A stretch of 64,000 nucleotides of DNA from Syncephalastrum monosporum B8922 (taxonomy: Eukaryota; Mucoromycota; Mucoromycetes; Mucorales; Syncephalastraceae): NCBI GenBank assembly GCA_000697355.1, contig JNEN01001227.1:1-64000 (forward strand), in the 5' to 3' direction. Positions 1-64,000 of this stretch are shown here, piece after piece; within the stretch, counting starts at the first letter, position 1; every line of letters begins with the position of its first letter. Both the position numbers and the translations under genes were made by a program. A model generated the notes under the pieces. That model was not told the origin of the DNA and did not search any database. It saw nothing but the letters and a program-made list of their open reading frames with translations.

Positions 1-783
1 ATATTAACACACGTTCCAGTTCCGCTCCTTTCTTGCGTCTCCTTTGCTCTTCTCCCTCTCCGCTTGCTCTCCCTCTCTCCTTCTTCCCGTTTTGCGACCC
101 ACTAGCCGGCTATCGGTGGCCGGGACCACCGTCAAAACTACCCCCCCAAAGACATGTGCCTCTGCGCCAAATGTCTGCCCCACGCCCATCGGTAAGTGCC
201 TGTGGTTGATAATATGAAACTGTGACTCAAAAATGCAATCTGCTGCACAGCTTAGATGAGGCAGTGGCCAACACGCCGTGAGCGTGTATTGACGACCCCG
301 GTCCCGGTAGCTGGTATGTATAATAAAAATGAAGTGTAGTCCACGAGAACTAATTTCGGAACGAAATTTCGTAGGCTAGTTATCTAGTAATAAAGTAGAT
401 AAAGTCCACACTAAATAATACACAACATGGATCGCCCAGACGAAATACAAGACGTCCTTGGCATTGGCATTGGCATTGGCATTGGCATTGGCATTGGCAT
501 TGGCATTGGCTTGATAGACCTTACGAAACCACGTGACCTGTATGCATAGAGCAATCACGTACACGCTGGCGAAACAAGGCCATGACGGTGATATGAGTAA
601 AGGCATCATAGAACGTATCTGTGCTTGTTAGGTTATGCGTTCATGCAGTGCAGCGTTTGATAGGCTCAGAGGAGCAGCCAATCAATGGGCGTCGAGGAAA
701 AGGTGGGGAGAGAGGCGTCCCCCAGTCATTGGGTCACGGGTCTCTTTTTGACTATCCTCTTTTTTCGTATTGTGTGCCCCGCG
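1..783. other. Unassigned stretch upstream of SPO7
   Basis: No gene could be supported here. The minus-strand reading frame over 376-609 is largely an (Ala-Asn)n run produced by the hexanucleotide repeat at 458-510 and matches nothing I recognise. A possible splice donor (gtaagt-type) follows 192 on the plus strand, so this edge may hold the end of a leader or a gene whose body lies outside the window. Confidence 0.3.
458..510. repeat. Hexanucleotide microsatellite (TTGGCA)n, about 9 copies
   Basis: Perfect tandem TTGGCA/ATTGGC units run without interruption for about 53 bp. It lies in sequence without a supported gene. Being a multiple of three, it stays open as a dipeptide repeat in coding frames. 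Confidence 0.95.
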
Positions 784-1462
784 ATGCAGACGACAGACCA
801 ACCCCTCCAAGTCGATCAGGCAACCTATCGAGATCTCGTCATCTTTGAAGAGAGATTGCGGGGCAATATGACCCGACTGCAACGAAGAAAACGGAAATTC
901 GAAGGTATGATTACTTCTACTTCAACCTATCGCTCTCTCATTGTGATTGTTGTCACTCACCGGTCTTCGTCTAATGGCCTGCAGCATTGCTTGTCTTCAT
1001 TCTTATATCGCTCGTCTATTTCTTCTATAAAGTCTTCCTGGTTCCGAGCAAGGTAATGGGCGAATGACACGGTATCGGTGATTACTGAGTTACCTTGTAC
1101 AGTTATTCGCAGTGCACCTTGCGAACACAGCCGCTCTCCTGGTAGCAGCAGGCAGTCTCGTCATATTCTATCGGTCGGGCATGCACTCTGAGAAAATCGT
1201 GTTTGCAGCCGAGTAAGTATCCTAAATGGAACAGCTAAACACCACCAAGTTTATATGTATCTTATCCATTTTGGCTAGATTCGTACCTCACTGCAATCGA
1301 GCACTGCAGCATTTCAACCTACAGTTCAACCAACAGGGCCAGTCAGGTGCACTTCAGTTTTGCTGGGCGATACCCTCCGAAATCCAGCAAGGCTTTGAGT
1401 CTTATAGACGCCAATTTATCGCGCGCAAACGAGCTCGTCAGGCCAAATTGAAAGCAGCCTAG
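784..1462 (+). CDS. SPO7: Spo7-like regulatory subunit of the Nem1-Spo7 lipin phosphatase
   Basis: Four exons (784-904, 985-1052, 1103-1212, 1279-1462) join to about 160 residues. The first exon carries the family signature YRDLVIFEERLRGNM followed by LQRRKRKFE. Two hydrophobic segments follow: ALLVFILISLVYFFYKVFL in exon 2 and one centred on TAALLVAAGSLVIFY in exon 3. The tail is basic. In yeast, Spo7 anchors the Nem1 phosphatase in the nuclear envelope/ER membrane, where it dephosphorylates the lipin Pah1 and so steers phosphatidate toward triacylglycerol. The ATG at 784 is chosen because the conserved core starts 12 codons later. All introns have GT-AG ends with matching phase. Function is inferred from family resemblance. 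Confidence 0.86.
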
Positions 1463-1486
1463 CCGTCTGTCTGTCTTTCGGTCTGC

Positions 1487-1525
1487 CCTTCTTCCTTCTT
1501 CCTTCTTCCTTCTTCCTTCTTTCTA
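1487..1525. repeat. (TTCTTCC)n heptamer repeat in the SPO7 3' region
   Basis: About five imperfect TTCTTCC units directly downstream of the SPO7 stop codon, in a pyrimidine-rich 3' untranslated context. Confidence 0.8.
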
Positions 1526-1981
1526 CCTTATACTCTACTCTATTACTTCTTTGTACATATGATACCTAGCCACTCGTCCAACCGCTTAATCAATCGATGC
1601 GAGAGACTCTCCCTTTTGAATGTATAGCAAACGAAAAAAAAAAGCCAACCACTTCCATAATAAGTCTCTTAATATTATCCTATTGTTGGCGTGGGAAAAA
1701 TTAAGCGTTTGGAAAGGATAGTAATCGGTCAATTGCCGAGGTGTACGAATATAATGACACTTACGGGATGATAAAAAAAAGGTGCAATGAAGTCTCTGTA
1801 TACAAAAGGTAGCACCCACTTCATGAGGAAACGTTGCTGCGGCAGGTTGCTTAGCATAAGCAGGGCAAGCCTGCCTGTGTAACCCGTGAATGCAGACTAC
1901 ATAAAAGCCTCTGTCTGTGTGGGGAGTTTTTAGACGAACGCAAAAAAAAAAGGGCCGAGCTCCTCTTTTCGACTCCAAGGA

Positions 1982-3564
1982 ATGCCTTCACCCGATCTAC
2001 CGCAGTGCTCTGCCTTGGACTGCACCAAATCAGCCCACCTTCAATGCCCCACTTGCACAAAGCAAGGCATTCAAGACGGCTCTCATTTCTGCTCTCAGGA
2101 TTGCTTCAAGAAGAGCTGGGTAAAATACACTCTCTGAGATTAAGTAATGATCTGGATTTAACGCATTTCTTCCAGGGCATGCATAAAGCGCAACACGCCT
2201 CGAATAAGGGTACGCCATGGAAACAGCCGTCATGGAATATGGATCGACTCTAACTTCTCAATAGGTGGCCAGTATGATCCGTTCAAGACGTATCCTTACA
2301 CTGGAGCTCTACGCCCGGTCTACCCCCTTTCACCCCGACGCAAAGTCCCTGACCATATCATGCGACCCGATTATGCTGAGACAGGTCCATTTTTACCATT
2401 GTTATACGCAACCGAATGCATCCTAACACTTCTGAAGGTCTCTCCAAGTCCGAGATGGACTCGAAAAGATACAGCACCATCAAAGTACACACACCTGAGG
2501 AGATCGAGGCTATCCGCAAAGCTTGCAAGGTACGAATCCTTCTCTTTTCATAGTCACATGTGCTGACGGAGCTTTAGATTACCCGTGAAGTGCTGGATAT
2601 TGCGGCTAAGGCGGTCCGTGTAGGCATCACCACCGATGAGATTGGTCAGTAAGCTCCATATCCTTAACATACTGCGAATTAATTTACATGTATTACATCG
2701 TATGATATAGATCGTATCGTACACGAAGCTACTATCGAGCGTAATGCTTATCCTTCCCCCCTGAACTATAATCATTTCCCCAAGTCTTGCTGTACCTCCT
2801 TGAACGAAGGTAATTTGCAAAGTAAGAATATGTTTGAGTGTGCTGATATCTTCTAGTCATTTGTCACGGAATCCCCGATCAGCGTCCTCTTCAAGACGGC
2901 GACCTGATCAATATTGATATCTCGTGCTTCTATAATGGCTACCATGGTGATGCCAATGCAACCTACCTCGTCGGTAATGCAAGCAAGGTCGCCACCGACC
3001 TTGTCAACACGACTCGCGAATGCCTGGAGAAATCCATCGCAGCAGGTAAGCAATCAAAAAAAAATTGGATGAAAATGTTCAGCCAGGATCTAGAGACTCA
3101 GTTGCCTTTCTAGTGAAACCCGGTGTGCGCTACCGAGACTTTGGCAAGATTATCGAAAAGCATGCGACATCCCGAGGTTTCTCCGTCGTGCGATCTTTCT
3201 GCGGGCATGGTATCAACGAGCTGTTCCACTGTGCACCCAACGTGCCGCATTATGCCAGTAAGTTGGCGTTTTTCTCACGGGTGTGACTTTTTGACCTGAC
3301 GTATCGATAGACAACAAGGCCATCGGTGTGCTGAAACCAGGTCATATCTTCACCATTGAACCGATGATCTGTGAGGGCACTTGGCAAGACACGTTGTGGT
3401 AAGTGGGGAAAAATGGCATGCGTCGACACAACCGGAGTGATATGAGCTAACTTTCTAATAACAGGCCTGATGGTTGGACGGCCACGACCAAGGATGGTAA
3501 ACTGTCTGCTCAATTTGAACATACGATGCTGGTGACAGAGACGGGTGTGGAGGTTTTGACATAA
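1982..3564 (+). CDS. MAP1: Methionine aminopeptidase 1 (MetAP1)
   Basis: Ten exons with consistent phases. The N-terminus holds the MYND-like double zinc finger typical of eukaryotic MetAP1 (CSALDC..., [16 protein letters not shown]) that docks on the ribosome. The linker [20 protein letters not shown] precedes the pita-bread peptidase fold. Metal ligands are visible as Asp in [11 protein letters not shown], Asp in HGDANATY, His in GHGINELFH, Glu in FTIEPMI and Glu in QFEHTML. The enzyme removes the initiator methionine co-translationally in the cytosol. Start at 1982 puts the first zinc-finger cysteine at residue 9. The exon at about 3113 uses the acceptor before tgaaaccc; the earlier AG near 3085 would bring a stop into frame. 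Confidence 0.96.
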
Positions 3565-3740
3565 AGGGCATTGTAGTAAAATAAATCAGCCAATGACCAA
3601 GAAGTATTTCAATTTTTATTGCTATGTGGGAGGAGGGGTGATGTCGTCACAAATGAGGTTCAAGTCCGCTCGAGGAGGGGCGGGGCCAAAACAGAACCAC
3701 TTCTATCCACCGTTCCCATACACACCACACACACATTACG

Positions 3741-4240
3741 ATGGCCGAAGCTGATTGGGAGTACCCCGAGCACAAGCAATTCGAGCGGTAATTATTGACG
3801 ACACCATTCTCTTTCCTTTTCTTTTCTCTTTTCTTTTGTCTCATCACCGCCTTGTCGATAAAGTGTCCCCACCCTCGATCAGGTGGAGCGCAACGATCGC
3901 AAAGGTAGAAGAAGGATCCGACCGTCCAATCGGTTCTGTCACACCAACACCTTTTCCATTTTATAGCCGTCTACGCTGCCCGCAACCAAAAGATCCGCGA
4001 TGATTGGGTGAAGGCTATGGAGGGCCGTCTCTTGAAGGAGAAGCTCGATGAGTGCTACCGGACAGAGGGCGTCAACCACTGTAAGCGACACAACCACCAT
4101 TTTATGGACTCTATCCGGAGCGACGCATTTGTATTCAACGATATCATCTATTAGACAACAAGTGCCGCGAGATTGCTGACGCGTACCTTAAGGCTGTCAA
4201 GGACAACAAGGTCGAGGGCTTCCGCAAAGCTTCTGCATAG
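3741..4240 (+). CDS. NDUFB10: NADH:ubiquinone oxidoreductase subunit NDUFB10 (PDSW/NUO-12 type)
   Basis: Four exons give about 95 residues. Landmarks are RNQKIRDDWVKAMEGRL, YRTEGVNHYNKCREIADAYL and a short C-terminal tail, matching the fungal 12-kDa complex I subunit homologous to mammalian NDUFB10. The Cys in NKCRE fits the conserved cysteine of this CHCH-related family. It is an accessory subunit of the membrane arm in the inner mitochondrial membrane. The second exon begins after an unusual aaag acceptor at about 3864; the alternative AG at about 3882 breaks the frame into the conserved core. It lies 176 bp after MetAP1, same strand. Confidence 0.88.
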
Positions 4241-5274
4241 GTAAAACTCGGATACGATATCTGACGAAAAAAAAAAAATTCTTACACGATCCTCCTTCGT
4301 TTATTTATTCCACCAGATGCTAGAAACGTCAAAATAAACGTTGTATACTTTTTTTTCTTTAATTGTCACAAAAAACTAGAACGCATACATGACGGCGCTG
4401 AGGAAATCCCGTATTGGAACGACCATATGAAAATGTCATATTATTATGGAGGAGCATGCCGACCGACAAATCGGATGAATGTATCCCACGCCCAAAGTTA
4501 TCATCCCTCGGATCGATGCCGCGGGCTGAGGTGGAAGTGGGGACTATGCAAGCGGCAGGACGCGGGAAGCAGCTCTCAGCAAGAGGATGAGCGTAATGTA
4601 ATAGGTGGGCTGTAGTGCTGTCTATGGCCTGGAAAAATCTTTTAAGCAGGCTCAGGACTCGATTAGATAATCATCAGGATTCTGCGAAACCTTTACATAA
4701 TCCATTTCCATGTACCTTGCGTAGCCATGAGGCTGTACCCCATTCCCAGAAATACTCGCGCTTCCCACTTTTGGGAATAGCTGCCTTTCTTATTTGCTTC
4801 ACTGATGGAGCAAAATAGGATCTTCTCGTATTAAAACAGCCTTACTAGGTTCATGATAATCAGACATAAACCCACGAGTATTCTGCCTTGTTTCTTCCTT
4901 CTTGTCTATTGCTAAAAAATGATGCGAACCCCCCAAAACTGTAAAGGGAAAAAGATAAAGTACAGACGAGCGGCGGAGGGTGATACAGTTTAAACCTTCG
5001 TTAACAGATGGAGGAGATGGCCTGTGAAAATCCTGGGACTCGCTGCAAGCATGGGTCCCAAAAACGAGAACGTCCTTACCAATTCCAGTTATCGAGATGA
5101 AAGTTAACGTGTTTTCCGTCGCGTTCAAATATCTCCCAGTAGCGTGGTGGAGTATATCGCGATTACTGATGATTATACCTCTTTTGCAGATCAGGTCGAC
5201 GGAGTGCCTATTTAAAGCCTGCAATCCATTGAAACATTTCCTCACAACAAACAAACACGTTGCCACGGACTCTC
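4241..5274. other. Intergenic region with TATA-like element before the GH5 gene
   Basis: No supported gene. A TATA-like tatttaaa at about 5210 sits roughly 60 bp upstream of the mannanase start, in the position expected of a core promoter. The rest is unique AT-rich sequence without recognisable motifs. Confidence 0.5.
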
Positions 5275-6912
5275 ATGCGTTCTATTTTTCTTATATCGGC
5301 TGTGACCGCCCTGGTCTCGTGGGCTGTTCCTTCTGTGATGGCTGCGCCTGCAAGCAAGAACAGTTTTGTCCAAGTCAACAAGGACGGTAATGGATTTATC
5401 AAGGATGGCAAGCCGTACCTGATTCGAGGCGCCAATTACTGGCAAGGCATGATGCTCGGCGCCGACGACTGCAACGGCGGTGACCGCAAGCGCATGGAGA
5501 CCGAAATCAAGCAGATGGCCGACATGGGAATCACCAATCTACGCGTCATGGCCTCAGCGGAGGGTCCAGACGACCAGCCCTATCGCATGCGTCCGTCGCT
5601 TATGCCCAAGCCTGGCGTTTACAATGAAGACGTCTTTGTCGGCCTCGACCATCTGCTGGATACGATGGGTCGCCACGACATGACCGCCGTCAGTAAGTAG
5701 ACTGGCAAATTTCAGACTATGCGCATGATTCTCACGCTTTTAATTTCCCAGTGACACTCAGCAACTTTTGGCATTGGAGTGGAGGGTACGTCTCAGTGGC
5801 GAACAAATTCTAAAGGCACTCCGGTGTCACGCATGGATGTATATGCTAACCGATCACATTCTATAGTTTCGGTCAGTTTGTTGCCTGGGTGATCGGCAAC
5901 CAGACCATCCCCTATCCTGTCGGTGACGTGTCCTATGATGAGTTTACGACCTATGCCGCGCGTTTCTACAATGACACCAGCGTCAAGGACGAGGCCCAGG
6001 AAATGTTCAAGGCCCACATCAAAACGGTACTGAACCGCAAAAATACCGTGAATGGCAAGCTTTACAAGGAGGACCCCGTGATTATGTGTAAGTGGCCATT
6101 CGCAGGGAGAGGGGGTTCATCACTCCTTTAACATCCATAACACGTTTGATACTCTAGCCTGGCAATTGGCCAACGAGCCTCAAGAAGCCCCCGCATGGTG
6201 GTTTGAGGAAACTTCGGATTTTATCAAGAAGCTCGCCCCTCACCAGCTGGTCTCGGCCGGTCTAGAAAGCAAGCTCGACAACTATGACTTTAAACGCGCC
6301 CACGACCATGAGAACATTGACTATACGACTTGCCATCTCTGGGTGGAGAAGTAAGAGCACGAAAGCTTCCATTCGAGTTTCCTCTTCTAAAACGTTTTTG
6401 TTCTTCTAGCTGGGGAATCTATGATGCTGACAAGAAAGACTCAGTCAACGACGCAATCAAGTATGCGAAGGACTACGTTCCAACGCGCGCCCAGTGGTCC
6501 AAGGAGCTCAAGAAACCGATTATCATGGAAGAGTTCGGCATGGTATGCGATAGCCACATAGTCTACAGCTGTACTGAAATATCACAATTAGGCCCGCGAC
6601 GCTTGGCGCCATCCCGGCGATCTGCCCTACAAGCTGAACCCGAGCACACCCACCACCAACAAGGACAAGTATTACAAGACGTTGTTCGACATGGTGACCG
6701 GCCTTGTTGAGAAGAAGGAGTTCAGCGGTTCCAACTTTTGGGCCTATGGTGGTCTGGGCCGTTCGACGGATGCGCCCAACAAGTATGGCATGGTTTGGCT
6801 CGGCGACCCGCCACACGAGAACCGTGGCTGGTATAGCGTTTATGATAATGACACCACTGTCGATATCATCAAAAACTACAACGCTGCTTTAGCGAAGCTG
6901 GAGAAGTCTTAG
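5275..6912 (+). CDS. Secreted GH5 endo-1,4-beta-mannanase
   Basis: A signal peptide (hydrophobic stretch ending near AVPSVMAAPA) leads into a single GH5 catalytic domain of subfamily-7 type. Motifs in order: FIKDGKPYLIRGANYWQGM, NLRVMASAEGPD, WHWSGGFGQFVAW, the acid/base motif WQLANEPQEAPAWW (catalytic Glu in NEP) and the nucleophile motif IIMEEFGMARDAW. The end is IIKNYNAALAKLEKS. It is predicted to hydrolyse beta-mannosidic links in plant mannan outside the cell. Exons were joined at GT-AG sites (first intron 5694-5751; others near 5788, 6089, 6353 and 6544). The first methionine at 5275 begins the signal peptide. No carbohydrate-binding module is seen. Confidence 0.92.
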
Positions 6913-8917
6913 ATTTCTTACTCTACCGTATCACAAGCGGGGATCCTCATTGCAGATGATGGCTTTCCTTGAAATCATATAGCTTATACATGGATATACG
7001 TAGCAAAACCCTTTTGCTTCTATAAAAAGAATCAAGTGCACACAAAAGTAATTTGGAGCATGAGATTTACAATCTTTTTCTTTCTCTATTGTCGACGGGT
7101 GCAGAAAGAAAACATGGTATGACAAGAGATTTCCTAGGTTTCTGACGATCCCTCTCTCAGAAAGTACATGATCGCGGCAAACGTACTGCGTTATTATTTT
7201 GTGAATGTGCCACCGTGTCACTATGTAAGTTATGGCGCTCTGCATCGGGGTAGCACCTTCTTTTTTGCTCTCCCTAAGTACCTGGCCTTCCTTGCCTGTC
7301 CCCTCTGCAATGAATCAATAAATCCTTGTATGTCGACAGAGCTGCCAATGACTGGCCTGGTTTCGTAGCAAATAGGCTCACGATTGCCCGAATATAGAGG
7401 GAAACCTTCACGGGAGAATCTTTTTGCAATATAGTTTGACTACAGTTCATTCGAAAGTCATACGCGGATCATCCGTCTATGTCCAGGGTGACCTGCATCT
7501 CTTTAAGCCGTGATTTGATCTCCATGACGGTCCAAGTTCTGAAAGTCATGCATTTCCCTTATTGGAAATACTCTCAATACACTATTATTTGTTATGAGAC
7601 GTGTCAAAAGAAGAATGCTATATGAATACAATCATCAATTTCCTTTTCATGAAGCCGATTTAACTATACAAACACAAAGATGATTAATAAGTACTGTTTG
7701 ACTCATTTCTCATAGAGATCAAGACCATTTGAATAGTATGACCTCCCTTATGAGGATGCAGTAACTCTCCGTGAAAAAAAATTGTAGAGATCGCTGCGAT
7801 CTCCTAACACCCCTTTTTTGCCCTCTTTTGACCTTTTACTTTGACCGTGAAAAGGTACCAATGGAAAGGCTGCTCCTCTCAACACAAGGTTCTCATGGCT
7901 TTCAGTAAGAGTCCAGAACTACATCTTTCTCTCTTCTCTTTTGCCAATGGACCCATGGACCAGACCTCTTGCTGTGGGAGGGGTTCGTACCTATTGTTAT
8001 GGTTCATCTCCTGCGTTCAGGCAAATAAAATGGCAAAGAACATAAAACAACGTCTTTCGTCCCATGGGAGTATTGAGCGGATGCACAAGCCAGTGACAAA
8101 ATAATAAGGATACTCGGTCCCGAAGACAACAGAACAAAAGTGTGGACTACACATGGTGCAACCAGATAGTTTCTATTATTTCTTTTTTTGAATCTATTTT
8201 GAGAATTGACTCGCAGTAGCAACAGCAGCAATTCATTAAAGTCTCTTTGTGATCGGTCAGGCCGAGCCCAGAAGAAGGGGGTGTGCAGCTGGAATGGTCA
8301 CTCATACGTGTACGCTTGCAATAATATGTGTACGAAGCAGGTTATTTTTGCCAACGCAGCGGACGCACGATACATTCGGGTAAGGGCACAGGAGGAAGTT
8401 GGCCAAAAGCAGGTCATGTTAAGTCCGCAACACCCTTCCTTTGTTTCCGAATGACAGAAAAGGAGAAAAAACAGTAACCGGGTTTGGGCTTGCAACCAAA
8501 TGCGGCTAAAAACTCCATCCGTCTGTGCTCTTATTCTTGTTTTCCATCTCATCATTCGTTTAAAAAGACAAGTGTGTCACACATTGACGGTCGTCGTGTC
8601 ACAAGCATTTGTTCTCTCAACTCTATATCTCGCATTCATACACTTACCACACGCGCATTCAATCTTCTTGGACATCCCGCAAAGAACTTTGTAATTACTA
8701 TTTTTTTTTTAGTTTTGCAACCCGGCTTTCATATAAACCTGCCCCTACTCTTCTCCTTTGTCCTCTTTCTTCCTTCTTCAACTCTTCAACCACTCCCTTC
8801 CTTTCTTCCTTTCTTTCTCTCAGTCTTTGTCCTCTTCCGTCGGCTCCTTCATAACCTCGCCACTCGTTTCTTTTCTCGACTGTCCAGCCCCTTCACTCTT
8901 TGCTCAATACTACTATC
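6913..8917. other. 2-kb gene-free region; promoter of the GPI protein at its end
   Basis: No reading frame resembles a protein. The last 250 bp is strongly pyrimidine-rich, with a TATA-like catataaacc at about 8730, and probably forms the promoter and 5' leader of the gene at 8918. Confidence 0.5.
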
Positions 8918-9875
8918 ATGCGTTCTTATTTTGTTCTCGGGTCCATTGTCGCGTCCTGCCTTGTGTCCACGTCGCTTGCACAGGATAACCCGTACACGAC
9001 CCTCGACCTCGTCGACGCCACCAACTTTTGCACCTTCTTGCCTCCCGCCGACTCCCAGAATCGAAACATTGCCGACACGGAGTACATTGCCAATGTATTC
9101 TGTATGGGCAATACACCCACAGCCAAGTCGGCCGGCAGCATTCCTGAAGGCTTGATCCAATCCGCACATTTCCTGGCCACGGACAACTATGTTCAGGTCA
9201 CAGGTCAGATTGATCCTGCTAAGGGAAACCTCAATGTCACGGACGAGGGCGGTCAGTATGATATTGTGATGCCCAAGGGTGCTATTTGCACCGGCTACAA
9301 GCACTTTGTCAATCTTATTGAGCCTGCCGGTCACACGTTCTGCCTTCGCTGCTGCGTAAGTCATCTTCCTTCCTTGCAATTGTTCAGAAATCTCATGGTT
9401 TTATTTTATTTCTACTCTTCCCGGCATACAGCATAGCAAGACGGACTGCAACCGTGGCATCTCTGAGAAGGGCTGCTCGCACATCATCCCCGGCGACTAC
9501 AGCGGTCCCATGGACGGTACCGGCGCCGGCAACGTCGGCGGCGGTGGTGCTAGCCAGCAGCCTTCGCAGCCCGCTGCTTCTTCACCTGGCGCGTCTGTTT
9601 CTGCCAGCGCCTCTGCTGGCATTTCGGTGGGTGTCTCTGCTGGTGCCTCTTCTGGTGCCTCTTCGGCCGCCCCTTCGTCGCTTGGTGCTTCCTCCGCCGC
9701 TTCCTCCGCCGCTTCCTCGTCTGCCCCCGCGTCTTCCAAAGCGGACGATTCAGCTGCTCCTGTCGATGCCTCTGGCAGCGTTACGGCGCAATCCGTTGAC
9801 AGCGGCGCTGAGGCACTCATGCCCGCTGCTTACACGCTCGCCGCTCTCTTGGTCACTCTGGGCCTTCTGGCTTAA
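8918..9875 (+). CDS. GPI-anchored cell-surface glycoprotein, macrophage-activating glycoprotein family
   Basis: Two exons (8918-9355, 9432-9875) give 293 residues. There is a signal peptide ending near STSLAQDN, then a cysteine-containing globular domain with ATNFCTFLPP, FCMGNTPTA, GAICTGYKHFVNLIEPAG, FCLRCCHSKTDC and GCSHIIPGDYSGP. A Ser/Ala/Gly-rich low-complexity stalk follows, suited to O-mannosylation. The C-terminus has a hydrophobic segment (AAYTLAALLVTLGLLA) after a small-residue region, typical of a GPI attachment signal. The globular domain resembles fungal macrophage-activating glycoprotein-like wall proteins. Its exact role is unknown; a cell-wall or surface location is inferred. 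The antisense strand of the repeat stalk stays open but is a composition artefact. Confidence 0.84.
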
Positions 9876-11048
9876 ACGGAGATGAACCTCAGGCTCGCAC
9901 GCTCTCTCCTCTTCCTTTGGACACACACCACGCAACCAAAAAAAATACAAAAAAAGAAAAAGGAACGCATGCATAAAAGCAATGGCTATACTATTACACA
10001 CATTGTAACCTTTCCCCCTTTCCAACACACACCTTTTTTTATCTCCCTCTCCTGCGATCTCTTTTTTTACCTCTTCCTTGTTGTTGTAATTCACCAATGC
10101 ATAATCCATAATATACTTGCCTATAATATCTAGTGTAGTCTGAACTGCCCCGCTTCATTTATGAACGGGCACTATTTTTACCTGTTTTTTTTTATCTTTG
10201 GCAGGACAAATAGTGTCGATCGTTTGTTTCGTTTACGGTAAAATGGCGGGGGCAAAACGGGCTTCTAGGGAATCCAGGGAGAAAATGAAGAAGGCTTCCC
10301 GTATGTATCCCCGACGACGTGTGCGTCGTCGTACAAAGTGCAAGGACACCGTGCGAGTTGAGACCAAATATTTCTTTTACTCTTTATGGACGCAGTGCCA
10401 GAAGCTTTCAAATCATCAAACTGAGTTTTGCCGTATGGGACAGCTCCTCTTCTTGCTCTTCTTTTGTTGCGGCGCTTTGGGGCCGGACCTCGTGCCCGTA
10501 AAATGAGAAATTATGCAAATTTACCTTCAGCTTCTGTTCACTTTGTTTATGTTACATCGTTTGACAGGATAAAAAGGCAGAAAGCGTGTCGTACAAAGCA
10601 CGAGTCGTTAAATGCCTCACCCTCCCACCACACGCGTGCCCATCATCTACAATCGACCAGAATAGAAATGCAGTTATTATCTGTTTCCAATTGCATCCAA
10701 AGGAGTGTCTTGTGGATTCATACGACGAAAATAACTGTGCTGCAAAACTTGACCGCAAAGAGGAAGTTTAAGCTTTGTACAATGTACGGCTGCCGTAGTA
10801 TGCCACCGCTTAGGACATATTTTACCAATGAAATACTGCGCATGGTCGAGCACAATTTCGACCAAAATGCATAACTATATGTCACGATGAAAACGGGTAG
10901 GTGATTATTATTATTAGGGGAGGAGATGGATGGTATAGTACTTCAACTATGATGCTCTACATTAGACATAAATGTTAAAATAATGAAACAACGCGCAACA
11001 TCAAAACGATATGGCGCACATTAGAGGGAAAAATAAAGATATGAAGAG
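9876..11048. other. Intergenic region between convergent genes
   Basis: It contains the 3' ends of the GPI protein and ceramide synthase genes. Short frames around 10200-10900 show no recognisable protein and no consistent splice sites. No RNA gene was recognised. Confidence 0.45.
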
Positions 11049-12421
11049 TTATCGAGCCGCGGAGAACTTGCGCTGCTTAGCATTGGTCAGCTTACGGTGG
11101 CTAAATAAAGTAAAGCAAGATTAGGTTTTAGGGAAGCGCATGAAAAAATAAAAAAATCCTTTCAGAATTTACCTCTTGCCATTGACGGGCGCGGGTTCAA
11201 TCTCCTCGTCATCCTCGTCATCGGAACGGACATCTTTGGCACCAGGTTCGGTAGCCATCTTGTACAAGACCTTGAAGATCATGGCAGTCCAGAACAGGAT
11301 GAGACAGTAGAGGCCGACCATGAGACCGAGGATAATGTACTTCACAAAGTAAGGAAACCAGTTGCCGTTCAGTGGATCCAACTTGAACTCGGGCACGTAG
11401 AGGTCAGGCTCGGTCATGGTAGACCAAATGATGCATCCATAGAGATAGACGCGGGTGTACATCCAGGCGAAAAGCATCGTGACAAAAGTCATGTTGCAAA
11501 TAATGCCCGGTGTAGCATAGTTAAGCAACTTGGCCAGCTAAACATAACGGGTAAGTTACTCGGCACAAGTGACCTTACCCTTCCTTCTTTTCCCCCCTCC
11601 CCTTATATGACTTACAGCAAGAATAGCATCGGGCAGATCCATATAGATAAAGACGGCGTTACCGACGCGAGTAAAATTGCATCCATAGCTGAGGGAGATG
11701 AGCAGCAGGGTGTTGATGTGATGCAGGACGAGCTCGCGATAGTCTTTTCGGGGTTCTTCGATCTGCAAGACGAAGATCTGCTGCAGCCAGAAGGCAAACT
11801 GGACGAGGTAGTAGTATTTGAACAGCTTGTCGTATTCTGTCACGGGATAATCGCGCCAGAAGTAGCTGGTGTCGTCCCACCAGGGCGAATGGTACATAAT
11901 ATACTGCCAAACGCATCCAGATTTAATATCACCTGCATAGCAAACCCCTCTCTTGTTTGCAACTTACAGCACCGAACGAGAAACTGATGGAGTAATATAA
12001 GGCAGAGTAGCCCTGCTCGGCGAAGCGCTGGTACTTTTTGCGGCTGACGTTGGCCCACTGAGCCAAGGGAATGAGGACATGGTTCATTGTAACGGCACGC
12101 AGCGCAGTAAAGACGCAGATATAGAAGAGCAGGAAGGTAATGTCCCACAGGCTCTTTTCAAAAAGACCATCCGGGCGCTGATTGGCAATGAAAAGGAATT
12201 TGTCGCAAAGAGGAAGACCGAGACCGTAACCGGCCAAGATGACGGCCATTACCCGGAGAGGGGCCTCTATTAGCACCGGTATATTTGTTAGTTGAGACAA
12301 AACAAACGGAACAAGCAGACAAACCTATTTGGTGGTTGACGAGGTAGTCCATGAACTCGGCCCTGCCCCATCCCTGCTTCTTGCCCAACGCCTTGCTTTT
12401 GAAAACACCGTTCTTCTTCAT
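11049..12421 (-). CDS. LAG1: Ceramide synthase (Lag1/Lac1, TLC domain)
   Basis: This is a multi-pass ER membrane protein that N-acylates sphingoid bases with acyl-CoA. The TLC domain has the Lag1 motif: FAFWLQQIFVLQIEEPRKDY, then the diagnostic His-His in ELVLHHINTLLLI, SYGCNFTRVGNAVFIYMDLP and further helices to FKVLYKMA. An acidic tail (DDEDDEEIEP) follows. Translation can end at VNGKR with the stop at 11169, but a GTAAAT donor there and a good acceptor at about 11100 (branch-like CTAAT, TTTATTTAG) add a last exon coding a basic tail ending KQRKFSAAR, with the stop at 11049. I favour the spliced form. The start at 12421 (MKKNGVFKSK) is the first in-frame ATG. Confidence 0.93.
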
Positions 12422-13595
12422 CAGGAATCGCAAAAAAGAACTTGCTGTGCAAGCGGAGTGTGTGCCCGACAATCCAAATGTGTAAGATGAAAAAAAAAAA
12501 AGCTTTCGGTTTCAGATCAATATCAGCAACCCGCCATACAGAAAAAAAAACTTTTTTTTTCTTTCTTGCCTTTTCCATGACAGACCGAACCCGTTTGCCA
12601 CACAATACAGTATTTAACACACAACAAGAGACCCATATGTCAATAGTGACACAATTACCCCCGGGGGTAGGTGAAGAAGGTGAAGAAGCCCGTAGAATAG
12701 TCTATTGGATATGAAGGCAAACCCTCAAAGCATGCATTGACGGCTTGCATGTCGGTGTTCTCCGCCGATTCACAGCCCTTCTGTTGTTGCTGTGGTCGTT
12801 GCTGCCATGTTGTTGCTGCTGTTGCCCGGCGATACCATGAGGTGGCTGCACTCCCAAGCTATAATATCACATATCTCGAATTGCTCATCCACGCTGCATC
12901 TTGAAGCCCTAGACGCCATCCCGGATTTTTGGTGTTACATTCTGGGATTACGCTCCGAGGACACGTGAAGGGAAGAAGTTCCTGCTATCTCAGCTCTGTT
13001 TGCCATCTCACAACAGTACGAGGAGGTAGACTCTACTTAAATGAAGGTGCCATTCCTGCTATATCCCTTTGCGCAAATGGTCACATCGATATTTTGCCCA
13101 TTCGGAAATGAAGCCAAAAGATGGACAAATGTTTTAGTTTGGGATCTGGTGATAGTTTTCCAAACAGGTATACTGGGTCCGGCTGGTTCATCACATGAAC
13201 AAGGAACTATTGGATGTTCAGGAGTGATATTTCTGAAGAGAAAGAAGGAGAGCAAGGCAATATTGCTTTCGAGTGATCCGTTCTAGCCCCGATAATCCAT
13301 GGTATTTGTAACTAGCAGTATATTGCGATAGAACTAGAAACGTGTTTTCTCCCCACGCACCTGTATACCGCACACCATTGAACCTTAAACATGTTTGTCG
13401 TGGGATTTGTGTCCTCCGTATTGATGTTTATTGTTTGCGCGTGGCCCTCCGTTTGTGCGACTACAACACCACATCGATTCGGCACGAGTCCACGACAACG
13501 CAGGTTCTATTTAAAGATCTATAGCGTTGTCAAATGTGGGTCTTGTGGTAGAAGCAGGTCATAGGATACCTATTGTCTTGTCAAGCTCAGTCTCG
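12422..13595. other. Intergenic region; LAG1 promoter and downstream unassigned DNA
   Basis: No supported gene. A short CAA/TTG-rich stretch at about 12775-12830 could encode poly-residue runs but has no surrounding frame. Nothing else recognised. Confidence 0.4.
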
Positions 13596-15129
13596 CTAAT
13601 CGTCTTCCCCCCCTCCGGAGGGCTTGACGTAGCCAGAGTCGTATTGCCAGGCAGGGTCAGGGAGCGTAGAAGGGCAGTCTGCTCGGGGCGAAGATAAGTT
13701 GGCATACCCTTCAAAGGACCTGGCTGCTGCATCACGCTTCGTCAGGTAAGGCGTGCCCCACAACTGATGCATAGTGCTTGAGACAGAGGCGTGCTCATGC
13801 ACGTCAGAAATGACGAGCCCCTTGGGCACGTAGGGTGAGATGAGCAAGGCAGGGACACGGATACCAAGTCGTGTAAAGTTAAACGTAGGGTCAGTGATAC
13901 CGTCTGGATTGGGAACACCTGTAGGACTTCATAGGAAAACCAAAGGAAAGAGATCCAATAAGAACCTACTATCAGTCAGGATGTAAAGAGTAGAGTGACC
14001 AACTTACGGAGGTACATGGTCGTAGAAGCCTCCGTGCTCGTCCTTTTCATGCGCGCAAAATAGCTGTGAGCTTTCGTGTCTTACTATTACTTGTGTGTGT
14101 CCTACCCATACGAGAAGCATAAGCATATCATTCCACTGTGGACTCGCACGCAACGCTTCATAAATCTGCTTATAAAAGAGCTCCCCGCGGCGCAGATCAT
14201 AGAATTCGCTCGCGTGTGGGTGTTGATCGTTGATCAGACGCTGATCCACACCAAACATGGCGGGTTCAATGAAGGTATAAGACGGAAGCGAGCCATTGCG
14301 GCAATCTTGATAGAAAGCATCCATATCATAACCAGGGACTCGGGTCGGGTCGCGAAAGTAGCGAAATAGCAACGTGCCTGGTACGGGCGAAGAGGAATAA
14401 ATGCGGTAGGGTATCTTGTGCTGATCGAGGTTTTCAAAGGTGGTCTTCAGCGGGTAGCCGAGCTTGGGAAAGTCGTTGTTCACGACGCCACCCGCCGTCG
14501 CGGCATGCAGGAAATTCCGGTTCGGAAAGGTGGAGCCGGGCAGGGAGGAGAACCAGTGCTATTGAAATGAGCGTCTCGTTGGTGGATCTGTCTATTCTTC
14601 TTGATCTTACATCAAAAACAGCGTATTCCTGCGCGAGTGAATACAACACGGGCAGGGTGGATTGGTTCAGGCCACGCATGACTTCATCTGCGCGAGACTG
14701 GCCTCTGTACTTGACGTAGTTGGCTACAAATCCACCCATAGAGGGATTGTCGTGCATGTCGGGTAGTGTACCATAGGGCAGGTTGTAGATCTGCTGATCC
14801 ACATCATAGATGAAGTTCTCCGGCTCGTCTGTGCTATAATGTAAGATGTGGGTCTAGAGTTACACAGCATATGCAAGTTTGTTCTTTGCGACCTACTGAA
14901 ACAGAGCGTCATGCGATACACAATAGTCGGTGCCGTTGAAGGTGTTGCACATGGACGGGTCTGAGCCTTCTGTGGCAGGGTTGATCTGCTTGAGCTGGCC
15001 CAGGAAGTGGTCGTAGCTGTGGTTCTTCATCATGAGCACCACCAGCGTCTTGATGGCTGGGTTCGCAGCAGCCAGGGAGAGCCGACTCATTGTCAGAGCA
15101 ACGATGGTATAGAGAAATGAAACTGCCAT
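13596..15129 (-). CDS. Secreted phosphoesterase (PF04185-type; acid phosphatase / non-specific phospholipase C family)
   Basis: Five exons on the minus strand. The signal peptide MAVSFLYTIVALTMSRLSLA is followed by the family opening motif IKTLVVLMMKNHSYDHFLG (metal ligand Asn). Later come VFDHWFSSLPGSTFPNRNF, a second core motif VWDEHGGFYDHVPPPTGVP (Asp/Glu/His ligands) and LGIRVPALLISPYVPKG. Residues near the C-terminus include DVHEHASVSSTMHQLWG. Members hydrolyse phosphomonoesters or phospholipid headgroups; the substrate here cannot be told. The DEHGG exon is reached by a phase-0 intron after VW, and the next acceptor (aag before tcctacagg) gives PPPTGVPNPDG. A TATATA element lies about 40 bp upstream. 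Confidence 0.88.
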
Positions 15130-15426
15130 ACTTGTTTCATGATGAGGCTGAGCGCCTTGCAGGACTATATATGAGAATATTGGGTTGACATATAAAGGAG
15201 ATGATTTAAGAAGCCAAAAGAGGCAATCGCGGATGGCGCAATTCCGTGCGCAATTTTGTATGGGCCGTGGCTTGCCTGCCCTTTGGGTTGGGTGCGCGCG
15301 CGTCCGCTCTTGTGGGACCTTCACCCTTTGATTACAAATCCTTCGGCAACAAAAAGCAACACACACCACTTGCTTCTTCCTGCTTCTTATATCTCCTTAT
15401 CGTTATTACCCTGGTATCACTCTGTT
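15130..15426. promoter_or_regulatory. Bidirectional promoter between phosphoesterase and glutamate-cysteine ligase
   Basis: A 297-bp divergent spacer. TATA-like elements (tatatatga, tatataaag region at 15163-15195) face the minus-strand gene. The side facing the plus-strand gene is pyrimidine-rich with no clear TATA. No recognised stress-response site was confirmed. Confidence 0.5.
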
Positions 15427-17743
15427 ATGGGTCTCTTATCCTTGGGAACTCCCCTCCACTGGAACGAAGCCAAGCTTTACGCTGACCACGTCCGATCGCA
15501 CGGCATCGATCAGTTTTTGTCCATTTACCGCAAGCAGCGCACCAACCAGAAGCAATGCCTTCTCTGGGGCGACGAGGTAACGTTCTACTGGGGGAAAATA
15601 TCCCGTCAGGATATAACTATAACACGCAAGGACTCTTAGGTAGAATACGTCGTTGTCAAGGTCGACGACGAGCGCCAGTCCGTCAAGTTGTCGCTGCGCG
15701 TCTTTGAAGTCCTCGCCGAGCTACAAAAGACCGAGCAAGACTATCAGGAAGGTCGAACCACGTAAATGCATACACTGGTCGTCATGACAAATCACAAAGA
15801 CTCACATTCGCTGCGCTGTGTATAGCACACCTCCTGAAGCGCTGTGGAGACCCGAATACGGCCGCCACATGATCGAAGGCACGCCGGGCGAGCCTTACGG
15901 CTGCACCCTCCGCGATCTGAGCACAGTCGAAGATAACATGAAGCGTCGGCGCCGCTTAGCCGAGGCGGCCATGCTGCCGGGCGAACTGCCGATGACCCTC
16001 GTCAACTACCCGCGTCTGGGCTGTCCGCATGAATTGGAGACCGATCACGCACCGCAGGGCCTGGCGTGTCAGAGCATGTTTGTGCCCGATGAGATTATCA
16101 ACCCACATGCACGGTTCCCGTAAGTCGACAAGTATACAAATACAATCAGTAGGGCGGCGGGTTCTCTAACTTCCAGGTTAGGACTTTGACGGCCAACATT
16201 CGGCGACGACGCGGCTCCAAGGTGGAGATCAATATGCCCATCTTTCACGATGTCAACACACCCCGCCCCTTTATCGACCCAACCATCCCATGGGACCGTG
16301 ACTGGTCTAAGCACGACAAGGAGGCTGCGAATGGTGCTGCTAAGCCGGATCACATCTACATGGATGCGATGGCGTTCGGCATGGGCTGCTGTTGTCTCCA
16401 AATCACATTCCAAGCATGCAACATTGATGAAGCACGCCGTCTCTACGATCATCTGGCTCCCGTTGCCCCTATCATGGTAAGAACACAGAGGGAAAGAAAA
16501 AAGCAATCATGCTGAGCTTGCTGCAGCTGGCGTTGACGGCGGCCGCGCCCATTTTCCGCGGTTATCTCGCTGACGTTGATTGTCGCTGGAACGTCATTGC
16601 GGCCAGTGTGGATGATCGGACACCCGAAGAGCGAGGACTCAAGGTAAGGATGAGAGCATTGAAAGGAGTGATGGTACGAGCTCAGTCTTGTATGCTAGCC
16701 TCTGCAAAACGATCGGTTCGTGATCAACAAGTCTCGATACGATTCTATCGACACCTACATCTCCAATGATTCCTTGTACAAGGGCAAGTATAATGACTTG
16801 GACCTGGTTTATGATAAGGCGATCTACGAAAAGCTGCGCGCGGGCGATGTTGATGACTTGTTGGCACGGCACATCTCCCACTTGTTTATTCGAGATCCAC
16901 TGGTGATCTTTAAGGAGCTCCTAGATCAGGACGACGAGCAATCCTCAGACCATTTCGAGGTACATGATCGGACCTGGTACAAGCGGCACCTATTCATAAT
17001 GGAACACTTCTTAGAACCTGCAATCCACCAACTGGCAGACGGTGCGCTTCAAGCCGCCGCCGCCCAACTCTAACATTGGCTGGCGCGTCGAATTCCGGAG
17101 CATGGAAGCGCAGCTGACCGATTTTGAAAATGCCGCGTTCTCGGTGTTTATAGTCCTCTTGACACGCGTGATCCTGAGCTTCAACCTCAACTTTTATATC
17201 CCTATCACCAAAGTCGACGAGAACATGCGAACGGCGCACAAGCGCGGAGCAGTGACAAATGACAAATTTTATTTCCGCAAGAACATCTTCAGTAGTAAGT
17301 GCAATTTGCTTTGGGTGCTCATTTTGCTGACGCTTGCAGCAGATACCAGAGCAGAGGCTCCCAGCAATGGTGACACAGCGCACGCCGAGTCGGAAGAGGA
17401 CGAGGATGCTTATGAGCTTATGACGATGGATCAAATCATGAACGGGCAGGACCAGGGCTTCCCGGGCCTCATTCCGCTGGTGGATAGTTACCTGAACAGC
17501 GTCAATGTCGATATCGAGACACGACAGAAATTACAAAGCTACCTGTCCCTGATCAGCCGGCGTGCTAGCGGCGAGCTCATGACCGGCGCGACTTACCTCC
17601 GTAAATTGGTGACAAGCCATCCGGACTACAAGCAGGACTCGGTGGTGTCACCCTCCATTAACTATGATTTGATCAAAACGGTGGACAAGGTAGCCAAGGG
17701 TGAACTGAAGGCGCCTGAGCTCCTGGGTGATTTCGACGCATGA
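15427..17743 (+). CDS. GSH1: Glutamate-cysteine ligase catalytic subunit (gamma-glutamylcysteine synthetase)
   Basis: Eight exons. It opens with the hallmark [20 protein letters not shown] and contains [17 protein letters not shown] (metal-binding Glu in GDEVEY), [78 protein letters not shown] and [20 protein letters not shown]. The enzyme makes gamma-glutamylcysteine, the rate-limiting step of glutathione synthesis in the cytosol. All introns join in phase. The exon 3/4 acceptor is the second AG (ccaggttag), since the first introduces a stop. The last intron's acceptor may be gcag or gcagcag, changing only one residue. An acidic, low-complexity insert ([10 protein letters not shown]) follows it. 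Confidence 0.97.
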
Positions 17744-18186
17744 TTTACATAATATCAGCCACCCTCCTCGAGCTTCCGTTTTGACATCCCATGTTTTTTG
17801 CTTTTCCAAACTGTTCCTTTCATGCCGTACGATCTATTGTTTCCTGCTTCTTTTTATTTTCCTTTTTCTTTTTTTTTTTTTGCGCCACGCATTCAGACAC
17901 ACACTAACCTCAGTACACCTACACGTTACCATCTTTTTATCTTTGCACATGTTAGACATTCTAGATTGTTATTAAAAGAGCTTGCATATGGGCTCAACGC
18001 GGGGGATTTTCTTTTTTCTATGTTATGTTCAGGCTGGCAAAAGCAAGTTGCGCAACGAAACGGAAAAGGTAATCGTCTGGCCATGGAGAACAGGCATAGA
18101 AGGAAAAAATATAATGGCGAATTTGTACACATGGCGTCTATGTTTGACGCGCACAACAGGAAAGAAATAAATGAATCATATGAAAA

Positions 18187-19555
18187 TTAGGAACCAGCCG
18201 TGTAAAAGTAGCTTTGCTCCCAAAACACCCGATAATCGTTCAGGGCGGCTATACATAGTCGAAAACCGAGATGAGCCCAGGTAAGTATCTCTGCAGTCTC
18301 AATCTTACCTGCGACAATGGACATAATGGGACGGTGCTCAAAGGTGTCACAAAAGGTATCGAGGATCTTCTTTGTGAAGCGTGTATAGATGGGACCGCGG
18401 AAAAAGTAGTAGAGAAGCAAATAGTCTCTGCGATGCGATTCTTCCTTTTCCACGGGAGACATGGGCTGCATGTGCCGTGCGACGCGTGCCATGAGATCTA
18501 TCCCAAGCGATACAAGCCAAGGTTTCCAAGAGTCTTCTTCTGCCTTCTCGTCCTCCTCATCGGATTCCATCTGAGTAGTCTGGACGCGCTCCAGGACCAA
18601 CATGGCTTTGAAAGTTTGAGTTCAATGACGTCCTGGCCTTCTTTTTTTCTGCATGCCTTACCGTAGATAACGGGTCGGATGATCCAGAGGATCTCTGCGG
18701 CGTGGGCCCAGCCTGAGCGGGGTACGACAGGATGAATGTCATCACTAAGGAGGTCTGGATTGGCGCTGGAGGGAGTGCCTGTGCGGGGATCGATTGTGCC
18801 GAGCTCAAGCTTGTCGGTCGTGTTGAGGTCAAGCGAGTCGGGAGCGATATTGCGCACGAGATGGGCAGGGTGAAGCACGGTCGAGCGCTGCGAGGTGTAG
18901 AACAAGACGAAACGAAGACAGGCCCTAGCGATTAAAGTGGATTGGACGGAATGTCAATGTATTAGGATATTCAGACTTACTTGAATGCTTCAATGACGGT
19001 AATCCAGCGCCAGTTGGACCGCGCCTTGGCATGACGACGGCGCCAGAAGAGCTCAAACACGACTTCGGTATACGACACGATACTTAATGACACGGCGGCC
19101 AGCCGCGGCCATGACCTTTGGTAATAAAACCGGCGAATATACTCGTTGAAACTGAACGGGTCTTTTTCGGCCTCGTCTTGCTGTTTGACAAGGCGGTCCC
19201 TTCGTCTTGCAAGCAAATGTGTATTAAAGAGAGAGACCAAGTTTAAGACGGACAGGACTAGCAAAAAGGTGAGTTTAAGACCACTGAGCTGATGCTGCTT
19301 ATAGGAAGTAAGGCCGAACGTACTGGATTGCGAACAAAGATCAGCATCTTCAAAGCGTCCTGGAATGAGCGAACAAAAAGAAGGGCATGGTATGAGCGTG
19401 GAGGGGGGAGACACAAAGGCCAGGTTTTAATTAATAAATTAGGTACCTGGCAGAGCGAGCGCCAGTGCACGAATAAAGTCCTCGGTCAGTTCGATTTGAG
19501 TGGCATAATAGCGACGATACTGCGTCGAGACACGAAGTAGCGTCGCAGGGAGCAT
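18187..19555 (-). CDS. PEX16: Peroxisomal membrane biogenesis protein PEX16
   Basis: Six exons. The N-terminus reads MLPATLLRVSTQYRRYY and LTEDFIRALALALPGRFEDAD. Next come an internal hydrophobic region with RSNWRWITVIEAFKACLRFV, the LHPAHLVRNIAPD segment, HPVVPRSGWAHAAEILWIIR, WKPWLVSLGIDLMARVA, RRDYLLLYYFFRGPIYTRFT and a C-terminus ending ALNDYRVFWEQSYFYTAGS. These match PEX16, an ER/peroxisome membrane protein that receives PEX3 and supports de novo peroxisome formation. A CA/GT-rich run lies just upstream of the start at 19555. The ATG was chosen because the conserved N-terminal helix follows directly and splices cleanly to exon 2. Confidence 0.93.
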
Positions 19556-20509
19556 GTGTGCGTATGTGTATGGGTACGTGTACGGGTACTGTGCGTGTAT
19601 GTGTGTGTGGGGTATATAAGGAGAAAAGAAACAAAAAATAGTTTAAATGAGAGCCATCAACATAAACAGACCAACAAGGCATAAATGGCAAGACGTTAGT
19701 CAGCCTACTTGCCGGGCGTGTGTGCCACATGAGGTTCACATTATACACTGTAGTACTGTTTTGTAGTCTTTTATTTCTTTTGCTTTACCCCTCATTTGCA
19801 TGACATTTGATGATATCGGAAACGCACAGACTGGAGTAAAGGATCGTCCGTCCCCCCTGACCATAAACTCCTTCTTTTCCTATTGGGCTAGTGAAACTTT
19901 CGTAGGGTCGACTTCTTTGACCACATTTCCTATATTCCATGATTATGATTGGCTCACCCATGGAAAAACATTTTTGTTTTTTGTACGCCCGCTAAAGCTC
20001 TGAAACCGATTGTTAAACTTCATCGACTGTGTGGTGCGTGTGTGTGAGTTGTACCTATTGCCTTCTATTGACCGGCAACAAATACAAACTCAAAAGTATT
20101 ACTTATCTGCTCGTTTCTTTTTCAATTCATCTCTGTTGTATTGGGCATGATGTAAGTAACCCGGTCTTGCAAGATTAGCTAACTCAGTGACGCGTGCTCA
20201 TTTAGTCTTACCATTCTCGATCACGTATTCTGAAACCTTTCTGTCTCTTGCTCTTTCTTTTCCTTATATTTATATATATTATATATTATTGTGTCTTGTT
20301 TCTGCTGCTGTCCACTCATTTTCCATTATTTATAACTTTTTCCGCCCTTTTCGTCAGCAGCAAAGCATAGGCAGAAAGCATACATCCGACTCCACCTTTT
20401 CGTTCTGGCTTTTACTTGTACTTTTTATATCTCTTTTTCCTGTGTCCTTTTTTTTCCCCCACCCTTCACACTTTCAACTCGACTGTGATCGACAACAAAC
20501 GCTCAGGCA
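19556..20509. other. Divergent spacer between PEX16 and the C2H2 factor
   Basis: The part next to PEX16 has a GT/CA-rich tract (19555-19610). The part before 20510 is a long pyrimidine-rich leader of the kind seen before other regulatory genes in this window. No separate gene. Confidence 0.5.
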
Positions 20510-21204
20510 ATGGAGACGCAATCGACCGAACACCCGGCTCTATCGGATCCGGGCGATCCAGCAGGTCTTGCCCTGGGTGGATTCCCGACCCATGTTTCAG
20601 ATGTGCACTCATCCACCGCTCCTCCTCCGTCTGGCGCTGATTCAGCTGCTCCTTCGTTTGGCCTTCCTGCAATGACAGCCGCCCCGCAGCAGTTCCAGCG
20701 CTTCTCCATTAGCCCGCACGTCACCACGCCCGAGGACGGTCAGCCCCTCTTTCACAATCACCCGATGGATCTTTCTTCAGGGAATCCATCCTCACTGTCC
20801 CATCCGCCGCCTCCTCCAGCCATGCTCTCTCAGTCTCTCCAGCACAACCCACAGCTGGTGGGTGAGTCCAACAACAGCAACGATAACAACAACATTATGA
20901 AGGACTCGTATAACCATCACTTGTTGGCCATGGCGACTGGAAACGACCAAGGCTTTGGTAATCAGCAAAGTATAATGTCGAATGTCCAGAATGCTGCTGT
21001 GCTTTCTCAGGGTCTTATCAGCCCTCCCGCCCATCCTGAATTAAGTCAACACATGGCAAACAAATCAGACGAGCAGGGGCCACCTTCCAACCTGGGTGCC
21101 AGTGCTCTCTCACATGATCACTCGCATCATCCTCCGCAAACAAACCACCATCACCACCAAACACAACAGCATCCTCAGCAACAGCAGCAGCAAGATCACC
21201 ATTC

Positions 21205-21240
<36 letters not shown>

Positions 21241-21564
21241 TGGGGCGATGATGATGCACAACCCCTCTAATCCTATCGTGCATCATCAGCTAATGGTATG
21301 GTTTTCGTTGTGTTACCCTTCTGTGGCTCATTTATTGCACAGGAACAGAATCCGATGGATCACCCCAATGCCATGTCGCAGTCCATGGACCAGAGCGTTC
21401 AACAAGCTAGTATGATCCTGTCCCAGCAAAGTACTCCCCAGGACATGCACCGCTCTTCCCATGACTATGGCTTTAGCCCCCAGCAACAACAACCACAGCA
21501 ACAATCACAGCAACAGCAGCAACAGCAACAGCAGCAACAACAACAGCAATCACAGCAACAGACC

Positions 21565-21602
<38 letters not shown>

Positions 21603-23725
21603 CCAGAATGATATCCAAAACATCCTATTTGGCGAGCAGTCTGCTCCTGCTCCTCCTCAGCACCCGCACGAGCCTCCTCAGCCGAGCCCGCAAGAACAGG
21701 CCATGGCGGCCCAAGCGGCAGCTGCCCAGCAGGTCATGGCACAACATCTGGCCATTCAGCAGCAAGAGCAACAGGAACGCATTGCCGCTGCTGCCGCTGC
21801 CGCTGCAGTTGCGGCTGCGAATGCCCATCCTCCCAGTTATGAAACCATGAACAGCAGCGATCCATCGAATGTGATAATTCTTCATCATCCGGATCAGCTG
21901 CAATTACGTCATCCTTCGATGGACCTTGCCAACAACCAACAGCACCATCAACAACAGCAGGCTCAGCAACAGCAGCAGCAGCAGCAGCAACAACAACAAT
22001 CACCCCGCTCTCAGGCTCCACCGCAGCATCACCAGCAGCAGATGGTGTTTATTAATGAGAATCCAGAGTCACACCGGCAAAATGCAGGCCTTGTACAAGC
22101 TGCCCCAAATGAAAAGGTAAACATCAACGCTGCACGTCGTACAGAATTTTTTTTTTCTTTTTTTCTTTCGCTCACGATAAATTTAGACTGAGAACACACC
22201 GACACCACACGAACAGGAACATCATGAGCAGCCCCAACAGATCCATATCCCGCCTCCTCCTTCTGCGACCGAAATGAGCCTGGAAAATAAGTCGACACCT
22301 GCGCTTTCCGAGACGGTGGCGAAAACGGCCGATGTATCTGCCAAGGAGTTTGAAGGCATGACGCGTCAGCAGCTCATTGAACGCTTGATGGCGCTTGAGC
22401 AGGAAAAACGGGCGCAGCGGTTTGAGGCCACTGCTGGTAGTAGTGGCGGTCAAACGACGCGCCAACCACAAGCCGAGACTGAGATTAAGTCTGAGACGAG
22501 CACCAATATGGACGATGATGACGAAGAAGGCCCTTCGACCCCGTCAGACCAGGACAGACCCATGGAAGAGGCTGAGCGTAGTCTTTCCATCGGCAGTGGC
22601 ACCAAAGAAGATAACGAGGAAGCCGAAGAAGAAGACGAGGAGGACGAGACTGAGTCGGAGCAGCAGCAGCAAGAGGCCACGTCCAAGCCTATGCAATGTT
22701 TGTGGAAAGAGTGTGGCCAGGTATGTGCCGGCATGCAGGAGCTTATCACCCACATCAGTGACACACATGTTGGCAGCGGAAAGGTAAGATAATGGGGTGC
22801 GATACTTGCCTCTTTTTTTTTTTCTATCAAAAGAAAAAACTATACTCACTCGACTGTCTCCTCTAATTAGCCGACCTATCGCTGCGAATGGGAAGGATGT
22901 GCCCGAAATCAAAAGCCTTTCACGAAACGACACAAGATGTATAACCATTTGCGAACACATACGGGTGAGCGGCCGTTTGTGTGTCCTAAGCCGGGATGCG
23001 GCAAGCGCTTCTCGCGCCCTGATTCCCTGACGACGCACATCAAGACCCACTCAAATGTGCGACCGTATATCTGTCCTGCTGCAGGCTGCCACAAGGCATA
23101 CTACCATGCACGGTCATTGAAGAAACACGAGAAGACGCACGAAGTGCAAACCGTGGCGGCCTCAATCCCCTTCACCCACACTCCCTCGTATACGTTTGCT
23201 GGCCCGGTCCCGGTCGACTATCTCCACAACATGTCGATGCCGATGCAGCATCACCCGCAGTCCCAACCTCAGCCCCCACAGCCATCACAACCCCCACAAC
23301 CGCCATCGCAACCCGTCATGCCTCCCCCTCAGCATCATCATCATCCTCATCATCATGCTCCTCCTGCTCCTGCTCCTCCCACTGCCCCTCCTCATCCGCA
23401 TCCATTCTCTCCCACGCATCCAGTGGACCCTTCATCTGCGTTCCAAACCCCTTCGTCGTCGCCTCATCATACTTACCACCCTCCTAATCACGCCATGCAA
23501 GCCGGTATTGCACCCCAACATCCACAGCCCGCCCAAGGTCATCCACAACCCCAACCTCATCATCCTCATCATCAATCTACTCAGCAGAATGCACACCCGC
23601 AGTCTCAGGCTGCCTTCACTGTCATGCCACCCCAGTCCGGCATGGAGAACGCTGCGGTCGAGGCTGCGTTCGCTGTTGCGGCACAGCTTAATAGCGATAG
23701 ATTCGGTGGATTTCCAGGACCGTAA
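20510..23725 (+). CDS. Glutamine-rich C2H2 zinc-finger transcription factor (GLI/ZIC-like fingers)
   Basis: Four exons (20510-21295, 21343-22116, 22187-22783, 22871-23725) make about 1003 residues. The first half is Gln/His/Pro-rich with several long CAG/CAA-coded glutamine runs and an alanine run. An acidic Glu/Asp stretch ([13 protein letters not shown]) precedes the DNA-binding region. Four fingers of C-X4-C type follow: [37 protein letters not shown] and [14 protein letters not shown], with TGERP-like linkers. The tail is Pro/His/Gln-rich. The C-X4-C spacing recalls GLI/ZIC/PacC-type fungal regulators, but I cannot name an ortholog. It should be nuclear. A 5' leader that is very rich in T and C precedes the start. 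Confidence 0.9.
21199..22003. repeat. CAG/CAA repeats coding polyglutamine
   Basis: Clusters of CAG/CAA codons at about 21172-21240, 21481-21600 and 21940-22002 code glutamine runs in the C2H2 factor. They mix CAG and CAA, which limits slippage but still marks likely length-variable sites. Confidence 0.9.
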
Positions 23726-23947
23726 CACACATACTTTATATACTTTTTTTTATCTATTGTAACCAAAAAGAAAACGGGCGTCTCAAAAGAGAATAAAAAG
23801 ATTAAAAAGTCGTGCGATTCCCCCGGTGGAAATCAAACCATGCAAATTTTAAACGCACGTTTTGTTGAGATAGAATATACGTTGTATGTAACTGTAGATG
23901 ATATATGGTATAATTGTACAGACAAGACATTTACAACATTGAACACA

Positions 23948-25573
23948 TCAGTATTCGAATGCTTCGCAGTGCAGGTAAGGTGCACGGCTTGGGCTGGACA
24001 TGGACGCGATAACGTTCTTGACCTCAGCATTGTAGTAAGAGGGACCGCAAGCTAGAATAAAATAAAACGCACGTAAGCGCCCGCTGTCAAGTATGCATCA
24101 CGTTTGTTTCTCTGTCAACATACCATAAACGCCCACGTCACCTAAACCGATCTTTTCCGTGAGATAGGCACGAATGTTCAGGCGACGCAGGTGGACATTG
24201 GCGGTGTTTTGGGGCTGGCCTGCAGCGGAAGCGGAGGAGGACGAGGGCTCGGACTTGTCGTGGTAAGGTTCCTGAACCTTTTCCTCGAGGTCGTCGACAG
24301 AGCTGCCCGAAACGAAAAGATCGACAGAGACCCTGTTTGGGAATTCAGTCGTGACCTGATCGAGTTCGCGCTTAAACCACGTGAGCTCGGATGCGGAACG
24401 CACGGACCAGGCAAAAAATATACGTTGAGCCGCGGAGGCGTCTTGGAGGACCTCCCGCAGCAAGCGAATGCCGTAGGTGACACCCGCGCCTGCGTTCAAC
24501 GATATAATCGTATTATTCTCGAGGGCCTGGGCATCCCCGCATGGCCCGCTGATGAATGCAAAGAGCTCGGCCGGTGCGCGGTTGAGTAACTTGCGCGTAA
24601 AGTTACCGCGATTGGCTGCGTAGATCTCGATGCAGTCGCAGGAGCCGTCACTCTCGAGGTGAGTGCTGGTGATAGTAAAGGGGTGCCACTCGAACCAGGA
24701 GATGCTGGGAATGTGAATGTACAGATGCTGGCCGGGCTTATGGAAAATGGGGCTTGAGGTGCGGATAGCGAGGCGGGTCGAGTTGGCGAGTGGCTCCAGA
24801 CGGACGCGGGCAATGCGAGACTTGACATACCAGCCCGCGAGGAGGTTCAGACCGTACAAGACGAGACCGGTGAGGAAGTAGCGCATGGCGTAAGGCGTGT
24901 GCTTTGCGATGGCACCAATAAAACCAAAGGCGAGGAGGTGGGTGCCCAGCATGATTTCATAGCAGAAGCGGCGCACTGGATACATGCTGCCCAGAAAGAC
25001 GACGCACAAGCAGCCGTAGCCAGCCAGACCGTATTTGACTTTCTCGGTCTGAAGCTGAGCCTTGAGAAACGTCTTAAAAGGAGCCCATGACTCAATGTGG
25101 TAGGCCATGTGAGTAGTGGCTGTCACGACGATCGCTGTGGCCAGGAGACGATGGATCGCATTGATTTGGACCGGCGACATGCCCGTAAGGCAGCCGAGTG
25201 CAGAATGTTTTCCGGTTGTGGCAAGAATAAACGGCACGAGCGCAAGGGACAGGAAACCGGCTCGGTTCGAGTTGAGCTTGAGGTTCGTATCCACCAGCAG
25301 CAATGGCAGGCCCACACATAGCAATACGACGACACCGAGCCAGACACCCACCGGGGGCAGTGTCATATACCGCAGCCGCGGCGTATAGCTGAGCTGGTTG
25401 ACGACAAACGTCTCGAATCGCCGGTAACCCTCGGGCAGGCCAACCCAATATGCGAGCTGACGTCGCAGGATGGCTACCACAAATAGACCAGCGATCACAC
25501 CCGCCAAAGCGCCTGCGTACGGTGTGTTGGCATTTGGCGGCGTCTGGTCATTATCCATGTCCATTCCCTCCAT
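23948..25573 (-). CDS. Ferric reductase-like transmembrane oxidoreductase (FRE/NOX family)
   Basis: Two exons: nearly all in the first (25573 to about 24125), with a short second exon ending at the stop at 23948. Several hydrophobic helices contain the paired heme-ligand histidines (HRLLATAIVVTATTHMAYH and GTHLLAFGFIGAIAKH). The FAD-binding motif HPFTIT follows, then an NAD(P)H-binding region (NAGAGVTYGIRLLREVL) and the conserved end motif CGPSYYNAEV coded by the second exon. It moves electrons from cytosolic NAD(P)H across the membrane, typically to reduce Fe3+ or Cu2+ for uptake. Acceptor and regulation cannot be told. The start at 25573 (MEGMDMDNDQ) precedes the first helix. A Ser-rich insert (EPSSSSASAAG) sits near the C-terminus. 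Confidence 0.93.
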
Positions 25574-27536
25574 TTTAATTAACAGAGATAAATAAAATGA
25601 AAAAGAAGAAGGGAAATAAAAGGAGTTGGAGGTGCGCTTGACAAAGGAAGGACGGCCCTAGTCCCTGGCAGAAGTATCCTAAGTTATATAGTGCTGGTCG
25701 GTGAGATTTTTTTGAGTACCAGCTCAGATAGGCGCCAATCAAATTTTGGACAAGCGCAAAAAGAACGCAAGTGGTGTTTTGGCATCCCGCGACTAAAAGC
25801 TTTACTTCTCCTTGCTTGTCCATTTGCCAAGACTAAATAGTCGCACGAGGTTTCTTGTGATGGTGCACGCGTAAAAACATAAAAGACAAGAGAAGAGATA
25901 TTACGAACCCCCTGTATGAGAGGCGTATCCCGTGTACTGTGGTTTATGTATGCAATATATGCAGGTCACGCATGATAATCCGTTCGCAGAGACGAAGAAT
26001 GATCGATAGTTCTCCTGTTTCGACACTGTCACCCATTCTTAGAGGACAATAGGGACATGCATTTTTGTGTTGGTGTCCCAAGGAGAGTTGAGCCATATAC
26101 TGGAGAGTGTGAGACGAAAATGTCCTGTATCCGTTCCTTTATTATTTTCTATTGAGAGATGGATCCAGGTTTCACGTCTAGCTCGTCATACCGCAGCCAA
26201 GCGGGTGACGGCACTGGTGACATTGTTAGGAGACCTATATTGGGTTAGATAGTGAAACGACTTGTTTCGGACAACTTTCCATTTGATCGGTTACTAGGCA
26301 CGAACTTGTCACGTAAGATACAAGTGAAATCAATGTCGACTATTTAGCCGCTGTTAACAATAAGCTGAGAATCAAGGAATGTTAAAGATCCAAGGACCAC
26401 GGTAGTGTTTGGTTCTATTATACTAAGATTATATTGCTGTATCAAATAGAGACTAACAGACAGATGAGAAAAAACAAAGGCGCCAAGGCACCTAGTGTCA
26501 ATTTTCATCGTATCAAGCTCCTGGCCATCTCTCTTTCATAAATGAATGTGTACTTGAAATAAGGTTAAATCCAGCCGTGTGTGATTTTATGCAAAACTAA
26601 GGATCCTGAATCCGCATGCGATTCCGTAGTTCATGTAGTGGAAATTTGAGGCAAAGAAGAATATCAGACTACGCAATATCAACACCCGGAAACCACATGC
26701 AATATGTATATTCTTGCTTGTATGGATATGCTACATCAATGGGTATGATACATGCTTGAAAAGTAAGGACCTGAGCTTCATTTAAAAATAGAATAAGGCA
26801 ATCATGTCCATTAAAATCTCTCCACGCATACACCTTGTGCCTCTGGTTTGGCTTATCAAGACATGTCACGAATAATCTCCTTACCTCATCAAGGTCACGT
26901 TCGCGCCTCCAACGATTTGGGGGTGCCAACTTGACGTGAGCAGCTGGTAGTGCGCAAAATAGGCTCTGTGGCTCGCTATAGTAATGTTAAATATTTCCTG
27001 GCTACAGAATGAGAGATTGCAAAGCACGAGCAGAACCCTGTAGGTACAGTAGTTCAGTTGAAAGCGAACATTCAAGCCGTGCCTTCGTACCTCTGAAGTC
27101 ATATCAGCATTAATATGCTGGTGCGACCATCCACATGGTCTCTGTAAAGGAGATCCATTTATGTCATGTTGAGGGCCTACCGCAACTATCGTGACAATAG
27201 GTAACCATACCTACTGTTGATGAAGGTTCGGAGAGGATTTGTATGTAGACTCTTGGAAGAGGTGCAGATTCTCGTATTCCTACGACAAAGAACGATGACA
27301 AACATGTGCGTTCTTGAAAATATATCGTATAGACACATAGACATGTTTAACCTACATACTGTGCTGTGGCCATTTCTGGGGTGGGGAAAGAGTTTCCAAA
27401 GCAATGCAACCTGGTATGTATCAAATTGGATGTAATAAAAAACGAATAGTTTATTTGCAGTAATTTGTAGTATAACATATAAAAAGCTAGTAAATATAAT
27501 TAGGATAATGCGAGATTGCGCGGGACCTTTTAAACT
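25574..27536. other. Gene-poor intergenic region
   Basis: About 2 kb with no frame that looks coding on either strand and no recognised repeat. Short frames near 26670-27100 and 27186-27435 lack family features and splice context. Confidence 0.5.
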
Positions 27537-28793
27537 CTACGCCTTCGCTTCGACGGCGGCTGTCGAGCTCTCAGGCTCTTCCTTTCTAGGCTCATCGCTG
27601 TCCTTCGATTTCACAGCTTCCTTGGGCTGGTCGCCTTCTTTGGGCTGCTCCTCTATTTCCGTCGGCTCTTCCTTCTTCTTCAATGACTCAGCTGTGTCTT
27701 CCTTAGGAAGCGTAGATTCCTTGGGCTTTACAGCCCCCCCTTCCTTTCCGTTCTCAGGTACGTATGCCGCAGGAAGGTTCTCCTTGGGAATCTGCTGCGT
27801 CAAAGTGTCCAAAAGTTCATCGCTGTATGCGTGAAAATCTATGTAAGCTGATCTACCTCATCGAAAAAGTATGCAACTTACCTTGAGCAGACTCGGAACT
27901 TGCGTGTAGTGGTCTCAGGTAGGACGGCTTTAATCAAGTTGTAGATTTTGCTATTAAATGCATGAGCAAAAGAATGGTAGCAAGAAATGAAGTCATATAC
28001 CTGCCCCACCAGGGAATATTGACGAAATATTTGAGGGCCTGGAAGGGATCTGGTTAGGTTGCGCACGCGTCAAACCTTCACATTATGACGTACCAAGTAC
28101 TCGGGATAATTGTCTTGCATGATTTTAATGATCTCCTTGGTGGCAGCTTTGGAGTTGGCCGAGCGGCCAAACATGGAGACATCCTTGTAGTCGTGCACTT
28201 GGATCATTGAGTCCACTGACTCCAGATTCACAAGCCGAACCGACTTCTCCATGAGCTGCACGCGCCAGCGTACGAATCTGTCCATTTAAAATCAGGTGTA
28301 AGTCATCGTCATAGTCAGAGTCAGGATCAGATAACGCACCTCTGCAGGTCGCCAAAGACCTTTTCTTGGTCGAGATCACCATAGAAATTGTAGCACACAG
28401 GACGGCCGTCCTTATCGGTCTTGTAAGTGAAACCGACAGGGCCAAACACATCCTGGTCGAAGCTCTCCTCCAAGACTTCATCCGCCTTAAACTCTTTGCG
28501 CCATTTGAGAGAGTTCGTCAGCATCTCCGCGGCAACGTCCACGTTATGCTCCCTAGCAGCAGGTGAGTTATACGAGTAAAGCTGTCGCCTGTACCTTACC
28601 GAGCACGCAGGAATTTGACGAGGAGCACGGAAAGGCGTTCGTCCGTGGAGTCTTTGTCAAGCTTGACATCCCACAAGGTGTAAGGCGTCTCATCATCGAA
28701 TGCAGCCTTCAGAATCTCGGGGAGCTTCTCCTTGAGCTTCGCAACACCCTCGGTTTCTTGTTTCGTAAACTCCTTGACGAATTTGTTGCTCAT
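27537..28793 (-). CDS. CRAL-TRIO (Sec14-like, patellin-type) lipid transfer protein
   Basis: Six exons. The N-terminal CRAL-TRIO-N helix bundle (VLLVKFLRAREHNVDVAAEM, LKWRKEFKADEVLEE) leads into the lipid-binding domain: DKDGRPVCYNFYGDLDQEKV, RWRVQLMEKSVRLVNLESVD, KIMQDNYPEYLALKYFVNIP and WWGSKIYNLIKAVLPETTTRKF. The arrangement is closest to plant patellins and related Sec14-like proteins. The C-terminus is a highly charged Lys/Glu/Pro region without known fold. It is probably a phosphoinositide or phospholipid exchanger at membranes. Exon 5 to 6 uses the acceptor gcatacag; the upstream atag is out of phase. The start at 28793 (MSNKFVKEF) is the first in-frame ATG. Confidence 0.9.
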
Positions 28794-29821
28794 GTTGAAA
28801 GACAAAAATAGGTGGTATGCGAGGAAGAAAAAGGAAGAAAAATGAAGATTGGGGGCGGGGCTTTCTCACCCAAGCGTTTTTATCTGATTCCCTTTTGGGG
28901 ATTTCGACAATCTACATTGACCCTAAACGCCAGGACAATTTTGGCCAACAAATTTAACATGTGGTATCTTCTTGTATATAAAAGCTATTCTTCCATTGAT
29001 GTACCGCTATCCTTAGGTGTATGTCGCGTTATGCTACAATATAAGACAGCTGTCAAGAAAAATGATCGACCTGGTTTCATGCGGGCATAAAATCATGATG
29101 CCAAAGAGGGTATCAATCTAGACAATCTCACTTACGAATATAGCTCTTTTCGTCTGCGCAGGATGACAATTAAGTGTGTCCAATCATTATGCATAAGAAA
29201 TCCTGTAGGTAAGTATAGCGGACCCAGTCCTAAGAGAAGACCGTCAACCTCTTCGACATGGATAAACCGAGAGCATGACGCTGCGGAGTTTTGAGAGGTG
29301 GCATAAGGCCCACATCCTTACTGTCGTTATCCACCAACTAGAAAACGAACAAAACCTGAAAGTGTGTCTTCCTCCTAAGATTATATTATTTTCATTATTC
29401 GCCTGGCCGATCATGCATCTAGTTTCCTGTTCAACTCTGAAATACGCTAGATGAAATATTAATACGCCCCAGTCCATGATAAAGAACGTTATGGAAGCAT
29501 ACACATAGTTGTTGGGTACGCGTGCAACATGAATGCAGCTCTAAAAAGTAAATAAGGGCCCTGGCGTTTAGCACATGACCAGTTGTCAGACGAGCAGTAA
29601 CGCATTACCACCCCCAAGACACTCACCTGCGCGTCTGAAAGGCTGGCACTATACTTCAGCATGACACAGTAGCACTTCTCTATATGTAACACGGTAGTGG
29701 AAGATATGGATGGGCTCCGTGTGCAGAATTAGAACGTGCAAAACTTATAAAGGATGACAGTCATTGGAAGGCGGCATAAAATTACGAGATATGATTTCTT
29801 CACGCACCTTTGAATGCTTCA
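28794..29821. other. Divergent intergenic region
   Basis: No supported gene between the CRAL-TRIO gene and the SET gene. Unique AT-rich sequence. Confidence 0.45.
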
Positions 29822-30762
29822 ATGAATCATTATTTGCATAGACTGTAAGTTTTAAAGGACATTGGGACTCAAGCCTGATGTTGGAACAGATATCCATGGC
29901 AGGCACTCAAGCTGGCGATCAAGGCTATACGATCGCCACCGAAGCTGTCGGCTCCCAGTGATGAAACCAATCATGTCGCAATTGCTTACACGCAACAGAT
30001 CCAAACACTTTTGAGCGCCATCCATACAACCCGGGCCCACGAAGTTAAAAGGAGGGTTGGTTTTGGCCTCCAAGTGGGGCTGTCAAAAATTCCAGGGGCA
30101 GGGCAGGGTGTGTTTTTGCAGGGCACTGTGAGCCCAGGCAGTGTCGTGAGCTTTTATCCGGGTAAATACTCCCATTTTGCAACTCACCGTACAGGACCAG
30201 TCTCTTATGATTTCCGCACGTCAGGTACCGTCTATATGCCATCTGAGCCTCTCTTATTTGTCAGTCTGCGTAACAAGTATATCCTCAAATGCGTCGATGG
30301 CATTTTTGTCGATGGCAAGTCTACAGGTACGTCGCATCGTATAACTTCAGCAAGAAGCTTATGCGTCTCTACAGGTCTCTCGGGCCATGTTCATCGATCC
30401 CTGTTCCATCGAGAGAACTGGCCTGGGGCCACCCAGGCGAGCGATATGACCTGGATGACTGACGATCGAAAGAACCCGCTGGCGGTAGGTCAGTATATCA
30501 ACAACGGTGTCAAAGACAGGTTTCCATCGAATGGTAAGCATGCGCATATGCTGAGACGCCTTGAAGCTGATCGTATTGGACAGTACGATACCAAGAAGTC
30601 GATTTACCAGCCAAGTTTCCCCGTGAGCTGCGACAATATATACCCAACATAACATGGACCAGCACAGACCCCTTCCGTCAACCCACGCGTGTTGTTGTCT
30701 TGGTGACTACACGAACGGTACATAATGAAGAGTTATATTCGACGTATATGGATGCAGTATGA
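29822..30762 (+). CDS. SETD9-like SET-domain protein
   Basis: Five exons (29822-29844, 29890-30161, 30225-30326, 30375-30533, 30584-30762) give about 244 residues, all joins phase-consistent. From memory of the animal family it matches SETD9 over most of its length: GLSKIPGAGQGVFLQGTVSP, SFYPGTVYMPSEPLLF, YILKCVDGIFVDGKSTGLSG, SDMTWMTDDRKNPLAVGQYI, YQEVDLPAKFPRELRQYIPN and a final EELYSTY. The intron at 30162-30224 was recognised because its removal restores the PGTVY motif. SET proteins are usually lysine methyltransferases, but activity of SETD9 is not established. The first exon is tiny (23 nt), so the start is the least certain point. Confidence 0.82.
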
Positions 30763-30845
30763 AATGGAAAGGAGCAAAAAGTAGGATAATGACAACTACA
30801 AAAGATCGAAATCGTCGAGCTATGTACAAATGTACAACATATTGA

Positions 30846-31459
30846 TTAGCCTTTCGTCTCTCCCTGTAAATAATAAAATAGAATTACCTTGTCGTTGTAC
30901 TTCATGATCTTGCGTTTGATCTTGGAGGTATCAACCCAAGTGACAAAGTCTTCCATGGTGCGAGTGACGAGAAAGGCGGGATCGGTCATGGGCTTGGGAC
31001 CGACACGGACGTGGCCCTGTTCAATGTAGGTCACAGCCTCCTTGACGGTTTCTGACATCTTCAAACGGCACATGACGACAGGCAGACGCCTCCGGCAGAA
31101 GGCTGAAACGGTCACTTTGTTGCAGTCGCTGAATTTGCTTTTCGAGGTAATGATGCCCATCGCATACAGTTTGTCAAGGAGTGCTTTCTCCTGCTTAGCA
31201 CGGTAGGGATCGCGCGCATCGAGAAGAGATAACCGATTGGCGATCTTTTTGATCTCGCCTGCGAGTTTGTTGTATCTTATTATAAAGGATCAGCAACGGT
31301 TGTTCCCAGTGGATCTTTCGCTTACTTGTGATAATCTTCACGCTTTTGAATGTGGTATCTGCGCATGACCTGAATCTCACGCAGCGTATCGTCACTCTTC
31401 CATCGGTAGAAGTCGACCTTTTTAAGGAGCTTCTGTTCGTGATACTTCAATTGACGCAT
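30846..31459 (-). CDS. IMP3: U3 snoRNP protein IMP3 (S4 RNA-binding domain)
   Basis: The N-terminus [18 protein letters not shown], then [50 protein letters not shown], the S4 core [20 protein letters not shown] and the nearly invariant [19 protein letters not shown] identify IMP3. It binds the U3 snoRNA/pre-18S duplex in the small-subunit processome in the nucleolus. One ordinary intron interrupts HK/YNK. Near the end there is an additional 24-nt in-frame GTAATT...TTTACAG segment (30864-30887): read through, the tail is VILFYYLQ followed by GETKG; if spliced it is KYNDKGETKG. It lies 83 bp from the end of the SET gene, convergent. Confidence 0.95.
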
Positions 31460-31602
31460 GGTTGTCTTGAAAAAAGAATAAAAAAAAAAGCTACGTGCAG
31501 GAAAGAAATCAAGGCGGGAAGAGTGGCGTGGCTTGAATTATACAGTATTAGATACGCAATGCAATTACAGACACGCACGCACGCTCTTTGACCCTTGTCA
31601 CC

Positions 31603-32715
31603 ATGTTACGACCATTATGCCTCCGGTCTTGTGCACGCTCACCTAGACATACTCTCAACCTGTATCGCTCATTCTCAGCATCGCGCTCCAAATACCAAGA
31701 CGAGAACCCGCAATTCTCTATCCAGTCATCACGTAAGCATTCCCGCCCCACAAACACCCCCCCTCTGCTGCCTGCGACGCGATTCTTTACTCACCGCTTC
31801 CTACCATTGCAGCCTGGAAACTGAGCACAGACCCGCCGCGCATTGAGAACTATCCTTACCAAAAGACGAGCCAGGTATCGATTATCAACTGGTTGCCTGT
31901 GACCATTCAACGGGCCCTGAGCCAGTGGGCTGCCTGGCGCACACTGCAACTCAACACCGGCACAAACTACTTCCCGGACGAGTTTCTCCTCGGATGTACG
32001 TCTACTCGTTTTATATTCTTGCGTATACTCAGCTCATGATATCACAGCTACCATGGCAACCCGACGCGCCGTGCAAGTCCTGACCGACCACCTGAACCGC
32101 CCAGCAACCACGATTACAGAAAACGAGGAAAAGCATGACAACGACAACGACAACGACGAACTCTCCGTCATGTTCACACCCGAATTTATTCAAGACTACC
32201 TGGGTCCCTTCAAAAAGAGCCTCGGAGATGACCGCGTCTCGATCCAGCTGCCACAAATCTACGATGCGACCGTCCACGAAGTCTGGGTCACTCTCGGCAG
32301 CAAACAACACCTGTCCTCGCCACGTCAATTCGAGCTCTTTGAGTGGATGACGCTGTGTATGGCTGTGAAAAAGTCCAATGTGCCTCCTGAAGATGAGTCA
32401 TTTGTCGACTTCCGGCAGCGCGCAAGCAAGGCCGTCATGGAAGGCGTGCAGATCAAGGTGGACGTTTCAATCGATGCGGACGTGATATACAAGAAGACCG
32501 GAAAGAAGGATGAAGGCGAAGAGGTACAGGTGTATGATGAGGCGCGACGGCCTTTGTTGGTACGCTTCGAGACACCTTACTTTGCGACCTCGCCGGATAT
32601 CATTACTGGTCGAGACCCCAAGACTGGTGAACCGATCAATGACTGGAACTGGCGCATTAGTGATATCGACCACACGCTGGAGCGCGCCAAGTTAGAACTC
32701 GAACATAGACTCTAA
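31603..32715 (+). CDS. Mitochondrial protein of Tim44/MAIP1-like type (tentative)
   Basis: Three exons (31603-31732, 31813-31995, 32048-32715) give 326 residues. The N-terminus is Arg/Ser-rich without acidic residues (MLRPLCLRSCARSPRH), fitting a mitochondrial presequence. It is followed by NYPYQKTSQVSIINWLPVTI, an Asp/Asn repeat insert, and a C-terminal domain with KAVMEGVQIKVDVSIDADV, RPLLVRFETPYFATSP and INDWNWRISDIDH. The closing 'D-W-x-x-x-x-I-x-x-I' pattern and general layout recall the Tim44-like domain of m-AAA protease-interacting protein 1 or Mba1-type membrane ribosome receptors. I am not sure of the family. A profile search would decide. Confidence 0.7.
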
Positions 32716-33715
32716 TGACCAACTCTTTTCATAATGCAATGAAACCTACGCATATGCGTGTATGTTAACTCGGATGATGTGCTCTGTCCTTTCCAGTGCC
32801 ACTGGATGACCAGAATCAGGATACTTCGCCGCCTTCGCCAGTGATGGTTCATATTCTGCTGTTAACTACATCTCACGCATATTTGTTTCTTAAGTAATAC
32901 ATGATCGCTTTGCTGAGGAAAGCACGCTTGAGCACGACGTAGCTTGATCTCTTGTATTATTCTGCTGCACCATCATGGTTATAACCTAGCCCAATATCAT
33001 CACTATGAAAGCTTATGCTTTATTGTTCAAGACATTGCTACAATTCCCAGTATGCTATCAATATCACTATCTACAATAGATAGTAATAGCAGACGTATAT
33101 GCGACCTAGCTGCGCTTAGCATGTCGACACGTCCAGCAAACACGATGCATAACTCTGCAGATCACTCATGCATGCCACAAATAAAATGTATTTGGCGGGC
33201 ATAATCGTTGGCAGACGCTTTTTGGGTCTGATTTGCGTCCAACTCGCGCTAATCCGCTAGAAGCAGGCATACAGAAAGAACCAAGGCTCTTTGACCAGTA
33301 TTATTCCCCATCCTGCTTACTGAGTACCTGTATAGCTGTACCACATCTTCAAGGTAAGGCAGAAAGAGAAGCATAGTCCAAATGCGTCTTCGAGCAAGCT
33401 TAGCTGCCTGTCGTCGTCGCTAAATGTTTCAGAGCTTCCTTCTAATGCCATCGATTTGTCTAACTTCTCGCACACTAGCTGGGCTGATGTATCGATTGAA
33501 GGTAGAAAGGAATAAATGGCATATTCTCGAGAGTCAAAGAATGGCTGGTCGGCACCCGCGCCGAGTTTCCTGGTTTGTGACACATGGCGAAATATTAAAA
33601 AAATATAAAAATGTTTGGGGGGGAATGCCTGTTTCTATTTTCTTTCTTCGTCCTCTTTGGTTGCCTTGCTTCTCACCTCTTTGCTTTCTACAAAGTAATT
33701 TGATACTCGTTTACT
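32716..33715. other. Intergenic region with an unassigned open frame on the minus strand
   Basis: A minus-strand frame at about 33317-33580 has protein-like composition (for example SREYAIYSFLPSIDTSAQLV and SSETFSDDDRQLSLLEDAFG) but no in-frame ATG at its start and no recognised family. It may be an exon of an undetected gene or a relic. No other feature seen. Confidence 0.35.
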
Positions 33716-34471
33716 ATGGAGGAAGAAGGACGACGGTCAGGGACGAGTACGCCACCTTCGCGCGTACCGACGTCTTCGCCCGTGCGGTCCGACTCGACGT
33801 CAGGCACGACACCGGACGTAAACAAGCGCGACAGCAATAGTCACCTCCTGGTCTCGCCCCTCCCCTCGAACGCCATCATCTTTCGACCACCCGATCAGCA
33901 AGCCGAAGATTCCTCTTTCCATCACTATATTGACACCCAATTTGAGCCCTCTCACGGTGGCATTTTGAAAAACCGACTTTCCCTCCAGAACCATGACGAC
34001 CATGATCAGTGCCATGACGATAGCTACTCGCATACCCTCCACCAGGACAGCAAGAAGCCCTCAGAATCCACCTTGAGAAATTCGACAACACGGCACGAGA
34101 ATGACCCAGCTTTGGCTACCTTTTGGGCTGCCCTTGCGCAGGATCTGCATAAAAAGACGGCCAACCAAGGCTATCAGTTTCATCCCACGACCTACGACGA
34201 AGAGAACCAGCAGGACCACCACGAGAACCCCTGGTGGACCTCTTCCAAGGACGAGGATGGCATCTTCTCGATTGGTGCTCTGCTGTTCTTGTTTGGCTTC
34301 ATTTGTCCGCCTTTATGGTGGATCGGGTCGTTTTTGCCAAGGCACCCGCGTGAACGGGGTGGCAAGATGGCTGAACGTTGGCAGAAACTCAACCGTGCTA
34401 TGTCCATTGGCTTCAGCATCATTCTTATTCTCGCCATCATTATTACGGTCGCTGTCTGGAAAGGCACTTAA
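33716..34471 (+). CDS. Serine-rich protein with two C-terminal transmembrane helices
   Basis: A single exon of 251 residues. The first two thirds is polar, Ser/Thr/Asp/His-rich and probably disordered (SGTSTPPSRVPTSSPVRSDS). The C-terminus has helix one FSIGALLFLFGFICPPLWWI and helix two AMSIGFSIILILAIIITVAV, separated by a basic loop (RHPRERGGKMAERWQKLNR). The CPPLWWIGSF motif followed by a basic W-x-x-x-N-R loop occurs in an uncharacterised group of fungal serine-rich membrane proteins. Function is unknown. The long N-terminus is probably cytosolic. The gene is convergent with RAD9. Confidence 0.85.
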   Translation: MEEEGRRSGTSTPPSRVPTSSPVRSDSTSGTTPDVNKRDSNSHLLVSPLPSNAIIFRPPDQQAEDSSFHHYIDTQFEPSHGGILKNRLSLQNHDDHDQCHDDSYSHTLHQDSKKPSESTLRNSTTRHENDPALATFWAALAQDLHKKTANQGYQFHPTTYDEENQQDHHENPWWTSSKDEDGIFSIGALLFLFGFICPPLWWIGSFLPRHPRERGGKMAERWQKLNRAMSIGFSIILILAIIITVAVWKGT

Positions 34472-34833
34472 TTTCTCTATATTTCTTTTTTTATACCCCC
34501 CAGCTAACCCAAACCACACACACGTCTGCTTCTCCTCATTTGTATTCGAATTCAATCAATCATCCGTCCATATATTATTCTTTTCTTTCATGCTAGAAAT
34601 ATCTGAATGTAGCATATTTAGCATTGTAGCCTTTACCCCGCGCTCCCACATTCCATTTTGCTCACACTCATTCTGCTCACTTTTTTGTTTGGAATAAAAC
34701 TTCCATCATCCAGCACAAATCATCACGTACTCTCGTAATCATGTCCGCGTTGAAGGTTCGTGCGTATATAATGTATAAGAAATAAACACTTTAAACTTTC
34801 ATATGCATATGTGTACGAAAGCAAAGAATGATA

Positions 34834-36197
34834 TTAACGCCGTGCGCGAGTGGATCGGTTCGTTATCGTGCTGATGCCACTGTGATCATCCGCTGTGGTC
34901 GACTGGGTTGTATCGGTCTGCTCATCAGCGTCATTGGCTCGCGAGGTCATTATAGCAAAATCTGCGATTATCATGTCTGGCAGTTGGGTACTAAACACGA
35001 TCGCACTGTTCCAGCCCCGTTCAGTTCAGTTAGTAAGTCTTAGTGGCTGTAGAGCTTACCTTCCAGGTTCACTAAAATAGGCCGACAGATCTCCATTGAG
35101 ATCTTCTGCTAAAAGCAACGCTGTCTAGGGACGAGTTGAGCACAGCTGCCGTTTGCCTCGCGAGTGGGAAAGCGCTCACCTTGAACTGTTTCAGAGTGAA
35201 GACGCATTCCGTGTGATTTTGTATCGTCAGCCGTGTAAAATCATCCGTGTTGATATTGAATTCACAATGCAGAGGCTGATCACCTGAGTGTAATTGTTAG
35301 TATAGGCATGCACCGACAAATGCCAAACTCAGTATTACTGATGGGCCCACTCCAGTGAGATTTGATGCGGACCGCGGACGAGGTACAATCAAGGGCGACG
35401 TTTTGTATCCGTGGATGGAAGTTATGAAGGTCATCGAGGATGATGCCAGGCATAATCTCGAATTCATTGGGTGTATCTTTCGTAAATAGTTCCTCTACCA
35501 GATCACCTTCTTGATATGCCAGCGACAGCGTCTTTGTTACGTCTGAGAATAGAGCAGATAGTGGACTTTAGATCATAATCCGTAGTATCTCACACTAACT
35601 CACTATCACTGTACACGAGTTTGAGGTTCAATCGCAGAGGTGACGAGCCCGTCGTCACAGTCTGATCTTCGTACTTTAGAGAGAGCTCACATTGCTTGGC
35701 AGGATTCGTCGTGCTCTGAGCGTGTTTCACGGTGGTGCGAATGGACTGGTTTTTTCCATGTGAGATAGAGCCATCATCAAGCCAAGACTTGCCTTGAGGA
35801 AGATGCGGCAGGGGATCGAGTCCTGTTTGACCTCGTACTGCTGACCGTCTCGTACGCTCACGGTCCGGGGTCGCGTCAATCGGTAGTGCTCGAAGAACCG
35901 AGGTGAGATGCGAACGATGGCTTGTGCGGTCAGCGATTGATTATTGGTGAAGAGGATAAACTAATCGCAGGTGGGGTGGATAAGTAGATATGAACATAAA
36001 TATAAACGAGCGAGGCCACCGAAGGAGGAGATCGCGCACCTGATTCTTTCTGATCTCGAGGAAGAGCTCATCGCCATAGCTTGCGAGGGTATCAAGAACG
36101 CGTGAAAAGGCTTATAAAGTGAGTCGATGTAATCTAGCCATGGTGCAATCAGCCTACTTTTTAAGGCGTCACTGGAGAGCGCAGCAGAGAAACTCAT
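34834..36197 (-). CDS. RAD9: RAD9, subunit of the 9-1-1 DNA damage checkpoint clamp
   Basis: Eight exons give roughly 300 residues. Recognisable parts are LKTFSRVLDTLASYGDELFL, ILFTNNQSLTAQAIVRISPR, RIFLKSIRTTVKHAQST, CELSLKYEDQTVTTGS, IMPGIILDDLHNFHPRIQNV, IQNHTECVFTLKQFKTALL and AEDLNGDLSAYFSEPG, in the order of the PCNA-like RAD9 fold. The C-terminal tail after ADFAIMTSRAN is short and Ser/Thr-rich. RAD9 pairs with RAD1 and HUS1 and recruits checkpoint kinase activators at damaged DNA. The third intron (35746-35792) starts with GC (CAAG|GCAAGT) instead of GT. The neighbouring MFS gene starts another minus-strand unit. Confidence 0.85.
35746..35792 (-). other. GC-AG intron in RAD9
   Basis: The 47-nt intron is bounded by CAAG|GCAAGT and ACCAG|TCC. 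Splicing here joins RIFLK to SIRTTVKHA in frame, consistent with the RAD9 family. No GT donor nearby preserves the frame and the motif. GC-AG introns usually have an otherwise strong AG|GCAAGT donor, as here. Confidence 0.8.
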
Positions 36198-36358
36198 CTG
36201 GAAAGAATTATGCAACTCAAAAAATTCAGTGCGGTTTATTTTCTTACGCGTGTCGTTTGTCCAGGATATTCAACAGAATGGTATATATAAATACAATGAT
36301 CACACTAGCATCCTACACTACATACACCTTTATGCGATGCTGTGCTCCCTCTTGAGTC

Positions 36359-38167
36359 CTATGCTGGTGAAGCAGGGTGGCGCTGCTCCTCTGTCAGCTT
36401 TTCTGAAGCGGCGCCATTATCCGCTGAAGAAGCGTCGAGCGCTGCATCGATACCGTCTGCGTGCACTGCGCCAGGTCTCATAAAATTGATGCGGAGAAGG
36501 TACCAAATCAGGATAGAGAGGAAGACCGATCCAAAGCCCATGCCCATGCTCGTGAGCTTGCCATTGCCTATCCATGCAATAATGGTAAGTTTTGTTCCTT
36601 TGCAGGCGATGTATAAACTTACGGAAGGCAGGCGAATCAGACACAACCCAAGCTGCCACGTTGATGAAATTCGGGGCCAGGTTACCGATAGCATTGATCA
36701 CCGCAACAGCAATGGCGCGACTGTTCCTGTCTTCTTGAAACACCTCGTTGGCATAGGTGAGAATCAGGACAGACATGGTGACGTTGATTGATACGGCATA
36801 GGTGCCAACAAAGAGCAGAGCCGGCGAGTTGTGGCCATTATTGACCACGCCCATAATCAGATACCAGACGCTCACCCATGTCTGGACGATGGCCAAGTGC
36901 CATGGCCGGTCGCCCGTCTTGTCTGAGCTCCAGGCCACGATGAAGGAGACGATGGCACTGAAGATGTAGCAGGGTGTGCTCATGTAGTTTGCAAAGGAGG
37001 AGGGGTAGCCCATGTCGCGCAAGATAATGGCAAAGTTGAGTGACATGTTATTTCCAATATAGATGCACGAGAAATCGATGATGAGGAGCCACAAGTAGGG
37101 CGAGAGCAGCACATTGACGAACCTGTACACAGGTATAAAAAGTTGAGTCCCATTCGTCCTCTTACATAGGCAAAACACTTACGTTTTCCAAGTGAATTTG
37201 GTGGACGTGAGCTTACGGCCCTGGTGCTGCATGCGCATAATAGCAACCTCGCGCTCTTCGTCGGTGAGCCAAGGTGTATTTTGAGGAAAGTTGGGGAGCA
37301 AAAAGTAGCCGGCGATACCCACGACGACGCCAATCAGACCCTCGATGATAAAGAGCCATTTCCAGCCGCGCATGCCACCATGGCCGTCCAAGTTTTGCGC
37401 GATCGCGCCCGCAATCAAACCACCAAAAGCTCCGGATATTTGGTTGCCCATACAAAAGCAGATGGATCGCTTGCCGCTTTCCTCGGTAGTATACCAGCTA
37501 CCGATCATGAAGAGCATGCCCGGGTAGTAAGCCTATGTGTAAACACTGATCAGTAAGCCATATGTTGACTTCTATCTCGGTGCGCACGTACTGCCTCAGC
37601 CATGCCGAGAAGGAAGCGGAGACCCCACAGCGCTTGCGAACTTGGCGTCAGAGACATGAAGCAAACGACACAGCCCCAGAGCACCACAATACTCGGCAAC
37701 ATCAGCCGCGGCTTCACTCGCGTAATAAGCATGTTCCCCGGTATTTGTAAGCTGCGTACGTATTTTGTGAGCGATTTCTTCGTTTGCTGCCCAATTTTCA
37801 CAGCTTCACTTACATGATGTAGCCAATGAAGAAAAAAGTGACTGCCCAGTTGTACACACTCGAATCAAGTTTGAGATCCTCTTCCATGCCGTTCGTAAAA
37901 GCATTCTCTAAAAGCATATTTCAGCTATCAGCTGCTAGGAGCCTATTGTTGCTTACGCATATTGTTTCTGTCCAGCAGGTTGGCAAAGTACGCGAGAAAA
38001 GACCACAGTAGCATGCGCGAATCCAGCTTGCGGACCAGACGCTTCTCGATTACAGGATCAATATGCTTCGTCTCAGTCGTCTGCGGTACAGCACTCTTGT
38101 CACTGTTTCGATCAGTGACATGCTCATCATGCGTCGTCACAGGTTTATCGTCCTTGCTATCTAACAT
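36359..38167 (-). CDS. MFS permease of the anion:cation symporter (Dal5/allantoate) family
   Basis: Six exons. A polar N-terminus leads to RLVRKLDSRMLLWSFLAYFA and LLDRNNMRNAFTNGMEEDL, the characteristic first helix and following loop. Twelve hydrophobic segments are expected; visible ones include VYNWAVTFFFIGYI, MLPSIVVLWGCVVCFMSLTP, LRFLLGMAEAAYYPGMLFMI, GWKWLFIIEGLIGVVVGIAG and VFLSILIWYLLRINFMRPG. The G-W-x-W-L-F-I-I-E-G motif is typical of Dal5-like transporters for allantoate, ureidosuccinate, nicotinate or small organic anions; the substrate is unknown. A TATATA box (38233-38240) sits about 70 bp upstream of the ATG at 38167. Confidence 0.93.
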
Positions 38168-40563
38168 AGTGAATCTGCGAAGAGAGGAAGCTCAAGAGGA
38201 AAGGAGAATCTGGGAACCAGCGGATTCAAGGATGCAGCCTATATATGGTAAATGCGGGGTAGCCCCACATTCACCGTGTGATGCTTTGTGCCTTTCCACG
38301 CACGTGCGCCTTCTGTCTCTGATAAACCTGTCAGAGACAAAGGTAGGCCCACTCGAGGCTGATCTAATGGTCACAGGTGACCACTGGAGTAAAAGGATGG
38401 TACACGACCGTTCTCACGGACAACATCATTTTTCGGATACATGTACTCTTGCCTATATTTGAACTGGAAGCTTTTGAGAGGGCACAACCTATTCGAAGTG
38501 GGTTCATCCCTGTGATTTAATGTGGACAGCAAGTAAATAACCAAACGCACATGCGTCTGACATGCCCATATATGCAGGCTATATAAAGAACATATGATCA
38601 GCGCGACCTTCAATCCCTCTTTTTTCTCCACTCTGCAGAGTCAATGCACGCTACTGTATACACAAGACCGTTCTTGAAAGTTATTTTTTGTCCACGGTCA
38701 CTGCAGGTCGTTCCATATTAGTCAGGACTAAACAGTCCTAGAGTCATGCAAGGCACCCCATTATCAACCTATGAGGACCAAGACAAATGAGACATTCAGC
38801 TTCAGCAGGATGATATATTATGGGTCTTGATATGGAACACAATACGGTTCTTTTCTTTCTTTGCGATCAGCGTGTGCAAACTCACACGATCCAAGGTATT
38901 GGACGTTGTGCATTCTTGCCGTTTAGAATGTCAGAAACGGGATATAACACTATGCTGTGCGACCCCATAATCCAATCGCTGAATTTTGCTATATATCCCT
39001 TTTCCTTATGCGAAACCAGCCATAATGTAAGAAATTCAATTTTGGTGGCACCGCGCCCACCCACCTTTATGCCTTTTGCGTTTCACACGGCCCGACCAAA
39101 ATCAAAGATCTGGTTCACACGGCACAACATAATGGATTGCCTCCGTCCGTCCTTCGTGAATTATTTCCAGAATCCCTCATGTGAGGTGAGTAACAGGAAA
39201 GACGATACTAAAAACAAAAGGAGAGTTAAGAATACACAGAAGGATGGTGTTCGTTTCGTATCATGGCGCATCGTATGTCTGCGGATATAGCAGCATTTTG
39301 CGAATGCCCTTCATTTCCCTTCAGACTCCTAGGCTGACCTGGTATTGTTTTGAAGGCAAACCGGTATCCGGGGTGATGGCCGACAATTGCTTGACGATCG
39401 TTCCTGCTGTATGAGTTGACGCATCCCATTTCCCTGCGTCCTGAGATATCGCCGGGCATCTTTAATTCTCATGGACCGTCAAGTGTCCATTTTAGTAAAA
39501 TAAGATGTTAACCTTGTTTTTTTTTCTCGCTCGGACGGCTTGGACCGAGGAAGCACAAAGCAAGCTGTCGTTCGATGAGGGTGGTATTCTCTTTGCTTGG
39601 CCTTTTTTCTTCTTTTTGTTGTGAACATTTATTCATAGTAGCAATACCAATGGATACATAGATATGGACGGACGATATTGAATTACATCTATGCACGATA
39701 TATTATATGACAAGATATCAGAGGTGTACGGTGGTGATAAGGTGATAGTATATGGGCCCGAACCTGTACCTGTGTACTCCTTGTGGCATCATAACAGATC
39801 TCATAATACGAGACCCAGACATATATTACCTAATCCGTCATATTATCAGTTACGTATACTTTATTTACTTGGGCACCTATATAATTCCTCAACATTTTAC
39901 AGAGGTATTTCGAACAAGCCTCACGAGCGACGACGGTATCGTTTCTCGTATAACTGGAGACATGAGAACATCACTTTTGCTGATCTGCTTTTCTTGACGT
40001 TCTGGTTTACGTGGCACGGGTGCTATTATTTACTAAGCATAAGCATGATAGTGTCAAAATAATTTCGTGTCGCTAACTACACTTCCTCAAGCTGTGATAC
40101 ATATACTCATAGCATGCACTTGGCTTAAGTGGCCTGTTGCCCAAACAAACCATCCACATTCGCCGTCTTGATGAGTGGAGTACAAAACAGCATATGTGAA
40201 ATAATGTATAAATAACATGCAACGTTTGCCTGTAAGGTATCAGACTCACTTACGTTAAAGAAAGGCTTTATGCTATTCGGTGATTGTTACGCGTGAAACT
40301 GAATATAATAGCGCAATTGAGGCCCGTTGAGACTATTCTGGATATTGCATAGAGATAAGCCGTTTCGCTTTCAGGACACGATACGTTCAGTGGCATGTGA
40401 AATGTGCACCGGGTATGATGTCAACGTACCATCAGGACGAATTATTTCATAAAGATTCTATCATAAAGGATCTGCATTATGACATCCTTACCGCCTACCA
40501 ATACCAGAGCTAGAGCAAAGCATTACGCATCTGTGTCTATGTTCTCTCATTCAGAATTAAAGA
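38168..40563. other. Gene-poor 2.4-kb region
   Basis: Apart from the MFS promoter at its left edge (TATATA at about 38233) I see no gene, repeat or RNA. Several open frames (38820-39290, 39691-40062) have random composition and no splice logic. Confidence 0.5.
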
Positions 40564-41176
40564 TCATGATTTTGCGGTTTTATTGCGCTGAGGCTTTTGT
40601 TTTTGAGGGTAAATTTGCTTCTGCATTTGAGCGAGACCTTTGCCAGCAACGATCTGAATGTGGATGGCAGAATTGTTACGTTTCTGCGTGGCAATTTCCT
40701 CGTCCTAAAGAGAACCAGTCTCAATCAGATGCTTTTACAGAATAGCACTATTAGGCCGTACCATATCTTCTGGCACCACGTCGTCAATTAGAGTGATGGT
40801 ATCCGTAGTAGGTCGTAAATCAACGTGACCGTGCACTTTTTCCTGGACGCGCTGAGCAATCGTAATCGCCCGCATCATGGACGCACCTAAACCATGAACG
40901 GTCATGTGTCTTTGACTATTGTATTGCAAGGCAAGGTGAGCAAACGAACGTTGTCGTCTTTTGTGACCAGTACTTTTCATAAATCATGAGCTGGCAAATG
41001 TGTTTGACGACGGCTTCGATTCTCGTTTTACTTGAGACGTAAATGTCATTCTTGCTTTTCGGCTTCTTGATCAGCCTGCGTTTATGTACTTTGCCTTCAA
41101 AAGGAGGTCAGTTTGGTTGCGACGGCTGAAGTGGCGTAAGAGCTCTACCGTCGAGGCGTATCCGTTTCTCCTCCAT
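40564..41176 (-). CDS. POP7: RNase P/MRP subunit POP7 (Rpp20, Alba-like)
   Basis: Four exons give about 140 residues. The N-terminus MEEKRIRLDGKVHKRRLIKK continues to PKSKNDIYVSSKTRIEAVVK. The Alba core follows: TVHGLGASMMRAITIAQRVQ, DLRPTTDTITLIDDVVPEDM and NNSAIHIQIVAG. The tail is basic. Human Rpp20 has the same order (NDIYV..., HGLG..AINRAI, TSTVELVDEL, RNNSAIHIRV). The protein pairs with Pop6/Rpp25 on RNase P and MRP RNA in the nucleus. The first intron (G|GTAGAG...TTTTGAAG) removes an in-frame TGA and is needed to connect the N-terminus. Other introns lie before QRHMTVHG and DEEIATQ. Confidence 0.88.
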
Positions 41177-42244
41177 TGTTTGTTTCTTTGACAAGCGAAA
41201 AACGTCGAGCATTCAAATTCGGCGCGGTCTTTTACCCTCACCCCCCCCTCTTCCCTGCCCACCAGAGTGCCAGAGTGCTAAGCACAGAAATACATATCTT
41301 TGCTAGTCTCTGCTGCCTCACTAAGCGAGTTATATTATGCTAGTGCTCATTTTAAGTAAGATTTTACAGGTTTGATAATGATCCTTCACAACAAAAGTCA
41401 TTGCAGATATTATACAAGCTCCTAGCCCGAAAGCAAAAAGGTTTTAAATTATCATGCATGATTTATATCTAAGCAACGGGTTCACCCACCCCAGATGTTT
41501 ACACAATATACATTCTTATTGCCAAACTCCTGAGAGCCTTGCATGTTGTAAAATGATTTTCCATTGCTACCAATACGCCAATGAAGCCCAGAATGGAAAG
41601 AAAACGCTTGCCCACGACATGTTTCTCTAACCGTGCGTAAAAGTTAGATTCACCATATGCGTACACCAGAAATGAATAAGACTACGAGCGTATTGTCTAC
41701 ATAATGATGATAATCGTGCTGTATTCGATCCACGGATGACGCGGCAATTCTCTTTCGGCAATGCACTCTTCGATAATGTGTATTATAGTGTGTCACCTAG
41801 GCATTGCTCAGCTGCAATACATACGACACGTACGTATGACTACCATATATGCAGACAGGGTGTTCTCATTACCTTAGTTAACTGCCGATGATGTCTCGGG
41901 ATAGTGTATCTGCATGTCAATAGTGTATCCTATATACAGGAGTGGTGCCGTGTATGTTTGTGGGTGACCGTGAATAAAGGAGTAAGGATATATCGTAGTT
42001 AAATTGGGGAAGAAAAAAGTAAGGAGGGAGCATCAGAAAGAAAAGCTATCAGGGACATCACCCTGAGGAAAATACTTTTTTGGGAGATTGCCTATGATGA
42101 CGTTCTGACTTTTTTTTTTGGCGGAAGGTTCGCGCGTAGAATGATGCGTTTACAGAAAATGATGCGCATATTTAACCTCGTTTCGCAGAAAATGCCAGGA
42201 TCTATCCATTTCTTCCCAAAACGACCCACTCTCCAAGTCAAAAT
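41177..42244. other. Intergenic region
   Basis: Divergent spacer between POP7 and the small coiled-coil gene. No gene or repeat recognised; the part near 42000-42240 likely holds the promoter of the plus-strand gene. Confidence 0.45.
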
Positions 42245-42448
42245 ATGAACGCCCACGAGGAAACTGCTTCTGCCAATGGCTCCCTCCACCGTGACCCTTC
42301 TGTCAACACTCTCCACAACCGGGAGCAACAGCTCAAGGATGAAATTGCTCGCCTGCGACGCGAAGAACAAGAACTGCGCGAAAAGGACCTCTGGATCAAG
42401 CAGAATATTGTCGCTGTCAGAGAAAAGATGATGGACAAGCGACACTAA
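42245..42448 (+). CDS. Small coiled-coil protein, function unknown
   Basis: A single short exon, 67 residues. After a polar N-terminus (MNAHEETASANGSLHRDPSV) comes a heptad-like charged helix, REQQLKDEIARLRREEQELR continuing to EKDLWIKQNIVAVREKMMDK. Leucine/isoleucine spacing suggests a short coiled coil that would need a partner. The codon use and clean ATG/TAA make it likely real, but I recognise no family. It is convergent with the kinase gene. Confidence 0.6.
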   Translation: MNAHEETASANGSLHRDPSVNTLHNREQQLKDEIARLRREEQELREKDLWIKQNIVAVREKMMDKRH

Positions 42449-42941
42449 TCGGTTCCATGAGCAAGTCATTCTCATCACCACCGTCCTCCATCCTGATTCT
42501 ATTTTCTTTTTTACTGCTGTATACCCTGAACGCCCTCTTCCCCCCCCCCTCGGTCTCGTCAGTCGCCTTCATCTTGTCCACATCAACATAAATCCTCACA
42601 AACTCTACTATAAATGACTTTACATACGATTTACGGTCATGTTCGTCGCTTGTTGACGGCACGTCGATTTCATTTTTTCAACTTTTTTCCTTAATTTAGT
42701 GTCATAATGACGCGTGCGTATAGCAACAGCGCACGTGGGCTTTTCTTTTGGGGGGGGGGAAGGCGCATTATGTATGTGCCCACATATTTGTCCCTTTATC
42801 TTTGGAAACTCGGCGTAAATACTTTGGCGATCACTGTCCATACAGAGAAAACGAACATAATATCGCAATTATATCTGTACCGGCACCTATAGTCGTAAAT
42901 AAAGAGAGAAAGAGAAAAGAATATATATGTATAAGTACTAT

Positions 42942-45139
42942 TTACAAGCCGTCAGTTTTACGGGAGAAAGTGGACAGAATTGAAGCGACACCAGGTTGGA
43001 CCCGCTTGTTGGCAAATGTGTTCTGCTTTTGCTTGGGATATGTGTTGAGAAGCGGGTCCAAAGTTGCCATGACTTGGCTGGCGCATTCCAAAAATTCCAT
43101 GTCACGCCGGCATTGCTCGTTGTCCAGGAGCTGAGCAAACGCATCCAGTTTCCGCCGCATGCCATCCACCTGAGATACCATCTGTTGTCTTGCCTCCCGC
43201 TGCCGTTTGAGTCGTTCCTGGAATGTTTCCTGTGCTTGTAGTCGCCCGGGTGACGCTGCAGATGCAGGTACTTGTGGCGATCCTTTCGAAGGCGAAGGTG
43301 GTGTCTGTGGGACTGCACACGACAAGGACGAGGAGGACGAGGCTGTAGATGCGGAGGAAGAGGATGAAGGGGTGCGGGACAGGGCGAGACGGGGACCCAG
43401 TCGTTGGGCATGTAAGTCAGGGCGGCTGCTGAACGTCTGTGGATATGAAGGCGGCGCACGCTCTTTGATAGACGGTGATTGCTGTCCCTGCTGCAGTTCG
43501 GCCCTTGACTCGTGTTCGACGGTCTCTAGTTGCTCTTTTTGGGTACTGCTCTTTTGGCAAGAATCATAATAGTAGCCGACGAACGGCAAGTGCCTCCAAA
43601 GTTCACGCTGGACGGGCTGGGTTGCATCGCAGGGAGGAAATTGCAGCTCGCTCTCTGACTGCGTGATCGAAAAGTGTGATGTGTCCTCCGCCGAGGCCAG
43701 CATAGGCCGAAAAGGTGGGGTTGCTTTCAGGGGGCGCTTGAGATTCTTATGGTACCCTATGTCTGTATTGACTTACACTGTCGCAGTCCAGTCCAGTCAA
43801 CGCCTCGAAAAAAAGGATGTGCCTGGATTTCCTGAACACCCTGCTTTCCCAGTCGGACTTCCCGTTTAGCCAAAAGCCTAATAAAAAGTCAGATTGTTTA
43901 ATCCACATGAAGCAGAACGATATGACGTCTTTCCAGACTATGCTATCTCACCTGCGGATCAAGTCCTTGCAATCGGGCGACATCGGAAGCGCATTGTTAA
44001 ATTGGAGCTTGGTCTATACTGTATCAGGCAACCTGTCGCATCAAGGGAAACTTTTATGTGGGCTTGCCTCGTGAAACAAAATGTTGAGATAGGTCTCAGA
44101 TTCACTCTTGTCGCTGTAGAAAGGAGGCACTTCTTGGAGCATCTCATACAAGACGATGCCGACCGACCACCAGTCAACCTCGATTCCATATGTCATCTGC
44201 CCCTCCTGGGCCTGCAGAACCTCGGGCGAGACGTAGTCGCAGGTCCCTACAGCTACCGCAGGCGGCGTCTACCAAGGCAAAGAAAAATTTTTTAAGCTCA
44301 TCCGGAGAACTTGACGTGTACATGGATGCTTTTTTTTCGGTTTTTTTTTTTTTATTATTTTTTTTACCTTGGTGCATTGATCAATGCGAATGGCTGACCC
44401 AAAGTCCGCTAGCTTGATATGGCCAGTCGCGTCAATGAGAATGTTTTGTGGTTTGATGTCGCGGTGCACGTAACCCAATTGATGCAGGCTATCGACAGCC
44501 AGAATTATCTCTGCAATGTAGAAACGGGCCTCGTCCTCAGTGAGGATAAGGTTCTCTTTGCGGTCGAGTACGCTGTAGAGGTCGCCACCGCTCGCGTACT
44601 CCATGACCAGGTAGAGATGGTCTTCATCTTGAAAGGAACAGTGCAGACGAGGCATCCAGTCGTGGTTGGCATCAGGGTGGCCGAGGATGAGACGCTCTTC
44701 CATGGAAAAAGACCGCTGTGATCTAGTGTGTCATTCAGGGTCCCCATATAATGTGAAGATGCTTCAACTTACCTCTTGCTCGTGTAACAGGTGGTTTTTA
44801 TTGAGGATTTTCATGGCATAAACGCCGCTGTCGGCTTTACTCTGCACGACAGAGACCGAGGCAAATTGACCCTTCGCAAGCGGCTTAATGACCTCAAAAT
44901 CACTTTTAGTGACGCGCTGCGCGTGTCGTCGATCATAAAGGGACATGTCTTTCTATGATTCAGTATACATCAAGGAAACCACTTTCATTTGATTTACATT
45001 GCTGAAGGAACGTGGTTGCGATGGGGTCTTGCTGCTGACGACAGTCTTGGAGGACCGCAGCAAGACAGTCGAGCAATGCGTCGTCGTCTTCGGAGCTGGT
45101 GTTGGCGGGCGGAGTCGTGGTAGTTGAAGTTGCGATCAT
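42942..45139 (-). CDS. AGC protein kinase of DMPK/MRCK/citron type
   Basis: Seven exons. A short N-terminal region ([37 protein letters not shown]) precedes the kinase domain: [28 protein letters not shown] (ATP Lys), [13 protein letters not shown] (catalytic loop), [66 protein letters not shown] and [14 protein letters not shown], with an AGC tail ([18 protein letters not shown]). This matches DMPK/MRCK/citron kinases, which phosphorylate myosin light chain regulators under Rho-type GTPases. The C-terminus is Ser/Pro-rich, ending in one short predicted coiled coil ([20 protein letters not shown]). The long coiled coil, C1, PH and CNH modules of animal MRCK are absent. One intron (44014-44067) is GC-AG. 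Confidence 0.88.
44014..44067 (-). other. GC-AG intron in the DMPK/MRCK-like kinase
   Basis: A 54-nt intron with donor CGAG|GCAAGC and acceptor GTATAG|ACC. Splicing here yields [20 protein letters not shown] leading into CKDLIRR, matching the kinase family around subdomain X. No GT donor keeps the frame at this place. Confidence 0.75.
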
Positions 45140-45611
45140 CGAAGCCGAAAACTAGGAAGAGAAACAGAAAACGAAAAAGAAGAGACGGAAGGTATAAAGT
45201 GCAGCAGTGTCGAATAGTAGTAATAATGATGATGATGGAAGGAATTGTAATAATAATAATGGCAATAGTAAGAAAGAGAAGGAAAAACACACAGAGAGAG
45301 ACGCGAGAGAATGTGTTTTATGTAGCCAAAACATTCTCCTAGTTTGGGAAGTAAGGCGTAAATGTCCCCGATGCAAGGAATTTGGGAATTTGAACGTATC
45401 AAGCAGAGTGTGTAACCAATCAGGTGACAGGCGGTCCTTCAAATTTGGGGTGATGAGCGTGTCCCAATTGTATACACTTGAAGGCACACACGCACACTTG
45501 GCCACCTATCACAACTTCTTTTTCTTTCTTTCTCTTGTGTGCTCTTGCTGCGCCTCTTTCTATTCCTCTATTTCAAACACCTTCTTCTGCTACTAAGAAC
45601 TCATTGTTGCG
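45140..45611. promoter_or_regulatory. Bidirectional spacer between two kinase genes
   Basis: About 470 bp separates the AGC kinase start (minus) from the PHO85 start (plus). It includes a run of short TAA/GAT trinucleotide repeats (45217-45263) near the minus-strand gene and a pyrimidine-rich leader before PHO85. Confidence 0.5.
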
Positions 45612-46526
45612 ATGGCAGCTGCGGCAACACCCGACCAACGATACGTGCGGTTAGAGAAACTAGGCGAAGGAACCTATGCGACCGTGTACAAGGGCAAGAG
45701 CCGGCTAAGCGGTGAGCTCGTAGCCCTGAAGGAGATACACCTCGATGCCGAAGAAGGCGCGCCCTCCACTGCGATTCGCGAGATATCGTTAATGAAAGAG
45801 CTGCGACACCAGAACATTGTGCGCCTGATTGATGTGATTCACACCGATGCCAAGCTCATCTTGATATTCGAGTACATGGATCAAGACCTGAAGAAGTTCA
45901 TGGATGCCACCGCCCGTGCTGGCCATTGCGCACTCGAGACGACCACCATCAAATCGTTCATGTACCAGCTCCTCAAGGGCATCGCCTATTGCCATGAGAA
46001 CCGCGTACTCCATCGCGACCTGAAACCACAGAACCTCCTCATTAATAAGCGGGGCGAGCTCAAGCTCGGCGACTTTGGTCTGGCGCGTGCATTTGGCATC
46101 CCTGTCAACACCTTTTCAAACGAAGTTGTCACGCTGTGGTACCGTGCGCCGGACGTGCTGCTCGGCTCGCGGATGTACTCGACCTCGATCGATATCTGGT
46201 CCGCAGGTTGCATTATGGCCGAAATGTATACCGGCCGCCCTCTTTTCCCTGGCACCACCAACGAGGACCAGCTGCAGAAGATCTTTCGCATGATGGGCAC
46301 CCCGACCGAACAGACCTGGCCAGGCGTCTCTCAGCTGCCCGAGTACAAGCCCACTTCGGGCATCTACCCGCCTCAGCATATCAATCAGATCTTGCCCACC
46401 ATCGATGCCGTTGGCCGCGACCTCCTCTCGCGCATGCTCCAGTATCAGCCCCAATTACGTATCTCAGCCAAGGAGGCCATGAGCCATCCTTACTTTAACG
46501 ACGTCAGATACATGCAATTCGATTAG
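45612..46526 (+). CDS. PHO85: Cyclin-dependent kinase PHO85
   Basis: A single uninterrupted exon of 304 residues. Kinase landmarks are [40 protein letters not shown] (PSTAIRE-type cyclin-binding helix), [60 protein letters not shown] and HPYF at the end. The [18 protein letters not shown] segment is typical of Pho85/CDK5 rather than Cdc28. Pho85 with different cyclins governs phosphate and glycogen metabolism, stress responses and cell cycle. Lack of introns contrasts with its neighbours. Confidence 0.96.
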
Positions 46527-46993
46527 AGAACATCTTGAAACATATACTTGCTTTTCTTCTTCCTTTACTTTTTCTCTTCTTTTCCCTCTCCTATCTAGCG
46601 GCGATTTGTCACAAAAACATACTCACACTCTTTGTCTCTTCCTCACCTAGCATAGTTTTAACCATCCTTTTGTCTTCCTTTCTGCTATCACTCGCCGTAT
46701 TATCTTATCCCTTTTTTTCTTTTCTTCCTTTTCTCTCTCACCATTAAGAAAGCCAACGTGGCACTTTTGCATGTATTTCCACTTCTAGATTTGTCATTGT
46801 GTTTTGTCAATTATCAGCATGACCCTTTTTGTAGAGAGTCCATCTGTCTCCCATACGCGCGCAAAAGGCACATACACTAAGGTAGAGTCGTGTTAGAGAA
46901 TAGGTAAAGCTAAGGTTTAATGGTAAAAAGCACTATGAACAGAGGAATAGACAAAAAGAAAAAAAAACAAATGAACTAAAATGCATAATCGAA
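46527..46993. other. Convergent 3' region of PHO85 and HAC1
   Basis: Pyrimidine-rich 3' untranslated sequence of PHO85 up to about 46750, followed by an A/T-rich stretch that should hold the HAC1 polyadenylation region. No gene. Confidence 0.5.
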
Positions 46994-47716
46994 TCATGCC
47001 AGGTCTTTCTGCAGGGCGTCCCAGTCGACAAATAGCTCGCCGAGTTGTTGGTCGGTAGATGTCGCGGGAGAGAGAGAACCGGCAGATGATGAGAGTGGGG
47101 AAGCCATGGGCGAGGGAAGGAACAGGAGTTGATCTTGGACGTTGACAGCCTCCGCTGCAGGGACAGGATTCTTGCAATATCCAACCACAGAAAGCGATAC
47201 ATAGACGAGCGAGAGAAAGAATGTGGAGTCCTTTGAATTTCCATTGGGTGGTGACGGTGACATAGTTGACGAGTTCAGTGGGGTTGCTCAGTTTCTCTCG
47301 GGTCTTTTTTCTTGCTTGCTTGCGTGTTGCTTTCATGGCCAGATGATCACGGATATCCTCTTCGCGATCCGTGCTGAATCGCAAAAGCCATCGGTGCCAA
47401 AGGTCAAATTGCTGTCTTTGCTTCCCAAAAGGGCGGCCAGCTGTGCTTGCATAAAAGCGTTTTGGGCCTCCAGCCACTGCATCCGTTCATGGATAGCTTT
47501 GTTTTCTTGTGCGAGCTGCTTATTGGACTCCTCCAGGTCAGCAACGTAGCGTCGCTTCTTGTCTCTGGATTCTTGCGCAGCTGCACGATTCCTCAAAATG
47601 CGGGCCTTTGCTTTTTGGTCCTTATCACATAGAGAAACTTGCGACTTGCGAACCCGATTGTTGCTGTTATTGCTGTTGCTGCTGCTGTTGTGTTTGCTGC
47701 TGCTGTTGTATGTCAT
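46994..47716 (-). CDS. HAC1: HAC1/XBP1-type bZIP factor of the unfolded protein response, with an Ire1-type intron
   Basis: Exon 1 (47374-47716) codes 114 residues plus one base: an Asn/Ser-rich start, basic region KARILRNRAAAQESRDKKRR and zipper RYVADLEESNKQLAQENKAI. Without splicing, translation runs to a TGA at 47335-47333, giving 127 residues. Exon 2 (46994-47157) codes AEAVNVQDQLLFLPSPMASP through LGELFVDWDALQKDLA, an activation-domain-like tail. No usable GT donor lies after the zipper except a poor GTGATC. Cutting at TTCAG|CACGG and CCCTG|CAGCGG, both at phase 1 in stem-loops like those cut by Ire1, removes 216 nt and joins the frames, giving 168 residues. The yeast counterpart activates ER-stress genes. 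Assignment rests on the bZIP sequence plus this RNA architecture. Confidence 0.88.
47151..47163 (-). promoter_or_regulatory. 3' splice-site stem-loop for Ire1
   Basis: On the transcript the loop is CTGCAGC, identical to the 3' loop of XBP1 as I know it, flanked by a short TCC/GGA stem; pairing beyond that is imperfect. The predicted cut is CTG|CAG, between 47158 and 47157. Confidence 0.7.
47158..47373 (-). other. Predicted non-spliceosomal (Ire1-type) HAC1 intron, 216 nt
   Basis: It begins CACGG and ends CCCTG, so it lacks GT-AG ends. Its removal joins TCA-G to CA-GCG in frame, creating SAAEAV. Retention brings in a stop after 13 codons. The length is close to the 252-nt HAC1 intron of budding yeast and unlike the 20-26 nt introns of hacA and XBP1. 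It contains the 19-nt segment complementary to the 5' leader. Known biology: Ire1 cuts both sites and tRNA ligase joins the exons. Confidence 0.8.
47237..47255 (-). promoter_or_regulatory. HAC1 intron arm complementary to the 5' leader
   Basis: The transcript reads GTCACCACCCAATGGAAAT, starting 118 nt into the 216-nt intron. It pairs perfectly over 19 nt with the leader arm at 47718-47736. Because it lies inside the removed segment, splicing would free the leader. Confidence 0.9.
47364..47382 (-). promoter_or_regulatory. 5' splice-site stem-loop for Ire1
   Basis: On the transcript, GCGATT and GATCGC pair around a 7-nt loop CAGCACG (cut after the G at loop position 3). The stem can extend to about 10 pairs with G-U wobbles (TTTTGCGATT with GATCGCGAAG). 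The geometry, a 6-bp stem plus 7-nt loop, equals that of XBP1. The loop departs from C-N-G|C-N-G by C instead of G at position 6. Confidence 0.72.
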
Positions 47717-47717
47717 A

Positions 47718-47736
47718 GTCACCACCCAATGGAAAT
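47718..47736 (-). promoter_or_regulatory. HAC1 5' leader arm complementary to the intron
   Basis: The transcript reads ATTTCCATTGGGTGGTGAC ending 2 nt before the ATG at 47716. It is the perfect 19-nt reverse complement of the intron segment at 47237-47255. In yeast HAC1, comparable leader-intron pairing stalls translation of unspliced mRNA. Confidence 0.9.
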
Positions 47737-48124
47737 AATGGACAAAAGGACAAAGTAGAGAAAAAGAGCTCAAGAACCGTAGAGAAAAAAGAAAACTGCG
47801 ATGGGGGAGACATTTTAAAAGACTGTTTGGCGGGGGGGCTGAGTCAAAAATAGAGTGGTAAGACAAGTGTTTGTCTGTGATTGGGCGCGTTCCCCTGACC
47901 TTCCATTCTTGGCTTCCTGTCTCAAGCACATGAATTTGCGGAACTCGCCGTGCCCATTTTGGGTTTGAGTTTGTTGATTCCGATGCCTTTGATGTCTTTG
48001 ATTTCCTCTCTCCTTCCGTATAAAAGGCGATCGGCCTTCCACAATCCTTTTTCTTTGAATCAAATCATCTTTTGCACCCCTCTCCCATTCTTCCCTGCTG
48101 TTATTCTTATGTTAATATCCTAAT
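47737..48124. promoter_or_regulatory. Divergent promoter of HAC1 and the 48125 gene
   Basis: A shared spacer of about 400 bp between the start codons. The plus-strand side has a clear TATA box (gtataaaagg, 48018-48027) about 100 bp before the ATG. The minus-strand side includes an upstream ATG at 47813-47811 that is out of frame with HAC1 and whose frame runs over the HAC1 start. Whether that ATG is transcribed is unknown. Confidence 0.5.
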
Positions 48125-48709
48125 ATGTGGTCAAAAAAACGCTCCAACGCCCCCTCTACCATCTTCTCCCGCGGTACCATGTCGCCTCGTCAGGTCGCCA
48201 CTAAGGCCTACACTCTTGCATGTAAAAAGCTTGACAAGGATGACCATCGGAAACGCCCCCATTACCACGTCCGCGAGCGAGTCTTGCTCAACAACACCAT
48301 GAACAAAGCAGAGGACGTGCTCAATAAACGAAATCCTCGCTTCAACCGGAGGGTCCTGGCTGCAGAAGACGATGAGCACGAATATGATCTAAATCCTCAA
48401 GAATCAGTCGAGCATGACTATTTCCATCACCACCAAAATAACCACCATGACTCCCCTCTCCATGAGCTCGTCAGCGACGACGAAGACGATGACGATGATG
48501 ACGACAAGGAGGAGCCCACTGACATGGATCACACGCAAGAACAACAGCAAAAGCAGCAGCAGCAGCAGCAAGATCATTTGATCCAGCATTCTTTTTTACA
48601 GCATCAGCATAACCCGATACCCTCTACAGATAATACCCTCTATAGCGACTGCAGGATCACAATCGTCCCCTCCCCCACACTTGTGTCTGGTACACCTACT
48701 CTCATCTAA
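48125..48709 (+). CDS. Hypothetical protein with acidic and polyglutamine regions
   Basis: A single exon of 194 residues. The N-terminal half is basic and probably folded (PRQVATKAYTLACKKLDKDD, then HYHVRERVLLNNTMNKAEDV and NPRFNRRVLAAED). The second half is low complexity: His-rich, an Asp run (DDEDDDDDDDKEE) and a CAG-coded glutamine run (about 48547-48571), ending in ITIVPSPTLVSGTPTLI. I recognise no family. It has a strong TATA box and shares its promoter region with HAC1. An internal ATG at 48179 is a possible alternative start. Confidence 0.7.
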   Translation: MWSKKRSNAPSTIFSRGTMSPRQVATKAYTLACKKLDKDDHRKRPHYHVRERVLLNNTMNKAEDVLNKRNPRFNRRVLAAEDDEHEYDLNPQESVEHDYFHHHQNNHHDSPLHELVSDDEDDDDDDDKEEPTDMDHTQEQQQKQQQQQQDHLIQHSFLQHQHNPIPSTDNTLYSDCRITIVPSPTLVSGTPTLI

Positions 48710-51700
48710 GCATAACACCTCATTAAAACTTCTCTTCATAATGCAATATTATAAAAAAAAAGGAAGGTTACTTCTCCACAATTTGGGATTATTTTTCTCA
48801 CGATGACTGCCAATCCATAAATTTCAACATTGGCGCTTTCACCCCTCTGTCGGGCGATTTCGTTCCTTTTGCCGGATTTTCCCGACGCCCTTTCCGCGGC
48901 GATGCGTGCCGCACATGTCAAGGAAGGGGTTTAACTGGGGCTCCATAGAAAAATAACTCGCTACTCGCTCATTTTAGAATTCAAAACCTTCCCGTGCTAA
49001 TACCCTTCTATCCCACCATCACTGCCGATCTCCCATGGCTTTTCTTTCGTCATACTGGAACTTGACCTCCTCGAGACATCGTCATCTAAGGTCAAAAAAA
49101 AAGGCAATACTCCGATCTATTCAGCTGGCTGATGCTGTGATAACTGCTGACGATTGCGATCTGTATGCAGATATTAGCTCCTGAAGATGGAGGAGCTTGT
49201 ATTTATCCAAGGATGCCAAGAAAGAATATTGCTCATTCGTCTCATTGGCTTGCTGGTATCCTTAGTACATAAAGTAGTAAAATATTAGCGGTGCTATTCA
49301 TGATTGCGTTCCTCCTGCCCGGCTGCCTTCCTTGGTATTAAGGAGGCTGTCCCGCGGAAGCAGAACAGCGTGGCGTCGGCTGCTTCCACGGATGAGAGAA
49401 CCAGTCTGCTTGCGACACTATTATTATCTCTAGCCATGAACAGCTCCTTTTCATTTTTCTCATTTGTGCATGGGAAGATTATCTGCTCACTTGGTCTTCT
49501 TTGCTCGGTGCCTGTTATGTACATGTGTTTTCGGCTTTTTGGGGCAGGGTTTGGTTTCAGAGCGAAACAATAAAAAATTTTACGAAAAAAAAAAAATATG
49601 CTTCCATGATGGATCGGAGCGTCTCGACCATACAATGAGCTGAAAGGGCAGACGGCATATCTGGTGACCATCCAAGTATCGGCATCGTTGGGGGTGACTG
49701 AGGTCGGCTGGTGTTAAGGTAATCCTGCCAGCCTTGCCTGCGCCCTAGCACGTTGACAATGACAGGCAACCATTACTATTGTTCCTTCTTGCTTGGACCA
49801 GTACCCGTATAATGCCGTTGGGGTATTATTCCTGCAAGGTCCCGACATGGTATCTTTTTGAACACCAATATTAACAAAACGTTGGCGATGTGGCTGGGTC
49901 CTTGTGATGCACTTCGCGCAGCAACACAATCCCTGGGTGGCACAGCTTCATGCTTTATTTAAATCGCTCCAGTTACTACGGCACCATGCCTGCCGCTGCG
50001 GGCGAACGTGTTTGTGCTCGGTTATGGCATTATGTAGGTCGGCCGTCGAAAGGCTTCTCTTACAGGTGGCTGCATATTGTTCGTGCCAAAGCCGGCCGAC
50101 CCGTCTTGATCCGATGCATAAGAAGGAATTTACACGTCCGTTCATATGCTTTATTCCTATTATGCAGAAACATCGTAAATATTGGTACATAGACCCAGCA
50201 TCCCGCATTTCTCAAGTTTCATGGAATTTTCGTGAAGCCATGCTCAAAAGAAAGGGACATATGATCCGTACTAAACGTCAGAACTGACCCCTGCTGAACG
50301 CTCGCATACGCAAAGAGGTCAATGCGCGCGAGCTGTTTGCCCGTGCAACCATCGATGATGTCATATAACCACGGGCACCCACCCCACAACCAAAACCATG
50401 ACACCAAATTTCGTCATCCCGTCCGCTACGCATAGCAGTCTAACACTCGTGGGAGATCGATAGAGATCGAAAATCCGAGAAAAGCTTACCGGGAATTCTA
50501 CCTTCACTATTTACCACCAAAAGATGAAGTCTTTGGAGTATATAACGAACACGCTTGAAGGCAATTTGGGTACGCGCGCGACAAAAAAGCGTGGTTCAGC
50601 GTAGTCTTATGTGCTTCGTATACCATCATTCGCTACAGTAAACAGCGTGAGTGACGTCGGGTACACAATGGGGTAGTCAAGCCCAGAGACTAGAGTATTC
50701 TTTATGAAAACTATGCCAGACAAGCATAATGTTGAAATGATTTGCAATAGAATACGCTGCAAGGATTCTCTTCGCCCGCCGCTGTCAGCTTCTCCATTAT
50801 ACGAATATCAGCTAAGACGGCCTTCGACAACGAGACTTGAAGAAGAGATTGAGTGTTAAAACTCGAGCAAATAAAAGAACTCATCAGTGACAACATAAGC
50901 GAACATGCAAGCCAGGCTATAGCTGCTTTGTATGTGAGGCAGCTGGCATGAATACTTCCATAATAGATCGGACGTCATAGAATGGCGCTATGGCTTCATC
51001 CATACGTAGTGAATACATACACCGTAATTAACCAATATGCCACATTGAATGAGAGACGTAACGTTAACAAAACTGTACGAAAATAAGATTCTGCACAAGC
51101 ATCTTTGTTGAGACAAGACACTTGACTTGTTTGTGATAGAGGTTCGCAACACAAGATTATCGCGTCTTTATAGCTTCAGCTCACTGAAAAATCTTATATG
51201 TGTCTAAGTATGAAAGTATAACGACCGTGGACCGATAGATGCATTGTCGCTTCTTGTAAGATGTAGCAGTGCCTAATATGGTGCTGCTAGAAACCATACG
51301 GTGATCAATATACAAGTGAGTTTGAATCGGTGGTAAATGATATGCAGGGCAAGTTGAAGGCTGTATGCAAAACTGCGAATGTCTATGTTAAAGGACCTAC
51401 TCATATTAATCCAAATGGTAATGATCAAGAAATAATGCGCAATACTATGATGGACGACCAGCTTCCATGATCAGGTATTTTAAATCAACCAGTTTTCATA
51501 CAATAGCCGTTGGACCTTACGTACTCGTACAGTGAAAAGGAAAATGGAGTCTGAAGAATAATGGACTGAGGATGATGGGGTTACACGTGAAAAAGCTGGC
51601 ACAGGACCCTGCGAAAGACTTGGCAGCCTACGCGTACATGGTGACACAGCCTGGTAACAGGCCATCAAAAACACTTGGAGCATGCAGATGCTTATGTGGA

Positions 51701-51786
51701 CAAAGAGGAAAGTCCTCAGCTTGTAAGTTTTATAGAACGGTATAATGCATGCTAGGTGCCCCTCATAGTTGTGTTGTTCTTTATCG
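48710..51786. other. 3-kb region without a supported gene
   Basis: Frames with semi-protein-like composition occur at about 49557-49930 (minus; for example ILGWSPDMPSALSAHCMVET) and 49904-50287, but none has an ordered set of motifs, a start and consistent introns. They may be relics. From 50300 to 51780 the sequence is AT-rich and unremarkable. Confidence 0.4.
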
Positions 51787-52048
51787 TCAGTTGTTGCTGG
51801 GTGCTTGGTTGCGTTTAGGGTCAAACAGAACGTTGATACCCTCGAGCTCTTTGAGAAAGTGTTCGCGCTCTGCCTCGTTCAGACGCTGATAGACAGAAGC
51901 GAGAGACTGCTTGATACCGGCAAACTCTTGTTCTTGTGCTTGATAGAATTCGAGGGCTACCCACAAGACTTTAGTACACGGTAAAGAGTGAATCGCATGA
52001 GGTACACGTACAAGAATCCTCGACAGGTTGAGCTTCGAAATTCTCCAT
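51787..52048 (-). CDS. Small helical protein, function unknown
   Basis: Two exons (52012-52048 and 51787-51956) give 68 residues: MENFEAQPVEDSSLEFYQAQ, then EQEFAGIKQSLASVYQRLNE, AEREHFLKELEGINVLFDP and a short polar tail. The GT-AG intron (51957-52011) joins in phase 1 and its removal gives one continuous amphipathic helix. It is too short for confident assignment; it could be a subunit of a larger complex. Confidence 0.6.
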
Positions 52049-52598
52049 TGTGGAAAGAAGAGACAGTGGAATGGCGGATGAAAAACGGGTGCCGCCGATA
52101 ATTAAAGTCTGGAAAAGCGTTTGTTTATGTAAGTATGAATAGGCCTTTATTAGTCAAAAACAGCATATGCTAATAGAAAAATGATAAAAGCGGACTCCAT
52201 TTGTTGTATGGGCAGCCGAGAAGCAACAAAGTTTTTCAATTCTACATTGCCCATTTTTCTTGTGCGCACGAGGGTGAGGTCGCCATGGAGTGGAAAGTAT
52301 ATCATATTTTTGGTTTAAAATGCGTCCAAGGAAGCAGGATGCAGACGTACCCATTGTATCACGTATCTATAGTTTTCGTCCGTCCTTTTCAAAGCTTTGT
52401 GACCCGCTTGACGAGCTAACATTTCAAGCCAAATAAGATATTCGCAGAGGGATAATATGTTCAGCGTTCAGAATATCCTGAGCATCTCTGCAAAAGCATC
52501 ACGTTGGCTTCCCCACACAGAAATGGGATCATAAACACACACCACACTTTTGATGCGAAGTTGGGGCAAACAGGAGATTGAATCTCTTTCTATCAAAA
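52049..52598. other. Divergent spacer
   Basis: Spacer between the small minus-strand gene and RBM48. No further feature seen. Confidence 0.45.
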
Positions 52599-53177
52599 AT
52601 GGCGACGAATCGACCTGAATATCGCGACTCACGTGAACCGCGGGCCGTCAAGGTCTACACAACAGCTCAAGAATCCCGCTTCTTGGTATTCGACAATGTG
52701 CCGTCACTCGGCGTTATCGATCAATTAATTCGCACTTGTCGCAAATTTGGACGAGTAATGGAGCATCGAGTTTTGGATGAACATCCCAACGCAACAGACC
52801 TGACGGACGTAGTCTGGGTTGCCTTTGATACGCTCGCCAGCGGACGACGCGCCAAACAGAAGCTGGATGACACGCCGTTTTTTGCTCAGTTACTTCGGGT
52901 ATCCTATGCCCCAGAATATGAAACTATGGAGGATGTACGGCAGAAGCTGGTCGACCGCACTGTGAACGTGATACGCAGCATGAAGCCGAAAAGGAAGCGG
53001 TCCACGACAGGGACGCACACACCTGATCATAGCATTACATACCGTGCTCACAGTGATCCAAAGCGTGATGGAAGAATGAGCACGAGTGATACGAATGGTG
53101 CTACAGCCGCCAAAGCAAGCGCTGACAAGAGCGGTAGTCTTGGCAGTGGTGCAATAAAGAGAAGGAGGCGTATCTGA
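52599..53177 (+). CDS. RBM48: RNA-binding protein 48 (RBM48), minor spliceosome factor
   Basis: A single exon, 192 residues, start at 52599. The match to animal/plant RBM48 runs from EPRAVKVYTTAQESRFLVFD through VPSLGVIDQLIRTCRKFGRV, LDEHPNATDLTDVVWVAFDT, ASGRRAKQKLDDTPFFAQLL and VSYAPEYETMEDVRQKLVDR. This is an RRM-type fold with the conserved YAPE-x-E-T motif after it. The C-terminus is basic and disordered with an RRRR end, likely a nuclear signal. Known biology: RBM48 with ARMC7 helps U12-type splicing through contact with U6 capping. Its presence implies this organism keeps a minor spliceosome. Confidence 0.9.
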   Translation: MATNRPEYRDSREPRAVKVYTTAQESRFLVFDNVPSLGVIDQLIRTCRKFGRVMEHRVLDEHPNATDLTDVVWVAFDTLASGRRAKQKLDDTPFFAQLLRVSYAPEYETMEDVRQKLVDRTVNVIRSMKPKRKRSTTGTHTPDHSITYRAHSDPKRDGRMSTSDTNGATAAKASADKSGSLGSGAIKRRRRI

Positions 53178-53510
53178 GCCTGAAAACGAGTGGGGAAATT
53201 CATCATGATTGAACCTATCGAGTGCAGAACATTTATTGAAGTGGAAGTGGCTTTTTTTTACATTTGCGATTTCCCTGTTTCAGTTGGATCGCTCGCTTCT
53301 CAAGTGTGTCCACGTTTGTTTCTTCTCTTGATTCCACCTCATTTGCTGTCCCCCGCGCCCCCACACATTATGTTTATATAATTCCACCCTCACGACTTGA
53401 CTTCTTGCTTCAATCGTCTTCTTTACCCATACTTTACTTTTTACTGTCCTCATTTGCTCCGTTTCTTGTTTTTTCTTTTCCTTTCTTCCTTATTCCACAC
53501 CAACCTCTTG

Positions 53511-53690
53511 CACACACACACACACACTCACACTCACACTCACACTCACACGCGCACACAACCTCCAACTCAGATCTGTACATACACATACACACAAACA
53601 ACTCCATTCTTACACACCCACACTTCTACAACACCCTCCTCGCCAGCCAGCCAATCTCATACACACACTCACACCCAACACACACTACTG
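53511..53690. repeat. CA-rich simple repeats in the leader before the 53890 gene
   Basis: (CA)n at 53511-53527 and (CACTCA)n to about 53552 are followed by further CA-rich sequence to 53690. They sit in the long pyrimidine- and C-rich leader upstream of the plus-strand gene at 53890. The frames that stay open here are composition artefacts. Confidence 0.9.
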
Positions 53691-53889
53691 AATCGACACC
53701 TTATTTTCTATCTTTGTCCCTTCGTCGCTTCCTGCTCTGCAAAAACTCGCTCGACACACACTCCGCGTTTCGTCTTTTTCTTTTACTTTGCCCTCGGCCC
53801 CATTGCAACAACTTTTCCCCTCCCCTCTTCTCATCAAAGACAACATCTGCATACTCTCTTCAGCGCTGACTCCATTTGCCTCTGTAACC

Positions 53890-54795
53890 ATGGCTCAGAC
53901 TTTGCAACTCAAACAGCAGCCAGTGGTGGAACCCCGTTTGCGCAAGAAACCGCTGTTGTCACTTGAGAATACTGAAGAGGACAAGAAGCGCCGGGCATGG
54001 ACAGAGGTCCGGTCCAAGAAGGTGTCCCCGCTGCCGACCCCCGACACTGCAACGACCGACGACCCTTTTGCTGGCATGAAGTCCTCCATCAACTACCAAC
54101 AAGAGATTGAGCGTCTCAAAGCTCTCGTCCCCAAAATGGATGCTGGCAAGAAGAAAACCTCTCCGCGTCCACGCTCTGCTCAATATCCGAGCGAGAGGAA
54201 GAAGTCTCCAGTCCAACAGCAGCAGCGGAAAGATGCGTCACCGCCTTCACGAACACGACCGGCGTCTGCATTGTGCATGTCCATTGACTCCTGTGTGAGT
54301 GTGCCTCCACCGACGCCCACGACGGCTCCTCTTACTGGGAACACGACAAGCAGCAGCAGCCGCGCAACTTCCCCCACCACCTCTTCCTCACCTTATTATG
54401 AAGGCTCGCGGATGACCAGTCCCATCTCCACTCCGCGCTCGCTGTCACCTGCTCAGTCCGACTACACTGCCATGACCATCCCTCCTGTACCTGAGGAAGA
54501 GGAGGACATCAAGAGCACGGTGAGCAGTAGTGAAATCATACCTTTCGAGGAGAAGGTCCGCTTCTTGGAGTTCATGCAGTCATGGACTTCGGCGGCTGGT
54601 ACCGGCGGTGGTTGGCAGGCTGCCTGGGACATGGGTGACTACTCAGCTTCCGAATCCGTCTGCAGTGGCGGCTCCTTGTGGGCCATGCCCATGCCCTGGC
54701 AGGACCACCACAACCATTCGAACAACATCAATCGCAACCCTCATCCTCATCATCCCCACCACCACTATCAGCAACACCAACAGTATCAGCATTGA
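53890..54795 (+). CDS. Proline/serine-rich hypothetical protein with His-rich tail
   Basis: A single exon of 301 residues starting MAQTLQLKQQPVVEPRLRKK. A basic N-terminus contains RRAWTEVRSKKVSPLPTPD and a short helix (YQQEIERLKALVPKMDAGKK). A long Ser/Pro/Thr-rich region with SP/TP motifs (possible kinase targets) follows. A conserved-looking segment EEKVRFLEFMQSWTSAAGTG then GGWQAAWDMGDYSASESVCS, and a His/Asn/Gln tail, end the protein. The FLEFMQSW and WDMGDYS stretches may be binding motifs. I recognise no family; it may be specific to this fungal lineage. Confidence 0.72.
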   Translation: MAQTLQLKQQPVVEPRLRKKPLLSLENTEEDKKRRAWTEVRSKKVSPLPTPDTATTDDPFAGMKSSINYQQEIERLKALVPKMDAGKKKTSPRPRSAQYPSERKKSPVQQQQRKDASPPSRTRPASALCMSIDSCVSVPPPTPTTAPLTGNTTSSSSRATSPTTSSSPYYEGSRMTSPISTPRSLSPAQSDYTAMTIPPVPEEEEDIKSTVSSSEIIPFEEKVRFLEFMQSWTSAAGTGGGWQAAWDMGDYSASESVCSGGSLWAMPMPWQDHHNHSNNINRNPHPHHPHHHYQQHQQYQH

Positions 54796-56538
54796 ACCTG
54801 AAAAGAATGAGTTAAGAAACCTTTCTTCTCGTTTCTTGCACCACTGCCATTATCTCCTCGACTTCACCACTACCAAACTTCCCCCCTCCATCACCATTCA
54901 CCATCTCTAAACCATCCATCTCCTCCTTCTTTTTCTCTTCTCTTTTCCTCCTCCGGATCACATATACACACCTTCTGACAACTTTGCACATCACATATAA
55001 CACCCTTTTTCTAACTTCTTTACACATATAAACTCACACCCACACACTCTTACACACTCTTACACACTCTTACTCATTCAATACGATCTCCTTGTCCGCT
55101 ATCCCCCCTTTTTTTCCTGATTTTTCTTTTCTTCCCTCTTTTTTGCATTCTAACACGTAGAAAATCAATATAATTTACATATAGTATCATTAGGTGGTAC
55201 GAATGGAGAGTTCTTATGGGGACAACAGCAGTGAAGCTATATGTTACACAATAGAATAGAAAAGGGGGTCAATATGTTTAAGGGGTGCAGACTATATTTA
55301 ATAAGGCAAGTAAGTAGAAAGCTTTTCCAGCAGGAATGGTCTTTAAAATTTTTTATTTAGACATTTCGAAATGTTGCAATCCAAGCGGTATTAGCGGGAG
55401 AGGGTCGGGTGTGGGAAAAAAGAACCAGTGTCAGATAGATGGGCCAAGTGCATTGATGCCCCGTAATACCCAAACATTGATCGCACACTCTTTTCCTAGT
55501 GCTATTCCCTTGCGGAGTATGAAAAGAGCATGCACAATCAGGTCGCACCTATTTTCATTTTCCTTCCCGCCGATCAAAAAGTAAAAGTAAGCAAGGTTAC
55601 TCGCCCTCTCATTTGCCGCCGCTGTCTGTCTCGTCTGGCTGCCTCTCTCTGTGTCTCTGTCTCTGTCTCTGTCTCTCACACACATCATGCCAACCACACC
55701 TGGCACATCCCTCCCCCCAAGTTTCTTCAGTAAGCACTGGCTCGCACTTTTTGCTCATCCGCTTCTTATAGGCGCCGCCAACTCTCTTAGGCTGAGCCTC
55801 GCTCTTTGTATCACACCCATGGTAGGGGATATTTTTTACACTTTTATTCCCTTCCCTTTAATTACCTCATTCTCACTCTTATATTTATACATACTGCTTT
55901 CACTTATTGGGCGCCCAATGCCCATTGCTATTTCAGAAACATAAAGAAATAAAAAGAAAGTAAAATGGCGGAAAAGAACGTAACACATGATCACCTTCCT
56001 GCTCTTTTTCATGTCATATGAAGGTCCAAACACTGCACCATTCATTTTCTGCCTTTCGCTACGCTTTGACTTACTCAGCCGATTGGCTGCACCCCACGTT
56101 TGCTTTGCTTCGTATTTGGTAAAAAGACAGCTTGCACCATTGTTTGATCGGGCAAATGCGCCTCTTCTGGATTATCGCGCCTGTCATGTCCTTTTCTTTT
56201 TGGATTATTCATACAAGGAGAAAGGGGTAAAGATTATTATCATTATCATGCCATTTTGTCGACCGTACCAATGGCCTGGTATATAAAATGAAAACAAGAA
56301 AAAGTTTTTTTAGTGAGTACCACCTCGCGTCATCCTGTCTCTCTTCTCTTTCTTCTCTCTTTCCACTTTCTATTCTCGATCTCTGTCTTCCTTTTTTTTT
56401 ATTTTTTATTTTTGTAGACCCGTATACTTTCCTCTTTCTTCTCTCTTTTCCTCTTTTCCTTCCTTTGCTTTTTACTCCCTTTACCTTCTTTAGTTCTAAG
56501 TTTATTTTCTCGGGAGAAGGCACAACAGATAGTGATAG
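54796..56538. other. Intergenic region with simple repeats; leader of the velvet gene
   Basis: It contains (ACACACTCTT)3 at about 55041-55072 and a (CTCTGT)n tract at 55644-55679. The last 250 bp is T/C-rich, as expected of the velvet gene leader. No gene was supported between them. Confidence 0.5.
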
Positions 56539-58818
56539 ATGCTGCCGCACCATAGCACGACGAACGACGATGACCAGGAAGACGCGGAAGACAGCACGCC
56601 CACGCCGGTCGCTGTAGGTCAAGACGATGACAGCAGTCGCTTTTTCTATCAAACGGCCTTTCTCCCACCACCACCACCTACGCCGTCGTCTTCTACTTCG
56701 TCTGTATACCATTCGCCGTATATCGAGCAGCATCAACAGCAACAGCAACGTATGGCGTATGACACGCGTTCATTAGGTTCTATGGATCTATCGCGTGTTT
56801 ATCAGCAACGTCAACCCCAGCAACAACCGTCGTATGCTACTGTGCCTTCGATGGTTAACGAAGAACAGATGAACTATTACTATTACCCACAGACAAGCAG
56901 TAGCTGGATGATGCCTCCTCCGCCACCCGTCCCTCCTCCGTCAGCCTCTGTTGCGGCAGCGGCAGTAGCAGCAGCAGCGGCAGCAGCCGAAGCCGCCTCG
57001 CATCACTCGCACCACCTTCCGCAGCAAGCGCCACAGCAGCACCATCATCAAGAGCAGCCTATTGTGAGTAGTCAGCATTATCATGACCCCTATGGGTTGC
57101 TGAGTACCGCTAAGCAATCCCAATCGGTGATGGCGACTCCGTCGTCGGCTGCATACGTCGACAGCATGGCCGTGCATCAGGCCCAGCCGCTTGAAACACC
57201 AATTCCACGCGCAGCCACGATTCCGCTACCCAGCTCTTCGACGTTTGATCCCGAACCGACCAATCGTTTGGTAGATGACTCGATCCTCTTTTCGACCTAT
57301 CAACAGCAATCGCACTTACCACCTCAGGCCCCACAGCAAGTTCTCCAGCAGCACAACCCTATCCAGGAGCAGCATCACCAGCATCACCAGCACCATGCAC
57401 AGCAACGTCCGCAACAAGAGGAGCCACCGCGCGTGCAAACTCCCATGCGCGCTGAGACGGATGTATTTGGCGAGCTCGTTTCAATGGCTCGTCGACAGCA
57501 ACCACCGACGCCATCAGCTTCATCGGCGGCTGCGGAACGGGCAATGGGATTCATTCAAAAGGACCTAGGCCGGAGTGCGGCTGAAAGTTGTTGCGGTAGC
57601 AGCCCTACAACGACAGCAACAAGTAGCAGCATGCATCCCCCGGAGACGCGTCGAAACATGATGTTTGCCGCGGATACGACTGATTTAGAGGAAAGGTACG
57701 CATGACATACAATTAGAATAATTTATGGGAAAAAATGGAGAACAAAACGAGAAACTCATTCCGCCATGCAGAGAGTATGAGTTGGTCATTGTCCAACAAC
57801 CCATTCGTGCCCGCATGTGTGGCTTCGGGGAGAAGGATCGGCGCCCGATCAGCCCACCTCCGATCCTGCAGCTCATTGTAAAAACCAAGGACGGACAGGT
57901 TGTTGACCCAGCGTAAGTAATAAGTTGGCAATCTTATAAGGGATAGGAGCTCATCACATTTCTCGCTTTGGCTATATAGCAAGGTGGATGTCTCGTTCTT
58001 TGTCGTCTCGTGCGACGGATGGCAAGCGGACGGGATCACAGAAGCGAGTATGATCACCCAGCAACAGCGCACCCTTCATGACGAAGATGAAGAGGGCAGC
58101 AACGATACCAGATACGATGATGAAGACGATGAAGAACATTCTTCCACAGATGATTCAGACGGCCGTCGTGGGAAAAGGAAGGACAAAAAGCCATCCAAAC
58201 GCACAGCGATCAAGTATACGCGAAACCTCGTCGGATCACTTGTGGCGTCTGCCGTCAAACTCTACGACCCGCAAGGCCAGCTTGGCATCTTCTTCATCTT
58301 TCAGGATCTCAGTATCCGCCTCGAGGGCAAGTATAGGCTCGGATTTACCTTGGTCGACGTGCACACGTAAGTTCAAAAAAAAAGGGGGGGATAAACGTTT
58401 TGGACGTTTAGAAACTGACGTTCCCGCCTCTAGGCCGCCTTTCTACCAGCCGCCCATGGCAGGCGAACCCGTGTCGCGCGTCCTGAATAAGGTGTACACG
58501 CAAGTAGCCACTGTCTATTCCGCCAAACGATTCCCGGGCGTTGTGCGTAAGTTTTTTTTTTCGTTCTTAATTGATTACTATTATCGATCAAATTTTTTTT
58601 CTTGATGGTTGACATGGAAGTTTGCTTTTTTGGGTTTAGCGTCCACTGAACTATCACAGTGCTTTACGCGTCAAGGCATCAAGATTCCCGTGCGAAAAGA
58701 TAATAACCAACGAAAACGAAAGGGTGGAGAAAAAAGGCGCCATGGAAGCAACGACGACGATGATAATTCGAGCGATGACGATGGCTACAACCCTCGCGGC
58801 GACCTGGATACTGGTTAG
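56539..58818 (+). CDS. Velvet-domain transcription regulator (VelB/VosA type) with long Gln/His/Ala N-terminus
   Basis: Five exons (56539-57695, 57772-57912, 57980-58366, 58434-58546, 58640-58818) give about 658 residues. The first 385 residues are low complexity: Gln, His, Pro and an alanine run. The velvet domain begins REYELVIVQQPIRARMCGFG and continues KDRRPISPPPILQLIVKTKD, KVDVSFFVVSCDGW, LVGSLVASAVKLYDPQGQLG, IFFIFQDLSIRLEGKYRLGF and FPGVVPSTELSQCFTRQGIK. An acidic Asp/Glu/Ser insert of about 40 residues lies in the middle of the domain, as in VelB. Velvet proteins bind DNA as dimers and couple development, light and secondary metabolism. The C-terminus is basic then acidic. Confidence 0.94.
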
Positions 58819-59937
58819 AGCTGACCGGCTTACACAAACAAAAATTCGGACGCCCCTTCCTTCATTATTTTCTTTCTTTACGTGCGTCTGCTGCGTCTAT
58901 ACACACACAACACGCGCAGGCGTGCAGGCGTCCGAGCGTCCATGCGTTTTATCTCTTTTCTCTCTCCTTGCTATCTCTGCTATCCTTCTTACTATGCATG
59001 CTCGCTGCAGCAACACCACACACCATTCTAACTCTGTCCATGATGCATTCTACTTTTTTTGTTTCCACCTTGCATGTTCTTTATTTGATTTATAGGCCCA
59101 TCCTTTTCTTTCCCATCCCATCTCACGCGACAAGACACAACTCAACATGACAACGCACATACATCTTTTTCATCACGTCACGCACGCCTTTTTCTTGCAC
59201 CTTTTTAATCGCATCTCTTACTGCACCCCTCTCTCCCCTCCCCCCAACACCTTTATTATAGCATGTTTTCCGTCATTGCCACTACATATTTTACACGCAC
59301 AAAGACACGCAAACGCAACAGATCAGCTCATCCCTCTCTTTTTTGGAAGCAGTAGTCAGTCGTACAAGAAAAAGATGCCGATGCAGCTTTGTTGATCTGG
59401 AAGGACGCTAATCCCCACCAAAATTTATTATATGTATAAACATGGGAAATAAATAATCAACTCGCCAGCAAGACACAGTTACGTGGATCTTTTAGCGTTT
59501 TTATGTTCTTATCATAACCAAATGTCCAACTCTTTCTAATATGACGCCTTCTCAATCGCTTGATGCTGGGGCGTCATTTCACGCGAACCTTCCTTTATGA
59601 AAAGGTATGCTGATTCATAAAGTGGCTTTCATCATCGTTTGACAATAGAAAAAAGATTCTTCTACTCATTTACTTATGGCATTATTATTCGTATTGAATA
59701 AGCGCTTTTTTTGCATGAACGTGTTTTCTTCGGTAGAATACTTTGTTGGTCGTGAAACCTTCTGCAAGATTTACGCGTCCCACATCCGCCTCTGTCCCCA
59801 CTCATCATGTTGGCCAGCGACCTCACACTGCCCCAGCACTACAATTCTTAGCCTGTGCTTTTCTGACTGCACTGTTCTCTGTCCTCCACCCCTTGTTTAT
59901 TTTATAGCAGCGACTAGCCTGTGTTCATAAGGCATAT

Positions 59938-59987
59938 TTTTTGTTTTCTTTTTGTTTTCTTTTTGTTTTCTTTTTGTTTTCTTTTTT
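59938..59987. repeat. 11-bp tandem repeat (TTTTGTTTTCT)n
   Basis: About four and a half copies of a T-rich 11-mer in non-coding DNA. Confidence 0.9.
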
Positions 59988-60194
59988 GTGAAGCTAAAAG
60001 CGAGGGAATGTCTTACTGTGTGAATGTGCGCGTGCGGCTGTCTCACCTGTTTGCATATCTCTGTTCCTCGGTGAAACATCACCGCCACCAAGTCCGCTGG
60101 ACGGGGGGTGCACAGTACCCGAATTTCCCTTGCCGATGCTTCTGCCCGTCTGCCTGTGGATCCTATGGGATTGAGGCTCCTTCATGATCATGCT

Positions 60195-60530
60195 TCGAAA
60201 TCCTTATGTGTTTGGGTTCACTAAAAATAAAATTGGGTTTGTTCTTTAGCATGCATCGTCATTGGGATGGTCGCACGAGACAAGCTCATATTCATAACAG
60301 CCAACATGCGTAAATCTGACGACGAGTCCCTACCATATTGTTCTTTCGCCGTCGCCTTGTTAGCAGATGTCAACCAAGCTAAACCTCCATTGTCAGTGGA
60401 TGTGACGCCATTGTACACGGTTTCACACCTGCATACGATTTAGGAGGTCCGCCTTTAACCGGTCCCTTATCCTCATCGGTAAACCCATTCCGTCGCAGTA
60501 TAATACTAATTATAGTGTCATACAAAAAGA
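60195..60530 (-). other. Possible exon fragments of an unrecognised gene
   Basis: The minus strand shows two protein-like pieces: LRRNGFTDEDKGPVKGGPPK then SYA followed by a possible GTGTGA donor, and GLAWLTSANKATAKEQY after a possible acceptor (AATGGAG). The pieces are in compatible phase, but no start codon, stop or family was found. It could be a degraded gene or chance. Confidence 0.25.
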
Positions 60531-61009
60531 GAAAAAAAAGGTACACATTGCCATGTGAGTGCGGTACCGTATACGTGCAAAATGACAGGGAACCTTGTCT
60601 ACCTGCCTAAAATAAACAATTCTCATACAGTGCATGTGTGCAATGCGCTCGCGCCAACTTTTTCTTTTCCAGGAGTGGCGAATGTGTGGTGTCTTATCCG
60701 ATTATGTGTATGCGTTCAAGCTTTTTTAGGCACACTATAAATAAACAAAAGAATAAGCCATGTTTTTACCCGCAGAAACTTGTCATTTTCAGGCGTACAC
60801 TCTTTATTTTTCTCTTTTGTTGGTATCGGCTTTCCATTTGTTTTGAGCGGTTTGCTGATAGGCATTTAGCCATATCTAGGTATGAAGACCGATGCTTGTG
60901 GCGCATGAATTTAGCCGATGATGAATATATTTACGCCGGGATGGATGAGAATAAAATCTTTCGAGGCTTGCACCACACATAAATCGATTTGCTGAGTACA
61001 GATACGCTT

Positions 61010-61122
61010 GAGGGACCCGTGACACAAAATGCTTACTGATTTTGGTATGAAAGCAAGGCGACCTGACTTAGATGGTGGCGGGTACGAATCGATCACAGGT
61101 ACCCATAATTTTGTGTGTCCCT
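61010..61122. repeat. Imperfect inverted repeat, possible hairpin
   Basis: Arms gagggac (61010-61016) and acacaaaat (61022-61030) pair with attttgtgt (61107-61115) and gtccctc (61116-61122), 16 pairs interrupted by a 5-nt bulge, enclosing about 76 nt. A T-run follows at 61144. No tRNA or known RNA could be recognised. Confidence 0.5.
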
Positions 61123-61761
61123 CGGGTGACAGTTTGAGGGTCCCTTTTTTTATCCTCGTTTGCTTCATCTGTGGGACCAAACGCGTGTCACACTGATAGG
61201 ATAAAGCTGTATTGTCAGAGAACACGACGAAAAAGGATCAGCGTCCGTGGAGTGTTACCAATGGCTGATTTTCATCCGCGGATGTCTGTACTGTCGCACC
61301 GGGATTGACACGAAACACGGCGCGTAACCGCGAAGCTTGGCCCAAGCTCTATTGTAGCTTTCTTTAATGTAGTGCAGTCTCAATATAAAATACAAAAGAG
61401 GGGCGTGAGATACTGTCGTGGGAAATAGTGCCACGGATCGACACAGGAAGCCTCTCCCCCAAATAGTGCAATAATATAACGATGAAAAAGGTTTTGGGAG
61501 GACCGTCCTACTTTCTTTGTTTTCTTATGTCGTTTCCTCTAATTTCAATTAAGTGACTATGCAAACATCTATATACAGTGTAACCTGATGATATCTGTCA
61601 TAATGAAGGGACAGTACTAGATGGCCGAATGTGTGTCGAGAAGAAGTAATTGCTTTCGCTTCTTTGCTTGTCCACATTGCACATGAAACTATATATAGAA
61701 GGGTGGTTTAGGGATCATGTTCTCTTACTTGATATGTGTAGGTTTTATATAACAAGTCGTT

Positions 61762-62107
61762 TTATTTTCCTGTCAGAAACAGTTCGCTCACCGAGAGGTA
61801 CTTCAGCTCCACAATGAAATCCCCTGCAAAGCTCCAAAAGCTAGCTTCTATGTCACTTTTCGGCGACACAACCATGTCATGGCGTCTCCCGAAGACTAAC
61901 GTGCAGCCTCACCAGCGCACAAAAACTTCTCGCCTTACTTGAATCATTAGACTAAGAAGACCCCTCAGCTAGTGTCAGCTACCTAGGATTGGCCGTGCCG
62001 CCGATGAAATAAGTTTTCAGGGATCCTGTCCTCATCAACCTCCTCGTCAGAGAATGACGTAAACGCTGACTGCACACGATTTTTAATGCCATTGGAGGGC
62101 CCATCAT
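61762..62107 (-). pseudogene. Degraded coding fragments of a possible repeat-family protein
   Basis: Two minus-strand pieces: PDDGPSNGIKNRVQSAFTSF then SDEEVDEDRIPENLFHRRHG (62107-61983), and FGRRHDMVVSPKSDIEASFW then SFAGDFIVELKYLSVSELFL (to a TAA at 61762). The GRR-x-D-x(n)-E pattern recalls lineage-expanded Mucorales proteins carrying GRK-x-D and E-x-K type motifs. The fragments are separated by stops and show no start, so a relic is more likely than an intact gene. Confidence 0.3.
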
Positions 62108-63336
62108 CAGGATATTATGCATGCGTATACGCTGAGAAGTTTCGTTGGTATCCTGTGTCTAAACATGTGGAGAACAACGAAGGACCAGCCAATAAAAATC
62201 AAATACCTCAGAGAGATGAATGCTATTATTATCAATATCGAGATGGGCACCTGCCCACAAGTTTGAACTCGTGCCAATAGTTTGTGAATGTATATTAGTT
62301 TAAGGCCAAGCTCCCAGCATCTACGCCGGTAGGCGAACTATGATCACTGTGGAGCCATTGGTTGATGTGGGTATTTGATTCATGGGTACGGCCATAAAAA
62401 TCATCAGGAAGAGTCATTATTATTGCTTTTAAATAATTTAGTAGTCATATATAGCGCATGAGATGTACTGCACGCTTTCCAGAATATTTCGTGGCAGCGT
62501 GCAGGTACTTCTAACTTCTAATGTACTGGAAAACATATATAATGTACTTCAGGAGATCACTTTGTATACCATAAGGGTGGCTGCAGATTGTCTTGGCCGT
62601 ATATAGGTCTATTATCTTATTCTAGGTGATGAATGTGCTTCTGGTATGTTGTATGCTTAGCCTATGTACAGGGACATTATATTGCGCCTGTATCTCGTAC
62701 CTCGACTATGGCCATATGTCCAAACAGTAAAGCATGTACCGTACGAAAAGAAATTATTGAATGACTCCCGTTACTGAATTATTCCAAAAAATATTGAATG
62801 ACGACACCATAACACACTGGACGACTCTTTCATAATGGTAACGTGGCAAAGAATAAAAAAAAGGAAAGGAAAGAGGAAAAGAAAAAGAGGAAAAGAAAAA
62901 GAAACATGTTTATTACAGCTGTATGCTGCCACCTATACACCGGATCCTCTTTCTTGAAGTCTACCATCACCGAATATATACTATGAATATTCGCGTGCGA
63001 CTATATGAATATATAATATATGCGCGTAGATCACCGCGTTATTGTATACCAACACACATTGTGGACAAGATGATCGCATGGAAGGTTACACAACAGACCA
63101 TGGAGCAGAGAACCACCTCCTAGTTCGCACTTCTGTATATCCGACTTCTGTTCTATAGTATATTTGGTTGGTAAAGGACAGTGGTGGTCATGTTTACGAC
63201 ATAGAAGGAGACAGCATGGTACCAGTGAAAAGATTCAGCAGGATTGTGTCATGGTGACCGAATTGGATGATAAGGGTCTTGAGAGCGCAGCACGGGCGCC
63301 GTGCCTGCATTTTTTCGTAATAGAACTTGAGATAGA

Positions 63337-64000
63337 ATGCTTCGCCATGCGGTAGGCACCTTTAAATGCAACAGGCGACCGCATACACACAATCTGCTTC
63401 TCAAGTCAAAGACCAGCTGTTGGAGACTACAATATTCCTCAGCACGTCCATCAAGACGATTGTTTTCAGGCCGTCTCGATTTTAAACCTCCTGCCATCGC
63501 CTCCGTAGGCTTGACATCATTCTCCTCTTTCACACCCACCACCGCCTTTACGCTTACCGACAAATCCGCCCTTTCCTCAGATAACACACGTCATGCCACA
63601 CCTTCAGAGATTGAGTCGGCCTCTGCTGAACCATCGTCACATACCCTCGTCCGTCTTTTCAACCGGCTCTTGCAGTTCTTGGACGACTATGTGCTCGAGC
63701 CTCTCCTGACGCTGCGACGTCTGCTGCATATCCTTGTCCTCTTTACGCCAGTTGTCCTGACAACGCCGGCCGTGTTCCTAGGGTATCAAGTCACGTCTGA
63801 AGAGAGGTCAGGCACTTTATGGTGGTACGACTTCTTGTCGGCACAAATGGAACGCGCTGGGCCCACATTCATCAAGGTGACGTATCACAATATGGTGTTA
63901 ACGAGGCCCAGTCATACTCACCGTTTGCTTTAGCTGGCACAATGGATTGCGTCGCGTACCGACCTATTCCCCCTTGCTCTCTGTCAACGACTCTCCAAAC
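63337..64000 (+). CDS. ABC1/UbiB-family atypical kinase, ADCK2/MCP2-like (truncated by window end)
   Basis: Exon 1 (63337-63876) codes 180 residues; exon 2 begins at 63934 and runs off the window. The N-terminus (MLRHAVGTFKCNRRPHTHN, then RLQYSSARPSRRLFSG) is basic and fits a mitochondrial presequence. A hydrophobic helix LLHILVLFTPVVLTTPAVFL precedes WWYDFLSAQMERAGPTFIKL and AQWIASRTDLFPLALCQRLS, the family's signature entry region. The motif reads K-L-A-Q where most UbiB proteins have K-x-G-Q; some ADCK2-like members vary here. These proteins act in the mitochondrial inner membrane in lipid or coenzyme Q homeostasis. The catalytic lobe lies outside the window. Confidence 0.85.

Follow-up and report, generated by a model that had tools for sequence, protein, structure and literature searches.

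A predicted leader-intron helix over the start codon of HAC1 in Syncephalastrum monosporum, a candidate attenuator of translation in Mucorales

Introns of the HAC1 type have reportedly been surveyed by Hooks and Griffiths-Jones (2011). In Saccharomyces cerevisiae, the HAC1 intron is of the Ire1 type, is 252 nt long (216 nt in the gene described here), carries an in-frame stop codon, and has one arm that pairs with the 5' leader (PMC6627864, PMC8881652). According to PMC8881652, the leader arm is C-rich, spans positions -38 to -20 of a 68-nt leader (roughly 30 nt away from the cap), and forms 15 to 16 pairs with intron positions 764 to 782; the pairing bases named there are C residues, and about 11 pairs suffice for the block. 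It is initiation that this arrangement is reported to block (PMC5114014, PMC8881652), in that ribosomes fail to load on the paired message and the block returns once the pairing is restored (PMC5114014). The stability of the yeast pairing is described as only marginal, perhaps to let the intron leave (PMC5114014), and the block is reportedly not lifted unless the intron is degraded (PMC6592678).

The HAC1 gene of Kluyveromyces lactis, a predicted attenuator, also has a long intron, part of which is complementary to the leader, and that of Hansenula polymorpha is likewise called a likely attenuator (PMC6116095, PMC10608004). In K. lactis, the leader arm (-52 to -28) lies upstream of the AUG, and these are budding yeasts, not Mucoromycota. 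In Aspergillus niger hacA, a base-paired leader is said to hinder scanning, but both arms lie in the leader, relief comes from a shorter transcript, and the intron is 20 nt long (PMC6627864). The HXL1 transcript of Cryptococcus neoformans is another Ire1-spliced bZIP mRNA, and its intron is described as having no complementarity to the leader (PMC6116095). For leader-intron pairing of HAC1 in Mucorales, no description was found among the matches listed when titles and abstract openings of the open-licence literature were searched (HAC1 with Mucoromycota, Mucor, Mucorales, or Rhizopus; Syncephalastrum UPR).

We analyzed a 64,000-nt stretch of contig JNEN01001227.1 of S. monosporum B8922 (the window). 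Its minus strand carries an unspliced reading frame of 127 amino acids (47333-47716) with a Pfam bZIP_1 domain above the cut-off. Sixty-eight protein homologues were found at E ≤ 0.001, the named ones belonging to Mucoromycota. The closest, P0001, was 95% identical over 60% of the query, and P0003, from Syncephalastrum racemosum, was 87% identical over 60%. Both the domain and the homologues bear out the HAC1 identity proposed in a first-pass annotation of the window, and the gene falls among HAC1/XBP1-type bZIP genes with HAC1-like relatives. The start codon was placed at 47714-47716, in the open frame with the bZIP domain, and P0001, P0002, and P0003 begin at the same residue. A second HAC1 was not found in the genome, where the next bZIPs matched at 7.5e-7 or weaker, and an Rfam search of 46900-48000 gave no match at E values up to 1.

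Ire1 sites, as in XBP1 and HAC1, are 7-nt loops of the form C-N-G|. Between 47790 and 46930, just two such loops closed by at least three pairs were present. The 5' site (47360-47386, minus strand) has a 10-bp stem and the loop CAG|CACG, with a predicted cut after 47374; the 3' site (47151-47163, minus strand) has a 3-bp stem and the loop CUG|CAGC, with a predicted cut after 47158. In whole-transcript folds, the 5' hairpin was stable (closing pairs at 0.91 to 0.96) and the 3' hairpin was disfavoured (0.00 to 0.04). Both predicted cuts fall after codon position 1, 216 nt apart, and the 216-nt Ire1-type intron of the first-pass annotation (47373-47158) stands up as a prediction. An in-frame stop codon lies inside the intron (47335-47333); its removal with the intron is predicted to yield a protein of 168 amino acids, in which the coding part of exon 2 (46994-47157, minus strand) is read once the message is spliced.

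Protein sequences of relatives were compared across the two predicted sites. The motif [DGN]SAR[IV] across the 5' site was kept by 59 of the 68 homologues, though the residues from R onward are intron; by eye, the nine others comprised three gene models that skip the stretch, one read in another frame, and five Mortierella-like sequences. At the 3' site, PAAE[AV] was found in 34 of the 42 intron-to-exon 2 ORFs of relatives. Seven gene models (P0004, P0011, P0012, P0016, P0018, P0039, and P0042) contained both the bZIP domain and a tail resembling that of exon 2. The predicted junction CDSA|AEV was present in two of them, P0016 and P0018, from Hesseltinella vesiculosa and Mucor lusitanicus, and the remaining five either were joined elsewhere or read straight through.

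The genome also encodes the proteins that such a substrate would need. Pfam domains identified an Ire1 kinase and RNase, with a likely membrane segment and luminal part upstream by eye, and a T4-type RNA ligase gene (RNA_lig_T4_1) was present. RtcB was not found in the genome by a search that detected 9 of 14 positive controls. PF08302, another Trl1 domain, had no match in the genome in a search that detected none of its controls.

The leader arm, AUUUCCAUUGGGUGGUGAC (47718-47736, minus strand; positions -20 to -2 of HAC1), is the exact reverse complement of 47237-47255, with a gap of 462 nt between the two. The exact 19-nt complementarity had been reported in the first-pass annotation and was confirmed, except that the arm had been said to end 2 nt before the start, whereas a single nucleotide (47717) separates it from the AUG. 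The helix was also longer than first claimed: the 19 bp are followed by an unpaired UA/CC (a 2x2 internal loop) and then by 7 bp, in which the leader arm extension UGACAUA (47709-47715, minus strand) pairs with 47258-47264, so that two bases of the AUG, the U and the G, lie within the helix. The full intron arm, UAUGUCA CC GUCACCACCCAAUGGAAAU (47237-47264, minus strand), thus pairs with 47709-47736 at 26 of 28 positions, with a predicted duplex energy of -43.4 kcal/mol. RNA folding of the message, earlier suggested as a check, predicted the 26 pairs in all five models of the transcript, with probabilities of 0.70 to 1.0 for the leader arm and 0.69 to 1.0 for its extension. When the exons were joined, the long helix was gone, and the leader formed other, shorter pairings.

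One arm is leader sequence; its partner falls inside the sole stretch that Ire1 would remove. As in yeast, the intron arm is complementary to the leader over more than 11 pairs (19 + 7). Unlike that of S. cerevisiae, the Syncephalastrum helix occupies -20 to -2 plus +2 to +8 of the message, has a G-rich leader strand and 26 pairs, and lies over the AUG. The Aspergillus arrangement also differs, since the second arm here is in the intron.

Chance complementarity could be weighed against several controls. The two 19-nt arms form the sole exact inverted repeat of that length in the 64-kb window, and theirs is the only exact inverted repeat of at least 14 nt with starts within 1 kb. For a 100-nt leader compared with a 216-nt intron, base composition gives an expectation of 8e-8 exact 19-nt matches. 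Among 144 control ORFs, which were called mechanically and include spurious ones, the start region formed at most 12 contiguous Watson-Crick pairs with a 216-nt downstream stretch (14 if G-U pairs were allowed) versus 19 in HAC1. Twenty 10-kb pieces of the same genome (200 kb, drawn from previously named contigs and not at random) contained no exact inverted repeat of at least 15 nt with arms 30 to 1,500 bases apart after a low-complexity filter had removed A/T and CTG runs.

Energies, by comparison, stayed within the range of the controls, a point in favour of chance. The folding energy of the whole mRNA was ordinary (z of 0.15; 11 of 20 shuffles folded as well). The raw RNAduplex energy of leader versus intron, -55.2, was reached by none of 1,000 shuffles, but 21 of the 144 control ORFs reached that value, and it is not distinctive. 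The exceptional feature is the unbroken helix only, not total stability. Given the composition expectation, the control ORFs, and the conservation of the intron core described below, we rejected chance as extremely improbable, in agreement with the earlier judgment that such a match was very unlikely.

Whether the leader arm is part of the message depends on the transcript start. The whole arm would be absent from the mRNA only if the leader were shorter than 2 nt, and it would be partly lost if the leader were shorter than 20 nt. A TATA-like element, TTTTAAAA (47813-47820, minus strand), is a possible core promoter, and together with a pyrimidine-rich stretch it fits a start that we infer to lie some tens of bases upstream of the leader arm. 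An out-of-frame upstream ORF of 48 amino acids (47667-47813, minus strand) overlaps the HAC1 start; it would matter only if the transcript began upstream of 47813, which would put the start above the TATA-like element.

We next compared the intron arm among relatives. No HAC1 DNA of relatives was found in the genomic and viral contig collections that were scanned, and the comparison was made with back-translated proteins and ORFs; the ORFs, called by other sources, extend from intron sequence into exon 2 along any frame that happens to be open. The test set consisted of P0042 and 42 ORFs (43 in total). Twenty-three were omitted as too short upstream or lacking the AAE landmark, leaving 20 informative ones with at least 25 residues upstream of the 3' site. 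The 10-nt intron core CACCCAATGG fitted 12 of these 20 within one mismatch, versus 1.4 expected from residue shuffles and a median of 3 over 207 intron 10-mers, although high scores, up to 15 of 20, were likewise obtained with pyrimidine-rich intron 10-mers because Ser/Phe/Leu-rich frames accommodate such sequences. When the core was extended to 13 nt, fewer ORFs fitted closely because the flanks vary by lineage.

The sequences that fit the core include Mucor and Apophysomyces models and Rhizopus-type ORFs. In the window, the three frames of the intron arm read SPPNGN, HHPMEI, and TTQWKF. The corresponding readings were NPPNGN in P0069 and NPPPNGS in P0042 (Apophysomyces ossiformis) for the first, IHPMEI in P0090 (Mucor lusitanicus) and HHPMET in P0089 for the second, and STTQWKL in P0088 for the third. 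Since the core is conserved across three different reading frames, it is not conserved as protein, and we rejected that explanation. By eye, P0084, P0087, P0088, and P0089 share their exon 2 part with P0012 from Rhizopus arrhizus. P0074, P0078, and P0083 begin with ATG-GAR, as expected if they had been called from the ATG of the core. The Rhizopus-type core differs at one base, where P0089 needs an A and P0084 and P0087 fit a G; a U in the Rhizopus leader would pair with both variants.

The core was not fitted by 5 of the 20 sequences (P0079, P0086, P0101, P0103, and P0105). P0086 has a Rhizopus-type exon 2 resembling that of ORFs in which the core is present. P0101, P0103, and P0105, which are Halteromyces/Absidia-like, keep the 3' site without the core, suggesting that the attenuator may be lost or rebuilt in that group.

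The recurrence of the core bears on a further possibility, that the start region was recently duplicated, in inverted orientation and without function, into the intron. The match at 26 of 28 positions is what a copied stretch would show. The presence of the core in Mucor and Apophysomyces models and Rhizopus-type ORFs indicates that it is not recent, however, and we rejected a recent duplication as very unlikely.

The leader side could be followed in fewer sequences. Four homologues, found by eye, extend upstream of the likely start, and the leader core fitted two of them; it was not seen in the other two, P0111 and P0033. In P0008, which resembles P0010 from Dichotomocladium, the upstream residues read HWVGTM versus HWVVTM in the window. 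This reading requires CAYTGGGTN, spaced from the ATG as in the window. P0113, which resembles P0054 from Umbelopsis, reads LGGGIKFIM, which is compatible with TTGGGTGGTG provided that L represents a TTG start. Shuffles matched as well in 0.8% of cases for P0008 and equaled P0113 in 1.6%, shares that are uncorrected for the four patterns tried per homologue. The four leader-extended homologues come without their own introns.

CCAAT is an NF-Y/HAP site. It occurs in both arms, in the leader copy on the strand opposite the mRNA, and the arms could therefore be two DNA-binding sites for transcription, with RNA pairing as a by-product. In keeping with this idea, CCAAT lies within the conserved core CACCCAATGG, and the leader copy is near the likely promoter. 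The match of 26 of 28 positions nevertheless extends far past CCAAT and into the coding start, and one of the copies is located within the predicted intron, close to the gene's 3' end. Moreover, among the matches listed in 27.5 Mb of genome, the 16-mer CACCACCCAATGGAAA was exact only at the two arms. We consider a pair of DNA-binding sites unlikely. Three further sites matched CACCACCCAATGGAAA with one mismatch (G000:C43:18510-18525, C137:133919-133934, and C143:18633-18648 among the matches listed).

A helix that forms need not act on translation, and the one predicted here could serve splicing or targeting, by bringing the mRNA to Ire1 or by shaping the intron. The helix is predicted to be stable, and the stalling structure of the yeast intron reportedly contributes to the targeting of HAC1 mRNA to Ire1 foci (PMC6116095). 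But the helix covers the AUG and has one arm in the leader, and an element for splicing only would need neither; we regard such a role without a translation block as distinctly unlikely.

The best explanation, and in our view a highly probable one, is that the long-range helix attenuates translation and is released when Ire1 splices the message. From the sequence, we infer the following course of events. The intron arm (47237-47264) would pair with 47709-47736, which comprises the final 20 nt of the leader together with the first codons, and the paired AUG would be hidden from the scanning ribosome, leaving the unspliced HAC1 mRNA silent. Upon ER stress, activated Ire1 would cut at CAG|CACG and CUG|CAGC and take out the 216-nt intron, and an RNA ligase would join the exons. 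The AUG would open as the intron arm leaves or is degraded, and the 168-amino-acid factor with a new C-terminal tail would replace the 127-amino-acid form. If so, one intron would both withhold part of the code and gag the message.

The first-pass annotation had left open whether such an attenuator is ancient or arose independently. Our comparison favours a combination of the two: the attenuator is most likely old within Mucorales, where the core occurs in several members, and probably separate in origin from that of yeast. Neither the arm position nor the strand composition agrees with that of yeast, and with the arm displaced and the G- and C-rich strands swapped, the two pairings were probably not inherited in common. 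A core shared among Mucorales combined with a different arm in yeast favours a separate origin, although loss and re-pairing between the two lineages may be an alternative. If the separate origin is true, fungi found this solution more than once, here in a phylum far from yeast.

A broader proposal, to which we give slightly better than even chances, is that Mucorales, and perhaps Umbelopsis-like relatives, share an order-wide attenuator independent of that of yeast, in which the Ire1 intron contains the conserved core CACCCAATGG and CATTGGGTGG lies at the AUG or close to it. Under the same proposal, the Syncephalastrum helix would mask the AUG and be too strong to open unaided, and release would need active unwinding or intron decay. 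A helix of 26 pairs sharpens the question of how an intron helix of such stability is released, and it makes release testable.

The tail of the unspliced form, RIAKRISVIIWP (47333-47373, minus strand), is identical in the Syncephalastrum-like P0001, P0002, and P0003 and could be a degron, like the intron-encoded tail of yeast. On the plus strand, divergent from HAC1, an ORF of 194 amino acids (48125-48709) has acidic and His- and Gln-rich stretches and matched no Pfam family at E values up to 0.001. On the other side, a protein kinase gene (Pkinase; 45612-46526, plus strand), CDK-like by eye, is transcribed towards HAC1.
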